64,000 nt of DNA. Source: Devosia rhizoryzae. GTDB lineage: Bacteria; Pseudomonadota; Alphaproteobacteria; Rhizobiales; Devosiaceae. Position numbers and translations under genes: made by a program. Every line of letters starts with the position of its first letter. The first letter of the stretch is position 1. The notes beneath the pieces are model-generated. The model searched no databases, was not told the DNA's origin, and worked only from the letters and a program-made list of their open reading frames with translations. The stretch lies in NCBI RefSeq assembly GCF_016698665.1, contig NZ_CP068046.1:1798001-1862000 (forward strand), given 5' to 3'. Shown here piece after piece: positions 1 through 64,000 of the stretch.

Positions 1-1156
1 CGGTCTTGTCGGCCCGAACGGCAGTGAGATGAGCTGGAGCGGCGTCTCGGGCGGTACGGCCAAAGACGACCTCATCCTCCTTGATCAACCCAGCGTCACC
101 CTGCGCTTCACGGGCATCGCCAACAAGCCGATCCCGTCGCTGTTCCGCGGCTTCTCTGCGCCGATCAAGGTCAGCTCCAGCCTCAGCCAGTCCGACCTGC
201 TGTTCCTGGCCGGTCATGACAGCGATCCGTTCAATCGGTGGGATGCATTACAGACCGTCCTGACCAATCTGATCGCCGGAGCCGCCCAGGGCCGGCCTTG
301 GGCAGGCAGCGACCTCGACGCCCTGCGGCAGGCGATCGTGGATACGCTGGAGAACCCGGAGCTCGACGAGGCCTTCAAGGCCAATGTCATCGCCATTCCC
401 GGTGAAAGCAGCATCGGCCGTCACATCGGCAAGGATGTCGACCCTGACTCCGTCGCCAAGGCGCGGCAAGCGCTGCTGGTCGCGCTGGTCAAACCGATCG
501 AAGCCAGGCTCGAGGCCCTTTACCAGTCGCTCGAGACTTCCGCCGCCTATAGCCCCGACGCGCAACAGGCTGGAGAGCGGTCGCTCCGCACCGGCTTGCT
601 CAATCTCCTGGTGGCTGGCGCCGGTCGCAGCGACTTGGCAGAGACGCAATACAACGCCGCCACCAACATGACCGACCGCTACGCCGCCATGGCGCTCGCG
701 GCCCGGCACTGGACCGGCAACGCTCAAGCCCTGCTCGGCGATTTCCGCACGCGCTTCGCGGGTGACCCGCTGGTCTTCGACAAGTGGCTAACAGCCTGCG
801 CGCAAGCCTCGGACGACGGCGTCATCGAGCGCATGCGCGCCACGCTCGCCGCGCCGGATTTCCCCAAGACCAATCCGAACCGCCTGCGCTCGCTGCTCGG
901 CAGTTTCGTCATGACCAATCCCAGCCAATTTGCGCGCGCCGACGGTGCCGGTTTCCGCTTCATCACAGAAGCGGTCGCTGAAATCGACAAGGTCAACCCG
1001 CAGGTCGCCTCGCGCGTGCTCACCGGCTTCCGCGTCTTGCCTACGCTCGAAGCGGGCCGCCGGGAGAGCGGGAAAGCGGCTTTGGAGGCGCTCAAGACGC
1101 AGCATCAGCTTAGCCGTAACGTGAGCGAAATTTTGGATCGCATTTTGGCCAGTTAG
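1..1156 (+). CDS. pepN: Aminopeptidase N, C-terminal part (5' end outside window)
   Basis: The reading frame is open from the window's first bases and ends at TAG 1154-1156, so only the C-terminal ~384 residues are present. The segment fits the C-terminal part of gluzincin (M1) aminopeptidase N: a beta-sandwich end (LRFTGIANKPIPSLFRGFSAPIK) followed by a long all-helical domain with FNRWDA and a final helical run around TGFRVLPTLEAGR. The zinc site (HEXXH) and GAMEN motif would lie upstream and cannot be checked. The enzyme releases N-terminal residues from peptides in the cytosol. The match rests on recognition of this C-terminal region only. The following sensor kinase gene is on the same strand after a ~210-base gap. 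Confidence 0.88.
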   Translation, partial: GLVGPNGSEMSWSGVSGGTAKDDLILLDQPSVTLRFTGIANKPIPSLFRGFSAPIKVSSSLSQSDLLFLAGHDSDPFNRWDALQTVLTNLIAGAAQGRPWAGSDLDALRQAIVDTLENPELDEAFKANVIAIPGESSIGRHIGKDVDPDSVAKARQALLVALVKPIEARLEALYQSLETSAAYSPDAQQAGERSLRTGLLNLLVAGAGRSDLAETQYNAATNMTDRYAAMALAARHWTGNAQALLGDFRTRFAGDPLVFDKWLTACAQASDDGVIERMRATLAAPDFPKTNPNRLRSLLGSFVMTNPSQFARADGAGFRFITEAVAEIDKVNPQVASRVLTGFRVLPTLEAGRRESGKAALEALKTQHQLSRNVSEILDRILAS

Positions 1157-1218
1157 TGCTGTCGTCGATCTGGCGCGTGGACCACCTGCCGCGCGCAAGT
1201 GAGTAGAAGAATTTTTCT

Positions 1219-1278
1219 TTCGGCTTAAGTGATTCAGCCGACTCCGCTTTTTCCGATGGGGCCCAAAACGGCCCTTTT
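1219..1278 (+). terminator. Possible weak terminator after pepN
   Basis: Two short hairpins lie in the pepN-kinase gap. One is CGGCT/AGCCG at 1221-1240. The second is GGGCC/GGCCC at 1259-1274 with loop CAAAAC, followed at once by TTTT (1275-1278). The second has the shape of a weak intrinsic terminator. The rest of the ~210-base gap shows nothing convincing. Confidence 0.35.
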
Positions 1279-1370
1279 GGAGCTCTGGACAGCCTGCCCC
1301 AAACCGATTCATAACTTGTTCAGGGTTAGTTTGGTTTGGGGCTAAACCCCCTTCGATAATGGAGAATTTC

Positions 1371-2771
1371 ATGCGGTGGTCGGAGGTATCCGGCGCCGGC
1401 GCGCTCGGATTCCGCGCCGGCCTAGGAACAAAACGCCGCCTTAGGCCGCACAGCTTCCTCCTCCACCGCCTCGCCCCCGTCGCCACCACCGCCTTCCTCG
1501 CCGCCACCCTCTTTCTCGCCTACGACACGGCCACAAGTCTCAACAATCTCAGTGACTTGGAAGGCGTTGCAGGCCGCGGTGCCATCGCCTTCGCCCTTGC
1601 GGCCCTTTATACGATCCTCGCCACCCGCCGCCGCAGCAGCGCCACCGACCCGGTGCAGCGCGACAGTTATCTCGAACTGGCCGCAGCCATCCCGATGGGC
1701 GTCGCCTGCTGGACCAAGGCGGGCCAACTCATTGTTTGCAACGATCAATATCGCACGCGGCTCGATATCGACGATGCCGACATCACCTATCATCAAGCCG
1801 TCAGCCGCCTGATCGCCGGCGGTTACATGAAGGTCGTCGGCGAAGACGACCGCAGCCGCCTTCTCGAACTGCACCGCGAAGACGGCTCCTGCCTCCGCAT
1901 CGACGAGCGCCCCCTTGGCGACGGCGCCTTCATGACGCTGGTCTCCGACGTTACCGAACGCAAACGCACCGACGCGCTCCTCACCGCAATCCGCGAGGAC
2001 CAACGCCAGCTCGCCCGTCGCTACCACGAAGAAAAGCTCAAGGCCGAGGCTGCCAGCCAGGCCAAGACCAACTTCCTTGCCCATCTCAGCCACGATATCC
2101 GCACGCCGCTCAACCACATCATCGGCTTCGCCGACCTCATGAAGCACGAAACCTATGGTCCGCTCGGCGACCGGCGCTATGCCGAATATGTGCAGTCGAT
2201 CAAGTCGTCGGGCGACCACTTGCTTTCCACATTCGCGGCCATCCTGGACCTTACGGAACTGGAAAGCGGTCAGCGGCCACTGCGGCAGGACCCGATCCTG
2301 CTCGACGAAGTGCTCGACACGGTGGTTCGCCGGTTTCAAGGACAAATGCAGCGCTCGGGCGTTCAGCTGATCGTTGGCAATAGCACCGGGGCCGTGCTTC
2401 GTGGCGATCGGCTGGGGCTGACGCGCATGCTGGGCAATATCGTCGACAATGCGGTGCGGTTTACCAAGGCGGGCGGCTCCGTGACCCTTGCCAGTTTTGC
2501 TGCCGAAGACGGCGTGGTCATCGAGATCAGCGATACGGGCATCGGCATGAATGAAGAGCGCCTTGCGAGCCTAAGCCAGCCTTTTGCCCTGGGCGACGCG
2601 ACCTTCACCAAGGATGGCGTGGGGCCAGGCCTTGGCATCTCCATCGCTCGCGCTATCGCCGAACTCAGCGGCGGTCACATTGCGATCGACTCGAGCCCCC
2701 TGCTCGGCACGACGGTTGCCATCTCCTTGCCCATTGAACCGGCTGCCGCGGCTCTGGTCGCTGCCGAATAG
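1371..2771 (+). CDS. PAS-domain sensor histidine kinase
   Basis: The product is a membrane histidine kinase of ~466 residues. Two hydrophobic segments lie near the N terminus ([18 protein letters not shown] and [15 protein letters not shown]), followed by a PAS-like region ([17 protein letters not shown]). The dimerisation/phosphoacceptor helix has an H-box HDIRTPL at about residue 240, and the ATPase domain has an N-box (NIVDNAVRF), G1 (DTGIGM) and G2 (GPGLGIS). All catalytic motifs look intact. I prefer ATG 1371 because GGAG at 1361-1364 is six bases upstream. An in-frame ATG at 1359 overlaps that ribosome binding site. The stop abuts the glnE stop on the other strand. No partner regulator is adjacent, so the signal and target are unknown. 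Confidence 0.85.
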
Positions 2772-5651
2772 CTAGAGCGTCCGTGCCTTTGCGTACCAGG
2801 CAGACGCGGCTGCGGCCACTTCCCCCTGCATGGCCCCAAGATCCAAGGCCAAGCGCTCGAAATCGGGATAGTGCACGAGTTGCGCCAGAAGCTCCTTGAA
2901 GGGCTGTGACCAGGCTTCTTCCTTGAATGGGCTGATCAGGGCCGAACTCATCACCTGCAGGATGGTGGAGTAAACCCCATGGATTTCTGCAAGGCGTTGT
3001 CCTTCGGGAACCAGGCCCTCCCGCCCGGCCTGTGCAAGCACTCGTGCGGTCGGCGCCTGTGGGAGGTTTATGGTAGCACCGGCTACTAGTTGCGCCGATT
3101 GGGCGATGAACTCCAGATCCACTAGCCCACCATGGGCAAGCTTTAGATCGAAAGCATGACGCGGCTTGCGCTCGCGCGCCATCAAGGCTCGCATGGAGAC
3201 CACATCGTCGATGGTCTTGTTCGGGTCCCGCTGGCGCTGCATGATTTCAGCGATAGCTGTGTCCACCTCAGCGCCGAAACTGCCGGTGGAGGCGATAACC
3301 CGGGCACGGCTGAGCGCAAGATGTTCCCAGGTCCAGGCATTGTCGCGGTGATAGGCCTGAAAACCAGCGATGCTGGTCGCCAGGGGACCGGCATTGCCCG
3401 AAGGCCGCAGGCGCATGTCGGCCTCGTAAAGGACACCTTCGGAGGTCGGCGCGGACACAGCTGCCACGAGGCGCTGCGTCAGGCGGGCGAAGTAATGGGC
3501 CGGTCCCAGCCCTTTTTCGCCATCTGAGTCCATCTCGGGCGCGTCGTAAAGCAGGATGAAATCGAGGTCGGAGGTGAAGGTCATCTCCCCACTAGCCATC
3601 TTGCCGAAGCCGAGGAGGGCAACCTTGGCGCCGGGAATACGGCCATGGCGAAGCGCAAACTCGTCCTGCACTTTGTCGAACAGGCGCCGAAGCAGCGTTT
3701 CGGCAAGAGCGGTGAACTGTTCCCCTGCCCCGGCCGCACTCACCGTGCCGGACAGAAGTCCAGCGGCGATCAGGAATTTCTGCTCCTGGCCGATGATGCG
3801 GGCGCGGTCGATCAACTCTTCATAGGAGCGTGCGTCGCCTAGAAAGGTGTCGACTTTTGCGACCAGCACGTCACGGTGAGTGACATCATCGGCAAAGGCG
3901 GGATCAATCAGGCCATCCACCACATGGGCGCGGTGGATCACGGCTTCCGCCATGCGCGGCGCCGAGGCCATGAACTGGACCAGCAGGGTACGCAGCTGCT
4001 CATGATTGCGGAGCAGCGCGAAGAGCTGAACACCGCCGGGTAGTCGCGACAGAAAGTTGTCCATACGCGCCAAGGCTTCGTCCGCATTGCCGGCGCGGCC
4101 GAGTGTCGCCAGAAGCGCTGGCAGCAACTCCGTCAGATGGGCGCGCGCCGCGGCCGTGCGCGTCGCGGCGTAGCTGCCGTAGTGCCACTTACGGATTGTG
4201 TCGATCGCTTTGGAAGGATTAGAAAATCCCATGGCGGACAGCGTCTCGACCGTGCCCGGGTCGTCGTCACTGCCGGTAAATACAAGATTGCCTTCGCCTG
4301 AGCCGAGCGTGTCCCCTTCGGTGAAGAGCTCGGCGTAGTAGCGCGCCACCAGTTCCAGTGCCGCGCGGTAGCGACGTTCGAAGCGCGGTCGCTCGGGCTC
4401 ACCCATCAGGCGGCCGATGACCGAAACACCCTCGGGGTTGTCGGGCATGATGTGCGTCTGTTCATCCCTTAGCATCTGCAGGCGGTTCTCGACAGCGCGA
4501 AGAAACCAATAGGTTTCGGTCAACTCCTTGGCCGCTTTTGGCGCAATCCAGTTCGCCCCAGACAACGCTTCCAGGGCCTCTACTGTTGGGCGAACGCGCA
4601 AGGCCTTGTCGCGGCCGCCGGCAATCAGTTGCTGGGTCTGGGTGAAGAACTCGATCTCGCGAATGCCGCCGCGGCCGAGTTTGACATTGTGTCCCTCGAC
4701 GCGAATATCACCGACCTTTTTGGAGACGTTGATCTGGCGCTTCATGGCCTGGATGTCGGCAATGGTTGCAAAATCGAGATGCTTGCGCCAGACATAGGGC
4801 GCCAGTTCCTTGAGGAAGGCCTCGCCCACCGCCTTGTCGCCGGCGCAAGGCCGCGCCTTGATCCAGGCAGCGCGCTCCCAGTTTTGGCCGCGGACCTCGT
4901 AATAGGCCAGCGCCGCATCGACGGAGAGGGCGACGGGTGTCGAACCCGGGTCCGGTCGCAGGCGCAGGTCGGTGCGAAAGACGTAACCTCCGGCCTGCTG
5001 GTCCTGCATAAGGCCCACAAGCTTCTGCACGATGCGAGAATAGATCTTGGTCGCTTCGCCCGGATCCTTCAGCACCGGCTTCAGGGGATCGAAGAAGGCG
5101 ACGATGTCGATGTCGGACGAGTAGTTGAGCTCCCGTCCACCGTGCTTGCCGAGTGCAAAGAGGGCGAGGCCGGAATTTGCGGCGCTCGCAAGCTCTGCGG
5201 GGATCGCGAGTTGGCCCTTGTCTGCCGCCTGCCGCATCAGGACGTCGAGCGCGGCTTCCAGAGCGGCGTCCGCGAGATCGGAAAGTGCCTCGGTCGCGCG
5301 GGCAGTCATCCAAAGACCACCCGTTTCTGCTACGGCTGCAAGAAGGGCAGTGCGCCCCTTGGCGCGGCGGAGTGCTTGGCTGACTTGGGCTTCATCGGCA
5401 GTCCGCCCGGCGAGTGCCACTTCGTCGAGCAAGTTGCCAAAGGCTATCTCTATGTCGCTGTCCAGAGCGGCAGCCAACCAGGTAGCGTGCGCTCGGGCGA
5501 GACTCAGAAGATATGGAGCCGACTCCAGAAGCGGCCCGAGCAAACCGGAAGCCTGGCGAAACGCCGCCGCTTCACCCGGTCCAAGCTCTGCCAGCAGGGC
5601 GTCGAACGAGGGGTGGTCAACGGAGGGGAGAGGCGACAGGAAGGTGCTCAT
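2772..5651 (-). CDS. glnE: Bifunctional glutamine synthetase adenylyltransferase/deadenylase
   Basis: This 959-residue protein has the duplicated nucleotidyltransferase architecture of GlnE. The N-terminal deadenylase half carries SDIDIVAFFD at residues 179-188 after GKHGGRELNYS. The C-terminal adenylyltransferase half carries GFGKMASGEMTFTSDLDF near residue 690. Both DxD metal-binding motifs are present, and the length matches the family. GlnE covalently switches glutamine synthetase off and on in response to PII signalling (established for the family). It lies 41 bases after a two-component kinase gene on the same strand, the same order I recall from other Hyphomicrobiales. Confidence 0.96.
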   Translation of the reverse strand: MSTFLSPLPSVDHPSFDALLAELGPGEAAAFRQASGLLGPLLESAPYLLSLARAHATWLAAALDSDIEIAFGNLLDEVALAGRTADEAQVSQALRRAKGRTALLAAVAETGGLWMTARATEALSDLADAALEAALDVLMRQAADKGQLAIPAELASAANSGLALFALGKHGGRELNYSSDIDIVAFFDPLKPVLKDPGEATKIYSRIVQKLVGLMQDQQAGGYVFRTDLRLRPDPGSTPVALSVDAALAYYEVRGQNWERAAWIKARPCAGDKAVGEAFLKELAPYVWRKHLDFATIADIQAMKRQINVSKKVGDIRVEGHNVKLGRGGIREIEFFTQTQQLIAGGRDKALRVRPTVEALEALSGANWIAPKAAKELTETYWFLRAVENRLQMLRDEQTHIMPDNPEGVSVIGRLMGEPERPRFERRYRAALELVARYYAELFTEGDTLGSGEGNLVFTGSDDDPGTVETLSAMGFSNPSKAIDTIRKWHYGSYAATRTAAARAHLTELLPALLATLGRAGNADEALARMDNFLSRLPGGVQLFALLRNHEQLRTLLVQFMASAPRMAEAVIHRAHVVDGLIDPAFADDVTHRDVLVAKVDTFLGDARSYEELIDRARIIGQEQKFLIAAGLLSGTVSAAGAGEQFTALAETLLRRLFDKVQDEFALRHGRIPGAKVALLGFGKMASGEMTFTSDLDFILLYDAPEMDSDGEKGLGPAHYFARLTQRLVAAVSAPTSEGVLYEADMRLRPSGNAGPLATSIAGFQAYHRDNAWTWEHLALSRARVIASTGSFGAEVDTAIAEIMQRQRDPNKTIDDVVSMRALMARERKPRHAFDLKLAHGGLVDLEFIAQSAQLVAGATINLPQAPTARVLAQAGREGLVPEGQRLAEIHGVYSTILQVMSSALISPFKEEAWSQPFKELLAQLVHYPDFERLALDLGAMQGEVAAAASAWYAKARTL

Positions 5652-5692
5652 TTTTGAGGCATACCCTGCCCATATAGTGCCGGCAAGGTGGC

Positions 5693-7108
5693 CTAGCTGG
5701 CCGGTAACTCCAGCACTGCGCGCACCCCTGGTGCGTTGTCCACGATCTCGAAATTCCCGCCATGCAGCCGTGCCACTGCATTGACCAAGGCAAGCCCGAG
5801 ACCCGAGCCTGGCTCAGACCTGCTTTTCTCGAGACGAACAAAACGCTCAAGCACGCGCTTACGGTCAGCCTCGGGAATGCCAGGACCGTTGTCGGCAACG
5901 ACAATCCGCACCAGATCGCCGAGCCGCTGCAGTTCCACCAAAATCTTTCCCGCGCTGCCGTCTTCGGGCCTGGCGTATTTGATAGCATTTTCGAGCAGGT
6001 TCACCATGGCCTGGCCGATCAGTTCACGGTTTGCCTTGAGCGTCACGCCGCCGGTAACTGCGCTGACCACTTCTATGCCTTCGTCTTCGGCCAGCGGTCC
6101 GTAAAGCTCAGCAACGTCCGCAACGATGCTGCTGACGTTGATCTCCGACAACGTACCAGACGGTGCACCGGCCTCGGCACGTGCGATCATCAGAAGGGCG
6201 TTGAACGTTTGGATCAGCCGGTCGCTTTCGCCGATCACGGTTTCCAGCGCCCGCTCCCGCGTTTCCTGGCTCGCCGTGTCCCGCAGAGCCGCTTCTGCCT
6301 GGTTGCGGAGGCGGGTCAGCGGCGTCTTGAGGTCATGGGCGACGTTATCGGTGACTTCCTTGAGGCCTTGCAGCAATTGCTCAATGCGATCGAGCATAGC
6401 GTTGAGGTTGGTGGCCAGGGCGTCGAATTCGTCGTTGCGCCGGGTCACCGGCACACGTTCCGAGAGATTGCCGGACATGATCTTGGTGGAGGTCTGCTGG
6501 ATCGTATCGATGCGGCGCAGCACGCGTCGTGCAGTGATGCCGCCGGCAATCAGGGAAAACAGGATGATGCCGACGACACCGACCAAAAAACTCTGCAGGA
6601 TAATGGCGGAATAGCCGCGCCGCTCGACGACATCGCGGCCGACAACAAGGCGCATGCCGTTATCGAGTTCGATCGAGCGAACAACGGCAATGCCGCCGCG
6701 CGGCCTGGAGGCGCCATCTGGCCCGGGCGGGCCGGCACCAAGAGGGTCTGGACGCTCATAATCGAACGTATAAACGCCGGGCTCGATCAGCACGTCGGCA
6801 GGGACATCGGTCACGTTGCCGAGCAGGTAAAGACCGGAAGCATCCCCCAAGAAGTAGATGCCGGGACCGGGATTGCTCGACAGGCGCCCCACCGCAAACG
6901 CTAGCGCACGAATGCCCTGATTGGCCTCGATGCGCTGGAACTGGCGCACTTCGCGGTCGATATCTTCGGCCTGCTGGCGCTGGATCTGGATGCTCGACTG
7001 CCAGCCGATAAAGGCCATCAGAAGGATGGCAAAGACGATGAAGATAGCGATGAACGTCGCCGTCAGCCGGACTGTCGATGTGCGCCAGACCTGGGCGAAG
7101 CGGCTCAC
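5693..7108 (-). CDS. Sensor histidine kinase with HAMP domain, partner of the adjacent regulator
   Basis: The product is a 471-residue inner-membrane histidine kinase. TM1 lies near residues 12-34, a periplasmic loop follows, and TM2 lies near 178-200 (FLVGVVGIILFSLIAGG). A HAMP domain follows. The H-box is NVAHDLKTPLTRLR at about residue 256. The ATPase domain contains NLLENAIKYA, DNGPGIP and GSGLGLALV. The start lies four bases after the stop of the response regulator gene, so the two are co-translated as a pair. Its place after degP suggests an envelope-stress or periplasmic signal, but that is inference. No family name is claimed. Confidence 0.9.
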   Translation of the reverse strand: MSRFAQVWRTSTVRLTATFIAIFIVFAILLMAFIGWQSSIQIQRQQAEDIDREVRQFQRIEANQGIRALAFAVGRLSSNPGPGIYFLGDASGLYLLGNVTDVPADVLIEPGVYTFDYERPDPLGAGPPGPDGASRPRGGIAVVRSIELDNGMRLVVGRDVVERRGYSAIILQSFLVGVVGIILFSLIAGGITARRVLRRIDTIQQTSTKIMSGNLSERVPVTRRNDEFDALATNLNAMLDRIEQLLQGLKEVTDNVAHDLKTPLTRLRNQAEAALRDTASQETRERALETVIGESDRLIQTFNALLMIARAEAGAPSGTLSEINVSSIVADVAELYGPLAEDEGIEVVSAVTGGVTLKANRELIGQAMVNLLENAIKYARPEDGSAGKILVELQRLGDLVRIVVADNGPGIPEADRKRVLERFVRLEKSRSEPGSGLGLALVNAVARLHGGNFEIVDNAPGVRAVLELPAS

Positions 7109-7112
7109 CGCA

Positions 7113-7784
7113 TCAGTCCCGGATCATGTAGCCGGCACCGCGCACAGTGTGCAGCAAAGGGCTGGCGTGCCCCTTGTCGATCTTGGAGCGAAGGCGCGAC
7201 ATATGAACGTCGATGACATTGGTCTGGGGGTCGAAATGATAGTCCCAGACATTTTCCAGAAGCATGGTGCGCGTCACCACCTTGCCGGCATTCTTCATCA
7301 GATATTCCAGCAGCCGGAATTCGCGCGGCTGCAGCAGGATCGTTTCACCGTCGCGTTCGACTTTGCGGCTCAGCCGGTCGAGCGACAGGCCGCCGACGCT
7401 GTAATTGGTTGCCGCTTCCGATGGACTGGAGCGGCGGGCTAGAACTTCGACGCGCGCCAGAAGCTCGGTGAAAGCATATGGCTTGGTCAGGTAATCGTCG
7501 CCGCCAGCGCGGAGCCCGGTGACGCGGTCGTCGACTTCGCCAAGAGCAGACAGGATGAGTACGGGTGTCTGGTCGTCTTCAGCGCGCAAGCTTTCGACGA
7601 TGCTCAGGCCGTCGCGTCGCGGCAGCATGCGGTCGATGATGAGGACCTCGTAATCCATGCCCGATGCCATAGCGTAACCGGTTTCACCATCGGCGGCGTG
7701 GTGGGTAACGTGGCCGGCTTCGTCCAGCGCCTGTATCAGATAGCTGGCGGCTTCTCGATCATCCTCGATCAGTAAAATCTTCAC
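7113..7784 (-). CDS. OmpR-family response regulator
   Basis: This 223-residue two-domain regulator has a receiver domain with acidic pocket EDD at residues 7-9, the phosphoacceptor in VLIIDRMLP (about D51) and a conserved lysine in TKPYAF. A C-terminal winged helix follows (LLEYLMKNAGKVVTR, NVIDVHMSRLRSKI, TVRGAGYM). It is immediately upstream of its kinase. An intrinsic terminator-like hairpin separates it from degP upstream, so it may have its own promoter in 7785-7818. Confidence 0.93.
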   Translation of the reverse strand: MKILLIEDDREAASYLIQALDEAGHVTHHAADGETGYAMASGMDYEVLIIDRMLPRRDGLSIVESLRAEDDQTPVLILSALGEVDDRVTGLRAGGDDYLTKPYAFTELLARVEVLARRSSPSEAATNYSVGGLSLDRLSRKVERDGETILLQPREFRLLEYLMKNAGKVVTRTMLLENVWDYHFDPQTNVIDVHMSRLRSKIDKGHASPLLHTVRGAGYMIRD

Positions 7785-7810
7785 GGCCGACGCTCCGCAG
7801 TGACTTACGC

Positions 7811-7844
7811 ACAGAAAGCGGCCCCGAACCGAAGTCCGGGGCCG
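7811..7844 (-). terminator. Probable degP terminator
   Basis: A perfect 8-bp stem CGGCCCCG (7819-7826) / CGGGGCCG (7837-7844) sits seven bases after the degP stop in the direction of minus-strand transcription. It is followed by CTTTCTGT. The T-tract is weak, so termination may be partial and allow read-through into the regulator/kinase pair. Confidence 0.6.
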
Positions 7845-7850
7845 TGTTGT

Positions 7851-9383
7851 TTACTCGGCGATCGGCAGGCCGATGAACTGCACGTCACCGCTGCGCGACA
7901 CCTTGAGCAGCACCGTATCGAGACCCTTGCCTTCGACGCCGGCCAGAGCCTGGTCGAAGTCGGCAGCCGAAGCGACGGGCTTGTTGTCGACTTCAAGGAT
8001 CACGTCGCCGGTCGCCAGGCCACGCTGGGCCGCCGGAGTGTCTTCCTCAACGCTCTGGATCAGGAGACCACCCGAACCGTCACCGTTTGGAACTACGGTC
8101 ATGCCGAGGCTGGTCGCGGCTTCCGGAATGGCTTCCGGCGGGGTCGGTTCGGCGGGCTGTTCTGGAGCCGCGGCGGTTTCATCGAGAACCTGGAGCTGGA
8201 CCGAGACGGTGGTCTCGGCGCCATCGCGCCACAGGGTCAGTTCGACCGTCGAGTCCGGAGACTTGCTGCCAATGGTGCGGCTGAGATCGAGAGCATCGGA
8301 GATGTCTTCGTTATCAACCTTGAGGATGATGTCGCCAGACTTGATGCCGGCAGCGACCGCCGGGCCATCCGCAGTCGGTTCGCGAACAATGGCGCCGCTT
8401 GCCGTGGGAAGACCAACGCTATCGGCAATGTCCTTGGACACGTCCTGAATGGACACGCCCAGGTAGCCACGAGTCACCGCACCGTCCGTCACCAACTGAT
8501 CGACGATCTGCCGGACGGTCCGCGCGGGGATCGCAAAGGCGATACCGACATTGCCGCCGTTGGGCGAGTAGATTGCAGTGTTGACGCCGACCACTTCGCC
8601 ATTGGTGTTGAAGGCCGGGCCGCCCGAGTTGCCGGTGTTGACGGCAGCGTCGATCTGCAGGAAGTCACCATAGTTTGAGCCGCCGATATCGCGGCCGGCA
8701 CCGGAAATGACGCCCACGGTCACGGTACCACCGAGGCCGAACGGGTTACCAACGGCAACCACCCAGTCGCCAACGCGGCTTGGCTCTTCGTCGCTCTCAA
8801 AGGTCACGAAGGGGAGGTCCTCGCCTTCGATCTTGAGCACGGCAAGGTCGGTGCGCTCGTCGGTGCCGACGACTTCAGCAATATGCTCGCTGCCATCATC
8901 GAAGATCACCGTCACCTTGGTCGCATCGGAAACAACGTGATTGTTGGTCACGACGTAACCGTCAGCCGAGGTGATGAAGCCCGAACCCGCTGCCATGAAG
9001 TGGCGCGGCCGACCCTGGCCACCCGGAGCGCCGCGGGGACCGTCCTGACCGAACTGGTCAAAGAAGTCGCGGAACGGATGGTCTTCCGGAAGATCCGGGA
9101 AATTGAACTCGAAGTTGCGGCCACCGCGCTGCACGCTCTCGCCGGGGGCTTCAGCCTCAACGAGAATCGAAACGACGGCGGGCTTTACGGCCTCAACGAG
9201 ATCGGCGAAGCCCTGCTGCACGGATGCCTGCGGCACAACGATCTGTGCGGCATTCTGCACCTGGGCATTGGCTGCCTGGCCAGTCATGACGAAAGCGGTG
9301 GAAACGCCGCCCACGCCGACCATAAGGGCCAGCGCGGAAGCGCCAAGCCAACGACGGGTACGGGTAAGGATAGTCGAACGCAT
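7851..9383 (-). CDS. degP: DegP/HtrA-family periplasmic serine protease (Do)
   Basis: I place the start at ATG 9383, preceded by AAGGAGA, which gives ~510 residues. Longer in-frame extensions lack a ribosome binding site. The N terminus is a signal peptide (TRRWLGASALALMVGVGGV). The trypsin-like domain has the triad His in NNHVV (~148), Asp in RTDLAVLK (~177) and Ser in GNSGGPAF (~253). Two PDZ domains follow (about 285-375 and 410-505). The family degrades and chaperones misfolded envelope proteins. It lies 123 bases after ccmH and precedes a two-component pair, a conserved arrangement in rhizobia-like genomes. Confidence 0.95.
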   Translation of the reverse strand: MRSTILTRTRRWLGASALALMVGVGGVSTAFVMTGQAANAQVQNAAQIVVPQASVQQGFADLVEAVKPAVVSILVEAEAPGESVQRGGRNFEFNFPDLPEDHPFRDFFDQFGQDGPRGAPGGQGRPRHFMAAGSGFITSADGYVVTNNHVVSDATKVTVIFDDGSEHIAEVVGTDERTDLAVLKIEGEDLPFVTFESDEEPSRVGDWVVAVGNPFGLGGTVTVGVISGAGRDIGGSNYGDFLQIDAAVNTGNSGGPAFNTNGEVVGVNTAIYSPNGGNVGIAFAIPARTVRQIVDQLVTDGAVTRGYLGVSIQDVSKDIADSVGLPTASGAIVREPTADGPAVAAGIKSGDIILKVDNEDISDALDLSRTIGSKSPDSTVELTLWRDGAETTVSVQLQVLDETAAAPEQPAEPTPPEAIPEAATSLGMTVVPNGDGSGGLLIQSVEEDTPAAQRGLATGDVILEVDNKPVASAADFDQALAGVEGKGLDTVLLKVSRSGDVQFIGLPIAE

Positions 9384-9506
9384 AGGAACTGGTCTCCTTG
9401 GATAAGCTCTCAACAGCTTGTGCCTAGAGATATGGAACGTCCCGCCTTTCTGTGAAGTTGCGCCGACATTAAACCTTGGCAATGTTGGCGGCGGGATTGC
9501 GGCGGG

Positions 9507-9971
9507 CTATGGCCGCGGTTGCTCGCGTTCCAGTTCGGCCAGCGCAGAAGCTTCTTCCGCGGACAGCTCGGACGGTCCGACAGAGTGCGTTTTCCGGCGG
9601 GCAAGAAGCAGCGCCGCAAGTCCGGCCAGCAACAAGATGGGGGCAGCTATCCACAACAGGACCGTGTGTGCTCCCAGGCGAGGATTGAGCAGCACGTATT
9701 CGCCGTACCGGTCTACTAAAAACTGCTCGACCTCGGCATTGCTGTCCCCCGCGACCAGCCGCTCACGCACCAGGACGCGCAGGTCTCGCGCAAGATCGGC
9801 GTCGCTGTCATCAATGGATTGATTCTGGCAGACGAGACACCGCAGGCCCGCCGAGATTTCGCGGGCACGCTGTTCGAGTGCTGCGTCGGGCAGGATCTCA
9901 TTGGGGCTCAACGCAAGTGCCGGACCCGACAGCGCCAGAAAAGCGCATAAGATTACTATGCGCAGCTTCAT
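9507..9971 (-). CDS. ccmH: Cytochrome c-type biogenesis protein CcmH (CycL)
   Basis: This 154-residue thioredoxin-pathway protein of system I cytochrome c maturation has a signal peptide (VILCAFLALSGPALA), the redox motif RCLVCQN on the periplasmic side, the conserved region SIDDSDADLARDLR and a C-terminal TM helix (LLWIAAPILLLAGLAALLL). It reduces the CXXCH cysteines of apocytochrome c for haem ligation with CcmF. Its ATG overlaps the ccmF stop as ATGA (9968-9971), which indicates translational coupling. Confidence 0.96.
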   Translation of the reverse strand: MKLRIVILCAFLALSGPALALSPNEILPDAALEQRAREISAGLRCLVCQNQSIDDSDADLARDLRVLVRERLVAGDSNAEVEQFLVDRYGEYVLLNPRLGAHTVLLWIAAPILLLAGLAALLLARRKTHSVGPSELSAEEASALAELEREQPRP

Positions 9972-11941
9972 TCTGCCGCCTTCGGCATGGCTTTGCGGGA
10001 GGGCTGCGGAGCACCAACGCGCAGGCGGCGGTCGGTGAGCGACAAGACCCCTGCCCCAGCCATCACCAGCGCCCCAAGCCAGATCAGGAGAATATAGGGC
10101 TTATGCCAAACTCGAATGACATGGGTATCGTCCAGCGGTTCTCCGAGCTGCAGGTAAAGCTGCGAGAGGCCATAGCTCTGAATAGCCGCTTCGGTGGTGG
10201 GCATGCCGCTTGCCACATAGGTGCGCCGCTCTGCGTCGAGCTCCGCCGTTCCGCCGCCGGGCGCCGTTACGGTGAAACGGCCGGTGTCAGCGATGTAGTT
10301 AGCGCCGGTCGATTGCTCGAAGCTGTCAAAGGCGATGACATAACCCGAAAGTTCCGTCGTCTCGCCCGGATTGAGCGTAGTGACGATTTCGGTTTCCCAA
10401 GCGCTGACGCTGACGATGCCCAGCACCGTCAAGCCAAGCCCGAGATGGCCGAGTGCCGTCGACCAGATGCTGCGCGGTAGGCCGATCAGTCGCCGCACGC
10501 TTTCGGCCGCCGGAATGCGCCCGATACGCGCTCGCTCGATCACCTCGGCCAGCGCGCCGAACGTCACCCAGAAACCAAGCAGCAGCCCAAGAGGCGCAAG
10601 GGAAATTGAGACGCCGCCTAGAGCGGAGATCAAGATGGTGAGGAAGATCGCCAAGGCCGCCATGCCGATCAGCCGCTGCCCGGCCGCCACGAGATCTGCG
10701 CGCTTCCAAGGCAGGAGCGGCCCGAAAGGAAGTACCAGCAGGAGCGGCGCCATCAGCGCGCCGAAGGTCAGGTTGAAGAACGGCGCACCCACCGAAATTG
10801 TCGTGCCCGTCAACGCATCGAGCACCAGCGGATAGAGCGTGCCAACCAGCACCGCGCCGACCGCCGTGGCGAGAAATAGATTGTTTAAGATCAGCGCCCC
10901 TTCGCGGCTGATCGGCGCGAAGAGCCCGCCTTGCCGCAGCGCCGGGGAGCGCAAAGCAAAAAGAAGAAAGGCACCACCAATCAGGATCGCCAGGATGGAG
11001 AGGATTACCAGGCCACGCGTAGGATCGCTGGCGAAGGTATGCACCGAGGTCAGAATGCCCGAGCGAACGAGGAACGTGCCCAAGAGCGACAGCGAGAAGG
11101 TGATGATGGACAGAAAGACAGTCCAGATCTTGAGCGCATTGCGCTTTTCCATCACCAGCGCCGAATGGAGCAGCGCCGTGCCTGCCAGCCAGGGCATGAA
11201 GCTTGCATTCTCGACCGGGTCCCAGAACCACCAGCCACCCCAGCCGAGTTCGTAATAGGCCCAGTAGGAGCCCATGGCGATGCCGAGCGTCAAAAAGATC
11301 CAGCTCAGCATCGTCCAAGGCCGCACCCAGCGGGCCCAGGCCTGATCGATGCGCCCCGACACAAGCGCAGCGATCGCAAAGGAGAAGCAGATCGAAAAGC
11401 CGACATAGCCGGCGTAGAGCAGCGGCGGATGGATCGCGAGACCGATGTCCTGCAACACCGGATTAAGATCGGCGCCTTCCAGCGGCGGTTGCGCCAGGCG
11501 TTCGAAGGGGTTGGACGTAAAAAGCGTAAAGCCAGCAAAGGCAGCCGTCAGCAGGCTCTGCGTTCCAAGCACCAGATTGTTGAGATCGGATGGCAGGCGC
11601 CGGCCAAAGGCGGCCACTAGCGCGCCGAACAGCACGAGGATCAGGATCCAGAGAACCATCGATCCTTCATGGTTTCCCCAAACGCCCGAGATCTTGAATA
11701 TCAGCGGCTTTAGCGAGTGGGAATTGTTGGCAGCGAGCGCGAGGCTGAAGTCGGAAACAACAAAGGCTTGCACCAGCGCCAGGAAGGCGACGGCCACGAG
11801 CACGAATTGGAGCACCGAAGCTTGGCGCAGCACCATCGAGAGCCGGTCGCCCCTTTGCCACAGCAACAGGCCACCGATCGCCGAGACCATCGATATGGCG
11901 AAAGCCAGGATCAGCGAAAAATGGCCGAGCTCGATACTCAC
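9968..11941 (-). CDS. ccmF: Haem lyase component CcmF (CycK)
   Basis: The product is a ~657-residue multi-spanning membrane protein with the tryptophan-rich haem-handling motif GWGGWWFWDPVE and the following FMPWLAGTALLHS region typical of CcmF/CcmC. It passes haem from CcmE to apocytochrome c in the periplasm together with CcmH and CcmI. I choose GTG 11941: it overlaps the ccmE stop as GTGA and has GGAGG upstream. An earlier GTG at 11962 would extend deeper into ccmE. The length fits the family. Confidence 0.96.
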   Translation of the reverse strand: MSIELGHFSLILAFAISMVSAIGGLLLWQRGDRLSMVLRQASVLQFVLVAVAFLALVQAFVVSDFSLALAANNSHSLKPLIFKISGVWGNHEGSMVLWILILVLFGALVAAFGRRLPSDLNNLVLGTQSLLTAAFAGFTLFTSNPFERLAQPPLEGADLNPVLQDIGLAIHPPLLYAGYVGFSICFSFAIAALVSGRIDQAWARWVRPWTMLSWIFLTLGIAMGSYWAYYELGWGGWWFWDPVENASFMPWLAGTALLHSALVMEKRNALKIWTVFLSIITFSLSLLGTFLVRSGILTSVHTFASDPTRGLVILSILAILIGGAFLLFALRSPALRQGGLFAPISREGALILNNLFLATAVGAVLVGTLYPLVLDALTGTTISVGAPFFNLTFGALMAPLLLVLPFGPLLPWKRADLVAAGQRLIGMAALAIFLTILISALGGVSISLAPLGLLLGFWVTFGALAEVIERARIGRIPAAESVRRLIGLPRSIWSTALGHLGLGLTVLGIVSVSAWETEIVTTLNPGETTELSGYVIAFDSFEQSTGANYIADTGRFTVTAPGGGTAELDAERRTYVASGMPTTEAAIQSYGLSQLYLQLGEPLDDTHVIRVWHKPYILLIWLGALVMAGAGVLSLTDRRLRVGAPQPSRKAMPKAAE

Positions 11942-12411
11942 TGGCCGCCCTCCGGGCGCCACTCACCCTGTGCCTTGAGCGCCTCGACCACTTCCTTGGG
12001 CACATAGTTCTCGTCGTGCTTGGCGAGCACGTTGGTGGCGGTGAAGCGTCCGTCAGTGCCCATGCTGCCTTCAGCCACCACGCCCTGCCCCTCGCGGAAA
12101 AGATCAGGCAAAATACCGCTATAGTGGGCGGTGATGTCCATGCCACCATCGGTAACGACAAAGGTGTTGTCCTGCCCGCTACGCACCCAGCTGCCGTCCT
12201 TGACCAGACCGCCAAGGCGGATTGCCTGACCCGGCGCGACATCTCGAGCCGTGACATCGCTGGGCGAGTAGAAGAACACGATCTGGTCGCGCAAGGCCGT
12301 CAGCACCAGAGCCGTCGCGATTGCCAGGACCACAGCTAAACCGGCGATCACCGCTAAGCGCTTCTGCTTGCGAGTCATGCCCTTGCGGCGGGCGGGAGCA
12401 GGTGCGGTCAC
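11938..12411 (-). CDS. ccmE: Haem chaperone CcmE (CycJ)
   Basis: CcmE is a membrane-anchored haem chaperone. The product has ~157 residues, with a basic N terminus, one TM helix (LAVIAGLAVVLAIATALVL), an OB-fold periplasmic domain (GQAIRLGGLVKDGS) and the haem-attachment motif LAKHDENYVPKE containing the conserved His. The start GTG 12411 overlaps the ccmI stop (GTGA) and follows GGAGG. A downstream ATG at 12378 (MTRKQKR) is the alternative. Confidence 0.96.
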   Translation of the reverse strand: MTAPAPARRKGMTRKQKRLAVIAGLAVVLAIATALVLTALRDQIVFFYSPSDVTARDVAPGQAIRLGGLVKDGSWVRSGQDNTFVVTDGGMDITAHYSGILPDLFREGQGVVAEGSMGTDGRFTATNVLAKHDENYVPKEVVEALKAQGEWRPEGGQ

Positions 12412-13484
12412 TGGCCGCCTCCATTCAGAACAAGGCCCGCGCCAAGCGCAAGCGTATCAAGGTCACCCCGATCAAATGCAGCAGGGTAAGCGGCAACGGC
12501 ATCATCGTAGGCGTCTTGCGCTTTGTCGAGGTCGTTGAGCACGATGTAGGCCCGCACCAGCTGCGTCCATTCTTCGATGGTACCGCCGTCAACCGCCAGT
12601 CGCTCGGCCAGCCCCGCGACCATGCCGCTGATCATCTGCTGCTGATCGTCGGCAGTTGTCTCGACGCCGCCGTTTTGCGCCACGGCGAGCCCCTGACGCG
12701 CGGCGGGCAGCCAGCCTTCGTCGCCGGTCGAGAGGTCGATCGCGGCCGACCAGAGCCCTGCCGCCTCGTCATAGCGCTGAAGCCGCATCAGTTCGGCCGC
12801 CAGATAGAGACGAGAGCGCACATGAGCCGGATCGCTCTCGACCGCATCTTGCAGCAGTTGCAGCGCTTCCTCGGAGCCGGCATCACCGGCGGCCAGCATG
12901 AGTGCCTCGGCAAGGTCGGTCTGCAGTTCTGCTGTCGGCTCCGATAGTGCAATGACCCGACGATAGGCCTCGGCAGCATCATCGAAACGGCCAAGCTCGA
13001 CATAGGCCGGCGCGATCACCGTCCACCCTCTGACATCGTCCGGGTCTGCAGCCAGTCGCGCTTCGATCTGAGTGATGGCAGCGTCCAGATCAAGGTTCTG
13101 CGCCGCAACTTCGGCACGCCCGGCAAGCGGCTGGGCCGACATTTCCGGGTGGCCCATCGCGGCGTAAAGGCCAAGACTCAGGGCGGCGATCGCGCCCAGA
13201 CCGATCAGGATCGTACCTTGCCCAAGAGACTTTGCATCTGTGCGGACATCACCCTTGCTGCGCAACACTTCGCGCGCGAGTTCCGCCCGGGCTGCCAGCG
13301 CCTGATCAGGGCCGAGCTTGCCGCTGGCAACATCGGCATCGATGCCGGCAAGTAACAGCTTGAAATGGTTGTTTGTATCGCCTGAATCCGGGCTGGCTGC
13401 GTTGACCTCACGCCCAGCTGCCGCGTAGAACAACGCAGCGCAGGCGACGGCGGTAACGGCTATGGCGATCAACCAGAAAATCAT
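12408..13484 (-). CDS. ccmI: Cytochrome c biogenesis protein CcmI (CycH)
   Basis: The start is ATG 13484 (MIFWLIAIAVTAVACAALFY), giving ~358 residues. In-frame sequence further upstream runs into the divergent flavoprotein gene and lacks coding logic. Two N-terminal TM segments (about 3-22 and 92-110) enclose a cytoplasmic loop. The periplasmic part has TPR-like repeats (WTVIAPAYVELGRFDDAAEAYRR; RSRLYLAAELMRLQRYDEAAG). CcmI binds apocytochrome c C-termini and delivers them to CcmFH. It is the first gene of the ccmIEFH operon, so the promoter should lie in 13485-13622. Confidence 0.94.
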   Translation of the reverse strand: MIFWLIAIAVTAVACAALFYAAAGREVNAASPDSGDTNNHFKLLLAGIDADVASGKLGPDQALAARAELAREVLRSKGDVRTDAKSLGQGTILIGLGAIAALSLGLYAAMGHPEMSAQPLAGRAEVAAQNLDLDAAITQIEARLAADPDDVRGWTVIAPAYVELGRFDDAAEAYRRVIALSEPTAELQTDLAEALMLAAGDAGSEEALQLLQDAVESDPAHVRSRLYLAAELMRLQRYDEAAGLWSAAIDLSTGDEGWLPAARQGLAVAQNGGVETTADDQQQMISGMVAGLAERLAVDGGTIEEWTQLVRAYIVLNDLDKAQDAYDDAVAAYPAAFDRGDLDTLALGAGLVLNGGGQ

Positions 13485-13622
13485 GGGCCCCAAACGCTTG
13501 TCTGCCACGCGCGGCAAGGCATGGTTCTCTATAGGCCGAATGCGGCAGAAAGCCATCAAAACCAAGCGTGAACGGCCGGACGCATTGCCACAGGGGCCGC
13601 TTGTCGCAGGTTTTTGCCGCCC
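13485..13622. promoter_or_regulatory. Divergent promoter region between ccmI and the flavoprotein operon
   Basis: This 138-base gap must carry promoters for ccmIEFH (minus) and the flavoprotein pair (plus). I see no strong -35/-10 pair or clear operator and list it from gene layout only. Confidence 0.4.
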
Positions 13623-14699
13623 ATGAGCGACACGCAGGCCGATTTCGCCGTCTTCGGGTCCACGCCTTTGGCGCGCCTCCTGGCAGGCCTTTTGGCTAGT
13701 GTGCACGGTCGCAAGGTCATCTTTGTCGGCGAAAGCCAGTCCGGGTACCGCCTCCCGCGCAGCATCGAACTTTCCGTCGCCCCGGTAACAAGGCCAGAAA
13801 CCTGGGCGCTCCTTGCCGAGGGCGTCGCCGAGACCATGCGCCTGATCGGCAAAGTTGCAGGCAGAGCCGCATCCAGCCGCGTCGATCCTATCTTTTTCGC
13901 GGAAAGTGCGTGGGGCATCGAGGCCCTGTCCCACATCCGCCACATGGCGATGGGCTTCCGCATCGCTGCAGAGCCCGTCGCGCCATCGCTTCTGGGCGCC
14001 GGCCGCAGCGGCATCATTCTCCGCGACGCCATCCGGCTCAACCGGCCTGTCCTCGAACCTGCCCTGGACCTCTGGCTCGACCGCCACAAGGTGCAGCGGC
14101 TTGCTCCGGACCGCGTGGAGATCGCCCTCGACGGCTCGGTTTCGATCCATGCGGGCGGAAAATCGTCCGCAGCGCAACAGGCGGTCCTCGTTGACCCCGA
14201 AGCCATCATGGCCTGGCTACCCCTGCGGCAGTGGCCGACCTTGTTCCGCCGCCAGCCCGCCGCAACGATCCTCACGACGCCAACGCAACCGATTGCTGCT
14301 CCAGTCATGCTGGAAGTGGGCGACGGCACGGTTCTGCTGCAGCAGGCCGAAGGGGGCATCGCTGGGATCGGGCGGGGTGACCTTGCTGCATTTTCCGCCT
14401 CCATGCGCAGCCTCCTCGGTGCCGAACGGCAGGTCGAGCAAGCCGGGCAAACGGCCTTTCCGGCTCTTGTCACGGCAGACGGCGCCCCCGCCGTGGGACG
14501 CGCCGGCGGAACCGGCGCGGATGTCGTCGCCAATCTGGGTATGACTGGCGTCTTCTTGGCTCCGGCTCTGGCGCGGTGGCTCGCGGGCGACGCACAGCAG
14601 CATCAGGCCAACTGGTTTGCCGCGCGCCTTGTGACCCGCAATGTCCGGTCCGCCAGCGTCTCCGAATTCGCGCCCCCTCTGGAGGATCGCGTCGCATGA
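13623..14699 (+). CDS. DAO-like flavoprotein subunit, SoxB-like (function unknown)
   Basis: The product has ~358 residues. The N terminus has a degenerate Rossmann-type start (AVFGSTPLARLLAGLLAS followed by HGRKVIFVGE). The C terminus resembles the FAD-closing segment of D-amino-acid-oxidase-like enzymes (FPALVTADGAPAVGR, then NLGMTGVFLAPALARWLAG). It is translationally coupled to the next gene by an ATGA overlap, and that partner resembles the alpha subunit of sarcosine-oxidase-type enzymes. I infer a heterodimeric FAD-dependent amine or amino-acid dehydrogenase. The GxGxxG fingerprint is not canonical, so FAD binding is uncertain. ATG 13623 is used. An upstream TTG at 13614 has no better ribosome binding site. 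Confidence 0.6.
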   Translation: MSDTQADFAVFGSTPLARLLAGLLASVHGRKVIFVGESQSGYRLPRSIELSVAPVTRPETWALLAEGVAETMRLIGKVAGRAASSRVDPIFFAESAWGIEALSHIRHMAMGFRIAAEPVAPSLLGAGRSGIILRDAIRLNRPVLEPALDLWLDRHKVQRLAPDRVEIALDGSVSIHAGGKSSAAQQAVLVDPEAIMAWLPLRQWPTLFRRQPAATILTTPTQPIAAPVMLEVGDGTVLLQQAEGGIAGIGRGDLAAFSASMRSLLGAERQVEQAGQTAFPALVTADGAPAVGRAGGTGADVVANLGMTGVFLAPALARWLAGDAQQHQANWFAARLVTRNVRSASVSEFAPPLEDRVA

Positions 14700-16657
14700 G
14701 GCCGCAGCACAATCGTCTGCCCGCCGACACCCGCCGCGGCTTCGCCGGCTCCGCAATCGACCGCTCGCGCCCGCTTCAGTTTCATCTCGATGGCCGGCAA
14801 GTTTCGGGTTTCGCCGGCGACACGGTGCTAAGCGCCGCTATTGCTTCGGGCATAGATACGATTGGCACCCACGCCGATCAGCCCATCGGACTCGCGTCCC
14901 GCTCCACCCCTGTCATCAGTCCTGCGAGCCTCGCCAACGATCCGCAGCGTGCCTTGCCCATGGCGCGAACGCCCGCAACCAATGGCGCCGAATACGTAAC
15001 GCTTGGGGGCAAGACCATCAGTGCTCTGGGCCGCCTGTTCCAGCCCGGACGAACCCTGGGCTTGCCCCTTGATCAGCCCAAGGCCCTCGCCCGCCCGTGG
15101 CGCGCCATGCCGGGCACCGTCGAGCCGGCAGGCGATCTCATCATTATCGGCGCCGGCGTCGCAGGCCTCTCAGCCGCCCTTGCTGCCGCTCGTGCTGGTC
15201 TGCGCGTGACCGTCGTCGAGGCTAACCCCTATCTCGGCGGCCATTCTGGTCTGTTCGGCACCCAGGAGGGCGAGGACAGCCCAGAAGACAGCATGTCCCG
15301 CCTGACCGGGGAAGTGGCAGCCAATGCTGCAATCACCGTGCTGCGCTCCACCCATGCCTTCGCGATACGGGCCGGATCGGTACGCGTTCACCGCGTCGAA
15401 CTGGTTAATGGCTCGCCCCAAGCCAAGGTCGTCGACCTCGAAGCACCGCGCATCATCCTTGCCACCGGATCACTCGAACGCCTGCCGATCTTTGCCGGCA
15501 ATCGCCTCCCCGGCGTCACCGGCACACTCGACGCCTATGAGCTGGCTTTCCGCTTCGGCGTTTGGCCAGGTCACTCCGCTGTGGTCGCGACAACAAGTAA
15601 TCCAGCCTATCGCCTTGCCATGCTGGCCAGCGACATCGGCGTATCCGTTTCCCGCATCGCCGACAGCCGCCCTGCTCCGGCCTCGCGATTCATCGAGTTC
15701 TCGCGCGCCTATGGCATCGTGCAGGCGCCCGGCGCCGTTCCGTCCATTGCCACCATGACCCGCAAAGGGGGCACGCTTTCAGTTGAACTCGAAGGCAGCA
15801 CCGCCCACGCTCTCACGACCGAGCGCCTCCTGTTTTGCGGCGGGTGGCAACCGGACCTCACGCTCTGGCACGTCGCCGGTGGCGGCAGTCGCTGGAATCC
15901 TCTGCGGCACCGGCTCGAAGCCATCGGCATGATGGACGATATCGCCCTTGCGGGCAGCGCCGCAGGGTTTCTCACCCGCCGCGGCTGCATCCAAAGCGGT
16001 GCCGACGCCGTCGATGCCCTCCTCGGCCGCGAGCGTCACCCGATCGAAGATCCGGTGATCGACGCACTCTATGAAACTCCGGACGGCACTTGCCCGGTCG
16101 GACCCATCCGCCGCGACCCCGAAAGTTATCTCGATGGCGGTGCGCAGCTTCTCACCCGCCCGCATCCGCCGCGACGCCGTTGGCCCTTCGGCAAGGCCAA
16201 GGACGTCAGCGGCGTCACCGCGCTTTCTGAAGCCCCCCAGCCGCTCAGCATCGCCGAAGTTGGCGCTGGCGTCGATCTCGAGCTTATCCCGCACGAAGCG
16301 GCTGGCGTTGTCGCGCAGGAGCGCGTGGCGCTGGTGCCGCTCAGCGCCCCGTCCTCCGAGGCTCCGGTGGCGAATGCTTCCCCAGAGCCCGATCACATAC
16401 CCGCATATTTGCACGGACGGTTTGGACCTGAAGCGCAGGTCGTGCGGCTGATCCCGTTCGAGCAGCGGCGCTTCAGTCCCGGCGCGCTGATCTATCGCAC
16501 CGCCGACGCCGACCAACCGCTGCTGGCCATTGGCGTAGTGCTGCGGCAGGCCGACACTGCCGCCACGGCGCTGGTCGAGGCGGCAGCCGCGCGAGCCAAC
16601 CTGCCGCTCAGCGTTCGCGACCATGGCCGCGCCATACCGGTCAAGATCGTAAGCTAG
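14696..16657 (+). CDS. SoxA-like FAD/NAD(P)-binding oxidoreductase subunit lacking the aminomethyltransferase domain
   Basis: The product has ~653 residues. The N terminus (about 27-60, FHLDGRQVSGFAGDTVLSAA) matches the Fer2-like N-terminal domain of sarcosine oxidase alpha, and no cysteine is present there to hold an Fe-S cluster. A dinucleotide-binding fold follows with GAGVAGLSAALAAARAG near residue 152, then IILATGSLERLPIF and LLFCGGWQPDLTLW, as in pyridine nucleotide-disulphide reductases. After about residue 460 the usual GcvT-like folate domain is missing. A Pro/Ala-rich linker and a unique ~110-residue tail (AYLHGRFGPEAQ...) replace it. The gene starts ATG within the previous stop (ATGA). 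Substrate is unknown; amine or imino acid oxidation is inferred. Confidence 0.7.
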   Translation: MRPQHNRLPADTRRGFAGSAIDRSRPLQFHLDGRQVSGFAGDTVLSAAIASGIDTIGTHADQPIGLASRSTPVISPASLANDPQRALPMARTPATNGAEYVTLGGKTISALGRLFQPGRTLGLPLDQPKALARPWRAMPGTVEPAGDLIIIGAGVAGLSAALAAARAGLRVTVVEANPYLGGHSGLFGTQEGEDSPEDSMSRLTGEVAANAAITVLRSTHAFAIRAGSVRVHRVELVNGSPQAKVVDLEAPRIILATGSLERLPIFAGNRLPGVTGTLDAYELAFRFGVWPGHSAVVATTSNPAYRLAMLASDIGVSVSRIADSRPAPASRFIEFSRAYGIVQAPGAVPSIATMTRKGGTLSVELEGSTAHALTTERLLFCGGWQPDLTLWHVAGGGSRWNPLRHRLEAIGMMDDIALAGSAAGFLTRRGCIQSGADAVDALLGRERHPIEDPVIDALYETPDGTCPVGPIRRDPESYLDGGAQLLTRPHPPRRRWPFGKAKDVSGVTALSEAPQPLSIAEVGAGVDLELIPHEAAGVVAQERVALVPLSAPSSEAPVANASPEPDHIPAYLHGRFGPEAQVVRLIPFEQRRFSPGALIYRTADADQPLLAIGVVLRQADTAATALVEAAAARANLPLSVRDHGRAIPVKIVS

Positions 16658-17871
16658 ACCCGCCGCTCCGCCGCCGTCCGAGCGCGCTTCAGCGTTTCGG
16701 CATATTCGGGGTTGAAGCGGATCTCGGCCATCTTGATCGCCGCATCGAGCCTTGCGCCACTGGTCACATCGCTCGGGTTCTGCCGGATCAGGTCCAGATT
16801 GCGCTGAATGTGGATCTCCAGCGCCTGCCCGGACTGGCTCCAGGTCTGGTCAAACACGGCATTGAGCGCCAGCGAGTCGCGGCTGTCCCGCACCGCCGAG
16901 AGCAGATACATGCCGTTGATCGCCGCCAGCAGCCGATCTTCATCAATCCTGTCGATGCCTTCGCGGGGGCGGCGCATGGCTTGGTTGAGGTCGGTCACGA
17001 CTTCCTTGAGCCGCGGCTCGATCCGGTCCGAGACCAGCTTGGTGATCGTCGACAGCACCTGCGTGGCCCGGCTGCCGCGCGAAAACTCGATATAGCTCGT
17101 CAGCGCCCGCACCAGCCGGTGGAAGCGTTCGAGGCTGCGGCAGACTAGGTCCGTGTCGGCAAAGGTGCCACTAAGCTGCAGGTGCTGCAGTTGGTTCTGC
17201 GCATGCGCAAGATAGGCGTCCACCAGCGGCGCAAAACCGTTGCGCGCGATGGCCGCTTCGCTGGCATTGCCGGACAGCTTGATCACCGCCGCGATCAACC
17301 GCGTCGGATTAGCCACCTGCCCCAGCGCCGCATGAAACAGGAGCGCTGCGATCTGCGCGTCCAGCAGCGGCATGGATTGAAGCGCCACGCCCAGCGCTCC
17401 GTCCTCGGTGATCGTGTTGATTGCCTTGCCAAAGCCCTGAGCCTTGGTCAGCAGCGCCCGAGAGCGAAGCGCCGCCAGCACCACGCCCACTTCTTCGCGC
17501 GCATGTTCGCGTGCGAACTGGGCGCGAAAACGGCGCATTGTTTCGGTGTCGCCGTCGATCTTTTCCAGCGCCGCCTTCATGCGCGCCAGCAGTTCCGGCA
17601 TCAGCGGCTCGAGATCGGAAGCCTTGAAGGCGCCATTCGACACGCCCTCGGCCGAAATCAAGTCGGAACCGACGTCGCGCAACACCCATGTCCAGGCCGC
17701 TACCGCGCCGGCGCGGTCGACTGACCCGGGAAAACTGAAGGATACTGGACCTTCCACCAGAACAGGATCGATCAGGCCGCAAAATGGCTTGCGTGGGGCG
17801 GCCGAACTACGGGCCGCCGGCCGGGTGACTTGGGCAGCGGCGGCGGCTTTGCTCTGAGCGGGCTGGTTCAT
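16654..17871 (-). CDS. Conserved-looking protein of unknown function
   Basis: I do not recognise this 405-residue protein. After an Ala/Gln-rich low-complexity start it has WTWVLRDVGSDLI near residue 60 and is then almost entirely alpha-helical with no TM segment, signal peptide or metal motif. It looks like a soluble cytoplasmic or adaptor protein. Its stop shares the palindrome CTAG (16654-16657) with the convergent flavoprotein gene. Codon use resembles the neighbours, so it is probably a native core gene. The start ATG 17871 is supported only by frame. No functional inference is made. Confidence 0.75.
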   Translation of the reverse strand: MNQPAQSKAAAAAQVTRPAARSSAAPRKPFCGLIDPVLVEGPVSFSFPGSVDRAGAVAAWTWVLRDVGSDLISAEGVSNGAFKASDLEPLMPELLARMKAALEKIDGDTETMRRFRAQFAREHAREEVGVVLAALRSRALLTKAQGFGKAINTITEDGALGVALQSMPLLDAQIAALLFHAALGQVANPTRLIAAVIKLSGNASEAAIARNGFAPLVDAYLAHAQNQLQHLQLSGTFADTDLVCRSLERFHRLVRALTSYIEFSRGSRATQVLSTITKLVSDRIEPRLKEVVTDLNQAMRRPREGIDRIDEDRLLAAINGMYLLSAVRDSRDSLALNAVFDQTWSQSGQALEIHIQRNLDLIRQNPSDVTSGARLDAAIKMAEIRFNPEYAETLKRARTAAERRV

Positions 17872-17953
17872 AAGGCTTTAAGGTCGGGGACTATTCATCC
17901 TCGACCCTATAGCGCCCTGGTAAACAAACCTTTTTGCGGTCCTCAGATACGGG

Positions 17954-18433
17954 TTATGCCGCGCCCTGGACCACGTTCCAGTTGCCGTTTTGCTCGCGGC
18001 AGGCGGTACCCTTCTTGACGAAATCGGTGCCGCCGATCTTCACGGTATGAGTGAAATCACGGCAGTCGAGATTGTTGACGCGCACATAGGGACCCACGGC
18101 AACCGAGCCGGTCGTGCCCTTGTCACCCGCCCACTGGCGCGGCGCACCCGGGCGGCCGAACTGCAGCGCATAGAACTGGGCGCTGTTCGCCTCGTTGGAG
18201 TCCTTGGCCGTCATCTGATTCAGCGCCGAGGCATCGACGAAACCATTGGCGATGCTGGTGGTCAGCCGCGCCGTTTGCACGGTCTGGGCCGAAGTGGCCA
18301 CCATGGGCTGCGCCACCACAGGCTGCTGCTGCACGACCACCGGCGCCGCGGCCATCTGCGTGGTCCCGGCGCTGGTGCAGCCGGCAAGAGCCAGGGCAAA
18401 CAGGGGAAGGGCGAATAAGGTCGAGCGATTCAT
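17954..18433 (-). CDS. Surface-antigen-like outer-membrane lipoprotein
   Basis: The product is a 159-residue lipoprotein: signal peptide with lipobox LALAGC (Cys19), a Gln/Val/Pro-rich linker, and a C-terminal domain (PYVRVNNLDCRDFTHTV, then CREQNGNWNVV). The domain resembles the 17-kDa surface antigen/RT0821-type C-terminal domain, with two cysteines that could form a disulphide in the periplasm. It lies 61 bases downstream of the FeuQ-like kinase gene on the same strand, so it may be co-transcribed. The function of this family is structural or unknown. Confidence 0.75.
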   Translation of the reverse strand: MNRSTLFALPLFALALAGCTSAGTTQMAAAPVVVQQQPVVAQPMVATSAQTVQTARLTTSIANGFVDASALNQMTAKDSNEANSAQFYALQFGRPGAPRQWAGDKGTTGSVAVGPYVRVNNLDCRDFTHTVKIGGTDFVKKGTACREQNGNWNVVQGAA

Positions 18434-18494
18434 ATCGATTGTGGCCTTTGGCTGCGGTCAATTGCTTCTTGTGGCGTATTACGGCGAAAGTGCG

Positions 18495-19871
18495 TCACTC
18501 CGGGGCCGGCCGCGCCAGCCCTCCCAGGCGCGCCGTCGGCAGCCGCACTTCGACCAGCAGCCCGCCAAGCGCGCTGCGCTTGAGTTCCAGACTGCCGCCA
18601 TAGACATCGACCAGTTCCTTGACGATATCCAGTCCCAGTCCGGTGCCCGGCGTTTTCTCGTCCAGCCTGACACCGCGCCGCAACACTTTCGTCGCGTCTT
18701 CCTCGCTGAGGCCCGGTCCATTGTCCTCGATCGCCAATACCAGCTGGGTCCCCTTGGCGCCGCGCTCGCTCACCAGCTTCACCCCGACCGCTCCCCGCGA
18801 CCACTTGCAGGCATTGTCGAGAACATTGCCGGCCACTTCTTCAAGGTCCGCTTCATCACCCCGGAACCACGGAAGCGACGGATCGGGCGTATCGAACGCG
18901 ATGTCGATGCCCGGATGAATCTTGCGCATGACCCGCGTCAGGCGCTGCAGGATCATCGCCGCATCGGCCTTCTTGCCCACCACCGAGGTGCGTGCTGCCA
19001 GCCGCGCGCGCTCGAGATAGGTCGAAACCAGGCTGCTCATCTTTTCGGTTTCGGATGTGACGACGTCTGCCAGTCCATCCTTTTGCGCCACCGCCTCGTT
19101 GCGCAAAACCGCGATCGGCGTCTTGAGCCCATGCGCCAGGTTGCCGACCTGGTTGCGCGCCCGCTCGATGATCTGCGCATTGGAGCGCAAGAGCTCGTTG
19201 ACCTCTTCGGCCAAGGGCGCAATCTCGGTCGGATAGGTGCCCGACACTTCGGCCGCATCGCCCTCGCGCACCTGCTCGATCGCCGTGCTCAGCCGCGAAA
19301 TCGGCCGCATGGCAATGCGCGCCACGATGGCGCTCATGATGGTCAGCATCACGCCCACTGCGCCCAGAACGATAAAGGCCTGGCCGCGGAAGTCGTCGAC
19401 CAGCTCAAGTATTTCGGTGAGGTTGCCGGCGACCGTAATTGCGTAGCGGCCGCTTTCCAGCGTCACGCTCCGCTCAACCACCCGCAGACGCGTTCCGAAT
19501 GGGTCATCCACAACTTCGGTGCTGCGCCCCCGGGCATCGGCGCTGGCCGAAACGCCTTGGAGGTCAATACCGACCACCGACGTTGAAAGATTGACCAGCC
19601 GCCCCGCATCGTCGCGAATGATCCAGTACCAACCCGATCGTGGCCGCTCGAAGCGCGGGTCGGCCAGGGCAATCCCGGGGTCTTGGGGATCGCGCGTGTC
19701 GAGTAGCGCTCCGGCGAGGCTTTCGACATGAAAGTCCAGCGTCTCGGAGAGACTGGTATCGAGCGCCCGCGAATAAAGGTCCGACAACAGATAGCCCGTC
19801 GTCATCATTGCCAGCACGAGAAAGCCGGCTGTCAGCCAGAACAGCGACGCCGCGATCGAGCCTTTACGCAC
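18495..19871 (-). CDS. feuQ: Sensor histidine kinase, FeuQ/PhoQ-like
   Basis: The product has ~458 residues from GTG 19871. TM1 is near residues 10-30 (FWLTAGFLVLAMMTTGYLL) and a ~130-residue periplasmic sensor domain follows. TM2 is near 160-180, with a HAMP domain and an H-box LAHGLKTPIAVLRNE near residue 247. The ATPase domain contains NVLDNACKW, DNGPGL and GTGLGLDIV. Gly replaces the common Asp/Glu after the phosphoacceptor His, as in PhoQ-type kinases. The gene follows the FeuP-like regulator but is separated by a 165-base gap filled by a GC-rich repeat. The FeuQ name is inferred from gene order and the regulator. Confidence 0.8.
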   Translation of the reverse strand: MRKGSIAASLFWLTAGFLVLAMMTTGYLLSDLYSRALDTSLSETLDFHVESLAGALLDTRDPQDPGIALADPRFERPRSGWYWIIRDDAGRLVNLSTSVVGIDLQGVSASADARGRSTEVVDDPFGTRLRVVERSVTLESGRYAITVAGNLTEILELVDDFRGQAFIVLGAVGVMLTIMSAIVARIAMRPISRLSTAIEQVREGDAAEVSGTYPTEIAPLAEEVNELLRSNAQIIERARNQVGNLAHGLKTPIAVLRNEAVAQKDGLADVVTSETEKMSSLVSTYLERARLAARTSVVGKKADAAMILQRLTRVMRKIHPGIDIAFDTPDPSLPWFRGDEADLEEVAGNVLDNACKWSRGAVGVKLVSERGAKGTQLVLAIEDNGPGLSEEDATKVLRRGVRLDEKTPGTGLGLDIVKELVDVYGGSLELKRSALGGLLVEVRLPTARLGGLARPAPE

Positions 19872-19900
19872 CTCGACGCAACCTCATGGCGAAATGTTCG

Positions 19901-20002
19901 GCTCCCCTCCCCCTTGAGGGGAGGGGCTGGGGGTGGGGGTCCATCAGTGGGCCACTCAGCCACCCCCACCCTCGTTCCCTCCCCTCAAGGGGGAGGGAGG
20001 CG
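19901..20002. repeat. GC-rich inverted-unit repeat, head-to-head type (copy A1)
   Basis: A hairpin-forming unit (CCCCTCCCCCTTGAGGGG followed by GGGGTGGGGGT) is followed after a short spacer by its reverse complement (ACCCCCACC ... CCCCTCAAGGGGGAGG). The copy fills the gap between the FeuP-like and FeuQ-like genes. Matching copies lie at 25564-25659 and 28804-28905. Confidence 0.9.
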
Positions 20003-20036
20003 CGAGGACAGCCCCCTCTGAGTAGGTTCTGCATTC

Positions 20037-20696
20037 CTAATCTTCAGCGATCTGGTAACCGAGCCCGCGCACGGTCTGGATACAGTCGTCCGGCAGTTTC
20101 TTGCGCAGCCGGCCCACGAACACTTCGATCGTGTTGCTGTCGCGGTCAAAATCCTGGTCGTAAAGGTGCTCGGTCAGTTCGGTGCGCGAGATCACTTTTC
20201 CCTTGTGATGCATCAGGTAGCTCAGGAGCCGCAACTCGTGGCTGGTGAGCTTTACCGACTGTCCGTCCACCGTGACCTTGCCCGAGCGCGCATCGAGCCG
20301 CACCGCGCCGGCAACGATCTCGTTGCTCGCATGGCCAGCCGCCCGGCGGACCAGGGCGCGCACGCGGGCTAGGACTTCTTCCATGTGAAAGGGCTTGGCG
20401 ACATAGTCGTCGGCGCCGGCATCGATGCCTTGCACCTTGTCGCTCCAGCGATCGCGTGCCGTCAGCAGCAGTACAGGCGTCGTCCTGCCCGCCCGCCGCC
20501 ATTCTTCGAGCACCGAAAGCCCGTCCATCTGCGGCAGGCCAATGTCAAGGATAATGGCATCATAGGGTTCGGTGTCGCCAAGGAAGTGCCCTTCCTCGCC
20601 ATCGAACGCGACGTCCACCGCATAGCCAGCTTCGGTCAGTGCATCCTTGATCTGCCGATTGAGGTTCGCATCGTCTTCGACAACTAAAATACGCAA
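20037..20696 (-). CDS. feuP: OmpR-family response regulator, FeuP/PhoP-like
   Basis: This 219-residue regulator has an acidic pocket EDD at residues 7-9, phosphoacceptor in AIILDIGLP (about D51), the signature TARDRWSDKVQGIDAGADDYVAKPF and a winged helix with LTSHELRLLSYL and FVGRLRKKLP. The DRWSDK region and overall match fit FeuP/PhoP-type regulators, which control envelope and cyclic-glucan export genes in Sinorhizobium. A small exported protein gene lies 34 bases upstream and the kinase gene follows, matching the feuN-feuP-feuQ order. Confidence 0.82.
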   Translation of the reverse strand: MRILVVEDDANLNRQIKDALTEAGYAVDVAFDGEEGHFLGDTEPYDAIILDIGLPQMDGLSVLEEWRRAGRTTPVLLLTARDRWSDKVQGIDAGADDYVAKPFHMEEVLARVRALVRRAAGHASNEIVAGAVRLDARSGKVTVDGQSVKLTSHELRLLSYLMHHKGKVISRTELTEHLYDQDFDRDSNTIEVFVGRLRKKLPDDCIQTVRGLGYQIAED

Positions 20697-20730
20697 CGCT
20701 CAGGCCCCCACCCGATCAAGTGTTCAGCTT

Positions 20731-21030
20731 CTATTGTGCGTTCAGCACCAGGTTCTGCGCCTGTCCGTCGCTGCTCAGCACGCCGATAACATATACCAGC
20801 GCACCGCCTTCGTCACAGACCTGAACATTGAGGATATCGGTACTGGAGTCGACGCCAGCCGAGGCCAGGACCGCATCGAGCGACATGATCTCGCCCGATG
20901 CGACGGCTTCCTGGATCTGCCGTTTGTCGAGGCATGCCTGCGCCTGCGACTGGCCGGTACCGGCCAGTGCCAAGGCAAGAGCCAGTGCCATCGCGGCCAC
21001 GGCTGAAGGTTTTGGTGCTTTGAGTTTCAT
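20731..21030 (-). CDS. Small exported PepSY-like protein, FeuN-like candidate
   Basis: This 99-residue protein has a signal peptide ending near AQA-C and a short domain (ACLDKRQIQEAVASG..., then VQVCDEGGALVYVIGVL) that reads like a compact PepSY-type fold with two cysteines. It directly precedes the FeuP-like regulator. In Sinorhizobium, FeuN is a small periplasmic protein encoded there that restrains FeuQ/FeuP signalling. Position, size and export suggest the same role here, but I cannot show homology by eye. Confidence 0.65.
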   Translation of the reverse strand: MKLKAPKPSAVAAMALALALALAGTGQSQAQACLDKRQIQEAVASGEIMSLDAVLASAGVDSSTDILNVQVCDEGGALVYVIGVLSSDGQAQNLVLNAQ

Positions 21031-21071
21031 GATCCCAAATCTAGCGGCAGGTTGCTGAATGGGACATGAAT

Positions 21072-21098
21072 GGGGCGGAGACCCAACGGATCCGCCCC
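21072..21098 (-). terminator. Possible terminator of the GTA/lysin transcript
   Basis: A perfect 8-bp stem GGGGCGGA/TCCGCCCC (21072-21079 and 21091-21098) with an 11-base loop begins eight bases beyond the lysin stop on the minus strand. The following tail (ATTCAT) is poor in T, so an intrinsic terminator is plausible but not certain. Confidence 0.45.
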
Positions 21099-21105
21099 TT
21101 CGGCC

Positions 21106-21291
21106 CTAGACTTTGCCGATATCGGTCTTGAGGCCCTGCCGCAGGAAGATAATGGCCAGCGCCTCGAGCACGAGACTGCCGGCCGATCCGCCTTCCAGCG
21201 AAGGAACTTCGAGACCCATAATCTGCGCGATGCCTGCCAAAAGCATCAACGCAGCGACGATATAGGTTTTGTAGCCTGAAAGTGCATCCAT
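21106..21291 (-). CDS. Nested in-frame holin-like ORF (61 aa)
   Basis: ATG 21291 (MDALSGYKTYIVAALM) is preceded by AAAGGAGAAAAGACG, the best ribosome binding site in this gene. Translation from here gives a 61-residue protein with two hydrophobic stretches and a charged tail (LRQGLKTDIGKV). It lies in the same frame as the lysin because no stop separates them. Either the lysin's stop codon was lost and the two genes fused, or both a long and a short product are made, as in some dual-start lysis genes. This is inference from sequence only. Confidence 0.55.
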   Translation of the reverse strand: MDALSGYKTYIVAALMLLAGIAQIMGLEVPSLEGGSAGSLVLEALAIIFLRQGLKTDIGKV

Positions 21292-21843
21292 CGTCTTTTC
21301 TCCTTTAGTGATTGTGATCGGCCGAACCGCCTTGAGCGCAACGGCACGCACTGCGGCGACCCGTTTGGTCCAGCCGCGCCCGAAGGTCGGAAAGGTCGCA
21401 AGATTGCGCAGGAAGCTGAGCCGCCCATCGCAAAGGGCATTGACCGTGCGCTTGCCGTCGGCCTGACGCACAGCCGCAAGGGTCACCGGGCCGACGACCC
21501 CGTCGGCGGCGACACTCAAAACTGCCTGCAAAGCTCTGATCGCCCGGTCGGGCCCGGAATTGACGGCATAGTCGAAGACCGCGAGATCGATGCCAATGGG
21601 CAGGCGGTCGGCCCCGGACGCCTCCCAGTAGAGCGCTCGATAGATGCGCCCGGCCTCAGCCCGGCCGAGTTTTCGAACCTCCTCCTTGGGCAGCGCCGTC
21701 CAGGGCGAGACCTGCCGCCATCGCGCCAGCGTCTTGCGAGTAATCCCCATATTGGTGGCGCCACCCGGATCGGTCGGATGATCCGAGTAGCCGCCTTCGT
21801 GTTTGAGCACCTCGGTGAGGCACGTCTCGAACCGGTCAGCCAT
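21106..21843 (-). CDS. Glycoside hydrolase 108-type endolysin fused in frame to a holin-like segment
   Basis: The product has 245 residues. Residues 1-90 carry the GH108 muramidase signature (LKHEGGYSDHPTDPGGATNMG, catalytic Glu in HEGGYS; YWEASGADRLP; FDYAVNSG). Residues ~95-165 fit the associated peptidoglycan-binding domain (AADGVVGPVTLAAV). Residues 185-245 are different: a small membrane protein with a TM helix (TYIVAALMLLAGIAQIMGL) and a second hydrophobic helix (LVLEALAIIFLRQGLK), like phage holin-type small proteins. An AGGAGA ribosome binding site and ATG 21291 precede this part, so it may also be made separately. The gene overlaps g15 by eight bases and ends the GTA cluster. Confidence 0.85.
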   Translation of the reverse strand: MADRFETCLTEVLKHEGGYSDHPTDPGGATNMGITRKTLARWRQVSPWTALPKEEVRKLGRAEAGRIYRALYWEASGADRLPIGIDLAVFDYAVNSGPDRAIRALQAVLSVAADGVVGPVTLAAVRQADGKRTVNALCDGRLSFLRNLATFPTFGRGWTKRVAAVRAVALKAVRPITITKGEKTMDALSGYKTYIVAALMLLAGIAQIMGLEVPSLEGGSAGSLVLEALAIIFLRQGLKTDIGKV

Positions 21844-24800
21844 TGAACCTTCCCCTTCCCCAATATCCTGCGCCGAGCACGGGACTGACCTGCGCTACGG
21901 CAAAGTCGAACGCCACCGCCGGCCCAGCGAAGTCCGCGAGCTGGTCGGCAACCAGATAGCTGGCGACATTCTCCGCCGTCGTGATCGTTCGTTTGAGCGT
22001 CACACCATCATAGATATCGACCCGCCAGGTTTCTGGTCCGGATTCCTGGCCTGGTTCGGCCACGCCCCAGCCATCGCCATTGGCGCGGCTGCGGCGCATC
22101 CAGCGCAACAGCACCGACCCATCTGCCTGCCGCTCCGCCGCTAGGTGAACCGGCGCTAGTGGCAGGGCCGGCCCGGGATCGAGGTCGACGACCAATGGTC
22201 GCCCGGCCATGTCGGCAGCACCCGCAAACACCCGGAGTGTGCGCCTTTCGCCGATGCGGTGCGCTTCGACCGGCAGGCTTACCGTCCCAGCGCCCAGCAC
22301 CATGACCCGTCGCCCGCCCGAAATTGCCGCAGTTTGCGAGCCTTGCAGCCCCCTCAGCAAACGCGTCAGGCGGTAGCGGCCGGCGCTGATCAGCTCCGCA
22401 TCGGCAAAGCCGATCACTTCCCAGCCGCCGCCATCGGTTTCCACGGCCAGCCGATTGCTCCCGGCCAGCGCCGCAGCCTCCTTAACATCGGCGAGATGCC
22501 CCGATCGCAACTGCACCTCGAGCACCGAAGCAAGGTCCCAAACTGCCTCCAGTCCCGCCCCAATGCCCGCCACCACGGTGCCGATCACCGCCGGGCGCGC
22601 CAATCCTGCCAGCGTCGCGCCAGTCACCTCGTCGGTCACGCGCACCGGGCCCGGCCACGGCTTTGCGAAAGCGCCCAGCACCAGCCGCGTTTTGTTCGGA
22701 TCATCGGGCAGCGGCGGCAGATGCGTTGCCACCAAGACCGGCACCACCGCCGGCATCGGCACCCCGCCGCCACCGCGCGGCCGGTCCACGCCGGTCGCCA
22801 CGGCATCTCCCCGCGCAACTGCCGTCGCCGACACCCGCCGCACCGCTCCGTCCCGGATTTCCGTGACCTCGAACGGCCCCTCGGCCAGTTCCGGCAAGGC
22901 AATGCGGTCGCCCGGCTCAAGCGCCACCCTGTTCGGTGGCAGCGCCAGCTCGACGCGATCACCGGCCACCCCCTTGGCGTCCAGCAGCCGCTCTGCGGCC
23001 AGTCGTGCACCGGCTCCATCCAGCACCATCGGCAGGCTCTGGCTTTGCAGCGGTCCATTGCCCGGCCGCAATGCAGTTGCCGTCGCCGTCAGGTAATCGC
23101 GTTCGCGATCGAAGTAACCCAGCCCTAGCCGCCCGGCCTTTTCCGCCCCATCACCCCGGCGACGCGTCACGACCGGTGCATCTAACTCCGCCAGGAGGTC
23201 ATGCTCCAGCGTCACCACCGCGCCGCGCACCAGGCCGACCAGGGTCCCATTGCGCGCCATCAGCTTCTGTCCGGTAATCTCCAGCACCGGCTCGATCGCC
23301 TCGCGCGCCGTACCCGGCCCGCGCACCAGCACACCGCCGATCAGCGGCGCTGCCGGGGCTGCCTCGACCGCGATGCCATGATCGGCCGCAATCGCCCCGA
23401 TCAATTCGTCGCTCGACGCGCCACCCAGCCGCCCGGTCAGCCAGTGCCCGGTGCGATGGTTCGGCCCATCCGACCACACCTCCTCCAGCGCCGGAAAACT
23501 TGGAAATGGCCGCGCATCCCAGGTCCAAAGATAGACCCGGTCGGTATCGACCATCCCCGCCGGATTATTGGCCGGATCGCGCCAGAACTGCTGATGCGCT
23601 CGCAGAAACTGCCGCTGCATCAGTCCGTCCGGCATGCCGCTCGAAAAGTACGGCCGCCCGCCCTCGGCGCTCTTGTCGTCACCAAAAATGTTGGGCTGGT
23701 TCGCCCCCTTGTCAACGGCGCCGCAACCGAGTTCCGTCAGCCAGATCGGTTTTGACCCCGGCACCCATGCCGTCGGCACCGCGCTTCGCACCCCGCCCGG
23801 CCGGTCAAAATGCTGCTGGCTCCAGAAGGCGCGGATATCCTTGTAGCGCCACACCCAGGGCTCGCCGTAAGCCCCGTCGGTGATCGGCGTCCTCACCTGC
23901 GCGCGCCGGTCCGCGTCGCTGGCATAATACCAGTCGAAGCCCTCGCCTCCCGCGACATTGCCTTGAAGATAATCGAGCGCATAGGCAGTCTCGGCCAAAG
24001 CCGCATCGAGATGACCCTCGCCGTCGCGCCAGTCGCTGAGCGGCATGTAGCAGTCGATCCCCACCGCATCGATCGCAGGCGAGGCCCAGAGCGGATCGAG
24101 GTGAAAGAACTTCTCCCCGGCCGCCTGATAACCCGAATACTCGCTCCAATCCGCCGCATAGCTAAGCTTTACGCCCGGCCCCACCACCGCCCGTACATCG
24201 CCTGCCAGCGCCACAAGCGCATCGACGAACGGGAACGTGTTCCCTGCTCCGCGCACGGTGGTCAGCCCCCGCATCTCCGACCCGATCAGCAGCGCATCCG
24301 CCCCCGCGGACGCCGCGATCGACGCATAGTGCAGAACCATGGCCCGATAACCCGGCACGAAGGCCGCAACTCGGCCGCCGATGTCCCAGTGATCCGCCCG
24401 CGCCAAGGGTAAGCTGCCTGCTCCATCCCGCCATACGGGTCCGGCAGGCCATTCCCCGCCGGCACATCCATCATCAACAGCGGATAAAGCGTGACCTTGA
24501 CGCCCCGCGCCCGCAAATCCGCAATCGCCGCCAAAACCGTCGCATCCGAAGGCGTACCGCCATAAGCCGGCCCGCCATTGTGGTAGGAAACCACCGGCAC
24601 ATCGCCGCGCCCCAGCCCCGCGACGCTCCAGCTTACGCCCTCGATATCACGCCCCGCCGCCTCCACCCGCGGGCTCACCTGGCAGTGGGCGCACCTCAGA
24701 TCGTCGCCGAACCAGCTCACCACCAGCGCCACATGCTCCAGGTTGGGGCATAGCGCCATCAACTCGTCGATGGACCAACTCCAGTTGCTGACGCCGGGCA

Positions 24801-25529
24801 GGAGATGGGCGTTCTCGCTCACCCCCTCGCCCTCGCCCAGCACCCGCACCCGCGGCACCGGGTCATAGCCGAACTCGGTCGCCCCCGGGATCACCGTCAC
24901 CGCGCGAATGGAGGGTTCGAGGTCGCCCACCACCCGGCAAAGCTCCACCGAAAGCTGCGGAATACGATTGCCGAAGCGGCTCAGCGGCAGGTTCTCGACC
25001 ACAAGGTAACAGAGCCCGCGATAGGCCGGTGCATTGCCCACCCCCTGCACCGCCTCGATAAGACTGTCCGGCAGTTGCCCTTCGTCGCCGTGATAGAACC
25101 GCAGGTTCAGCCCGCGCGTATCGAGCAACTACCCGTCCGCCCAGATCCGACCCAGCCGCGCCACCCGCCCTTCGCAAAGGCCCACGGCAAAGCTTGCCAG
25201 CACCTCCTCGTGCTGTTCGGGCTCCGGTTGCGCGAACCCCTTCGAGCCCGCCGTTTCGGTCACCTGTCGCAACAGCTCGCGCGCCCAGATGATATTGCCC
25301 GAAAGCCGCCCCCAGCCATAAAGCCGCGGGATCGCGGCCCCTCAGTCGAGCCGCCCAGGCGCACGTCGGACATCGGCGCCTCGCCCGCCTGGCGTTTGTC
25401 GCCAAACAGCATGCCGTCGACCGCCGACCCCGCCAGCGCCCCCAGCGCCCGACCAATGGTCGCCCCGATCGGCCCGCCAAACACGCCGCCAACAAACTGC
25501 CCGGCAACCGACAATGCCAGTGTGGCCAT
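21836..25529 (-). pseudogene. GTA g15 (megatron/host-specificity tail protein), disrupted by two frameshifts and one stop
   Basis: This is the largest GTA tail-tip gene. It starts at ATG 25529 (MATLALSVAGQFVGGVFGGPIGATIG, typical of gp15). The first frame is lost at a CCCC run (25338-25341), where GSTEG should continue as AAIPRLYGWGRL. The restored frame then meets TAG at 25131-25129 in place of a sense codon (IWADG-stop-LLDTRG). A second one-base loss lies at the CCC at 24385-24387 (after PWRGRITG). From there the frame is open to the stop at 21836, with TIM-barrel-like and tail-fibre-type regions. The span is 3694 bases; adding two bases gives exactly 1232 codons. It is likely non-functional unless the lesions are sequencing errors. 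Confidence 0.85.
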
Positions 25530-25563
25530 GTCTTATTCCTATCTTTGGTAAGCGCACAGGACT

Positions 25564-25659
25564 GCTCCCCTCCCCCTTGAGGGGAGGGGTTGGGGGTGGG
25601 GGTCCATCAGCTGGCCACCCAACCACCCCACCCTCAGTCCCTCCCCTCAAGGGGGAGGC
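25564..25659. repeat. GC-rich inverted-unit repeat, head-to-head type (copy A2)
   Basis: It has the same architecture as the copy at 19901-20002: CCCCTCCCCCTTGAGGGGAGG, then GGGGTGGGGGT, spacer, CACCCCACCCTC, then CCCCTCAAGGGGG. It occupies the gap between g14 and g15 of the GTA cluster. Confidence 0.9.
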
Positions 25660-25669
25660 AAGCCGAGCC

Positions 25670-26089
25670 TCAGATGTTCGGAAACTCAAACCGTCCGCTC
25701 ACCCGCCGCGCCCAACCGTCGGTCAAATTCGCCTCCACCACGCCCAGATGCTCCTGCGCATGGATGAACCGCTCGGCCGAAACCATGATGCCGCAATGGC
25801 GTGCCTCGCTCATGCCGCCGAGCCGGAACAGCACCACCTGCCCCGCCCCCGTCGGCCCATCGACGAGCAGCAAAAAGCGCTCGGCCGCCGCGCGCAGCGC
25901 CCCATCCGCTTCCCCGCGCCAATCCGCCCGATAGGCCGGCACCGCCACTGGCTCCGCGCCATAAAGCGCACGCCAAACCCCGCGCAGCAGCCCCAGGCAA
26001 TCGCACCCTGCCCCCAGCGTTGACGCCCGATGCCGATAGGGCGTGCCCAGCCATTCCCGCGCCGCTGCCAACACAAGATCGGCGTTCAC
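25670..26089 (-). CDS. GTA g14, NlpC/P60-type tail peptidase
   Basis: The product has 139 residues from GTG 26089, whose codon overlaps the g13 stop (GTGA). It carries NlpC/P60 features: AREWLGTPYRHR near the N terminus, the catalytic Cys in GAGCDCLGLLRGVW, and a His in EARHCGIMV. In RcGTA, gp14 is the tail-tip cell-wall peptidase that helps penetrate the recipient's peptidoglycan. It appears intact although both neighbours, g13 and g15, are broken. Confidence 0.88.
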   Translation of the reverse strand: MNADLVLAAAREWLGTPYRHRASTLGAGCDCLGLLRGVWRALYGAEPVAVPAYRADWRGEADGALRAAAERFLLLVDGPTGAGQVVLFRLGGMSEARHCGIMVSAERFIHAQEHLGVVEANLTDGWARRVSGRFEFPNI

Positions 26090-26977
26090 GGCACCACCGC
26101 CCGTCCGTCCATGGCATCGCCGCTGCGTGGATGGCGCAGCACGTAGTCGCTGCCCGGCACATGCGGAAAGCCGCGAAAATTGACCCCATTGCCGAACCGC
26201 GCCTTGCAGGTTGCAAAGCGCCGGTCGCAGCCAACCGTCACCTCGAGCACATCGCCCGGCTCAACCCATTCGCCGACCTTGGTGGCAAAGCCCAGCACAT
26301 CGCCCTCCGGCACACGCCGATGCGTCAGCACCGGATCGGCGAGGCCCTCGCGCCTGCCGACACTCCAGTGCCCCACCCCAAAGGCAAACCAACCCTCGTC
26401 GAACCCGCCCAGCCCCGCCACCAGCACCTGAAACGGATCGATCACCGCCAGGACGGTCGCCATGCCCCGATGCGCCGGCAGCGTTAGATCAACGCCGCAG
26501 CGCCCATCCCCCACCACCGCATCGCAGAGCCCCTGATAAAGCCGGCCCCGCACCGCGTTCAGCGCCTGCTGCGGCGATCGGAGCTCGGCCCGAAACACCC
26601 CGTCCTCGCGCACGATCTCGCCGATCGTATCGACCCGCAGGCGCAGTCGCTGCTCCGGCGCTGCCCAGTTCACCAGCCAGGTTTCCACCTGCGCGCCGTC
26701 ATAACGACCGAGCAAAATATCGTCCTCGGCGATTGCCGCGCTGGCTAGCACGCCCAGCACCTCGCCCGTCTCGACCTGTGCCCCCAGGCGCGCCGGGCAC
26801 CTCGCCGCCATCGAACCCATGCATCGGCGCGCAGCGCGTTCCCTCGACCACCAGCGCCCGATCATGATCGGTAAAACCCAGGACCACGCCATCGCTGCGC
26901 AACACGCGCCAGCAATGCGCCGTCGTCGTCTCGCCCTGCGCCAGGTGCGCGGCAAAACCGTCCGCCACTGCCCTCAT
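26086..26977 (-). pseudogene. GTA g13 (tail hub, DUF2163/BR0599 family), frameshifted
   Basis: The gene starts at ATG 26977, overlapping the g12 stop (ATGA), with MRAVADGFAAHLAQGETTTA and the family motif VLGFTDHDRAL. After GFDGGEVP the frame is lost near 26788-26798, and the next frame continues exactly as the family should (RLGAQVETGEVLG, SAAIAEDDILLGRYDGAQVETWLVNW). It then runs to a normal C terminus with GCDRRFATCKARFGNGVNFRGFPH. The span is 892 bases, one more than 297 codons, so a one-base insertion (or two-base loss) fits. In RcGTA gp13 forms the hub under the tail tube. It is probably inactive. Confidence 0.82.
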
Positions 26978-27591
26978 GGCAAAATCTCCACCAGCGGTAT
27001 GCTCGGCGCCTCGGCTCCATCGAAACTCGTCAGCTCGATGTCCAACCGGTCGGTATCGAAGCGCACCGGCACATCGAACAAAAACCCCGCCGTCACCGCC
27101 GCGCCACTGGCCGGCGCCACCGCAAAGCCGACGACCCCGGTGGTCACATCCACCGTCCAGCCACTTAACTCGACGCCCCCGACCGCGACCCGCACGCTGC
27201 CCGCCACCGGCTTGGCGATCGTCCGCAGGTACGGGTCGAACGCCGACCCATAGCGCTTGCTCAACTGAAACTGCGTGCGCACGCCATCGCCGGTGCCGAT
27301 CAGCTGGTCGGTCGGCAGCGGCACCGTTCCGCCCGAAGAATGATCCAGCCCGTCGCGCCACAAGAACCCATGCAGCCGCCCGCGCCTTTCCTCGAAAAAG
27401 GCCAGCACCGCCTGCATGTCGGCCCGCGATTTGACGCCATAGCCGGCATTGTAGCGCCGCCGCGAATGATGCCACCGCCCATTGCGCCGCTCGCCACCGC
27501 CCGCCAGCTGCACGACATCGGTCTTGCGCTCCGGCCCACCCCGCGCCCCCAGCGCGATATCGAGCGGAAACCTCGTATGATGAAAGGTCAT
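26974..27591 (-). CDS. GTA g12, distal tail protein (DUF2460 type)
   Basis: The product has 205 residues from ATG 27591 (MTFHHTRFPLDIALGARGG), with GGGERRNGRW and FFEERRGRLHGFLWRDGLDHSS, which are hallmarks of the DUF2460 distal-tail family. It is followed by a beta-rich domain (GTGDGVRTQFQLSKRYG) and a C-terminal RFDTDRLDIELTSFDG. In RcGTA this protein links the tail tube to the baseplate. The stop overlaps the g13 start. A 137-base gap containing a repeat separates it from the tape measure gene. Confidence 0.9.
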   Translation of the reverse strand: MTFHHTRFPLDIALGARGGPERKTDVVQLAGGGERRNGRWHHSRRRYNAGYGVKSRADMQAVLAFFEERRGRLHGFLWRDGLDHSSGGTVPLPTDQLIGTGDGVRTQFQLSKRYGSAFDPYLRTIAKPVAGSVRVAVGGVELSGWTVDVTTGVVGFAVAPASGAAVTAGFLFDVPVRFDTDRLDIELTSFDGAEAPSIPLVEILP

Positions 27592-27607
27592 GGTTTTGAT
27601 CCTGGAA

Positions 27608-27727
27608 GACACCCCCACCCGACCTCCCCCTGCAGCAGGGGGAGGAGTCAAATCGGGGCTGTCGAAAATCGTGCCGCACACGCGATCAGTCCCTCCCCCT
27701 CCTGAAGGGGGAGGCTAGGTGGGGGTC
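27608..27727. repeat. GC-rich inverted-unit repeat, tail-to-tail type (copy B1)
   Basis: The order of parts is the reverse of copies A1-A3: an outer ACCCCCACCC, then hairpin CTCCCCCTGCAGCAGGGGGAG, spacer, hairpin CTCCCCCTCCTGAAGGGGGAG, and an outer GGTGGGGGT. It fills the g11-g12 gap. Related copies are at 29359-29479 and 36816-36935. Confidence 0.88.
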
Positions 27728-27728
27728 T

Positions 27729-28277
27729 TCAACTCCCCCGACTTCCTCTGCGCACCGCCCGCAACAGCATCGCGCTCACCTCCGCCTCGCTGGCCGCAAA
27801 GCTCCGTGCATCGCTCGCCGTCACATTGAACGTCACGTTCACCGCGCCTCCACCGCCCGCCACGCCCAGCCTTCCGTCTGCCCCACGCTGCAGCGGCATG
27901 ATCGCTTCCGGCCCCGCTTCGCCCGCCAGTCCCATGCCCTTGCCCAGCGGAAAGTAACTCGGGCTCGCGATCACCCCGCCCTTGGCAAAGGCGGTGACCC
28001 CGCCCAGCGCCGGGTTGGTCGCGGTGAAAAGGTTTTCCACCAGCCCGACGACCAGCGTGCCCAGCGGCTTGAACGCCGCCTTGAGCGCGATATCGGCAAA
28101 GGCTCCGGCGATATCGCCCAGCACCGATCGGAACGACTTGCCGTCCGTCACCGCCCCGCGAAATGCCCGGCTCACCGAGCGCGCGACCCCATCCGCCAGG
28201 TCGCCGATGCGGCCCAGCTCCACCGAAACGTCGCTCAGTTCGTCGCGGAAGCTTTCGCCGAAAAGATCAGTGGCCAT
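27729..28277 (-). CDS. GTA g11, short tape measure protein
   Basis: This 182-residue protein is helical at the N terminus (DELSDVSVELGRIGDLADGVARSVSRAFRGAV) and carries the C-terminal phage tape-measure signature FAKGGVIASPSYFPL...GLAGEAGPEAIMPLQRGADGRLGV. Gly-rich and Ala-rich stretches match GTA tape measures, which are short because GTA tails are short. It sits between the tail chaperone g10.1 and distal tail g12, as in RcGTA. It overlaps g10.1 by 11 bases. Confidence 0.9.
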   Translation of the reverse strand: MATDLFGESFRDELSDVSVELGRIGDLADGVARSVSRAFRGAVTDGKSFRSVLGDIAGAFADIALKAAFKPLGTLVVGLVENLFTATNPALGGVTAFAKGGVIASPSYFPLGKGMGLAGEAGPEAIMPLQRGADGRLGVAGGGGAVNVTFNVTASDARSFAASEAEVSAMLLRAVRRGSRGS

Positions 28278-28458
28278 CGGGAAAACGCTCCATCAGTTCC
28301 TCAAGCCCCGGCCGATCCAGCGGCCCGGCCCGCTCGCCCATGACCGCGCCCCAGGCGCACGCGAGCTCGCGCGGCGTCATGCGCCAGAACTGGTCCGGCG
28401 GCAGGCGCAAGACGCCCAAGCCAAACCCCATCGCGTCTTTCCAGGGAAAGGGCTTCAT
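28267..28458 (-). CDS. GTA g10.1, small tail assembly chaperone
   Basis: This 63-residue protein (MKPFPWKDAMGFGLGVLRLPPDQFWRMTPRELACAW) matches the short chaperone-type ORF found between g10 and g11 in GTA clusters; the LPPDQFWRMTPREL segment is characteristic. The start overlaps the g10 stop as ATGA. This supports coupled translation, as with the frameshift-linked G/GT chaperones of lambda-like phages. Confidence 0.87.
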   Translation of the reverse strand: MKPFPWKDAMGFGLGVLRLPPDQFWRMTPRELACAWGAVMGERAGPLDRPGLEELMERFPDGH

Positions 28459-28769
28459 TCCCCATCCCCAAAGGTTGCCTTCAGCAGCCGCACCGCAATC
28501 TCCGCTGCCCCGCGCAGTCCGCCCTCGATGGTCAGCCGCGCCAAATCGTCATCGGTGATGTCATTGCCACCGCCCCGCAGCCCCGCCCCCAGGATCGCCT
28601 TCAGATCCCGCGCCGAAATCCTGCCGCCCCCAAACCGCTCCGCCAGCCCGGCGAGGTCACCAGCGCCCAACCGCGCCTCCAACTCCGCCAAAGCCCCTAG
28701 CGTCAGACAAAGCGTCACCCGCTCGCCGCCAATCTCGGCCGCGATCTCGCCTCGATGAATGTTCGTCAT
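28455..28769 (-). CDS. GTA g10, tail tube assembly protein
   Basis: The product has 104 residues from ATG 28769 (MTNIHRGEIAAEIGGERVTLCLTLGALAELEA), preceded by GAGGAAAACGAA. The N-terminal small beta domain followed by a helical region (RDLKAILGAGLRGGG) matches the GTA gp10 family, taken as a tail assembly chaperone. Longer in-frame sequence upstream falls in the repeat at 28804-28905 and is not coding. Confidence 0.88.
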   Translation of the reverse strand: MTNIHRGEIAAEIGGERVTLCLTLGALAELEARLGAGDLAGLAERFGGGRISARDLKAILGAGLRGGGNDITDDDLARLTIEGGLRGAAEIAVRLLKATFGDGE

Positions 28770-28803
28770 TTCGTTTTCCTCGCACCGCACTATCGGCTCT
28801 TTT

Positions 28804-28905
28804 GCTCCCCTCCCCCCTGAGGGGAGGGGCTGGGGGTGGGGGTCCATCAATGGACCACAAAACTACCCCCACCCTCATTCCCTCCCCTCAAGGGGGAGGG
28901 AGGCG
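28804..28905. repeat. GC-rich inverted-unit repeat, head-to-head type (copy A3)
   Basis: This is a near-identical copy of the repeat at 19901-20002. The left arm is CCCCTCCCCCCTGAGGGGAGG plus GGGGTGGGGGT, and the right arm is ACCCCCACCCTC plus CCCCTCAAGGGGGAGG. It lies in the g9-g10 gap. Confidence 0.9.
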
Positions 28906-28927
28906 ACAGACCAACCGTCAGGGCAAC

Positions 28928-29341
28928 TTAAACCGCCACAAACGTCACTTCCCCAGCGCTTTCCAGCGCCAGGTCGAACGTCACTTCGCCCGCATGATCG
29001 GCCGAAAATTCCAGCGCCACGATCTGAAACGGCCCCGCCACGGTACCAAAATCCGGCAGGATCAGCTGCCAGTTCCGGATCGTCCCGGCAAAGAACAGCG
29101 CCCTGATTGCCGCGTCCGAAGCGCCGTCCTTGAACACGCCCGACCCCGACACCGAAGCGCGCTTCACGCCGCCGCCCGCCAGCAATTCCCGCCAGCGCCC
29201 GGCACTTTCCTGGTCGGTCGTATCGACGCTTGCCGCATTGAAATTGAGGCTGCGCGTCCGCAGCCCCGCCACCGTCAAAAAGCTCCACGACCCCGTCTGG
29301 TCGAGCTTCAAAAGCATATCCTTGCCGCTCTGCGCCGCCAT
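28928..29341 (-). CDS. GTA g9, major tail tube protein
   Basis: The product has 137 residues from ATG 29341 (MAAQSGKDMLLKLD), preceded by AAAGGAGAAATC. The sequence SLNFNAASVDTTDQESAGRWRELLAGGGVKRASVSGSGVF is the hallmark of the GTA/phage TP901-1-type tail tube family. The C-terminal FDLALESAGEVTFVAV is typical. Upstream in-frame sequence is the repeat at 29359-29479 and is excluded. Full family length. Confidence 0.92.
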   Translation of the reverse strand: MAAQSGKDMLLKLDQTGSWSFLTVAGLRTRSLNFNAASVDTTDQESAGRWRELLAGGGVKRASVSGSGVFKDGASDAAIRALFFAGTIRNWQLILPDFGTVAGPFQIVALEFSADHAGEVTFDLALESAGEVTFVAV

Positions 29342-29358
29342 GATTTCTCCTTTAGGAA

Positions 29359-29479
29359 AGACCCCCACCCGACCTCCCCCTGTAGGATGGGGAGGAGCTC
29401 TATTGTGTTTGAGGCACCATCGAGCCTCCGCAACGGCGGGACTCCTCCCCCTTCTGCAGGGGGAGGCGGGGTGGGGGTG
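29359..29479. repeat. GC-rich inverted-unit repeat, tail-to-tail type (copy B2)
   Basis: It begins with outer ACCCCCACCCG and hairpin CTCCCCCTGTAGGATGGGGAG, and ends with CTCCCCCTTCTGCAGGGGGAG and outer GGGGTGGGGGT. It occupies the g8-g9 gap. Confidence 0.88.
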
Positions 29480-29487
29480 CCCCAGCA

Positions 29488-29880
29488 CTACTCCGTCAAA
29501 AACCGCAGCATCACCGCTGCCTTCGCCTGCCCGGTCTTGCCGTCGATCACCGTCTCGGTCCGTACATGCTCGGCATGGGTGACCACGAGCCCTGCCGGGC
29601 TCGCGTCCGACCCCGCCGCCACCACGCGCTCCACCATCTCCAGCGCCAATTTCCGGCTCGGCTGGTCGCTCCAGCAATGGATCAGCACCCGATGCTCCTG
29701 GCCCTTGGCCTCGTCGCCATCGGTCTGCCGCATGTCGTGCCGATCGATCACCAGATATGGCGCCGGCCGGCCACGCGGCGGCGCGTCGAACACGCCCCCG
29801 GGCCCAATCAGTGCCGTCAGTGCCGCATCGCCCTCCAGCGCCTCGACCAGCGCCGCCTGCAAACTTGCAATCGGGTGCAT
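29488..29880 (-). CDS. GTA g8, tail terminator (DUF3168 family)
   Basis: This 130-residue protein has the DUF3168 pattern: N-terminal helix LQAALVEALEGDAALTALIG, then FDAPPRGRPAPYLVI, and HRVLIHCWSDQPSRKLALEMVERV. In RcGTA gp8 caps the top of the tail tube. It is three bases from the g7 stop and in the expected position. I see no anomalies. Confidence 0.9.
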   Translation of the reverse strand: MHPIASLQAALVEALEGDAALTALIGPGGVFDAPPRGRPAPYLVIDRHDMRQTDGDEAKGQEHRVLIHCWSDQPSRKLALEMVERVVAAGSDASPAGLVVTHAEHVRTETVIDGKTGQAKAAVMLRFLTE

Positions 29881-29883
29881 GAC

Positions 29884-30228
29884 CTACCCCGTAAAACTGG
29901 TTTCGCTGCAGGCGCAGCTCAGATATGCCCGCCGCCCGTTGAGGTCCGCCGCGCTCACCACATCGAGGTTGCGCCCGCGATAAACGATGCGGTCGCCGGC
30001 CGAGATGTCGCTGCGAAAGCGCAGCACCACGCTGTGCGACACCGCCACCGCCTGCCCATCGGCATTGGTACCCTGCCGCCCAGCTAGGCTGCGCACGCGC
30101 GCCCAGACCGCGTTCAGCGGCACATAGATGCGCTGGTGCCCGCCACCGCCATCACCCAGGCTTTCGCGGCGCTTGAGCTGCACCCGATCGGTCAGCGTGC
30201 CGATCGGCGGCACCTTGTCCCCGCTCAT
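29884..30228 (-). CDS. GTA g7, head-tail stopper/adaptor
   Basis: The product has 114 residues from ATG 30228, which overlaps the g6 stop (ATGA). The sequence GTLTDRVQLKRRESLGDGGGGHQRIYVPLNAVWARVRSLAG with RSDISAGDRIVYRGRNLDVVS is the standard phage head-tail joining (SPP1 stopper-like) family. Longer in-frame starts overlap g6 and are rejected. Confidence 0.9.
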   Translation of the reverse strand: MSGDKVPPIGTLTDRVQLKRRESLGDGGGGHQRIYVPLNAVWARVRSLAGRQGTNADGQAVAVSHSVVLRFRSDISAGDRIVYRGRNLDVVSAADLNGRRAYLSCACSETSFTG

Positions 30229-30791
30229 AGCCGCACCCGCTTGTGCCGGCTGACGAGGCGGTCGAAGCCGCTCGGCACCACCGCGCCCGAACCGGCAATG
30301 ATCACCGCATCGCGGTGCTCGTGCCAATGCGCCACCAGCGCCAGCACGGCCTGGCGCAAATCGGCCGGCACTTCATGCGGCGCCGTCGCCAGACCCGCAA
30401 CATAGTCGATCTCGATGCCACCCCGCTCCTGCAGAAGCGGCATGCCGACAACCACGCGCGGCACCAACAACCGGTCCCGTTCCGAGCCGAACTGGCCAAG
30501 CGCGATATCGTGGCTGCCGCCATTGTCATCGGTCGCCGTGATCGCCGTTACCGATTGCAGCGGCGCCACCGGCAGCTTGACCACGCCATTGGCCGGCCAA
30601 TCGTCCAGCACCACGCGCCACGTTTGCGGCATCATCGCCTGCCCCGTCACGCCTTCCACATGCAGCCGCGCCGCGCCGATCAGCGTCGTGATCAGCCCAT
30701 CTTCGGCCGCATCGTCGACCTTCAAGAACAGCTTCGCCTCGGCAAGCGAAACTGGCTCCGCAGCGGGCCCCGCCAGGAGATAGGACGTCAT
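30225..30791 (-). CDS. GTA g6, head-tail connector (gp6-like adaptor)
   Basis: The product has 188 residues from ATG 30791 (MTSYLLAGPAAEPVSLAEAKLFLKVD), preceded by AAGGAAAG. The motifs EPVSLAEAKLFL, LIGAARLHVEGVTGQ and the C-terminal DLRQAVLALVAHWHEHRD match the phage conserved adaptor family that connects portal to stopper. It lies 158 bases after the capsid gene, and that gap contains a large hairpin. Confidence 0.9.
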   Translation of the reverse strand: MTSYLLAGPAAEPVSLAEAKLFLKVDDAAEDGLITTLIGAARLHVEGVTGQAMMPQTWRVVLDDWPANGVVKLPVAPLQSVTAITATDDNGGSHDIALGQFGSERDRLLVPRVVVGMPLLQERGGIEIDYVAGLATAPHEVPADLRQAVLALVAHWHEHRDAVIIAGSGAVVPSGFDRLVSRHKRVRL

Positions 30792-30848
30792 GTTTTCTTT
30801 CCTTACTTCGAATGGCACCGCGGCCCGAAGGGAGGGCCGTCAGCCTGG

Positions 30849-30935
30849 ATCAGATGGAGTGGAAGCCCGAGCACCGGAGCGCAGCGTACTGTGAGTACGT
30901 GAGCACCGGAGCACAGGGCTTTCGCTTCAGATGAC
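30849..30935 (-). other. Large imperfect hairpin between capsid and connector genes
   Basis: A long inverted repeat is centred on GTG 30891-30893. Inner arms CGTACT/AGTACG are perfect. Moving outwards, arms of roughly 40 bases pair with scattered mismatches (AAGCCC with GGGCTT; GCACCGGAGC with its near-complement). It also contains a direct repeat GAGCACCGGAGC at 30869-30880 and 30901-30912. It lies between the major capsid stop and g6. Possible roles are partial termination, RNA processing or mRNA stabilisation to raise capsid yield. Confidence 0.75.
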
Positions 30936-30949
30936 CAGGATCACGGCCA

Positions 30950-32176
30950 TCACGAGGTGCCGAACTTGAGGAGCTTGATCGCGTCGTAGTCCGCAATCCC
31001 GCCCCCCACGCGTTTGGTCGTGTAGAACAGCACATAGGGTTTGGAGCTGAACGGATCGCGCAAGACGCTCACCCCTTGGCGATCCACGATCAGATAACCC
31101 CGCTTGAAGTCGCCGAACGCCACCGAGAACGAATTAGCCCCAATGTTCGGCATGTCCTCGGCCTCGACCAGCGGGAAGCCCATGAAGCTGGCCTTGCCAT
31201 CGGCCGCCGCTGCCGGCTGCCAAAGGTAATTGCCATCCGCATCCTTGAGCTTGCGCAGCGCCCCTTGCGTCTTGCGGTTCATCACCCAGCTGGCATTCTG
31301 GCGATAACCGGCCTTGAGTGCATAAACGAGGTCGATCAGGATGTCGGAGGCATTGCTGGCCGGCAGCGCGCCGGACTGGCCGGTCGCCAGATACCCCAGC
31401 TTGCCCCAGGCCCAGCTCGTCTCCGCCACCGTATCGGCATGGAGGAAACCTTCGGGCTTGTTGACCCCATCGCCGGACACGAATGCCGTGGTTTCCTGCG
31501 CCGCAAAGGCCGCATTGACCTCGTCGGCAATCCACTGCCCCACATCCACCGCCGCGTCGTCGAGAAAAGCGGTTGTCGCCGCCGGCATGGCATAAAGTTC
31601 GGTGGTCGGGTAGCTCAGCTCCGCCAGCGTCGGCGAATTGGTGGTCGGACGGCTCGCCGCCTCCCCCACCCAGCCGGTCTGCGGACCCGATACGGTGATC
31701 GGCCGCTTATAGACCGCGCCCGACACCTGTCGCACGCCGGCAATGGCGCGGATCGGCGACAGATGCGTCATCAGCCGCGTGATCTCGCCTTCGACCTCGG
31801 CCGGCACGACATAGCCGCCATCGGCCGCGACGCCTGTCTGCAGCGCCTTTTCCTCGCCGCGCTTCACGTAAGAAGAAAACGCCTCCTTGTATTCTCCATC
31901 CGGCAGGCCCACGCCCTTGCCCTCGATCGCCGGGCGCCCCCGTTCGGCCTGCGCGCGGTCCAGCGCCGCCTTGTGCCCGTCGAGCACGCGGTTCAGCCGG
32001 TCCAGCTTGCCTTCCAACAGGCCGTCGGCCGTACCGCGCTTTTCGATCTCATGGAGGCGCTGGTCGTTGGTGCGCTTGAATTCTTCGAACGCGGTCGAAA
32101 ATTCGCTGAACAGCTGGGCAATATCTCCCCCTGCGCCGGCCTTGATTTCAAGGCCGTCGTCGATCCGATCCATCAT
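30950..32176 (-). CDS. GTA g5, HK97-fold major capsid protein
   Basis: This 408-residue protein has an N-terminal coiled-coil scaffold region (residues ~15-80, FSTAFEEFKRTNDQRLHEIE) that is normally removed by the g4 protease. The HK97-family capsid domain follows: TGVAADGGYVVPAEVEGEI, MTHLSPIRAIAGVRQVSG, YPTTELYAMPAATTAFLDDAA and GFPLVEAEDMPNIGANSFSVAFGDFKRGYLIVDR. It has the family's full length with a normal C terminus, so the capsid appears intact. Confidence 0.95.
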   Translation of the reverse strand: MMDRIDDGLEIKAGAGGDIAQLFSEFSTAFEEFKRTNDQRLHEIEKRGTADGLLEGKLDRLNRVLDGHKAALDRAQAERGRPAIEGKGVGLPDGEYKEAFSSYVKRGEEKALQTGVAADGGYVVPAEVEGEITRLMTHLSPIRAIAGVRQVSGAVYKRPITVSGPQTGWVGEAASRPTTNSPTLAELSYPTTELYAMPAATTAFLDDAAVDVGQWIADEVNAAFAAQETTAFVSGDGVNKPEGFLHADTVAETSWAWGKLGYLATGQSGALPASNASDILIDLVYALKAGYRQNASWVMNRKTQGALRKLKDADGNYLWQPAAAADGKASFMGFPLVEAEDMPNIGANSFSVAFGDFKRGYLIVDRQGVSVLRDPFSSKPYVLFYTTKRVGGGIADYDAIKLLKFGTS

Positions 32177-32185
32177 CGGTGTCCC

Positions 32186-32665
32186 CTATCGGTTGCGGAT
32201 TTGTCGTGTGGCGGCGGCAATCGCCGCGCCGGCCGTGAGGGGGGCGGCGATGCGCGCGTCCTCCATCATCGGAAAGGTCACGATCGACACTTCGTAAAGG
32301 TCGATCTCATGAAGCATGCGATAGCCGGTTCCCGGCTCGCGGCTGGCCTTGACCGTGCGAAAGCCGATCGAGAGCCCATCGAGCGCCCGCGCCTCGATCA
32401 GCCGCCGCAGCGCCTCCGCCCGCGGCACGCCGCCCGTCAGCTGCCCGGAAACGAAGAGCCCGTGGCTGTCCTCACCCAGGCTTTCCCAGATGCCGACCGG
32501 CTCCTTGGGATCGTGCTGAAACAAGAGCCGAATGCGCCCGCGCTTTCGGCTGAGGCTTTTGCTGAAAGCTCCCGGCAACACCACGTCGCCGCCGCCGTCG
32601 AGCCGGTTAAAGACACTGGCATAGCCCGAAAAGCGCCCGTCGCCATCGATCGGGATCGCCCCCAT
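32186..32665 (-). CDS. GTA g4, prohead protease
   Basis: The product has 159 residues from ATG 32665 (MGAIPIDGDGRFSGYASVFNRLDGGGDVVLPGAF). It has the U35/HK97 prohead protease pattern FSGYASVF, the His in LLFQHDPKEPVGIW and the catalytic-serine region ALDGLSIGFRTV. The start overlaps the stop of a small upstream ORF as TGATG. Its role is capsid maturation. Length and motifs look intact. Confidence 0.9.
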   Translation of the reverse strand: MGAIPIDGDGRFSGYASVFNRLDGGGDVVLPGAFSKSLSRKRGRIRLLFQHDPKEPVGIWESLGEDSHGLFVSGQLTGGVPRAEALRRLIEARALDGLSIGFRTVKASREPGTGYRMLHEIDLYEVSIVTFPMMEDARIAAPLTAGAAIAAATRQIRNR

Positions 32666-32805
32666 CAGCGCTTGCCCCCCGCCGACCCGCGCCGCGTCTG
32701 CCCTTTGCCCGCACCGCGCTTCTGGTCGGCGATCGTCCCCGCCAGGTTCCACGCAAACTGCTTGAACGTCTGCTGCGCCGCTTCGCGATTTCCCTTTTCG
32801 GTCAT
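32665..32805 (-). CDS. Small 46-aa ORF between g3.5 and protease genes
   Basis: ATG 32805 is preceded by a strong AAGGAGG, part of which lies inside the end of the upstream small gene. The product (MTEKGNREAAQQTFKQFAWNLAGTIADQ... with a basic Gly/Arg-rich tail) is 46 residues. It ends in TGA overlapping the protease ATG. The tight spacing, ribosome binding site and coupled junction argue that it is real. It is basic and could interact with DNA or the capsid; no function is known to me. Confidence 0.65.
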   Translation of the reverse strand: MTEKGNREAAQQTFKQFAWNLAGTIADQKRGAGKGQTRRGSAGGKR

Positions 32806-32809
32806 GTTC

Positions 32810-32998
32810 TTAGTCCTCCTTCCGGAACAGCTGATTCAATGCGGCAATCTCGCGCACGAAGTCGTTGAAGTGCCGGTTCACCTGCGCCATTTCCTTGAGG
32901 CTCCACACCAGAAGCGCACTCGCCCCGCTCGCCCACAAAAACAGCGCCAAATGCGCCAGATCCCCCCGCTCGATGATGGTCTTGGTCAGGTCATTCAC
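32810..32998 (-). CDS. GTA g3.5-like small membrane protein
   Basis: This 62-residue protein (MNDLTKTIIERGDLAHLALFLWASGASALLVWSLKEMA) has one TM helix and a charged helical tail. GTA clusters carry a small ORF of this kind between portal and protease genes. Here it is separated from the portal gene by an inserted antisense gene pair, so its upstream region is shared with the divergent promoter of that pair. Confidence 0.75.
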   Translation of the reverse strand: MNDLTKTIIERGDLAHLALFLWASGASALLVWSLKEMAQVNRHFNDFVREIAALNQLFRKED

Positions 32999-33093
32999 AG
33001 GAAATTTCCCCCTCCGTTAACCTGGCGGCGGCTAGGCCAAGACTCTTGGTGCAGCCGCACGCTAGCGTCATGCCAAATTGGACAGGAGGCTTC
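32999..33093. promoter_or_regulatory. Gap between GTA g3.5 and the antisense DUF4160 gene
   Basis: Divergent starts (32998 minus, 33094 plus) leave 95 bases that must carry the promoter of the inserted plus-strand pair, and possibly an internal GTA promoter. I see only the ribosome binding site GGAGG before 33094 and no clear -35/-10. Confidence 0.35.
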
Positions 33094-33336
33094 ATGCCCA
33101 CGATCCTTCGCCTGGACGGCTACCGGTTTTATTTCTACAGCGGTGAGGGCAACGAGCCGCCCCACATCCATGTTGAATTCGGTGACAAGCTCGCCAAGTA
33201 TTGGCTTGAGCCCGTGGAACTGGCATCATCGAAACGGTTCCGCGCTCATGAGCTTGGGCCGTTGCGCGAGGTAGTGCTCGCCAATCGAGATGCATTCCTG
33301 AAGGCGTGGCATGAACACCTTGACCCTCGAAACTGA
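33094..33336 (+). CDS. DUF4160 protein (toxin-antitoxin-like pair)
   Basis: The product has 80 residues from ATG 33094, with GGAGG six bases upstream. The sequence MPTILRLDGYRFYFYSGEGNEPPHIHVEF followed by AKYWLEPVELA is the DUF4160 signature (yrFyFyS.E..EPpHiHVe). DUF4160 genes are commonly followed by a DUF2442 gene, as here with a 26-base overlap, and such pairs have been proposed as toxin-antitoxin modules. The gene is on the strand opposite to the surrounding GTA genes. Its product is cytosolic and its biochemical role is unknown. Confidence 0.88.
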   Translation: MPTILRLDGYRFYFYSGEGNEPPHIHVEFGDKLAKYWLEPVELASSKRFRAHELGPLREVVLANRDAFLKAWHEHLDPRN

Positions 33337-33574
33337 ACCGCTCGCAATTGACGTCTCCGTTGACGACACGACGCTTCATGTCAGTCTCGACGACGGCCGC
33401 GGGCTGTCGGTGCCCGTTGCCTGGTTCCCGCGGCTGCGCGATGCGTCGCAGGCCCATCGCGCCAACTGGCGCTTGATCGGCGTCGGTGAGGGCATTCACT
33501 GGGAAGACCTCGACGAAGATATTTCCGTCCTTGGGCTTCTGGCTGGCTATCGCCGCCAGTCACGTGCCGCCTAG
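33311..33574 (+). CDS. DUF2442 protein (toxin-antitoxin-like partner)
   Basis: This 87-residue protein has the DUF2442 pattern: VSVDDTTLHVSLDDGRGLSVPVAWFPRLRDASQAHRANWRLIGVGEGIHWEDLDEDISVLGLLAG. The start lies inside the DUF4160 gene (26-base overlap). Its end overlaps the portal gene stop by 15 bases on the opposite strand. It is probably the DNA-binding or antitoxin-like member of the pair (inference). Confidence 0.88.
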   Translation: MNTLTLETEPLAIDVSVDDTTLHVSLDDGRGLSVPVAWFPRLRDASQAHRANWRLIGVGEGIHWEDLDEDISVLGLLAGYRRQSRAA

Positions 33575-34723
33575 CCCCACCAGCTCCCGCTTCTCAGCGT
33601 CGGTCAGAAAATCCGCCGCGCTCACCCGTGCCCACAAGCTCGCCTTGTCGTCGGCCAGTGCCTCGACCCCGTCGAAATCAGGTACCACCTCAGCCCCATC
33701 AAACGCGGGCCCCAGCCATCCGCTCAATTCCTCGGCCACACGCACCACGAGCGGCACCAGGGTTTGGCGCCACAGCGCCCGATTGGCTTCGGCGAGGTTG
33801 GCATAGGTATTGTCGCCGGGGATGCCGAGCAGCATGGGCGGCACGCCGAAGGCGAGCGCAATGTCGCGCGCCGCCGCATGGCGCGCCTCGATGAAATCCA
33901 TTTCGCGCGGGCTCATGGCGATGGCCTTCCAGTCCAGCCCCCCATCGAGCACCATGGGCCGGCCCGCATTCGCCGCCCCCGAAAACTGCTCCTCCAGCTC
34001 GCCCTTGAGCCGGCTGAACTGGTCTTCGGTTAGGTTTCCGCCCGCCGCCGAATAAACCAGTGCCCCGCTCGGCCGCGCCGCATTGTCGAGCAGCGCCTTA
34101 TTCCACTGCGCCGAGGCATTGTGGATATCGAGGCTCGTCTGCGCGGCCTCGAGCGGCGCCATGCCATAGTGGTCGTCCAGCGGGTGGAACAGCGCCAGGT
34201 GCAAGACGCCCGGCACCGGCAGCGGCTCCTGCCCAATCCGCGTCGCCCTGCCCCCGGCCTTGTAGTCATAAGCCACCGGCCAGCCGTCGCGCCCGGCCAC
34301 CACGCTCATTCGATCCGGCCGCAGCACGAATAGGGTGCGCACCGCGCCATCGACGATCCCGGCCTGGAGATACGCATTCCCCGCCGTCTGCAGATAGGCA
34401 TAAACCGCTTCCAGCAGTTCCGCGCCGGACTGCCGGCCGTTGGGCCGCGCTAGCAACTCCGCCAGCGGATGATCGGCGACCTTCTGCCCGTCCGCCACCA
34501 CGGTGAGCGGCACCCGGTTGGCGGCCTCGGCAATCAGCCGTATGCAGCGATAAACCACCGGATTGCGCATGAACCCCTGGTTGACGAGGCTGGCATAGCC
34601 GCGCCCGCTCCATTGCGCCGGCCCCAGCTGGCTTAGGGTCAGCATGGTGTGGCCCGCAAAAGCCTTGCTTTCACGAGGCGTGTTCGATCGCCCGCCCAAA
34701 AGGCGGTTCATCCAGTTAGCCAT
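33560..34723 (-). CDS. GTA g3, portal protein
   Basis: This 387-residue protein matches HK97-type portals: SLVNQGFMRNPVVYRCIRLIAEAANRVPLTV, HPLAELLARPNGRQSGAELLEAVYAYLQTAGNAYLQ and FGVPPMLLGIPGDNTYANLAEANRALWRQTLVPL. It forms the DNA-entry vertex ring. Length is normal. The C terminus overlaps the convergent DUF2442 gene by 15 bases but still ends naturally (LVGLGGT), so the insertion did not truncate it. Confidence 0.94.
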   Translation of the reverse strand: MANWMNRLLGGRSNTPRESKAFAGHTMLTLSQLGPAQWSGRGYASLVNQGFMRNPVVYRCIRLIAEAANRVPLTVVADGQKVADHPLAELLARPNGRQSGAELLEAVYAYLQTAGNAYLQAGIVDGAVRTLFVLRPDRMSVVAGRDGWPVAYDYKAGGRATRIGQEPLPVPGVLHLALFHPLDDHYGMAPLEAAQTSLDIHNASAQWNKALLDNAARPSGALVYSAAGGNLTEDQFSRLKGELEEQFSGAANAGRPMVLDGGLDWKAIAMSPREMDFIEARHAAARDIALAFGVPPMLLGIPGDNTYANLAEANRALWRQTLVPLVVRVAEELSGWLGPAFDGAEVVPDFDGVEALADDKASLWARVSAADFLTDAEKRELVGLGGT

Positions 34724-34733
34724 CTAGTTATCC

Positions 34734-35999
34734 TCAAAGTCCGCGGATGCGCGGCCGTCTTTCGTTCAGCACCAGCTCGGTCAGCGCCCAGACCAGCGCA
34801 TCCACGCGATCCGGCGAATGCCCGTCCGCCTTACCGTCCGGGCCAAAGGCGCAAAGTTCGTCTTCGAGCGCTGTCAGCCCCTCGACATGGCGCACCAGCC
34901 CCCTGGCATAAAGCGCCGCCACCGGCTCAGTGCGCACCCAATTGCCGCGCGTCGCCCGCGCCTCGCGCACCGGCACGCTCGGGTCTTCCCCATGCAGCAT
35001 TTGCTTCACCAGATCGCCGCCCTGGTTGACCTCGACCACGATGCAGTCGGCGTCATGAGCATGAAACGCCGCCACTGCGCGCTTGGCCCAAACCGTCGGC
35101 TGCACGCCGCGCAACGTCGCGTCCTCCAGCACCACGGCGCCCTCCCCGCTCCGTCCCGCCACGACGATGCCACAGGCATCGGAGCGCGCCGTGCCGGTGA
35201 CTGCCGGATCCACCGCCACCACCACCCGCCCGTCAGCCCCCTCGCTGCCGTGCCGAAACATCGCGCGCTGCCAGAGCGCATCCTCGCGATCCTCGATCAG
35301 CTCGCCCTCGAGTTCCTGCCGGCCTAGCAAGGTTCCCCGATAACGCCCAACGACCGCATCCATGAAAGATGGCGCCAGATACTTATAGTTATCCTGGGTG
35401 GTCATCCGCACCACCCGCGTTTGATTGTCCGAAACGAGCCGCTTTATCAGCGGCGTCGCACGCGGCGTGGTGGTCGCCAGCTGCTGCGGCCGGTCCCCCA
35501 GCCGGAGGCCAAACTGCAGCTGATCCCAGGCCTCCTCTGCCCGCGGCCATTTGCCGATTTCATCGCACCAGGCCGCAGCAAACTGGGGACCGCGAAATCG
35601 CTCCGGATCAGAAGCCGTCATGATCATGGCCTCGACCTTGTTGGGCCATACAAGGCGGTTATTTCCCTTGAGCACTGGCCGCTCTTCATCCGGACAGGTT
35701 GCGAGAAGTCCGCTTTCCCCGCGCACCATGATGTCGAGCGCCTCGCCCATGGTTTCGCCCACCAAAGCAATGGGCCCAATCTCTTGCCGGGCCAAGCCCC
35801 GAACCCATTCGGCGCCGGCCCGCGTCTTGCCCGATCCGCGTCCCCCCATGAGCAGCCAGGTTGTCCAGTCTCCCTCGGGCGCCAGTTGTTCGGGTCTTGC
35901 CCAATCAGGCCACGAGAACAAAAGCCGATAGGCTTCGTCATCGCTCTTGAGGGCCACTTCGCGCTCGGCTTCCTCGCGGTTAGCGCTTTGATTGGGCAA
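34734..35999 (-). CDS. terL: GTA g2, large terminase subunit
   Basis: This 421-residue DNA packaging motor has Walker A GGRGSGKT at residues 52-59, an ATPase region with AWCDEIGKWPRAEEAWDQLQFGLR and ATTTPRATPLIK, and a C-terminal RNase-H-like nuclease with VAVDPAVTG and HSPDRVDALVWAL. The start is TTG 35999, overlapping g1 by 20 bases; no better start is visible. In GTAs the terminase packages random host DNA by headful cutting. Confidence 0.94.
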   Translation of the reverse strand: MPNQSANREEAEREVALKSDDEAYRLLFSWPDWARPEQLAPEGDWTTWLLMGGRGSGKTRAGAEWVRGLARQEIGPIALVGETMGEALDIMVRGESGLLATCPDEERPVLKGNNRLVWPNKVEAMIMTASDPERFRGPQFAAAWCDEIGKWPRAEEAWDQLQFGLRLGDRPQQLATTTPRATPLIKRLVSDNQTRVVRMTTQDNYKYLAPSFMDAVVGRYRGTLLGRQELEGELIEDREDALWQRAMFRHGSEGADGRVVVAVDPAVTGTARSDACGIVVAGRSGEGAVVLEDATLRGVQPTVWAKRAVAAFHAHDADCIVVEVNQGGDLVKQMLHGEDPSVPVREARATRGNWVRTEPVAALYARGLVRHVEGLTALEDELCAFGPDGKADGHSPDRVDALVWALTELVLNERRPRIRGL

Positions 36000-36387
36000 G
36001 GCGATCCACCAGTTTGGCGCGGATATCTGCCATATTGCGGCGTGTCACCGGCTCGACATTGCGTTCCGACGCGCCCAGTTCGATCAGCTTGTCGAGTGTT
36101 TTGACCTGCGTCGCCAGGGTAGCGGTCTGTTTGTCGATCGGTTCGTCCACCGCTTGCTCCAATTTGGTTACCTGTTGATCGAGGACACGCAGCATGCGCG
36201 TCACAAGTTGGCCCTTGTCGGGTGGCTTGGTGCGGTTGCTCTTCCAATGGTGGCGCTCTCGCTGGTAGCGAAGTTGTGCCAGCGTGATCCCATAGCGGCT
36301 GCAAATCACCTTGGTCTGGAAGTGCCGCCCCTCATATTCCGCACGGATGCTTTCCCAGTCAGGCCGGGCTTTGGTCGTTTCTGCCAT
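35980..36387 (-). CDS. GTA g1, small terminase-like protein
   Basis: This 135-residue protein has a helix-turn-helix-like N terminus (PDWESIRAEYEGRHFQTKVICSRYGITLAQLRYQRERHHW), as in TerS DNA-binding domains, and a helical oligomerisation region (TRMLRVLDQQVTKLEQAVDE). It is the first gene of the GTA cluster. Its start faces the KTSC gene across an 87-base divergent region with an inverted repeat. Confidence 0.85.
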   Translation of the reverse strand: MAETTKARPDWESIRAEYEGRHFQTKVICSRYGITLAQLRYQRERHHWKSNRTKPPDKGQLVTRMLRVLDQQVTKLEQAVDEPIDKQTATLATQVKTLDKLIELGASERNVEPVTRRNMADIRAKLVDRLAQSKR

Positions 36388-36393
36388 GTCGTT

Positions 36394-36462
36394 GACTCAT
36401 ATGTGAATCCCGCCGCCGGAACGCGCGGGAATCGAGCGGGATTCGTCTTTGCGGAGTCACAT
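36394..36462. promoter_or_regulatory. Divergent promoter region with inverted repeat (GTA g1 / KTSC gene)
   Basis: GAATCCCGC (36405-36413) is matched by GCGGGATTC (36436-36444). ATGTGA just before the left arm recurs inverted as TCACAT (36457-36462). The paired blocks lie between the divergent starts at 36387 and 36475. This suggests an operator controlling GTA expression, the KTSC gene or both. No canonical promoter boxes were recognised. Confidence 0.5.
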
Positions 36463-36474
36463 GGGAGAACCCCG

Positions 36475-36720
36475 ATGTCCGCAGGAATCCGCAAGATCCA
36501 TTACAAACCAGACCTCGAGGAGCTCTCGATCTGGTTCGGCCCGAACTTCCGCCGCTACAAGTATTTCGGCGTGCCCGAACACATGTTCGAAGCCCTGCGC
36601 GACGCCCCGTCCCGCACCGGCTTTTTCAACGCCTTCATCAAAGGCCGCTTCGACTGCGCCCTCGCCGACCCCTCCGCCCTGCGCAACCAACGCTGGCAAG
36701 ACATCCGCTCGGCTTCCTAA
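36475..36720 (+). CDS. KTSC-domain small protein
   Basis: The product has 81 residues from ATG 36475, with GGGAGA about ten bases upstream. The segment YKYFGVPEHMFEALRDAPSRTGFFNAFIKGRFDC matches the KTSC domain, named for its association with lysyl-tRNA synthetase C termini and also found as stand-alone proteins in phage and accessory regions. It is divergent from GTA g1. Its function is unknown. A plus-strand reading frame extends upstream to 35992, but that part is antisense to g1/terL and has no start signal. Confidence 0.72.
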   Translation: MSAGIRKIHYKPDLEELSIWFGPNFRRYKYFGVPEHMFEALRDAPSRTGFFNAFIKGRFDCALADPSALRNQRWQDIRSAS

Positions 36721-36815
36721 CCCAATTCTTCGACTATGCCTGAACTATAGCCCAAGGCCGTGACGGGAGGATAAGTGGGATAAGTTTAGTGCCCGTTTGC
36801 TCTTGTACGAAGTGA

Positions 36816-36935
36816 AGCCCCCCACCCCGCCTCCCCCGAAAGACGGGGGAGGAGCCCCTCTGTGCCTCTCCCCAGCCGGCGGCTAGCACCGGCCAAACTC
36901 CTCCCCCTCCTAAAGGGGAGGCCGGGTGGGGGTCT
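36816..36935. repeat. GC-rich inverted-unit repeat, tail-to-tail type (copy B3)
   Basis: Outer CCCCCCACCCCGCCTCCCCC with hairpin CTCCCCCGAAAGACGGGGGAG is followed by a ~45-base spacer, hairpin CTCCCCCTCCTAAAGGGGAG and outer GGGTGGGGGT. It lies in the 226-base gap between the KTSC and DUF2254 genes. Nothing else was seen in that gap. Confidence 0.88.
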
Positions 36936-36946
36936 CTCAACCAACC

Positions 36947-38179
36947 CTAATCCCTCTCCCCAACCCACCCCGCCACCACCCTCAAATCCCCTAAATCACT
37001 CTCCGCCGTCATCGCCGCCTCCGCCCGCGCCACCACATCCTTCGCCATCTCCCGCGCCGCTGCGGCAAAAGTCGGCTTCGTCGCGGCCACGGTCTCGAGG
37101 CTCTTGAGCACCCGCGACACCACCTCGATGATCCCTGCTCCGTCCCGCGCCAGCGGCCGGTAGAAGTCCACCAGCACATCGCGTGGCACCAGCGGCGCGA
37201 CCAGCACACGGTCGTTCTCGCCGCACTTGCGCTCGTCGTGCCATTCCAGCAGCAGGCGCGTCACCGTATCGATGACGATGATCGCTGTGCCCGGATCATT
37301 GATGCCGGCGGACATGGCTTTGTCGGCAATTTCACCCAGGACGATAAAGCCAAAGCGCGGATCGCTGTCATAGGCCCGCTGTTCGCCAAGAACGAAGCAG
37401 GCGAGCAGCGCCTTGCCCAGATCCTCGTCGAACGTTCCCTCGACCGTCAGCAGCGGCCGCACCGGCGTGGCATAGGTCCCCGGCCTCCCCAGCACGCTGA
37501 TGCGAAGGTCATGTTCCTCCGCTAGCTTTTGCAAGGCTTTGGCATCGCAAAGCTGCACATAACCAGGCCGCTCGGCACTTAATGGCTGCCCCTGCGCTTC
37601 GCCATCGAGCCGCCCGCAATCGAACAGCGGATGTTCGCTCATGGTCTTCAGCGATTTTCGCGTCGCCTCTTCGACCACTCCGATCGTGTGACCAACCCGA
37701 CCGATCACCGAGATATGGCCGATCCAGCGGATCAGCGACGCCACGACCAGTACTAGAACGCCCAGCGTCATGACGAACAGGAAGACCCGCCCCGTATCGT
37801 TGTAGAGCCCCGCCGATAGCCCGATAATGCCGACGATCGAATACAAAAACGCGCCGATAAAGACCGAGATCGAGGTCTGAGCGCGCATGTCCCCGGCGAT
37901 CAGCGGCACGGCGCGCGGCGTCGTCGCGCTCGATGCAGCCGAGAAGGCACCGACCACGGTCGAGAGCGCAAAGACCGCCACCGTCAGCAGGCTCGATGCC
38001 AGGATTTCAAGGATCGTCTGCACGGCATTGCTGGGCAGGACGAAGGGCAGTTCGTCGGGCGCATAGCGCGCCAGAATATAGGCTATCGCCACCGTCAGCA
38101 CCGCGAGCAGCGAGAATGCCGCCGGCAAAAACCACATGCGCTGCAACAGCTGGCGCAACTTGAACTGCAGATATGTCAT
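36947..38179 (-). CDS. DUF2254 membrane protein
   Basis: This 410-residue protein has four N-terminal TM segments (about 15-37, 58-80, 103-125, 133-155) and a large cytosolic domain. TTPRAVPLIAGDMRAQTSISVFIGAFLYSIVGIIGL and ALSPGINDPGTA-like GINDPGTAIIVIDTV are typical of DUF2254 predicted membrane proteins. The motif DPRFGFIVLGEIADKAMSAGINDPGTA is well preserved. The family has no established function; ion transport has been speculated. It stands alone, with the Hsp70-like gene upstream on the same strand. Confidence 0.85.
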   Translation of the reverse strand: MTYLQFKLRQLLQRMWFLPAAFSLLAVLTVAIAYILARYAPDELPFVLPSNAVQTILEILASSLLTVAVFALSTVVGAFSAASSATTPRAVPLIAGDMRAQTSISVFIGAFLYSIVGIIGLSAGLYNDTGRVFLFVMTLGVLVLVVASLIRWIGHISVIGRVGHTIGVVEEATRKSLKTMSEHPLFDCGRLDGEAQGQPLSAERPGYVQLCDAKALQKLAEEHDLRISVLGRPGTYATPVRPLLTVEGTFDEDLGKALLACFVLGEQRAYDSDPRFGFIVLGEIADKAMSAGINDPGTAIIVIDTVTRLLLEWHDERKCGENDRVLVAPLVPRDVLVDFYRPLARDGAGIIEVVSRVLKSLETVAATKPTFAAAAREMAKDVVARAEAAMTAESDLGDLRVVAGWVGERD

Positions 38180-38227
38180 CGAACCCCCATGCTTCCATCG
38201 CTAACGCATGGAAGTCCTGGGAGATGC

Positions 38228-39487
38228 TTAGTCGCCGAAGATGCGCCTTGCCTCCATCGCCAGCCCCAGCCCGACGCTCCCCAGCACGTCCGTCCGCACC
38301 ACCTCGGCGCTCCTAAACATCGCCTGCAGCCGCCCGGCGACGGCCGGAACCAGGGTCGAACCGCCGGTCAGGATCAGGCTGTCGACATCGCCGGCTGCCA
38401 CCCCTGCCCGCTGCAAGGTTTCGGCAATCGTTGTTTCCAGCCGCAGCACCGATTGCTCCAGCGCCTCGCCCAACTGGCCGACCGTGATCGCGGTCGCAAT
38501 CTCGCGCTCGCGCACCGGGAAAGCGAATGCCGTCCTTTCCCGGTCCGACAGGTCTATCTTGGCCGCCTCGACCGCCCCCACCAGCCGGTGCCCCAGCCGG
38601 TCCTCGACCAGCATGACCATGGTCTCGACCCGTTCTGCTTCCACCGCCTCGCGCATGGTCGAGCGCAGGTCGCGGATCGCCTGCGCGTCATAGAGGCGGT
38701 TGATCCGGTGCCAGGTCGAAAGATCGTAGTAGGGCGCGACAGGCAGGTGGCGCTTGCCGTCCCTTGTTCGCGATCCAAGTCCCAGCTCGGGCATGACCCG
38801 GCTCATCGCCAGCAGTCGATCGAAATCGGTGCCGCCGATATGGACGCCCGCCGTGGCCAGGATATCGCCCGACCGATCTGCCTTGCCGGCCCGATCCGGT
38901 GATACCCGCACCAGTGAAAAGTCCGACGTGCCGCCGCCAAGGTCGACGATCAGCGCCAGCTTTTCACCGCTCACCTGCCGCTCGTAATCGAGCGCCGCCG
39001 CGATCGGCTCGAACTGGAACGCGATTTCGGCAAAGCCTTGCGCCCGCACCGCTGCTTCGAGCTGATCCTGCGCCGCACGATCGGCTGCGGGGTCATCGTC
39101 GACGAACTGAACGGGGCGGCCCATCACCACCCGCGTCAGTTCGGCGCCAAGCCGCGCCTCGGCCCGGCGCTTGAGCTCGGCGACATAGATGCCGATGATA
39201 TCGCCAAAGCCCAGCCGCCGGCCCTTGATCCGCGTCGTGTCGGCAAACAGCGCCGTTCCCAGCACGCTCTTGAGCGACCGCATCAGCCGCCCTTCGGCGC
39301 CGGTCACATATTCGGCCACCGCCGCGCGCCCAAAATAGGTGCGATTATCCTCGAAGCCGAAGAACAAGACGCTGGGCATGGTCTGGTGCTCGCCTTCCAG
39401 CGCCACGAGAAGCGGATGTCCGTCCGCCGCGACACGGCCGAGCGTGGAATTGGACGTGCCGAAGTCGAGGCCGCAGGCAAGGGTCAT
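38228..39487 (-). CDS. Hsp70-family protein, YegD-like
   Basis: This 419-residue protein has only the actin-like ATPase domain of Hsp70: phosphate 1 loop ACGLDFGTSNSTLG, phosphate 2 LIVDLGGGTSDFSLVR, GTDFDRLLA and the adenosine motif LILTGGSTLVPAVAGRL. The long C-terminal substrate-binding domain of DnaK is missing, as in YegD. It is probably an ATP-dependent chaperone-like or regulatory ATPase. Gap to the DUF2254 gene is 48 bases, same strand. Confidence 0.9.
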   Translation of the reverse strand: MTLACGLDFGTSNSTLGRVAADGHPLLVALEGEHQTMPSVLFFGFEDNRTYFGRAAVAEYVTGAEGRLMRSLKSVLGTALFADTTRIKGRRLGFGDIIGIYVAELKRRAEARLGAELTRVVMGRPVQFVDDDPAADRAAQDQLEAAVRAQGFAEIAFQFEPIAAALDYERQVSGEKLALIVDLGGGTSDFSLVRVSPDRAGKADRSGDILATAGVHIGGTDFDRLLAMSRVMPELGLGSRTRDGKRHLPVAPYYDLSTWHRINRLYDAQAIRDLRSTMREAVEAERVETMVMLVEDRLGHRLVGAVEAAKIDLSDRERTAFAFPVREREIATAITVGQLGEALEQSVLRLETTIAETLQRAGVAAGDVDSLILTGGSTLVPAVAGRLQAMFRSAEVVRTDVLGSVGLGLAMEARRIFGD

Positions 39488-39551
39488 GAGGTCCGTCCGA
39501 AAAATGGGGACGGCCCTCTTAGGGGCTCAGGGCAAAAGTGGCAACCCGGCG

Positions 39552-40157
39552 TCAGGCGGCTTTGGCGCGCTTTTCGTCCATGCCGCGATAGTCGACGATT
39601 TCGAGCCGCCCGATGCCGCGGCGCTGCGCCTTTTCCACCGCTTCGGTGGCGCCGCTGAGGACGGAGCGGTCGAGCGGGCCCTGGGGGTTGACCACGCAAA
39701 GACCCATGCTCAGCGTCACATGCCCGGCATGGCTGCCCCGATGCGCCAGGCCCTGGCGGCGGACGGCCACGGCGATGCGGGATGTTAGTTCGCGCGCCAT
39801 CAGCCGCGGCATGTCGGGCAGGACGATCACGAAGCCGGCCTGTTCGCCGCGCACGCAAAGATCGCCATGGCGCGGCAACACGGCGTTGATCGCCGCCTCG
39901 AGCGTCGTCAGGCTTTCCTCGACCGCCTCGGCGCCATAGGCGGCAAAATACTCGGCATAAAGGTCCATTTCGAGTGCCAGCACGCAGAGCGAGACCTTGT
40001 GCTCGGCGGCCTCGTTCCAGCCCTTGCGCAGTTCTTCGTCGATCCGCTGTGGCGGCAGCATCTTGCGGCCGGTCGCGTCCGCACCCTCGTCGCCACGGCC
40101 CAAAGCCGCGCGCACCCGGGACCAGAAGCCGTCCTTGCCGCTTGAGATGGAGTTCAT
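39552..40157 (-). CDS. Degenerate GGDEF-domain protein
   Basis: The product has 201 residues. After a variable N terminus, the segment VSLCVLALEMDLYAEYFAAYG...LTTLEAAINAVLPRHGDLCVRGEQAGFVIVLPDM...VTLSMGLCVVNPQGP follows the diguanylate cyclase fold. The active-site loop reads RGEQAGF rather than GG(D/E)EF, so cyclase activity is unlikely. A role as a c-di-GMP or nucleotide sensor or a scaffold is possible (inference). There is no TM segment. It lies between the Hsp70-like and YcgN genes on the same strand. Confidence 0.7.
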   Translation of the reverse strand: MNSISSGKDGFWSRVRAALGRGDEGADATGRKMLPPQRIDEELRKGWNEAAEHKVSLCVLALEMDLYAEYFAAYGAEAVEESLTTLEAAINAVLPRHGDLCVRGEQAGFVIVLPDMPRLMARELTSRIAVAVRRQGLAHRGSHAGHVTLSMGLCVVNPQGPLDRSVLSGATEAVEKAQRRGIGRLEIVDYRGMDEKRAKAA

Positions 40158-40230
40158 CGAGCCTATCCTGGGCCGTTCGCTAAGCGCCGATCAGGCCACA
40201 GGAGTGGTTAACGCCCGGTAACCACCACCC

Positions 40231-40686
40231 TCACAAATGGTCGGGCGGCTCGTATTCCGGCCAGTCCACGGCATGGGCTTCCCATTCTTCGGGATCGACT
40301 TCGGTTTCGAGAAACGTCCGCCCCTTGATCGAGACGCCCACATCCACCACCGTCTGCGGATCGCCCGAAACCAGCGGGTGCCACCAGGCCAGCCCCTTGC
40401 CCTCCGCCATGCGGCGATAGGCGCAGGTGGTCGGGATCCAGGGAATGGTGCGCACATTGACCGTATCGAGCTTGATGCAGTCGGGTACCTTGGCCTGACG
40501 GTTGGGATAATCGGTGCAGCCGCAGCCATTGCCGTCCAGTAGCTGGCAGCGCACGTCCGAGGTGATCAGCGTCCCCGTGTCCTCGTCCTCGAGCTTGATC
40601 AGGCAGCAGCGGCCGCAGCCGTCGCAGAGCGCTTCCCACTCTGCTGGCGTCATTTGTTCGAGGGTTTTTTCTTCCCAGAAAGCCAT
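40231..40686 (-). CDS. YcgN-family cysteine cluster protein (UPF0260)
   Basis: The 151-residue product begins MAFWEEKTLEQMTPAEWEALCDGCGRCCLIKLEDEDTG and contains eight conserved cysteines (CDGCGRCC, CQLLDGNGCGC, KVPDC) followed by WIPTTCAYRRMAEGKGL and WHPLVSGD, matching YcgN/UPF0260. The cysteines probably bind zinc or an Fe-S cluster. It is divergent from the penicillin-binding protein gene. Confidence 0.93.
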   Translation of the reverse strand: MAFWEEKTLEQMTPAEWEALCDGCGRCCLIKLEDEDTGTLITSDVRCQLLDGNGCGCTDYPNRQAKVPDCIKLDTVNVRTIPWIPTTCAYRRMAEGKGLAWWHPLVSGDPQTVVDVGVSIKGRTFLETEVDPEEWEAHAVDWPEYEPPDHL

Positions 40687-40823
40687 CCGAAACCGTTCTG
40701 CATTAAGTTGTGGCCGGTTTGCGCTTGCCCGGGCGGGAACGCAATCATATTCCAGCGATTGTGTTGTCCTCGATCCAGCGGCGGGGCAACATGTGAGCTG
40801 GTCGAACTGGGTTGGGGCAAGAC

Positions 40824-42983
40824 GTGCAGGATCCGTTCTACACCAAGGAAAAGCGGCGCAAGCCGGCCGGCATGCTGGCCGCCGACGCCTGGCTCGATTC
40901 GTCGCTCTACGAATTCTGGCAGACCGCCGGCCGCGGCTATACGCGCTACCAGGACTTCATGTCCCGCTTTCACGTTTCCGGCATAAAGCGCCTGTTTGTC
41001 GAGGTTTTATCTGACGCCTTCAGCTTCGCCGCCATCGGCGTTGTGCTGGTCGTCGCCCTCGCCCTCCCCGCCTTCGACATCATCGACCGTGGCGCCTTCA
41101 ACAAGGCAGAGGACTATTCCGTCGTCTTTCTTGATCGCTACGGCACCGAAATCGGCCGCCGCGGCATCCGCTCTGACGACAGCGTCGCCCTCGACCAAAT
41201 GCCGGACTATCTGATCAAAGCGACGCTCGCGACGGAGGATCGGCGCTTCTACGAACACTTCGGCATAGACGTCGTCGGTACGCTTCGCGCTGTTGCCACC
41301 AATGCCCAGGGCGAGCGCGGGACGCAGGGCGGTTCGTCCATCACCCAGCAGCTGGCGAAAAACCTGTTCCTTTCCTCGGAACGCACTATCAACCGCAAAA
41401 TCGTTGAGGCCTTCCTCGCCGTCTGGCTCGAATGGCATTATTCCAAGGACCAGATCCTCAAGCTCTACTTCGACCGCGCCTATATGGGCGGCGGCAATTT
41501 CGGCGTCACCGCCGCCTCCGAATACTATTTCGGCAAGCGCGTGCAGGACATTTCGCTGGCGGAAGCTGCCATGCTCGCCGGCCTTTTCAAGGCTCCCGGC
41601 AACTACGCGCCGCATGTCGATCTTGCTGCAGCCCGCGGCCGTGCCAACCTCGTTCTGACCAACCTCGTCGCCTCGGGCTTCCTCACCGAAGGCCAGGTTA
41701 CCGCTGCCCGCCGGCACCCGGCTTCTGCCATCGATCGTACCGCCGATATTAATTCGCCCAACTACTTTCTCGATTACGCCTTCGAGGAAGCCAAGCTCCT
41801 GATCGAAGCCAACAATGCGCCGGGCAACAATTTCCAGGTCCGCACCACGATCGATACGACGCTCCAGAGCTATGCGGAGGAAGCGGTCAATTCCGTCATC
41901 CGCGAGCAGGGCGAGCAGTATCGCGTCGAACAAGGCTCGATGGTCGTGACCGACACCGAAGGCGCCATCCGTGCCATGGTCGGCGGCACCGATTATGCCA
42001 AATCGCAGTTCAACCGCGCCATCGTGTCGACGCGCCAGCCGGGCTCGGCCTACAAAGCCTTCGTTTATGCCGAAGCCTTCGAGCAGCTCGGCCTCACGCC
42101 CTCCGATCCGATCACCGACCGCCCGGTCTGCATCGGCGACTGGTGCCCGCAGAATTACGGCCGCAACTACAAGGGCACGGTGAGCCTCCAGAGCGCGTTC
42201 GCCCAGTCGCTCAACACCGTCCCGGTCACCCTCTCGATCAAGACCGGTCGCGACCCGATCGCCGCGCTGAGCCATCGCATGGGCCTGCGCGCAGAATACC
42301 CCGTCACCCGCTCGCTGGCGCTGGGCGTCGCCTCGGTGTCGGTCATCGACATGACCTCGTCCTATGCCGTCTTTGCCAACCACGGTCTCAAGACACCCGC
42401 CTATGGCATCACGCGCCTTACAACGCTCAACGACCAGGTCATCTGGGAGCATGATATCGAGGCACCCAAGGAGCGCGTCCTTTCCGAGCAGACCGTCGCC
42501 TATATGAACCAGATGTTCCGCGCCGTGGTCACCGGCGGCACCGGCACCCGTGCGCAGATCGAGGGCGTGCCGACCCTGGGCAAGAGCGGCACCACGACCT
42601 CATATCGCGATGCCTGGTTCTGCGGCTTCACCGGCAATTTCGTCGCCGCCGTCTGGTTCGGCAACGATGACTACCGGCCCACCAACAACCTCACGGGCGG
42701 CACGCTTCCAGCTATTGCCTGGCAGAAGTTCATGGCCTACGCCCACACCAATGTCGAGGTGCAGCCGGTCTTCGGCATCGACTTCGAAATGCCGGAAACC
42801 ATCATCGCCGATGCGACGGATGAAGAAGTCGAAGAAGTGGTCCAGCGTCCCCCCAGCCTCAAGCCTGCCGCCGCGCGCAAGCTGCTGGACCTCGCCGGCC
42901 GCCTCGAAACCACGCTGGCCAATGCCCGCCCGGTTACAGACACAGCTAGCGCCTCGACACCGGTTGCCACGACGGGGCTCTAA
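40824..42983 (+). CDS. Class A penicillin-binding protein (transglycosylase/transpeptidase)
   Basis: The product has ~719 residues from GTG 40824, with a GGGG tract six bases upstream; TTG 40812 is the alternative. One TM helix lies near residues 65-85. The GT51 glycosyltransferase domain has ATEDRRFYEHFGID and GGSSITQQLAKNLFL. The transpeptidase domain has RQPGSAYKAFVY (SxxK), SQSLNT (SxN) and GKSGTT (KTG-like KSG). Both activities look intact. The ~60-residue acidic tail (DATDEEVEEVV) is variable. It builds and crosslinks peptidoglycan at the inner membrane. Confidence 0.92.
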   Translation: MQDPFYTKEKRRKPAGMLAADAWLDSSLYEFWQTAGRGYTRYQDFMSRFHVSGIKRLFVEVLSDAFSFAAIGVVLVVALALPAFDIIDRGAFNKAEDYSVVFLDRYGTEIGRRGIRSDDSVALDQMPDYLIKATLATEDRRFYEHFGIDVVGTLRAVATNAQGERGTQGGSSITQQLAKNLFLSSERTINRKIVEAFLAVWLEWHYSKDQILKLYFDRAYMGGGNFGVTAASEYYFGKRVQDISLAEAAMLAGLFKAPGNYAPHVDLAAARGRANLVLTNLVASGFLTEGQVTAARRHPASAIDRTADINSPNYFLDYAFEEAKLLIEANNAPGNNFQVRTTIDTTLQSYAEEAVNSVIREQGEQYRVEQGSMVVTDTEGAIRAMVGGTDYAKSQFNRAIVSTRQPGSAYKAFVYAEAFEQLGLTPSDPITDRPVCIGDWCPQNYGRNYKGTVSLQSAFAQSLNTVPVTLSIKTGRDPIAALSHRMGLRAEYPVTRSLALGVASVSVIDMTSSYAVFANHGLKTPAYGITRLTTLNDQVIWEHDIEAPKERVLSEQTVAYMNQMFRAVVTGGTGTRAQIEGVPTLGKSGTTTSYRDAWFCGFTGNFVAAVWFGNDDYRPTNNLTGGTLPAIAWQKFMAYAHTNVEVQPVFGIDFEMPETIIADATDEEVEEVVQRPPSLKPAAARKLLDLAGRLETTLANARPVTDTASASTPVATTGL

Positions 42984-43065
42984 GTTACCCCCTTCCGAGC
43001 GTGGCTAGGTCCGAAGCGCTGTAGCAAAGCTAGGGAGGGGTGTCTTCCCGCAACCGCCCTCCCCC

Positions 43066-43500
43066 CTACTCCCGCCGATACTCTCCGGAAAACGTCACGT
43101 TCATCCCCCCGCACATCATATTGTCCCCCACCCGCAAGACCTCGCCATCAAGCATCATCTCGATCAAACACGCATAGTCATCGGCCACCATGCCGACCGG
43201 CTCCGCCCCTTCATCGCCCGCGATGAAAACCAGCCGGTTGTCTTCGATCCAGCTGCGCGGCACTGTCACGCTGAACTCGCCGACATTGACCCCGCCGCGC
43301 TCCACCCGCTCCGGATCGCTCGCACCCCAAGTCGCAAAGCCTTCGATGCCGAGCGACTTCTTGTTGGCTACGATTGAGATTTCCTGCTCCTCCCCTGCCG
43401 ACCAGGTGCCCGCCCAATCGGTGAGCACCGGCTGCGCCCGAACCGCGCTGGCTGACAGCGCCACCACCAGAACCGCGATAACCCCGCGCGTGCCAATCAT
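43066..43500 (-). CDS. Small exported protein of unknown function
   Basis: The product has 144 residues from ATG 43500, with AGGAGG upstream. A cleavable signal peptide (VIAVLVVALSASAVRAQP) leads into a beta-rich domain with DWAGTWSAGEEQEISIV and two cysteines (YACLIEM, NMMCGGMN) that may pair. It reads like a lipocalin-like or enzyme-inhibitor-like periplasmic protein, but I recognise no family. Longer in-frame sequence upstream lacks a ribosome binding site. Confidence 0.7.
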   Translation of the reverse strand: MIGTRGVIAVLVVALSASAVRAQPVLTDWAGTWSAGEEQEISIVANKKSLGIEGFATWGASDPERVERGGVNVGEFSVTVPRSWIEDNRLVFIAGDEGAEPVGMVADDYACLIEMMLDGEVLRVGDNMMCGGMNVTFSGEYRRE

Positions 43501-43632
43501 CCGAGCCTCCTCACGTCCGCGACTTTCCCGGCAGAATCGCTTTCGCCCCGCCCGAGCCATTGGTATAGCCATAGGTAACCGCAAATCCGCCGGTCCAGCC
43601 ACTATGTTGCTATCTGAGAGAAGCTGAGCTCC

Positions 43633-44205
43633 GTGCGTTTCGTCCTCCGCCTGCTGATGATGATTGCGGTGGCCCTCGCGGTAGGCTTTGGTCTCAGCTA
43701 CTACGCGCTGACCGATGGCCGCCTCTTCGGCGCGGTGCAACTTGGACCGTGGACGACCTGGCCCGATATTGGCTCGCCCTCACCCAATCCCTATACGCGC
43801 AGCCACATCACGCGCGAAGCGGCGCTGCAGCTTGGGCGCAGCGAAGGCCTCACCTTTATCGCCACCCAGGACAGCGACGGCGCTCCGCTTGATCTCAGCT
43901 GCTCCTACCGTCTCGACGGCCATGTGCCGGTTTCAACGTTCTGGACCCTCGAAGCCATCGACGCCAACTGGATCAATCTTGCCGCTCCGGGCACCGATAC
44001 AGCCATGCGCTCGAGCGAATTGGTACGCGTCGACGGCGCCATCCGCATTCATGTCGGCACGCAGCTGCGCCCGCTCAATTGGCTCGAACTCACCGGCACT
44101 GGCCCCTTCAGCCTTGTCATGACGCTCTACGATACGACAGCTCTTCTGGGCTTCACCTCCGCCGACATGGTCATGCCCTCGATCACCAGCGAGGCCTGCC
44201 GATGA
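43633..44205 (+). CDS. DUF1214-domain membrane-anchored protein
   Basis: The product has 190 residues from GTG 43633. An N-terminal TM helix (LRLLMMIAVALAVGFGLSYYAL) anchors a domain containing PYTRSHITREAALQLGRSEGLTF, FWTLEAID and NWLELTGTGPFSLVMTLYD, the DUF1214 pattern. The next gene is the DUF1254-type partner, and the two overlap by ATGA (44202-44205). Such pairs occur widely in Hyphomicrobiales with no known function. Confidence 0.82.
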   Translation: MRFVLRLLMMIAVALAVGFGLSYYALTDGRLFGAVQLGPWTTWPDIGSPSPNPYTRSHITREAALQLGRSEGLTFIATQDSDGAPLDLSCSYRLDGHVPVSTFWTLEAIDANWINLAAPGTDTAMRSSELVRVDGAIRIHVGTQLRPLNWLELTGTGPFSLVMTLYDTTALLGFTSADMVMPSITSEACR

Positions 44206-44753
44206 TCCGCACCGTGCTTTGGTTGATCGGCGGCGTGCTCCTGGGCGGCGTCATCCATATCGTCGTGATCCTAACCCTTCCGATGCTGGCGGAAGAAACC
44301 ACCTGGACCCGCGTCGCAGCGCTCGATGCGAAGAACCGAGTCCTGGTTTTGCCACCCATTGCCCAAGGCCAACCCAATCCTTTGCATCTTGATCCGGAAC
44401 TGAGCTACGGCCTTTGCCGTCTCGACCTTTCGGAAGGCCCCGCCTATCTCAGCGGCTCGCTTCCCGATGCCTTCTGGTCGGTTGCCCTCTTCAACACTTC
44501 GGGCATCGTCACCTATTCGACCACCAATCGAGACGGCATCGGCCAGACGGTCGAAATGGGCATCTTCAATGCCGCGCAGACGCGGCTCCTGGCCCAGCAG
44601 CAGATCGATGTCGAAGAAGGCCTGCTTGTCGTCGAGGCCAGCAGCAACGAACTTTTCGTTTTGCTCCGCCTTTCGCCCCCGCATGAAGTCATGCGCCCAC
44701 GGTTCGAGGAAGCGCTGTCGCAGATTACCTGCGGACCGCGGCCGTCAAACTAA
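44202..44753 (+). CDS. DUF1254-like membrane protein
   Basis: The product has 183 residues. An N-terminal TM helix (VLWLIGGVLLGGVIHIVVILTLP) is followed by a soluble domain with CRLDLSEGPAYLSGSLPDAFWSVALFNTSGIVTYSTTNRDG, as in the DUF1254 family. It is translationally coupled to the DUF1214 gene. It converges on chrA, overlapping by nine bases. It is probably a periplasmic or membrane accessory protein with no enzymatic motif. Confidence 0.8.
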   Translation: MIRTVLWLIGGVLLGGVIHIVVILTLPMLAEETTWTRVAALDAKNRVLVLPPIAQGQPNPLHLDPELSYGLCRLDLSEGPAYLSGSLPDAFWSVALFNTSGIVTYSTTNRDGIGQTVEMGIFNAAQTRLLAQQQIDVEEGLLVVEASSNELFVLLRLSPPHEVMRPRFEEALSQITCGPRPSN

Positions 44754-45932
44754 GCCGATCAAGGCTCCAGCCAGGCCGAGGCCGACCACGACCATCCAGG
44801 GCGCCACTTTCCAGGACACCAGGGCGACAAAGCCAGCGAGAGCCAAGGCAAAATCGAGCGGCGTTAGGACGGCGCTGGTAAAGACCGGATCGTAAAGCGC
44901 CACGCCCAGAATGCCGACCACAGCCGCATTGGCGCCGCGCATCGCAGCCTGCGCCCCCGACCAGCGGCGAAGCCTGTTCCAGAACGGCAGCGCCGCCAAG
45001 AGGATCAGCAGCCCCGGCAGGAAAATGCCGACCAGCGCGATTGCGGCGCCGGGCAAGCCGTTGCTCACCGCGCCAAGATAGGCGGCAAAAGTGAAAAGCG
45101 GCCCGGGCACCGCCTGCGTTGCGCCATAGCCGGCAAGAAACGCATCGGGCGAGACCCAGCCGCGGAGGACGGTTTCAGCCTCAAGAAGCGGCAACATGAC
45201 ATGGCCGCCGCCGAAAACCAGCGATCCGGCGCGATAAAAGGCGTCGAACAAGGCCACGCCCTGCCCCGCCCCTGCAAGCAAGGGAAGCCCGGCCAGCAAA
45301 ACCACGAACAGGGCCAATGCAATCAGGCCAAGCGTCGATGAAATCGGGAAGAACGGTTGATCGGCCTTAGGCTCGTCATCCCGGCGCAACAGGATAAGAC
45401 CTGCAACAATGCCAAAGACGATGGCGCCCAACTGCCCCAGCGCGCCCCCACCGAGCACGACCAGAAACACCGCCAGAACCGCAATCGCCGCCCGCTCCCG
45501 ATCCGGCGTCAGCGAGCGGGCCATGCCCAGCACCGCCTGTGCCACAACCGCAACGGCCACGAGCTTCAGCCCATGCAAAACGCCCTGCGCGAGCGGACCA
45601 TCGAGGGCAGCTGCGCCATAGGCAAAAAGCACAAGAAGCACAGCCGACGGCAGCGTAAACCCGGTCCAGGCCGCCAGCGCGCCGAGCTGTCCGGCGCGCC
45701 TTAGCCCTAACGCAAAGCCCACCTGGCTCGATGCCGGCCCGGGCAAGAATTGGCACAGCGCCACGAGATCGGCATAGCCGGCTTCATCGATCCAGCGCCG
45801 CCGCACCACCAGTTCGTCGCGGAAATAGCCGAGATGAGCGATCGGGCCGCCAAAGCTCGTGAGCCCGAGCTTCAGAAAGGCCCAGAACACTTCAAGCGGC
45901 GTGCCCCGCTCCACCTCGATCTCGTCCGTCAC
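44745..45932 (-). CDS. chrA: Chromate transporter ChrA (two-domain)
   Basis: The product has 395 residues from GTG 45932. Two homologous halves of ~190 residues each contain the chromate-transporter signature (FGGPIAHLGYFRDELV, then LCQFLPGPASSQVGFALG; second half VFGGGHVMLPLLE and TQAVPGPLFTFAAYLG). About ten TM helices follow. It exports chromate in characterised members, but actual substrate and induction are unknown here. No chrB-type regulator is adjacent. Confidence 0.92.
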   Translation of the reverse strand: MTDEIEVERGTPLEVFWAFLKLGLTSFGGPIAHLGYFRDELVVRRRWIDEAGYADLVALCQFLPGPASSQVGFALGLRRAGQLGALAAWTGFTLPSAVLLVLFAYGAAALDGPLAQGVLHGLKLVAVAVVAQAVLGMARSLTPDRERAAIAVLAVFLVVLGGGALGQLGAIVFGIVAGLILLRRDDEPKADQPFFPISSTLGLIALALFVVLLAGLPLLAGAGQGVALFDAFYRAGSLVFGGGHVMLPLLEAETVLRGWVSPDAFLAGYGATQAVPGPLFTFAAYLGAVSNGLPGAAIALVGIFLPGLLILLAALPFWNRLRRWSGAQAAMRGANAAVVGILGVALYDPVFTSAVLTPLDFALALAGFVALVSWKVAPWMVVVGLGLAGALIGLV

Positions 45933-45940
45933 CTATACGC

Positions 45941-46762
45941 CTATTTCTGCACGACCACTTCGGTGTCGATGCGCATAGTTTGATAGCGTGATGGTATGGT
46001 GACACCGCCGCCGGTTCCCACAGCCGTCGCTCCGGAGCAAAAATCGCCGCGATTTGCCCGGTCCACCCAGGGCCGCATCCGGCGAAGGCTTTCGTCGACG
46101 CTGATCGATTGCTCATGCGGCGTTTCGACCAGCAGGTGGTCGAGCGCATAGTCATAGCTGTCGTAGCGATAGGTCAGCGCCCGCACGAACCAGTCGATAT
46201 GCCACTGGTTCTCCGCCCGCCGCGCCGCGACATTGTCGGCAACGCCCTGCTCGAGCCCGCCGATCTCCGCCAGCGCCACTCGGCGCTGACGATCGACTTC
46301 GAGCACCGCGCAGATCGACTGGAACGTCGCAGGCAAGGTATCGAGGTCGGCCAGGATGTGCCGGCCCACCGTCGAATAGCGCGTCGGCGACGACCGGTAT
46401 TCCGTGGTCCTGAGCCAGGTGTAGTAGCGATCCGTCGAAAACTGATAATCGCGCGCCCGGCCGATGCGGGTGCGCTGCAGCTCGACCGACGAATCGAACA
46501 TCCAGTCCTTGCCATGCGCTGCCACCAGGAACCGCCAGGTGCGATCATGCATCAGCACTTCCTGGTCAGTCTGGTTGAAGTCGGAAACCGGCTCCTTGCG
46601 CACGCGCGCCAGCTGATCGCCGGCATAGGGCATGATGGTGTCATGCAGAACGCCCGGCTGCGCCCGGCCGAAATCCCCCACCGGCCGCGCGACGCAGCCG
46701 CTCAGCGTGGCAAGAGCCAGGGCAACAAGGACGGTTCGGCCAAGCGTAATAAAGTCAAACAC
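45941..46762 (-). CDS. Putative outer-membrane lipoprotein
   Basis: The product has 273 residues from GTG 46762, which overlaps the upstream small gene's stop by eight bases. The lipobox is ALATLSGC. The mature part is helical and acidic/aromatic-rich (TWRFLVAAHGKDWMFDSS, RYDSYDYALDHLLVETPH) with no motif I recognise. It may be an envelope-assembly lipoprotein. Translational coupling to the small conserved-looking ORF upstream suggests linked function. Confidence 0.7.
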   Translation of the reverse strand: MFDFITLGRTVLVALALATLSGCVARPVGDFGRAQPGVLHDTIMPYAGDQLARVRKEPVSDFNQTDQEVLMHDRTWRFLVAAHGKDWMFDSSVELQRTRIGRARDYQFSTDRYYTWLRTTEYRSSPTRYSTVGRHILADLDTLPATFQSICAVLEVDRQRRVALAEIGGLEQGVADNVAARRAENQWHIDWFVRALTYRYDSYDYALDHLLVETPHEQSISVDESLRRMRPWVDRANRGDFCSGATAVGTGGGVTIPSRYQTMRIDTEVVVQK

Positions 46763-46943
46763 GCTTGCGCTTGCGTCCCTTGGCGGCGACGCCGGCTGCC
46801 GGTGGCGGCGGCGCGCCGCGTTCATACCGCACCCCGGTGAAAATCAGGATCTGCGCCCCGCCGGTAAACAGTGGTCCGGCCTCCGCAGATTTCTTGTGCC
46901 CGTCAAATTGTAGAAGCGTACCCAAGATGGCCTCCATAGCCAC
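46755..46943 (-). CDS. Small conserved-looking protein (62 aa)
   Basis: The 62-residue sequence MAMEAILGTLLQFDGHKKSAEAGPLFTGGAQILIFTGVRYERGAPPPP with a basic tail (AAKGRKRKRV) includes GGAQILIFTGVRYER, a string I associate with short rhizobial-type proteins next to lipoprotein genes. It overlaps the lipoprotein gene start (46755-46762). The N-terminal half is mildly hydrophobic, not a clear TM. I give no function. Confidence 0.65.
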   Translation of the reverse strand: MAMEAILGTLLQFDGHKKSAEAGPLFTGGAQILIFTGVRYERGAPPPPAAGVAAKGRKRKRV

Positions 46944-47034
46944 GAATGCTCCCCCGTCCCTAGTGGGGGCAGCGGTCTAAAAACGATGTGCGCGACGCCC
47001 CTCGCGCTTGATGGCCATTAAGATGTCGTCAAGG

Positions 47035-47050
47035 TTAACAGTCTGCTAAC
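47035..47050 (+). promoter_or_regulatory. Candidate CtrA box upstream of the DUF2336 gene
   Basis: The sequence TTAA-CAGTCTG-CTAAC has the spacing of the CtrA motif TTAA-N7-TTAA(C), with one mismatch in the second half. It lies 67-82 bases before the DUF2336 start. CtrA is the alphaproteobacterial cell-cycle master regulator. This is a motif match by eye only. Confidence 0.4.
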
Positions 47051-47116
47051 GAATTGACGGCAAGAGTGATCTGGCATCGAATTTGGTGCAGATAACGAGT
47101 CGACGGTTCCGCCAGA

Positions 47117-48259
47117 ATGCTTGGATTTCAGCCCTACGAAACCTTTCAGCTGCTGATCGAAACCGGCGGGGTCGATCGCACAAATACGCTGCTGATAGCC
47201 GCTTGCGACGCTTATGCGCGGCGCGGCAAGCCGACCATTCCTGAAATGGAACAGTTCGAGACGCTCGCCAACCGCCTCTTCCCCACCGCCGGTCCGCAGG
47301 CGCGCGCCAAGGGTGCCGCCATGCTCGGCCGCGCCGAGGTGCTGTCGCCGACACTCGAAAAGCTCGTGGTCGACAACATCGGCGAAGACCTCATCCCCTT
47401 CCTCGAAAACGCGCTCGAGCTTTCCGACCAGACCATGCTCGACATCATCGCGCGCTATGACGTCCCGGCCTGCGCAACGCTCGCGACCCGCGCCGACCTT
47501 TCCAACGTCGTCCTCGCCAAGCTCTTCCAGATGAATTCGCGCAAGGTCTACCGCGCCCTGGCCGGCAATGCCTATATCGTGCCGCGCGGCGCCTATCTCA
47601 GCGCCCTGGCGCGTTCGGCGCAGATGGACCACCTCGTTGCCGAAGCCCTCGGCCGCCGCGACGATTTCGACGCGGCGCTCCTCGCACCCGCCTTTTTCGA
47701 TCTTTCCGATGCACACCGCGTCAAGGTCATCGAAGCCTTCGCCAATCGCGCCACTCCCGCCGCGCCGATCTCGCGCACCATCGAGCAGCTGTCGGTCGCT
47801 ACGGGGGAATTGACCAAGGCGCTGATGAAGCTCTTTTCCGAGAACCGCCGTCCCGAGGTCACCAAGCTCCTCTCGCAGATCACCGGCCTTGACGAAGTGC
47901 GTTGCGGGCAGATTGCCCACGACGTCACGGGCGCCTCCCTCTTCGTGATCCTCCGCGCATTCGGCTCCACTGCCTATGACGGGCTGAAGGTTTTGATCCA
48001 CGCCACCAGCCACGACGGCGAGCGCTCCAAGGACCTGGCCGACTTCGCCGGTCTCTTCAGCGCCGTTTCGCCCGAATCCATGGCCTACCTGATGAGCGCC
48101 TGGCGCGGCGAAGTGAACCTCTTGGAACTGTCCAAGCAGCAGTACCAGCCCTTTACCCAGACCAGCCGCCGCACCGAAAAGATGGCTCCCGCGCACAATC
48201 CGGTCGTCGATCAGGCTATCGAGGCCCTCGCCCGCATCGGCATCCGCCGCGCCAGCTAG
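47117..48259 (+). CDS. DUF2336-domain protein
   Basis: The 380-residue, nearly all-helical protein contains ANRLFPTAGPQARAKGAAMLGRAEVLSPTLEKLVVDNI, LENALELSDQTMLDIIARYDVPACATLATRADLSNVV and LFSENRRPEVTKLLSQITGL, the repeated pattern of the DUF2336 family. The family is broad in alphaproteobacteria and poorly characterised; HEAT-like scaffold folds are suspected. The stop overlaps the DUF1491 stop as CTAG (48256-48259). A possible CtrA box lies upstream, so cell-cycle control is a hypothesis. Confidence 0.82.
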   Translation: MLGFQPYETFQLLIETGGVDRTNTLLIAACDAYARRGKPTIPEMEQFETLANRLFPTAGPQARAKGAAMLGRAEVLSPTLEKLVVDNIGEDLIPFLENALELSDQTMLDIIARYDVPACATLATRADLSNVVLAKLFQMNSRKVYRALAGNAYIVPRGAYLSALARSAQMDHLVAEALGRRDDFDAALLAPAFFDLSDAHRVKVIEAFANRATPAAPISRTIEQLSVATGELTKALMKLFSENRRPEVTKLLSQITGLDEVRCGQIAHDVTGASLFVILRAFGSTAYDGLKVLIHATSHDGERSKDLADFAGLFSAVSPESMAYLMSAWRGEVNLLELSKQQYQPFTQTSRRTEKMAPAHNPVVDQAIEALARIGIRRAS

Positions 48260-48594
48260 GCCTTGGCCAGCTCAATACCAGGATCGTCACCGCGCAAGTC
48301 GAGGCTGATAACCCAGAGGTCGGGATCGAACCCGGCCTCCTGGGCAATCCGGTCGCGCACCTTTTGCGGCTCCACCCGGCTGAACCGGCGCTGGAACACC
48401 AGCCCTGCGCCCTCGCCCCGGCTCACCACCGGCGCGGGCGTGAACAGCGAACGCGTCCCATCGAGGTGGTCGAGTTCGATGAAAACCTGGCCGGCGATCG
48501 GATCGCCACGGCGCGCGACGACGCACATGTTTCCCAGGTCATTGTGCCGGCGCACAAAGGCCATGCACCAGAGGTCGCTGCGCAGCGTCGCCAT
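48256..48594 (-). CDS. DUF1491 protein
   Basis: The 112-residue protein (MATLRSDLWCMAFVRRHNDLGNMCVVARRGDPIAGQVFIELDHLDGTRSLFTPAP) matches DUF1491, small cytosolic proteins of alphaproteobacteria. The family contains a conserved RRGDxxAGQVFIE core. It lies just upstream of the peptidoglycan-binding gene stop (same strand). No biochemical role is known. Confidence 0.88.
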   Translation of the reverse strand: MATLRSDLWCMAFVRRHNDLGNMCVVARRGDPIAGQVFIELDHLDGTRSLFTPAPVVSRGEGAGLVFQRRFSRVEPQKVRDRIAQEAGFDPDLWVISLDLRGDDPGIELAKA

Positions 48595-48623
48595 AAAAAC
48601 CCTATCGGTCGCGTGCGACGGTT

Positions 48624-49856
48624 CTAGATGGTGGCGCCGGCCTTGAGCAAGAGCTCGACGAGGTCGGGCTTGACCTGACCGGTCATCCGATAGCTGTGGA
48701 AGTTCTCGAATTCGCGGATAGCGCGAGCAGTTTCAGCCCCCGGCTTGCCGTCGATAGGCGCGCGGAAAAAGCCTAGGCTCGCAAGGCCGCGCTGAATTTG
48801 TGCCACGAGCGCGCCATCGGACGCCGGAGGGACGTAGGGCACCGGTTCGGCGGCCGGGGCAAGAGCCGCCTGCACCGGCTGGGCAGCCTGCTGCGTCGCC
48901 GGGCTCCGTGCCAGTGCAGCTGGCATGCTCTGGGTCGGCACAACGGGCAGTGCTGCCTTGGGCACGGGTGGATTGGCGACCGGCTGAACCGCGCCGGTCC
49001 GCGGCGTGTCGACTGCTGCAATGATAGAGTCGATGGTGCTGGCGGCGCTCTGTGCGACGCCGTCAAATGCCTCTTCGGCTCGCGTCAGGCCAGGCACGCG
49101 AGCAAGGAGTTGATCTTGCTGTGGTTCGACCGCGACCGGCGCCGATGGCGTTGAGGCAAGGGATGCCTGCTGCACAACGGGTGCATCAGGCTGCACCGGG
49201 GCTAGCCCGGCTTGCGCCTGTGGCTGCTGCGCTAGTGGCTGAGCGACCCGTCCAGCTGGATCGGACGACAGGATAGCGTCCAGCACCGCGGCATCGGTCG
49301 AGCCGGTCAGTTTCATGCCGTTGCGCTGCTCGAAGGCGCGAATGGCCTCAGCGGTCTTGGGCCCGTAATAGCCGTCGACCTTGCCGCTAAAGAGCTGCAA
49401 CTCGAAGAGCTTCTTCTGCACTTCGAACATTTTGGCATTGCCGACCGGTCCATCCGGCAGGGGCGGCGGCGGCACGCTTCCGGTGGTCTCGTTGCTGGTG
49501 ACCATCGGCGCCGCCACCTCGGTTGCGTCGGGGATCGGCGGCAGGGCCGGCACTGTCTCCACCAGCTCGGGACGCTCCGCCACCGGCGTCGGCGCAACAG
49601 CAAGGCTCTGGTGCGCAGGCGCAAAGAAAGGGGACGGATGTTCCGCGGTCTGGAAATAAAGCGCGTTGCTGCCGGCCAAGGCGGTCATGGTCACCATTGC
49701 CAGGATGCCGGTGGAGGCCATCGGCGCTTTCATGTAGCGCGAAAAAGTCCAGAGCCCCGCTCGGCTCAAGGTGCCAAGCAGGGCGCTGCCAGCCATCAGC
49801 GGCAGCTGTGTCAGGGTGGAAGCCGTCATTGCGCTTTTCTTGTTTCTTTTTGCCAT
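48624..49856 (-). CDS. Peptidoglycan-binding protein with N-terminal TM helix
   Basis: The product has 410 residues (402 if starting at ATG 49829, which overlaps the kinase stop as ATGA). A TM helix lies near residues 44-66. Two PG_binding_1 domains follow: VQKKLFELQLFSGKVDGYYGPKTAEAIRAFEQRNG (about 148-183) and IQRGLASLGFFRAPIDGKPGAETARAIREFENFHSY (about 350-385). Pro/Ala/Gln linkers (residues ~205-340) are low-complexity. It lies downstream of the DivJ-like kinase gene, so the two are co-translated or co-transcribed. A link between envelope and polarity is inferred. Confidence 0.85.
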   Translation of the reverse strand: MAKRNKKSAMTASTLTQLPLMAGSALLGTLSRAGLWTFSRYMKAPMASTGILAMVTMTALAGSNALYFQTAEHPSPFFAPAHQSLAVAPTPVAERPELVETVPALPPIPDATEVAAPMVTSNETTGSVPPPPLPDGPVGNAKMFEVQKKLFELQLFSGKVDGYYGPKTAEAIRAFEQRNGMKLTGSTDAAVLDAILSSDPAGRVAQPLAQQPQAQAGLAPVQPDAPVVQQASLASTPSAPVAVEPQQDQLLARVPGLTRAEEAFDGVAQSAASTIDSIIAAVDTPRTGAVQPVANPPVPKAALPVVPTQSMPAALARSPATQQAAQPVQAALAPAAEPVPYVPPASDGALVAQIQRGLASLGFFRAPIDGKPGAETARAIREFENFHSYRMTGQVKPDLVELLLKAGATI

Positions 49857-51637
49857 AGAGGTAAGGCGGCAGCCAAAGGCTCACGGTGAAGAGGAACGAT
49901 CTCGGCAGTTTCGCTGGCTTTGGTTGCCGGACCGTTTATGGGCAGAAGAACTGTGATGGTTGTCCCCGTTCCCAGTTCGGAAATGGCGCGCAACGTGCCG
50001 CCATGCAGCTCGACCAGGCCTTTGACAATCGAAAGGCCAAGGCCAGTGCCCTCATATTTGCGGGTCAACCCGTCATGCACCTGGAAGAAGGGTTCGCCGA
50101 TTCGGTCGAGCGCTGCAGGCGCCATGCCGATGCCGCGATCCCGCACCGAAAGGCTGATCGACTGGCCCTGGCGCTTGACGGTGACAGCCACCTGTCCGCC
50201 CTCATGGCTGAACTTGATCGCGTTGGAGAGCAGGTTGATCAGGATCTGCCGGCAAACGCGCTCATCGGCCGTCAGCAGCGGCAGGTCTGCCTCGATCTCC
50301 GACAGGAGACGAACCCGACGCTCCTGAGCCATGGTTTCGACCATGGCGAAGCAGGCCGGTACGATATCGGCCGGAGCGATCGGCTCCGCCTGGATCTCGA
50401 ACTTGCCGGCCTCGATGCGCGACATGTCGAGCAGCATGCTGACGACCTCCAGCAGGTGCCGTCCACTCTGGTGGATCAGGCCGGCATATTCCTTGTGCGT
50501 GCCGGAAAGCTCGCCGCCGATGCCACTGGTCATCATCTCGGAGAAGCCGACAACGGCGTTGAGCGGCGTGCGCAATTCATGGCCAATGGTCGCAAGGAAC
50601 CGCGACTTGGCCTGCGACGCATCTTCGGCGACGCGGCGCGCCTCGGCCATAGCGGCCTCGGTGTCCTTGCGGCTGGTGATGTCGCGCAGCAAGGCAATGA
50701 CCTCGTGGGCCGAATCGCTGGCCGGCTCATCAAGAATCGGCGCCAGCTGCGCATCGACCCAGATGAAGCGCGGAACGCTCGATCGGGCATGCGGATCGTC
50801 CTGGCGCATTCGCATTTCGACGCTGCGGCTGCGGCCAAGCTGGCTGGCATCGGCGAATGCGTTGAGGAATGCGGGTCGGTCGAGCACATGCACGCGCTCC
50901 ACCAGCGTATTGCCGGAAATCTGGTAGCGCGGGCAGCCGAAAAGGGGCTCCGAGGATCGTGACGCCAGCAGCACCGAGCCGTCCGTCCCAAAGCGCAGCA
51001 CCGCATCCTGCACATGTTCGATCAGGTGCCGATAGGCACTGATCTGCGCCTTGTCGTGCACTTCGAAGGCGGCGTTGATGTGATGGGCGCTATAGGCAAC
51101 CACGGCGAATGCAATCGCAAAGCCCAAGCCTGAGGCAGGCAGCAACTGTGCATCCGGCAGGGGATTGGCCGGCAGCCCCAGAAGCGTGCTGACCAGGGCG
51201 ATTGCGATGATCGGCAGAAGGCCAAGCCAGCTCACCCGGCGCATGCTGCGTCGGGCGACCAGGGCTGCTAGCACCGGACCCATCAGCGCCATGCCCAGAC
51301 CAGCGTCTCCCAAGCGAGGATCGGCGATGGTCAGCACGAGGCCTGCGGCCATCAGCGTTGTGACCTGTGCGGCGGCGGAAAGGTCGAACTGCCCGCGCTG
51401 GTGCATTGCCAGTGCCGTCAAGGCGCCGCCGAGCACGAGACAAGTGACGATGAAAGCAAGCGGCGCGCCGGCGACCATGGCATAGAGCGCAGGCCCGATG
51501 GCGAGGACTCCGGCAGCCAGCAGCAAGCGGGAATTGTTGCCGATGGTCTTGCGGCGCAGCAGTTCGGGCCGGTTGCCGACCCCGGCAAAGGCTGGGTCGC
51601 GTCCATTTCTCGCTCCGAAGGCCTTGAGACTACGCAT
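49826..51637 (-). CDS. DivJ/PdhS-like sensor histidine kinase with PAS domain
   Basis: The product has ~603 residues from ATG 51637, with ~30 bases overlapping the next gene. Six or so hydrophobic segments fill the first ~190 residues. A PAS domain follows (LIEHVQDAVLRFGTDGSVLLASRSSEPLFG), then the H-box FLATIGHELRTPLNAVVGFSEMM near residue 354, N-box NLLSNAIKFSHEGG, G1 DRGIGM and G2 GTGLGLSIV. Multi-TM-PAS-HisKA and the SEMM box match cell-cycle kinases of the PleC/DivJ group that act on DivK. The name is a family-level guess. Confidence 0.82.
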   Translation of the reverse strand: MRSLKAFGARNGRDPAFAGVGNRPELLRRKTIGNNSRLLLAAGVLAIGPALYAMVAGAPLAFIVTCLVLGGALTALAMHQRGQFDLSAAAQVTTLMAAGLVLTIADPRLGDAGLGMALMGPVLAALVARRSMRRVSWLGLLPIIAIALVSTLLGLPANPLPDAQLLPASGLGFAIAFAVVAYSAHHINAAFEVHDKAQISAYRHLIEHVQDAVLRFGTDGSVLLASRSSEPLFGCPRYQISGNTLVERVHVLDRPAFLNAFADASQLGRSRSVEMRMRQDDPHARSSVPRFIWVDAQLAPILDEPASDSAHEVIALLRDITSRKDTEAAMAEARRVAEDASQAKSRFLATIGHELRTPLNAVVGFSEMMTSGIGGELSGTHKEYAGLIHQSGRHLLEVVSMLLDMSRIEAGKFEIQAEPIAPADIVPACFAMVETMAQERRVRLLSEIEADLPLLTADERVCRQILINLLSNAIKFSHEGGQVAVTVKRQGQSISLSVRDRGIGMAPAALDRIGEPFFQVHDGLTRKYEGTGLGLSIVKGLVELHGGTLRAISELGTGTTITVLLPINGPATKASETAEIVPLHREPLAAALPLWQKETRKAQ

Positions 51638-51964
51638 GAACTGAACTCGCAACACCGACGCCCTTGTTCCGGAAAGTACGCTCCGGACGACCCTTGCCGG
51701 GCCTTTGTTGCCCAGCTCGATAGCCGGGTCTCTTGTCGATCAACCTCGTCCCCAACCGCTAAGACAGGGTTTAAGGAGCGCTGCTCAAGCCGCTATTGGG
51801 TTCCTGCGGAAGGAGGTTTTGGCGTTTAGCGTAAACAAGCCGTTGCCGTGCACGACGCAGCCGCTGACGATTTGATTCAAATTTTATGCAATTGCCGCAG
51901 ACCCGTTTAAGCGGCCCCCGCTAGGCTTATTTCATCGAACGGGAATAGGCCCGTTGCGATAGGG
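51638..51964. other. Non-coding gap (~327 bases)
   Basis: The gap divides the kinase gene (minus) from the DUF5330-like gene (plus). It holds a perfect GTTTA/TAAAC palindrome at 51824-51836 and an AT-rich stretch (TTGATTCAAATTTTATGCAATT, 51872-51893) that could be a promoter region. I find no gene and no RNA I can name. Confidence 0.5.
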
Positions 51965-52267
51965 ATGAAGCCGATGTTCCTGCTGCGCTCCGCATTCTGG
52001 CTGACCTTGGCCTTCGTGCTGATCCGGCCCGAGATCGACGTTCGCGATACCGCCGAGAGCCTCTCCAACGAGGCCTTGGCGCAAGGCGGCGCCTTCATCT
52101 CCGAGCAGATCTCCGCAATCGACTGCACCGAACTTGTTTGTCACGGCGGAAAGGCTCTTGCCGTGGCAGCCCTCCAGAACACTCAGCAGGCCGGCGATCC
52201 CATGCACACGACCCCGGCCAAGCCTGCCATTCCGCTGCCCCGGCCCCGGCCGGACCGCCCGGTCTGA
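51965..52267 (+). CDS. Small exported protein upstream of sufE, DUF5330-like
   Basis: This 100-residue protein has an N-terminal signal or anchor (MFLLRSAFWLTLAFVLIRP) followed by a hydrophilic region with CTELVCHGG and a Pro/Arg-rich end. It resembles short DUF5330-type proteins often found before SufE in Hyphomicrobiales. It lies 113 bases upstream of sufE on the same strand. Its role is unknown, and the two cysteines may pair in the periplasm. Confidence 0.65.
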   Translation: MKPMFLLRSAFWLTLAFVLIRPEIDVRDTAESLSNEALAQGGAFISEQISAIDCTELVCHGGKALAVAALQNTQQAGDPMHTTPAKPAIPLPRPRPDRPV

Positions 52268-52380
52268 CGAACACGAAACTTCCGTTGCCTTCTGGCTTCT
52301 GCCGCAAGCACATTGCCTCGTGCTTGCGGCATTTTCTTTGACCACTGGCAAAGGCGCGAGGCGTGGCCTAGATAGAACCT

Positions 52381-52806
52381 ATGACCCAGCCGCAAGCTTT
52401 TCAGGACATCGCCGAGAACCTTTCCTTCCTCGATGATTGGGAGGACCGCTACCGCTATCTGATCGAACTGGGCCAGGCTCTGCCCCGGCTTGACGACGCC
52501 GAGCGCAATGCCGGCAACAAGGTCAACGGCTGCATGTCTCAGGTCTGGCTGGTGGCCGAGCCGGAACAGGTCGAGGGCGAAGCCGGACTGCGCTTCCGCG
52601 GCGAAAGCGACGCCATGATCGTCCAGGGGCTCGTCGCCGTGCTCTTGGCGCTTTATTCGGACCGCAAGGCGCGCGACATCGCCGTTACCGACGCTATCGC
52701 CCTTTTCGACGAACTGGGCCTGCGCGAGCATCTGACCACGCAGCGATCCAATGGCCTCGTCGCCATGGTCAACCGCATCCGCAACGAAGCCAAGGCGCTC
52801 ACCTAG
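52381..52806 (+). CDS. sufE: SufE-family sulphur acceptor protein
   Basis: This 141-residue protein accepts sulphur from cysteine desulphurase SufS for Fe-S cluster assembly. It has the acceptor Cys51 in NKVNGCMSQVWL, the N-terminal ENLSFLDDWEDRYRYLIELG and the C-terminal GLREHLTTQRSNGLVAMVNRIR. The stop overlaps the acyltransferase stop as CTAG. No suf operon is adjacent. Confidence 0.94.
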   Translation: MTQPQAFQDIAENLSFLDDWEDRYRYLIELGQALPRLDDAERNAGNKVNGCMSQVWLVAEPEQVEGEAGLRFRGESDAMIVQGLVAVLLALYSDRKARDIAVTDAIALFDELGLREHLTTQRSNGLVAMVNRIRNEAKALT

Positions 52807-53831
52807 GCGTAGCGGCGGAGCCTGCCGATCAGCGGCTTTTCGATCGCTCGATAGATCAGGTAGCCGACAAAAACGCCACCAAAGATCGCGGCGAGCTCCG
52901 CGGCAAAGATCAAGACCGGATCGTCGGTGCCCATCATGCGCAGCAAAACGCCGGCGATCGCGGCCACCGAAAACATGTGGACCAGATAGATCGAATAGGA
53001 CGCATCGCCCAGCCGCTCGAGCGTGGGCAGATAAGGCACCTGACGTTCCCGCGCCACCAGCAGGGCGACCGTCGCAGCCGCGAAGGACAGCAGCCCCACA
53101 AAGGCGCTCTGGTCCTCGACCAGGCCGCGGTCCCAGTAGAACCCTTCGAACAGCCCGAAGACGCCGACCAGTCCAACAAGAAACAAGACCTCTGCCCGAA
53201 GCGCGCTCAGCCAGCCGCGGATATAGGCAAGACCCAGCCATGCCCCGGCCACAAAGGCGAGTGGCATGAAGCTCGTATAGAAGGCCGGGATAGCATCGGT
53301 CGGGCGGAACATCATGCCGATGATTGCGAGCGCCAGATAAGCGATGGTCAGCACCCAGACGCGAGTGGTGGCGCCCAGAAACGCGAGCACGGCAAAGCAG
53401 ACGTAGAAGAACATCTCATAATTCAGCGTCCAACCGAGCTTATAAAGCGGGTGAAAGCCATGCGAGGCCGGGTTGTAGAAGGGAATAAAGAATAGCGACA
53501 GGATCAGTTGTTCGCCGTCGAACACAGTTGTCTTGAAGACGCTGGGCAGGATCAGGGCAGCCGCGGCTGCAAGGGCAGTCGCCGCCCAATAGAGCGGAAC
53601 GACGCGCAGGATGCGGCGGCGCATGAACTTGCCGGCGTCGAAGCGCCCTTCCCCGGTCACCGCCACCATGATGAAGCCGGACACGACAAAAAACAGAATC
53701 ACGCCCAGCCAGCCCAGACGCCCATAAAGCAGGGTCTGCTCTGCCAATGGGTAGAGCAGTGCATGGGAGGCGAGCACCATCAGCGCCGCGATGGCGCGCA
53801 GATATTGGATCGTATGGAGTTTGGTGTTCAT
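52803..53831 (-). CDS. Acyltransferase-3 family membrane protein, ExoZ-like
   Basis: The product has 342 residues from ATG 53831 (MNTKLHTIQYLRAIAALMVLASHALLYP). It has the acyltransferase-3 start pattern LRAIAALMVxxSHA, the motif GVILFFVVSGFIM, RRRILRVVPLYW and about ten TM helices. Family members O-acetylate exopolysaccharide or lipopolysaccharide sugars at the membrane. The specific target is unknown. It converges on sufE (CTAG overlap). Confidence 0.88.
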   Translation of the reverse strand: MNTKLHTIQYLRAIAALMVLASHALLYPLAEQTLLYGRLGWLGVILFFVVSGFIMVAVTGEGRFDAGKFMRRRILRVVPLYWAATALAAAAALILPSVFKTTVFDGEQLILSLFFIPFYNPASHGFHPLYKLGWTLNYEMFFYVCFAVLAFLGATTRVWVLTIAYLALAIIGMMFRPTDAIPAFYTSFMPLAFVAGAWLGLAYIRGWLSALRAEVLFLVGLVGVFGLFEGFYWDRGLVEDQSAFVGLLSFAAATVALLVARERQVPYLPTLERLGDASYSIYLVHMFSVAAIAGVLLRMMGTDDPVLIFAAELAAIFGGVFVGYLIYRAIEKPLIGRLRRYA

Positions 53832-53893
53832 GAGGCCGCAACAATGTTCGGCGCCTTTTACCACGGTGCCGAACAGCCAAACATGAACAAACG

Positions 53894-54400
53894 TTACATC
53901 GTTAACGGCGGCTCGTTGAACATCGGCACCCGCTCTTCGAGCCAGCCCGTCACGGCATGACGCTCCGGTCCTTCAGCGTGCGGCGAAAGTTCAAAGGCGG
54001 TGCAAAGCTGGTCAAGACCGATGCGCAGCACCAGTTTTGCGCCGCGACGGGGCCAGCCCCGCTCCGTCTCGATCTGCTGCAGGCCTTTGTCGAAGGCACA
54101 AAGATCGGCAAGAACACTCCAGCAATCGGCCGGCAAGGATTGCGCCAGCAGGTTGAGCCGCTTGCGCGCGTCGGCTGCGCTGTCTGCCAGCATGCCTTGT
54201 GGTGCAGCACCCCGGTTGCCGCCAAGGCGGGTCGGGTCATAAGACATCGTGACCCGCTGTCTTAGTCGCGACCGCTCGAACAAACGCGTGAGGATTCGGG
54301 CAGCCTCCACGTGGTGGGCTGCAAGAAACGGTTCATCCTTGCCCGCGGCTGCAAGCCGGAGAACGGCGTCCGGCGCCACTTCGCCCAAGAACTCAGTCAC
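53894..54400 (-). CDS. DUF6456-domain protein
   Basis: The product has 168 residues. The C-terminal half (LPADCWSVLADLCAFDKGLQQIETERGWPRRGAKLVLRIGLDQL) matches the DUF6456 domain, found with replication or regulatory genes in Hyphomicrobiales. The start overlaps the preceding DnaA-IV gene by eight bases. The gene carries the region VTMSYDPTRLGGN. I infer a DNA-transaction role because it is paired with a DnaA-like DNA-binding protein. Confidence 0.8.
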   Translation of the reverse strand: MTEFLGEVAPDAVLRLAAAGKDEPFLAAHHVEAARILTRLFERSRLRQRVTMSYDPTRLGGNRGAAPQGMLADSAADARKRLNLLAQSLPADCWSVLADLCAFDKGLQQIETERGWPRRGAKLVLRIGLDQLCTAFELSPHAEGPERHAVTGWLEERVPMFNEPPLTM

Positions 54401-54752
54401 GGCTTTGCTCCTCGTTCAGCATGGCTTCGAAGCGGTCGAGCTCGTTGTCGAACGCCCGATCGTCACGCAAATCCTCAATAACGCCGCAGGCATAGGAGAC
54501 AGTAGTCCTATCGCGGTGGAAGGCCCGGCCCACTTCGGCAAGGCTTTGACCCAGCACCACATGGGACAGGTACATGGCGACCTGCCGCGCCTTCGCTGCG
54601 CTGGCGCGGCAGCGGGAATGGTGTAGGATCAGCACCTTGGATACGTCGTATTCCCGCGCCACAAGATCGATGACGCGGTCCAGGCCGCTTCGATCGAAGA
54701 GAGCAGGATCTTCGTCGGATGGGCGCGAGCCCGATGATGTGACAGCAAACAT
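54393..54752 (-). CDS. Orphan DnaA domain-IV (DnaA-box-binding-like) protein
   Basis: The product has 119 residues. The middle region SAAKARQVAMYLSHVVLGQSLAEVGRAFHRDRTTVSYACGVI has the domain-IV helix-turn-helix of DnaA (compare the family's RQ.AMYL......SL..IG..F...HTTV..A), but there is no AAA+ ATPase domain. It could bind DnaA-box-like or other sites as a stand-alone regulator. It is cotranscribed with the DUF6456 gene. A palindrome lies 18-37 bases upstream of its start. Confidence 0.8.
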   Translation of the reverse strand: MFAVTSSGSRPSDEDPALFDRSGLDRVIDLVAREYDVSKVLILHHSRCRASAAKARQVAMYLSHVVLGQSLAEVGRAFHRDRTTVSYACGVIEDLRDDRAFDNELDRFEAMLNEEQSRD

Positions 54753-54769
54753 TGCGATGGCCTCGTCGA

Positions 54770-54789
54770 TATAGGACTATATTCCTATA
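54770..54789 (-). promoter_or_regulatory. TATAGGA-N6-TCCTATA palindrome upstream of the DnaA-IV gene
   Basis: Perfect 7-bp arms TATAGGA (54770-54776) and TCCTATA (54783-54789) sit 18-37 bases before the start ATG 54752, overlapping the expected promoter or operator position on the minus strand. It may be an autoregulatory site of the DnaA-like protein or a site for another regulator. Confidence 0.55.
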
Positions 54790-54838
54790 CCTTCAGCCGG
54801 CGCCAGGGGGTGGGGGATAAGTCGAACAACTTTCCCCG

Positions 54839-54865
54839 AAAAAAAGGCCGCCCCTCAGGACGGCC
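54839..54865 (-). terminator. Intrinsic terminator of mucR
   Basis: On the minus strand a GGCCG...CGGCC stem (54846-54850 and 54861-54865) with loop TCCTGAGGGG is followed by seven T residues (A-run 54839-54845 on the plus strand). It lies 26 bases after the mucR stop. This is a textbook intrinsic terminator. Confidence 0.9.
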
Positions 54866-54890
54866 CTCATGGACGCTTTTTTGTCTTAGA

Positions 54891-55313
54891 TCAGTCAGCC
54901 TTGCGCCCGAGGCCATTGTCCTTGGCCAACTTGGAGCGCGTCGCCGAGTAGCTGGGAGCAACCATCGGGTAATCGGCCGGCAAGCCCCACTTTTCGCGAT
55001 ATTCTTCGGGCGAAAGATTGTAGTGCGTGCGCAGATGGCGCTTCAACGATTTGAACTTCTTCCCGTCTTCCAGGCAGATGATGTAATCGGAAGCGATCGA
55101 CTTCTTGACCGGCACGGCAGGCTTGAGTTCTTCGACCTGAACCGGAACTTCATTTGTCTGCAGTGCGCGCAGAGCGCCATGCACCTCGGCGATCAACTTG
55201 GTAAGATCGCCTGGGCTAACAGAATTATGGCTTACATAGGCAGAAACAATATCTGTGCTAAGCCCAATCAAGTCAGTATCAGCAGCCGCAATCGCGCTGG
55301 TATCGTCGTTCAT
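54891..55313 (-). CDS. mucR: MucR/Ros-family transcriptional regulator
   Basis: The product has 140 residues from ATG 55313, preceded by GGAAGGTTGG; an upstream TTG at 55319 is weaker. It has the rhizobial zinc-finger core ICLEDGKKFKSLKRHLRTHYNLSPEEYREKWGLPADYPMVAPSYSATRS. As in other MucR proteins, the second zinc ligand position after CLED is not a Cys. The family represses exopolysaccharide, motility and virulence genes and is autoregulated through AT-rich sites. It is followed by a strong terminator and preceded by the Mrp operon (same strand, 122-base gap). Confidence 0.93.
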   Translation of the reverse strand: MNDDTSAIAAADTDLIGLSTDIVSAYVSHNSVSPGDLTKLIAEVHGALRALQTNEVPVQVEELKPAVPVKKSIASDYIICLEDGKKFKSLKRHLRTHYNLSPEEYREKWGLPADYPMVAPSYSATRSKLAKDNGLGRKAD

Positions 55314-55435
55314 ATCCAACCTTCCAGTTCTTATTTATTGGCAGCGTGTAGGGGGAAACTGCCTTGCTTGGTAACTAGGCCTGTTCTGCAGTCCACGCAA
55401 CCAAAATTGCCTCGGTTGAACGCAAGTGAAAGACG

Positions 55436-55795
55436 TTATTCAGCAACTGGCCTGTTGCTAGCAATTGTAACTGTCTCATCTGCCACAGTTTCGCCCCAAG
55501 GCTTATATCCAGCACCAAGACTAGCTTTGGCCAGAAGGTGCGCCGAAACTGGTGTCGTCAGCAGAAGGAAAACAATGCCGATGATTGCTCGAATAGCAAT
55601 AGAGGCGTCCTGCGACATAAGAGCAACGACAAGCAGAATCAGTCCTCCGCCCACCGCGCCTGCCTTCGATGCTGCGTGCATGCGGGTGTATAGATCGGGA
55701 AACCGCAGCACGCCTACTGCGGCCAGCAAGGTGAACAGCGCGCCGATGAGCAGCAGGACGCCACTGCCATAGACGACGACTTCGTTAAACATCAT
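55436..55795 (-). CDS. mnhG: Mrp antiporter subunit G
   Basis: The product has 119 residues from ATG 55795, overlapping the mnhF stop (ATGA). Three TM segments and the conserved [28 protein letters not shown] are the MnhG/MrpG signature. The C terminus is variable ([12 protein letters not shown]). Longer in-frame extension upstream is excluded because it overlaps mnhE/F. It is the seventh gene of the operon. Confidence 0.93.
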
Positions 55796-56094
55796 GGACC
55801 TTCCCCGTCCCGAGCGGTGTCTCTGCGCAGCATGATGTATCGCGCCAGCGCGACGGTTGCGAGGAAGCCCAGCAGCGCCAGGGCAATGGCGATGTCCACG
55901 TAGAGCCAGAAGCCGGTCCTGATGGCGATGGTGCCGATAAAGCCCATCGCAACGACGGTCAGAAGGTCGAGAGCAAGGACGCGGTCCGGCAGGCTGGGCC
56001 CCAGAACGATGCGGACGACCGATAATGCGAGCGCCAAAGCCAGCATCACGAGCGCAATCAAGGTTGCCCATTCCATGAACAGTGCCGCATTCAT
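55792..56094 (-). CDS. mnhF: Mrp antiporter subunit F
   Basis: This 100-residue protein has three TM helices and the MnhF motif [35 protein letters not shown]. The start overlaps the mnhE stop (ATGA). Confidence 0.93.
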
Positions 56095-56570
56095 TCGAAT
56101 ACCTCCCTGACCTTGGTTTCAAAACCGGTGACAATGCCGGCAATCACAGCATCCCGGTCCTCATGGGTCAGCGCATGGACATAGAGCACCGAACGATCGG
56201 GAGAAACGTCGATACTGAGCGTACCCGGCGTCAGCGTGATGAGATTGGCGAGGAGCGTGATCTCCCCGTCCGATTTCACACTCAGCGGCACGGCAATGAT
56301 GGCGGGACGCAGTGCGGTCTTGAGGTTGGGCCTGACCGTCACGAGTGCCACTTTGATGGCGCTGAGAAACAGTTCGTAGATGAACAGGAGGGCGAGGGAG
56401 ACTATCCGGCGCCAGCGCCGCAGCCCGTTTCTTCGCACCAGAGTGTTGCGCAGCAAGGTGACGACCACCGCCCCGACAATGCCACCAAACAGAAGGTTCA
56501 GTCCGGAGAAACTGCCGGTCACTGCTGCCCAGACCAGTGACAGGATGACGACAAGGAAACTGGTGCTCAC
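56091..56570 (-). CDS. mnhE: Mrp antiporter subunit E
   Basis: This 159-residue membrane protein has an N-terminal pair of TM helices ([32 protein letters not shown]) and the conserved region [30 protein letters not shown] typical of MnhE. ATGA overlap with mnhD. Confidence 0.93.
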
Positions 56571-58147
56571 GGCATCGCCTCCGCCAAACCTGTTGCGGCC
56601 ACGAAACGAGCGGGATCAAGAATGTCCGCCGCACCGGCGCTGGCGCCCTCCATCAGTGGCGCAGGCCAAAGCCCGGCGAGCACCACTGCCAACACGAGGA
56701 AGCTGGTTGCGGCCACACCAAGCCGGTCACCGCGAGACGGCGGGACCGTCACCGTCATAGCGACCGGAGCGCTGCGCCAAAAAACATGAGCCCAGAGCCG
56801 TGTGCCCGCGATCAGGGTGAGTACGGCATTGACCAGAAGCGAAAGTGTCAGCGTCAAACCCACCCAGCTCGGAGCGGAGCTCGTCACTCCTTCGGCCAGG
56901 CTCGCTTGCAGCAGCAAAAGCTTGGGCCAGAAACCCAGAAACGGCGGCACGCCGGCTGCGGCGAGGATGAGAACCAGGAACAGAATGGAAATGGGCGCGC
57001 TCGCCGCATAGAGGCCGCCCATCTGCAGCGTGTCGCTTGCACCGGTTCCTTTCTCCACCAGGCCGGCGGCCAGGTAGAGCCCCGACATGGTGAAGATCGC
57101 GTGGAGGATATAGAGCCCAGATCCGGCGATGCCATCGGAACTCGGCATGGCGAGGCCTGCCATGATCGCACCGATGCCGCCGATGACGATGAAGCCCATG
57201 GCACGGCGCAGACTGGTTTCGGCAATGGCCCCAAGAGGTGCGATCAGCAATGTCGCGATGGCGATCAGCGCCAGCGCCGGCTCCAGCAGATCGCGGCTGC
57301 CTGGCAGCACGGCAACCAGGGCACGCAACATGGCATAGGCGCCAACCTTGGTCAGAAGGCCTGCAAACAGCGCCGATACTGCTGCGGGGGGCGTGTGGTA
57401 AGATGCCGGGAGCCAGGCATTGACCGGGAAAGCCGCCGCCTTCATGCCGAAAGCCAGCAGCAACAGGGCTGCGACACCGGCCATGGCGCCAGGATGCGCC
57501 AGCGGCGCGACCCTCATGATGTCGGCCATGTTGAGCGTGCCCAGCAGCCCGTAAAGCAAGCCCAGCGCCATCAAGAAAAAGGTCGTGGCAAGGAAATTGA
57601 GGAAGCCGTACTTGACCGCGCCATCCAGTTGCAGCGGCCGGTTGCCCCCCACGATCAGACCGAAGGACGCGATCAGCATGACCTCGAACCAAACGTAGAG
57701 ATTGAAAAGGTCGCCCGTCAGGAAGGCGCCTGTGACACCGGCAAGAAGCAGCAATACCATGGCGTGGAAGTCATCCCGAGCGCCGCTCTTGGTGCGATCG
57801 GCCTCCGCATAGATCAGGACGATCAAGGTGACGATGGCAGCGGCCAGGGCGAAGGCGGCGCTGAAAAGGTCAACCGTCAGGCTGATACCGAAGGGCGGCA
57901 GCCATTTGCCCATGGTCATGCTGAGAGGGCCTTCTGCCGCCACGCGCACCAGCAAACCGATTTCGCAAGCGATTACCGCCAGCGTCACCACGACCGCAAC
58001 GATAAGGGGCATCACGCGGGTGCGGCGCAGCACCAATTCGGCGGCGGCACCGATGAGGCAGAGAACGATGGGCAGAACCAGGACCCAATCGGCAAGTGCT
58101 GTCGCCGTATCGATCATGGCCATCGGCAGAGTCGTGGATGCGTCCAT
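56567..58147 (-). CDS. mnhD: Mrp antiporter subunit D
   Basis: This 526-residue, ~14-TM protein is of the complex I NuoM/N-like antiporter family: LLLAGVTGAFLTGDLFNLYVWFEVMLIASFGL (the conserved Glu of the proton-translocation helix is in WFEVM), MKAAAFPVNAWLPASYHTPPAAVSALFAGLLTKVGAYAMLR (with the conserved Lys) and a C-terminal extension. It starts three bases after mnhC. Confidence 0.95.
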   Translation of the reverse strand: MDASTTLPMAMIDTATALADWVLVLPIVLCLIGAAAELVLRRTRVMPLIVAVVVTLAVIACEIGLLVRVAAEGPLSMTMGKWLPPFGISLTVDLFSAAFALAAAIVTLIVLIYAEADRTKSGARDDFHAMVLLLLAGVTGAFLTGDLFNLYVWFEVMLIASFGLIVGGNRPLQLDGAVKYGFLNFLATTFFLMALGLLYGLLGTLNMADIMRVAPLAHPGAMAGVAALLLLAFGMKAAAFPVNAWLPASYHTPPAAVSALFAGLLTKVGAYAMLRALVAVLPGSRDLLEPALALIAIATLLIAPLGAIAETSLRRAMGFIVIGGIGAIMAGLAMPSSDGIAGSGLYILHAIFTMSGLYLAAGLVEKGTGASDTLQMGGLYAASAPISILFLVLILAAAGVPPFLGFWPKLLLLQASLAEGVTSSAPSWVGLTLTLSLLVNAVLTLIAGTRLWAHVFWRSAPVAMTVTVPPSRGDRLGVAATSFLVLAVVLAGLWPAPLMEGASAGAADILDPARFVAATGLAEAMP

Positions 58148-58150
58148 GGA

Positions 58151-58528
58151 TCAGTAGCTCAACGGCGGTTGCGGCGAGCGTTTCGGCTCGGCCAGGCGCA
58201 TCGTGTCGGTGTCGTCGGCATCAAGGCTGCGATAAGCGCGGAAGGCCAGCACCAGGAGAAAGCTGAACATCGAGAAGCCGATAACGATCGCGGTCAGGAT
58301 CAATGCCTGGGGCAGAGGATTGGCGATGGGGCCATCAGGCACTTCAAGTCCGGGCGGAACGATTGGCGCAACCTCGCGCATCAAACGGCCAGCGGTAAAA
58401 ATCAGGAGGTTCACGCCATTGCCGAAGATGGTCATGCCGATCAGCATCCGGATGACCGAGCGCGAGAGCAGCAGATAGGTGCCTACGGTAATGAAGAGGC
58501 CGACCAGAATGGCCATGACGTAGTCCAT
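58151..58528 (-). CDS. mnhC: Mrp antiporter subunit C
   Basis: This 125-residue homologue of NuoK has three TM helices (VMAILVGLFITVGTYLLLS; GNGVNLLIF; ALILTAIVIGFSMFSFLLVLA) and the family's GNGVNLL. Start and mnhB stop share bases as TGATG (58526-58530). Confidence 0.93.
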   Translation of the reverse strand: MDYVMAILVGLFITVGTYLLLSRSVIRMLIGMTIFGNGVNLLIFTAGRLMREVAPIVPPGLEVPDGPIANPLPQALILTAIVIGFSMFSFLLVLAFRAYRSLDADDTDTMRLAEPKRSPQPPLSY

Positions 58529-58956
58529 CAGAGGTCCTCCTCGTCGCGATCGCTGGCAAGCGCCAGTCCCACAGCGGTCAGTGCGCCGAAAACGACGAGG
58601 TAAACCCCTAGATCGAAGAACATCGGCGTCGAGAGCGGCACCGTGGTCTCGCCGAAGTTGAGATAGGCCCAGATGCTGGTCATGAACGGGGATCCCGTGA
58701 AGGCGCTGAGAAGACCCGACATGGCAGCCAGCAGCACGCCGCCACCGGCGACGACCAGGGGATCGAAGCGCATCGCCTTGCGCGTGTCGGGCACACCAAG
58801 TGCCAAGCCCAGGACCTGGATCGACGCCGCGGCGATCAGCCCGCCGATAAAGCCACCCCCGGGCTCGTTATGCCCACGCAGGCAGATGTAGAGCGAAAAC
58901 ACCAGCATGATCGAAACGATCAATGGCGCGATGGTGCGAAAGATCAGCGTGTTCAT
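58528..58956 (-). CDS. mnhB: Mrp antiporter subunit B
   Basis: This 142-residue protein has four TM helices and the MnhB motif LYICLRGHNEPGGGFIGGLIAAASIQVLGLALG. A separate mnhB gene, rather than an A-B fusion, defines the seven-gene form of the operon. ATGA overlap with mnhA. Confidence 0.94.
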   Translation of the reverse strand: MNTLIFRTIAPLIVSIMLVFSLYICLRGHNEPGGGFIGGLIAAASIQVLGLALGVPDTRKAMRFDPLVVAGGGVLLAAMSGLLSAFTGSPFMTSIWAYLNFGETTVPLSTPMFFDLGVYLVVFGALTAVGLALASDRDEEDL

Positions 58957-61355
58957 GCCGGCTCCTTCCGCTTGCGCGGCGCACGCGGCTTTTTCACCTG
59001 CACAACCTTGCGCACGCGCATCAGTGCGATGATCGCGATGCCGGCACCCATGACAACCGAAATCTCACCCAGAGTATCGAAGCCGCGATAGTCGACGAGG
59101 ATGACGTTGACGATGTTGTGGCCGTGAGCGATCGGCACGCTGGTGGCGGTGAAGAGGTCCGAGAGACGGGTGTCGAGAGTGCCACTCAGCACCTGCATCA
59201 GCATCAGGGTGACCCCGACGCCGCAGACCAGGGCGATCGATCCGTCGCGGAGCCAGTCCTCGGGCGGGCGCGCGTCGCGCCGATCAAGGTTCAGCCGGGC
59301 CATGACAAAGGCCAGCACGGCAACCGAGAGCACTTCGATCATGAACTGGGTGAAGGCGAGGTCCGGCGCGCCAAACAGCAGGAAGATCAGCGCCAGGGCC
59401 GTTCCCTGCACACCCAGGGACAGGATCGCGGTAAGGCGTGTCGGCGATATAACCACGACGACGAGTCCGGCCGCCGCAAGCAGCACCACGCCCCATTCGT
59501 AAAAGGTCAGCGACGACAGATCGAACCTGATCCACCAATTGCCGAGGTCAGCCGCCGGCACCAGCCAATCGAACCCGCTCCAGACCAATAGCGGGCCGAA
59601 CAGCGCCAGAGCCAGAGCGCCAAAGACCACGACCAGGTAGAGCTCAAGCCGGCCGTGATGAAGGAAACGCGTCACGGCGCCGGAGAAACGGATCAGCCCG
59701 AACATGACGTCGTCAAAGACGGTATCGGCGTTCCAGCGCATCGCGTTGTCAATGCGCCGCAGGACAGTGCGCGCGCCATCGGCTTGCCGGTAAACAGCGA
59801 TGCCAAGCAACCAGGTCAGCACCGACAACCACAAGAGCAGGCTGGTGAAATCCAGCGCCAGGCTCAGGTGGCTTTCCACGGCGCGTCCGAGAATGGCCAG
59901 GGACGCCGGCTGCAGCACGTCGTGTCCCAGCCACTCGGGCAGGATGCCGGCGACGATTGCGAGACCACCAAGGAGAATGGGCCCGACCAGCATGGCGATC
60001 GGCGCCTCGTGCGGCTCGCGCGGCGTCGGCACCGCCTCCCCGAGGAAGGGCCGGATCATCACGAGCATGGCGACTCCTGCGAGCAGGGCATTGCCCACCA
60101 CAAGGATGACCAAGGTAGCAATCTGGGTCGGGTCGCCACTCAGAAGGCCGAGATACATCTCTTCCTTGGCGAAATAGCCGATCGTCAGCGGCAGCCCGAT
60201 CATCGACAGGGCGGCCAGTGCGGCGGCAATAAAGGTGACCGGCATCTTGTCGGCCAGACCGCGCAGAACGGTGATGTCCCGTGTGCCGGTCTCATGATCG
60301 ACCGCGCCAGCGACCATGAAGAGCGCGGCCTTGTAGAAGGCATGGGCAACGAAATAGACGACCATGGCAGCGATCGAGGCCTCGCTGCCCAAGCCGATCA
60401 AGAGCACCAGGAGCCCGAGCGAGGCGATCGTCGTCTGTGCCAGGATTTGCTTGAGATCGGTTTGCTTTAGGGCGCCAAGTCCGCCCCAGATCAGCGTTAA
60501 GCCGCCGAAAACTACGAGAACGGTGGTCCAAACCTGAGTACCGCCCAGCACCGGCGTCATGCGCGCGAGGAGATAGACCCCGGCCTGCACCATGGTGGCC
60601 GAATGGAGGAAAGCGGAAACGGGCGTCGGCGCTTCCATGGCATTGGGCAGCCAGAAATGGAGCGGGAACTGCGCCGACTTGGTGAAGGCGGCGACGATAA
60701 AGCAGAAGAGGACGAGACCATAGAATCCGCTCTGACGCAGCAGGTCGCCCGTCTCCCGCAGCGCGCTCATATCCCACGTTCCGGCGATTTGGCTGACGAG
60801 GATGGCGCCCGCCAACAGCGCCATGCCGCCGATATTGGTGATCACCAAAGCCTGGATCGCCCCGCGACGGGAAGCCTGCCGCCCGTGATCGAAACCGATC
60901 AAGAGGAACGAGGTGACCGAGGTCAGCTCCCAGAAAAGAAACAGCGCGAGCAGGCTGTCGGCCAGGACCAGGCCCAGCATCGCCCCCATGAAGGCAAGCA
61001 TAAAGGTGAAGAACCGCCCCTGATGCCGGTGCCCCTCGAGATAGGCACCGCTGTAAAGAACGATTAGCGCGCCAATCCCCGATATGGTGAGCGCAAAAAC
61101 AAGGCTCAGGCCGTCGAGGTAAAAGCTGAGGTTGAGGTGGTAGGCAGGGACCCAGGCAAAGCTGACCTTGATCGCCTCGCCGCCGACCACGCGCTCAACA
61201 AAGCTGAGCAAAAACACAAAGATCGCGGCCGGAACCAGTGCCAGCAGCCAGCCGGTGAACCTACCCGTAAAGCGATGGAGAAATGGCGCAAGCAGCGCGG
61301 CCACGAAGGGAACCACGGCGACCAAAGCAATACCGGCGTCGAAAGGCGCGTTCAC
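58953..61355 (-). CDS. mnhA: Mrp antiporter subunit A
   Basis: This 800-residue, >18-TM protein from GTG 61355 is NuoL-like: FWELTSVTSFLLIGFDHGRQASRRGAIQALVITNIGGMALL (conserved Glu), SAQFPLHFWLPNAMEAPTPVSAFLHSATMVQAGVYLLAR (Lys/His residues). A C-terminal MbhD/E-like region follows (VQGTALALIFLLFGAPDLAFTQFMIEVLSVAVLAFVMARLNL, then GHNIVNVILVDYRGFDTLGEISV). It is the first gene of mnhABCDEFG, which exchanges Na+ (or K+) for protons and supports pH and salt tolerance. Its promoter lies in 61356-61534. Confidence 0.95.
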   Translation of the reverse strand: MNAPFDAGIALVAVVPFVAALLAPFLHRFTGRFTGWLLALVPAAIFVFLLSFVERVVGGEAIKVSFAWVPAYHLNLSFYLDGLSLVFALTISGIGALIVLYSGAYLEGHRHQGRFFTFMLAFMGAMLGLVLADSLLALFLFWELTSVTSFLLIGFDHGRQASRRGAIQALVITNIGGMALLAGAILVSQIAGTWDMSALRETGDLLRQSGFYGLVLFCFIVAAFTKSAQFPLHFWLPNAMEAPTPVSAFLHSATMVQAGVYLLARMTPVLGGTQVWTTVLVVFGGLTLIWGGLGALKQTDLKQILAQTTIASLGLLVLLIGLGSEASIAAMVVYFVAHAFYKAALFMVAGAVDHETGTRDITVLRGLADKMPVTFIAAALAALSMIGLPLTIGYFAKEEMYLGLLSGDPTQIATLVILVVGNALLAGVAMLVMIRPFLGEAVPTPREPHEAPIAMLVGPILLGGLAIVAGILPEWLGHDVLQPASLAILGRAVESHLSLALDFTSLLLWLSVLTWLLGIAVYRQADGARTVLRRIDNAMRWNADTVFDDVMFGLIRFSGAVTRFLHHGRLELYLVVVFGALALALFGPLLVWSGFDWLVPAADLGNWWIRFDLSSLTFYEWGVVLLAAAGLVVVVISPTRLTAILSLGVQGTALALIFLLFGAPDLAFTQFMIEVLSVAVLAFVMARLNLDRRDARPPEDWLRDGSIALVCGVGVTLMLMQVLSGTLDTRLSDLFTATSVPIAHGHNIVNVILVDYRGFDTLGEISVVMGAGIAIIALMRVRKVVQVKKPRAPRKRKEPA

Positions 61356-61534
61356 CCTTGTGCTGATCCTTGGTGATTCAATGCAGGAGCGGGGGTGACC
61401 TTAACCATCGAGACCGCGTGGGCAACCGGTTATGACATCGAGGGACCGCTATCGAGACGTTTTCAACCGTTTCCGGGGCTGGCAAAGCGCGTCACCGGCG
61501 CCTATGTCGGTCGGACCCAGTTTTCGGAGCCCAC
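61356..61534. promoter_or_regulatory. Divergent promoter region mnhA / oligopeptidase B
   Basis: This is a 179-base gap with divergent starts. Ribosome binding signals are AAGGA before mnhA and GGAG before 61535. I see no strong promoter boxes or operator. Confidence 0.35.
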
Positions 61535-63616
61535 ATGACCCAGGCCAAGCCACCCGTCGCCAAGCGCATCGATCACGCCCACACCCATCACGGCCGGCGC
61601 GTCGAGGACCCTTATGCGTGGCTGCGGGCCTCTAATTGGCAGGAGGTGATGCAAAAGCCCGAGACGCTGGACGCGGAAATCCGCGCCTATCTCGAAGCCG
61701 AGAACACCTTCTACGAGGCCGAGTTCGGCAATCCCACCGCCGCGCTCCAGGACAGGATTTATCGCGAGATACGCGGCCGCATCAAGGAAGACGACAGCGG
61801 CGTCCCCTCCCCCGATGGACCCTTCGCCTATAATTCGCGCATGCTCGAGGGCAAGCAGTATTCGCAGGTCGTGCGCACCCCCCGCGATGGTGGGCCGGAA
61901 CAGGTTCTGCTCGATTGCAACGTCGAAGCCGGCGACGGCTATTTCGGCTTTGCCGGTGCCGCCCACGACCCGTCGCACCAGATCCTTGCCTGGGCTGCCG
62001 ATCGCGCCGGCTCGGAATATTACGATATCGTCTTGCGCGACCTCGCTACCGGCACCGACCGCGACGACGTCATCGCGGAAACCGCCGGCTCCTATGTCTG
62101 GAGCAATGACAGCCGCTCCATCTACTACACCGAATACGACGACAACCACCGCCCCTACCGCATCCGCCGCCACGACCTCGGCACCGCGCAAGAGGCCGAC
62201 CCGATCATCTACGAGGAAAAAGACCCCGGCTTTTTTGTCGGCGTCGGTAAGACCCTCTCGGATCGCTTCATCATCATCGACGCGCACGATCACCAGACCT
62301 CCGAAGTCTGGCTGATCGATGCCGCAACCGGTGGTGAACCGCGCCTCGTGGCGCCGCGCGTCGCCGATCGCGAATACGATGTCGATGAACGCGACGGCGT
62401 GCTTTACATCCGCACCAATGCCGATGGCGCCGAGGACTACAAGATCGTCACCGTTTCGGCCGACACTCCCGGCGCCGAGAACTGGACCGATCTCGTCCCC
62501 CATCGCGAGGGCGTCCTGATCCTCGACATTGCCCTCCTCAAGAACCACCTCCTCCGCCTCGAACGCGAGGACGGCCTGCCGCGCATCGTCGCCCAGGACC
62601 TTCGCACCAGCAGGGAAGAGGTCGTGCGATTTGAGGAAGAGGCTTATTCGCTGGGCATGTCGACCGGCTACGAGTTCGATACGTCTGTGTTCCGCCTCAG
62701 CTATTCCTCGCCGACGACGCCCAACCAGACATGGGACGTCGATCTCGAGACCGGTGAACGCACCCTGCTCAAGACCCAGGAAGTGCCCTCCGGCCATGAT
62801 CCCGAGCATTACGAAACACGGCGCCTCTTTGCCACCGCTGCGGATGGCGAGCAGGTGCCTGTGACCTTGCTCTACCGAAAGGGTCTCGAACTCGACGGCA
62901 GCAACCCGGCCCTGCTCTATGGCTATGGCGCCTATGGCATGTCGATGCCCGCGTCTTTTTCGGTCTCCGTGCTGTCGCTGGTCGATCGCGGCTTCGTTTA
63001 TGCGATTGCCCATATCCGCGGCGGCATGGAAAAGGGCTATCGCTGGTATCGCCAGGGCCGGCGCGAGCACAAGACCAACACCTTTACCGACTTCATTGCC
63101 GCAGCCGAAATGCTGATCGCCGAGGGCTATGCCACCAAGGGCAAGATCATTGCGCAGGGTGGATCGGCCGGCGGCATGCTGATGGGCGCCATCGCCAATC
63201 TGCGGCCCGATCTATGGGGTGGCGTCATCGCGCAGGTCCCGTTTGTCGACGTGCTCAACACCATGCTCGACGACACCCTGCCGCTGACGCCGCCGGAATG
63301 GCCCGAATGGGGCAACCCGATAACGTCGCCCGATGACTACGAGCGCATCGCCGCCTATGCTCCCTATGAAGCGGTAAGCGAACAAGACTATCCGCCGATC
63401 TTTGCCCTGGCGGGCCTCACTGATCCGCGCGTCACCTATTGGGAGCCGGCCAAGTGGGTAGCCAAATTGCGTGCAACCAAAACCGGCACTGCGCCGCTTT
63501 ATCTCAAGACCAATATGGGTGCGGGTCACGGCGGCGCCTCGGGACGCTTCGATCGCCTCAAGGAAACCGCCGAGTGCTATGCCTTTGCAATAAAGTCCGC
63601 CGGATTGGACGCTTAG
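61535..63616 (+). CDS. ptrB: Oligopeptidase B (S9A family)
   Basis: This 693-residue cytosolic serine peptidase cleaves small peptides after basic residues. A seven-bladed propeller (residues ~70-410) carries WSNDSRSIYYTEYDDNHRPYRI, and the alpha/beta-hydrolase domain has Ser544 in GGSAGGML, Asp630 in GLTDPRV and His665 in GAGHGGASG. The sequence GYGAYGMSMPASFSVSVLSLVDRGFVYAIAHIRGGMEKG is the family hallmark. It is divergent from mnhA. The start follows GGAG. Confidence 0.95.
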   Translation: MTQAKPPVAKRIDHAHTHHGRRVEDPYAWLRASNWQEVMQKPETLDAEIRAYLEAENTFYEAEFGNPTAALQDRIYREIRGRIKEDDSGVPSPDGPFAYNSRMLEGKQYSQVVRTPRDGGPEQVLLDCNVEAGDGYFGFAGAAHDPSHQILAWAADRAGSEYYDIVLRDLATGTDRDDVIAETAGSYVWSNDSRSIYYTEYDDNHRPYRIRRHDLGTAQEADPIIYEEKDPGFFVGVGKTLSDRFIIIDAHDHQTSEVWLIDAATGGEPRLVAPRVADREYDVDERDGVLYIRTNADGAEDYKIVTVSADTPGAENWTDLVPHREGVLILDIALLKNHLLRLEREDGLPRIVAQDLRTSREEVVRFEEEAYSLGMSTGYEFDTSVFRLSYSSPTTPNQTWDVDLETGERTLLKTQEVPSGHDPEHYETRRLFATAADGEQVPVTLLYRKGLELDGSNPALLYGYGAYGMSMPASFSVSVLSLVDRGFVYAIAHIRGGMEKGYRWYRQGRREHKTNTFTDFIAAAEMLIAEGYATKGKIIAQGGSAGGMLMGAIANLRPDLWGGVIAQVPFVDVLNTMLDDTLPLTPPEWPEWGNPITSPDDYERIAAYAPYEAVSEQDYPPIFALAGLTDPRVTYWEPAKWVAKLRATKTGTAPLYLKTNMGAGHGGASGRFDRLKETAECYAFAIKSAGLDA

Positions 63617-63630
63617 TTCTCCCGGCGACA

Positions 63631-63659
63631 TTGTTGCCCAAACCCCTGACGCCTATAAA
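63631..63659 (+). promoter_or_regulatory. sod promoter (-35 TTGTTG, -10 TATAAA)
   Basis: TTGTTG (63631-63636) and TATAAA (63654-63659) are separated by 17 bases. The ATG of sod follows at 63686 with AAGGAGC between. This is the best-formed sigma-70-type promoter in the window. Confidence 0.65.
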
Positions 63660-63685
63660 TACCTTCTCAAGCCAAGGAGCTCACC

Positions 63686-64000
63686 ATGACCTTTGAACTG
63701 CCGCCCCTGCCCTATGCCTACGATGCTCTGGGCCCGTACATGTCCAAGGAAACGCTCGAGTTTCACCACGACAAGCATCACCAGGCCTATGTGACCAACG
63801 GCAACAACCTGCTCAAGGACTCGGGCCTTGAAGGCAAGAGCCTCGAAGAGATCGTCAAAGAGAGCTACGGCAAGAACCAGGGCCTCTTCAACAATGCCGG
63901 CCAGCACTACAACCACATCCATTTCTGGCAGTGGATGAAGCCCAATGGCGGCGGCAAGTCGCTTCCAGGCAAGCTGCAAGCTGCGGTCGATAGCGATCTC
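63686..64000 (+). CDS. sodB: Fe/Mn superoxide dismutase, N-terminal part (3' end outside window)
   Basis: ATG 63686 follows AAGGAGC. The 105 visible residues (TFELPPLPYAYDALGPYMSKETLEFHHDKHHQAYV, then NNAGQHYNHIHFWQWMKPNGGG) are the N-terminal domain of Fe/Mn-SOD, with metal ligands His27 and His77. The Asp and third His ligands lie past the window end, so Fe versus Mn cannot be fixed; sequence style fits SodB. No stop is present within the window. It detoxifies superoxide in the cytosol. Confidence 0.95.
   Translation, partial: MTFELPPLPYAYDALGPYMSKETLEFHHDKHHQAYVTNGNNLLKDSGLEGKSLEEIVKESYGKNQGLFNNAGQHYNHIHFWQWMKPNGGGKSLPGKLQAAVDSDL

Follow-up and report, generated by a model that had tools for sequence, protein, structure and literature searches.

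A DUF4160/DUF2442 toxin-antitoxin-type gene pair occupies a variable junction of the GTA cluster in four genera of Devosiaceae

Between the portal gene (g3) and the g3.5 gene of its GTA cluster, Devosia rhizoryzae carries a small antisense unit of two genes encoding a DUF4160 and a DUF2442 protein. This arrangement is more than chance, as eight further Devosiaceae genomes hold the pair at the same junction and in the same orientation. By analogy with dhiTA and the Thermus Persistence-Enhancing Module (PEM), the pair would be a type II toxin-antitoxin module of a kind already known, and we consider it probable that it lives as a self-maintaining passenger of a variable slot in the GTA cluster. 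Coordinates given below without a locus name refer to the window, that is the whole stretch of 64,000 nucleotides analyzed (contig NZ_CP068046.1, positions 1,798,001 to 1,862,000 of the forward strand).

The first gene of the pair (33094..33336, plus strand) encodes a DUF4160 protein of 80 aa, the putative toxin (PF13711, 66.5 bits for a cut-off of 23). Its AGGAGG ribosome-binding site lies at 33084-33089 (plus strand), 4 nt 5' of the ATG at 33094. The second gene (33311..33574, plus strand) encodes a DUF2442 protein of 87 aa, the putative antitoxin (PF10387, 78.4 bits for a cut-off of 23.9). Both genes share the 26 bp from 33311 to 33336, and the end of the DUF2442 gene at 33574 runs 15 bp into the convergent portal ORF on the minus strand (33560-34723). 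A first-pass annotation of this DNA had described the two ORFs, their 26-bp overlap, the GGAGG-type start and the 15-bp overlap with the portal stop, all of which are confirmed. Its reading of the pair as a toxin-antitoxin module is well supported by the Pfam families of the two proteins and by the literature, and the antisense placement that it reported is real and recurs at all nine pair-bearing sites. More specifically, the DUF4160 protein scores 24.8 bits against the NCBIfam equivalog model of DhiT (NF048015, toxin_DhiT), which is below the curated cut-off of 100. The DUF2442 protein matches the PDB entry 3k8r (E 7.8e-6), and a PDB sequence search with the DUF4160 protein returned no credible relative (best E 0.24).

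The order found here, with the toxin gene first and the antitoxin gene second, is that of two published systems. In Dickeya dadantii 3937, dhiTA is a small chromosomal bicistron in which a DUF4160 gene is likewise followed by an overlapping DUF2442 gene; its overlap measures 3 bp, compared to 26 bp here (PMC8198452). Unlike dhiTA, which is a free-standing locus, the present pair resides in a GTA cluster and reaches only the above score with the DhiT model. In the Dickeya study, growth is inhibited by overexpression of dhiT and not by co-expression of both genes, and the dhiTA promoter is repressed both by the antitoxin and by the complex (PMC8198452). In the same study, plasmid maintenance in E. 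coli is raised by ccdAB2 only and not by dhiTA (PMC8198452). The second system, the PEM of Thermus thermophilus, is a plasmid module in which DUF4160 also precedes DUF2442. Its second ORF is required to tolerate the first, deletion of ORF2 yielding no transformants, the two products are predicted to form a heterodimer, and the module increases plasmid persistence (PMC12724237). In E. coli, no effect of the Thermus ORFs, ORF1 included, was visible (PMC12724237). Unlike the pair described here, the Thermus PEM is plasmid-borne beside a replication gene, has a demonstrated effect on persistence and is not linked to a GTA (PMC12724237).

The genes surrounding the pair stand in the order expected of a GTA. 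All on the minus strand, these are the large terminase (g2, 34734..35999; PF03237 and PF17289), the portal (33560..34723; PF04860, 292.7 bits), a g3.5-like ORF of 62 aa (32810..32998) and the prohead protease (g4, 32186..32752; PF04586, 110.1 bits). The g3.5-like ORF gave no match in a Pfam search and is recognized by its homologues, which lie 3' of the portal family-wide; it is divergent from the pair, with 95 bp between the starts. Elsewhere in the cluster, the NCBIfam model GTA_megatron is matched with 871.5 bits (cut-off 800) and the phage/GTA baseplate hub model TIGR02218 with 230.3 bits (cut-off 80.5), both passing; RcGTA_tape, at 131.4 bits, stays under its own cut-off of 220. Judged by synteny and by these GTA-specific models, the cluster is of the RcGTA type. 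The portal protein points to the genus Devosia as the source of the window, since its named relatives at 78% identity or above come from there. It has in common with other RcGTA-type clusters the succession of terminase, portal, g3.5, protease, capsid and GTA_megatron tail genes and, unlike those found elsewhere, the Devosiaceae clusters often have extra genes at the junction behind the portal.

A separate observation concerns the GTA_megatron (g15-like) gene of the focal genome, which is broken over three reading frames (approximately 21836-25560, minus strand). The corresponding gene is a single ORF of 1247-1312 aa in G040, G013 and G002, and G025 also has a shorter ORF. This split makes GTA activity in the focal strain doubtful: the GTA may be inactive, or the split may be an assembly error.

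To survey the distribution of the pair, 136 Devosiaceae genomes were searched for close relatives of DUF4160 (E<=1e-20), and ten were found to contain one copy each. Nine of the ten copies lie antisense at the portal/g3.5 junction, in genomes from four genera: four are Devosia (the focal genome G000, G023, G059 and G074), three belong to a second genus (G480, G482 and G485), one to a third (G460) and one to a fourth (G488). The tenth copy (G009, L205:5038-5518, minus strand) has no adjoining GTA genes and is located between what we take, from our own reading of the ORFs, to be a glyS-like and a DUF2207-like gene; at the GTA junction of G009 itself, one of the toxin-like cassettes described below stands in place of the pair. 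This copy shows that the DUF4160/DUF2442 module can move alone. Outside the family, the pair was absent from all 61 portal loci examined (E<=1e-3).

The same comparison bears on the age of the insertion. The first-pass annotation had allowed for a recent insertion that could be dated, which does not agree with the presence of the pair at one junction in four Devosiaceae genera; a recent insertion is ruled out by the family-wide comparison of sites. As a refuting case it had named constant presence of the pair here among relatives. Half of this stands, as the pair is old at the site, and the other half fails, as only 9 of the 102 portal sites have it. Because so few portal sites carry the pair, we regard it as old yet dispensable to GTA carriage.

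These 102 sites (54 from Devosia and 48 from other Devosiaceae) reveal that the junction behind the portal is an insertion hotspot, with inserts between portal and g3.5 ranging from -8 to 3450 bp. Thirty-three sites are empty, having g3.5 within 60 bp, and two are unreadable (G001 and G462). One of the nine pair-bearing sites (G023) holds a cassette too. DUF2442 occurs by itself at five sites (G024, G010, where it is split over two frames, G483, G484 and G486), and DUF4160 by itself at none, using tblastn with E<=1e-3 for Devosia or 1e-2 for the others. The DUF2442 retained in G024 stands beside a short frame whose end resembles the toxin C terminus; those of G483, G484 and G486 are only 45-58% identical and may represent another lineage. 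Where the pair is complete, the stops of DUF2442 and portal overlap by 4 bp in G485, G480 and G482 and by 15 bp in G000, and are 3 bp apart in G460 and G488; in G074 the DUF2442 match runs exactly up to the portal stop. In G059 and G023, other DNA separates the pair from the portal stop, over 148 and 2851 bp, respectively. In the portal tree, which was rooted by choice on the most divergent genus, the earliest lineages have empty junctions, suggesting that the slot was filled later.

Sequence divergence was assessed for both genes in five copies of the pair. Nonsynonymous distances (dN) amount to 0.02-0.20 for DUF4160 and 0.07-0.18 for DUF2442, compared to synonymous distances (dS) of 0.5-2.0. 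The resulting dN/dS is about 0.04-0.27 in eight of ten comparisons for DUF4160, the remaining two being saturated, and about 0.08-0.22 in nine of ten for DUF2442, with one saturated. These ratios indicate that both genes are under purifying selection and that both proteins are kept.

Descent and exchange were compared using an unrooted tree of the ten pair copies and the portal tree. Both trees split G000 and G023 from the rest (support 82 for the pair and 100 for the portal), and they are compatible on the division between Devosia and the other genera, with support of 44 and 99, respectively. They conflict within the second genus, for which the pair groups G485 with G480 (99) and the portal groups G480 with G482 (95). 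Mutual rejection of the two topologies is weak (AU p 0.036 and 0.045) in tests based on the nine pair carriers only; a version with 22 taxa and exclusive-sister constraints was too strict. The displaced copy of G009 clusters with G023 (support 68). This pattern fits old descent plus some exchange, to which pure descent or repeated re-entry would be the alternatives.

Regulatory signals were sought between 32700 and 33700. The scan for sigma-70-like promoters found none (0.2 expected), and one terminator-like site was found (0.7 expected). The gap between g3.5 and the pair contains an imperfect inverted repeat (33028..33058; 15+15 nt with a 1-nt loop), a candidate operator; of 200 base shuffles, 3.5% surpass it. 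Differing repeats are present at other places in G023 (exceeded by 0 of 200 shuffles) and G482 (4.5%), and the other six of the nine pair sites have no inverted repeat below 8.5% of shuffles. A conserved operator or promoter 5' of the pair thus found no support, there being no sigma-70 match and no position-conserved repeat in the nine sites. We also do not claim an internal antitoxin promoter within DUF4160: codons ~28-46 of this gene appear somewhat conserved in the codon table of the five copies.

The same slot is used by a second kind of insert. Portal-coupled ORFs resembling polymorphic toxins, such as L034:1168-1821 (plus strand), are found at 22 of the 102 sites, plus G002 and, by eye, G489 and others. 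These cassette ORFs, which share the reading direction of the portal, have in common a stretch of about 50 residues that ends in a motif like RYRPDQPRAPKGTPEGGQW and is followed by a variable C terminus; under our start rule, 18 of 23 ORFs start no more than 4 bases from the portal stop. Their median identity is 0.56 in the N-terminal 45 residues and 0.26 in the C-terminal part, and single linkage at 35% identity puts 19 of 22 C termini in one group and does not separate families. Three things lead us to call the C termini variable: the difference between these identities, the single Pfam toxin domain and inspection of the sequences. That domain, an RNase A toxin domain of the CdiA type (PF18431, E 1.7e-11), terminates the cassette of G025. 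The remaining first cassette ORFs scanned gave no Pfam toxin match above cut-off, and the RNase-A cassette gave no match in phage records. In a metagenomic protein of 330 aa (P0021), an RNase A toxin domain is fused to a portal C terminus with a RYRPDQPRAPAGASDGGRW stretch between them; the motif is that of the cassettes and the toxin domain that of G025. In G024 (L056), the portal tail is present in two almost identical copies, the second of them between the cassette and the orphan DUF2442, as expected if cassettes enter via recombination in the portal end. Partial duplicates of g3.5 are seen in G004 and G023.

A related placement has been described in temperate phages, whose MuF polymorphic toxin genes sit directly 3' of the portal gene (PMC5576092). 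The likeness extends to the neighbouring cassettes only, as toxin-bearing genes directly behind a portal gene. Unlike MuF systems, the cassettes have no MuF domain in the ORFs scanned, and the element that hosts them is a GTA instead of a phage. More precisely, the Pfam matches at E<=1 of the five GGQW-type first ORFs (10 proteins scanned) comprise just RNAse_A_bac and a weak DUF4258. Insertions at this position also exist beyond Devosiaceae: the distance from portal to protease is more than 600 bp at 14 of the 61 named portal loci, and inspection of those 14 revealed two GTA-like clusters with other toxin-antitoxin-like pairs in this interval. One consists of RHH_1 and ParE, both over cut-off (L128:6088-6737, plus strand), the other of DUF4258, over cut-off, and an MqsA-like gene (48 bits, cut-off 61.8; L131:7426-8243, plus strand).

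The reading that we favour with some confidence, a type II toxin-antitoxin module living as a self-maintaining passenger of the variable GTA slot, is suggested by the site-bound copies, the purifying selection and the asymmetric decay, with five DUF2442-only sites against no DUF4160-only site. The module, made of a toxin gene and an overlapping antitoxin gene with its own start and read against the GTA operon, would have been acquired by an ancestor of one subgroup of Devosiaceae, in the slot that directly follows the stop of the portal gene. It would since have been inherited vertically, perhaps with a degree of exchange by way of the GTA genes on either side, and in most lineages the pair would have been lost or displaced, often by toxin-immunity-like cassettes using the same slot. 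The domains, their order and overlap, the conserved site and orientation, the purifying selection and the pattern of loss are observed in the pair itself. As carried over from the published relatives, DUF2442 would bind DUF4160, keep the toxin inactive and repress the operon; toxicity, neutralisation and repression by the present pair would thus take after theirs. Once the module is lost by deletion or allele replacement, the longer-lived toxin would remain and the cell would be inhibited, which would amount to addiction at this locus. Arguing against this reading are the lack of plasmid stabilisation by dhiTA, the silence of the Thermus ORF1 in E. coli, the 44% support for the genus split in the pair tree, the one grouping on which pair and portal trees conflict, the failure to find a sigma-70-like promoter or a conserved operator, and the missed DhiT cut-off. 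Maintenance of the GTA cluster by the pair is possible; most sites that retain the portal do so without the pair and, being missing from about nine tenths of the junctions, it would be a weak guardian.

Other explanations account for part of these observations. If the pair were ordinary mobile toxin-antitoxin cargo, neutral and decaying at a place between two GTA genes where inserts are tolerated, its sporadic presence, the orphan or split DUF2442 at five sites, the replacement by other inserts and the wide range of insert lengths would all be expected; we nevertheless find this unlikely, given a dN/dS well below 1 in both genes at synonymous distances of 0.5-2 and the persistence of the pair at one position in four genera. 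Still less probable, in our judgment, is that the pair acts as a sensor of, or a brake on, the GTA. The antisense GTA transcript would then lower expression of the pair, the labile antitoxin would be depleted first, and the toxin would halt or kill the GTA producer; as a variant, the pair's own transcript would reach the portal gene and dampen GTA expression. Consistent with either form, the pair is antisense at nine of nine sites, contacts or overlaps the portal stop to stop at seven of nine, and is separated from the portal by no strong terminator. However, a single insertion kept by descent accounts for the constant orientation with no need of a function, the pair is missing from about nine tenths of the sites, and in G059 and G023 it stands 148 and 2851 bp off the portal stop. 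Finally, the hotspot is common to the pair and the toxin-like cassettes, and other families have unrelated toxin-antitoxin pairs at this junction. This could point to a protective module, directed either at phage or at rival cassettes and GTA alleles that enter the slot. With zero matches of the pair to the PADLOC defence models at E<=1, we consider such a role very improbable.

Beyond the passenger account, we put forward tentatively, and with a small but appreciable chance of being right, that Devosiaceae GTAs possess a weapons slot behind the portal. The polymorphic-toxin cassettes, which start at the portal stop and in one metagenomic relative are fused to the portal C terminus, would be loaded via the portal into particles and delivered with DNA. 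The pair would be an older occupant of the slot that, through its antisense position, couples the release of toxin to GTA transcription or puts a price on losing the slot. GTAs are usually viewed as tightly conserved, domesticated gene clusters. Here, a junction of the head-gene block has repeatedly taken up toxin-antitoxin and toxin-immunity-like modules, and one toxin-antitoxin lineage has been kept across four genera. It offers a natural system in which to study two questions, namely whether addiction keeps GTA clusters in genomes and whether the particles transfer anything besides DNA. As far as our searches show, a toxin-antitoxin lineage bound to one GTA-cluster junction across genera, together with a toxin-rich slot, is new within the literature searched: judged by titles and the start of abstracts, with subscription papers mostly outside the scope, no paper described polymorphic toxins or toxin-antitoxin systems within a GTA cluster.

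The DUF4160 family itself is spread more widely than the junction. Matches to the Pfam model occur at 27 places spread over 18 of the 61 Devosia genomes, and three of these places are at the junction. Among phage records, one of 50,697 has a DUF4160 match. Plasmids gave 39 DUF4160-matching records among 72,556, and DUF2442 is annotated at ten of the ten matches listed. The focal genome has two further DUF4160 matches elsewhere; one of these, located some 24 kb ahead of the first base of the window (L003, G000:C1:1773994-1774182), contains an in-frame TAG. In metagenomic data, a DUF4160 relative (P0089) and a cassette protein (P0049) were both found on contigs of 131,427 bases, which are probably one and the same contig.
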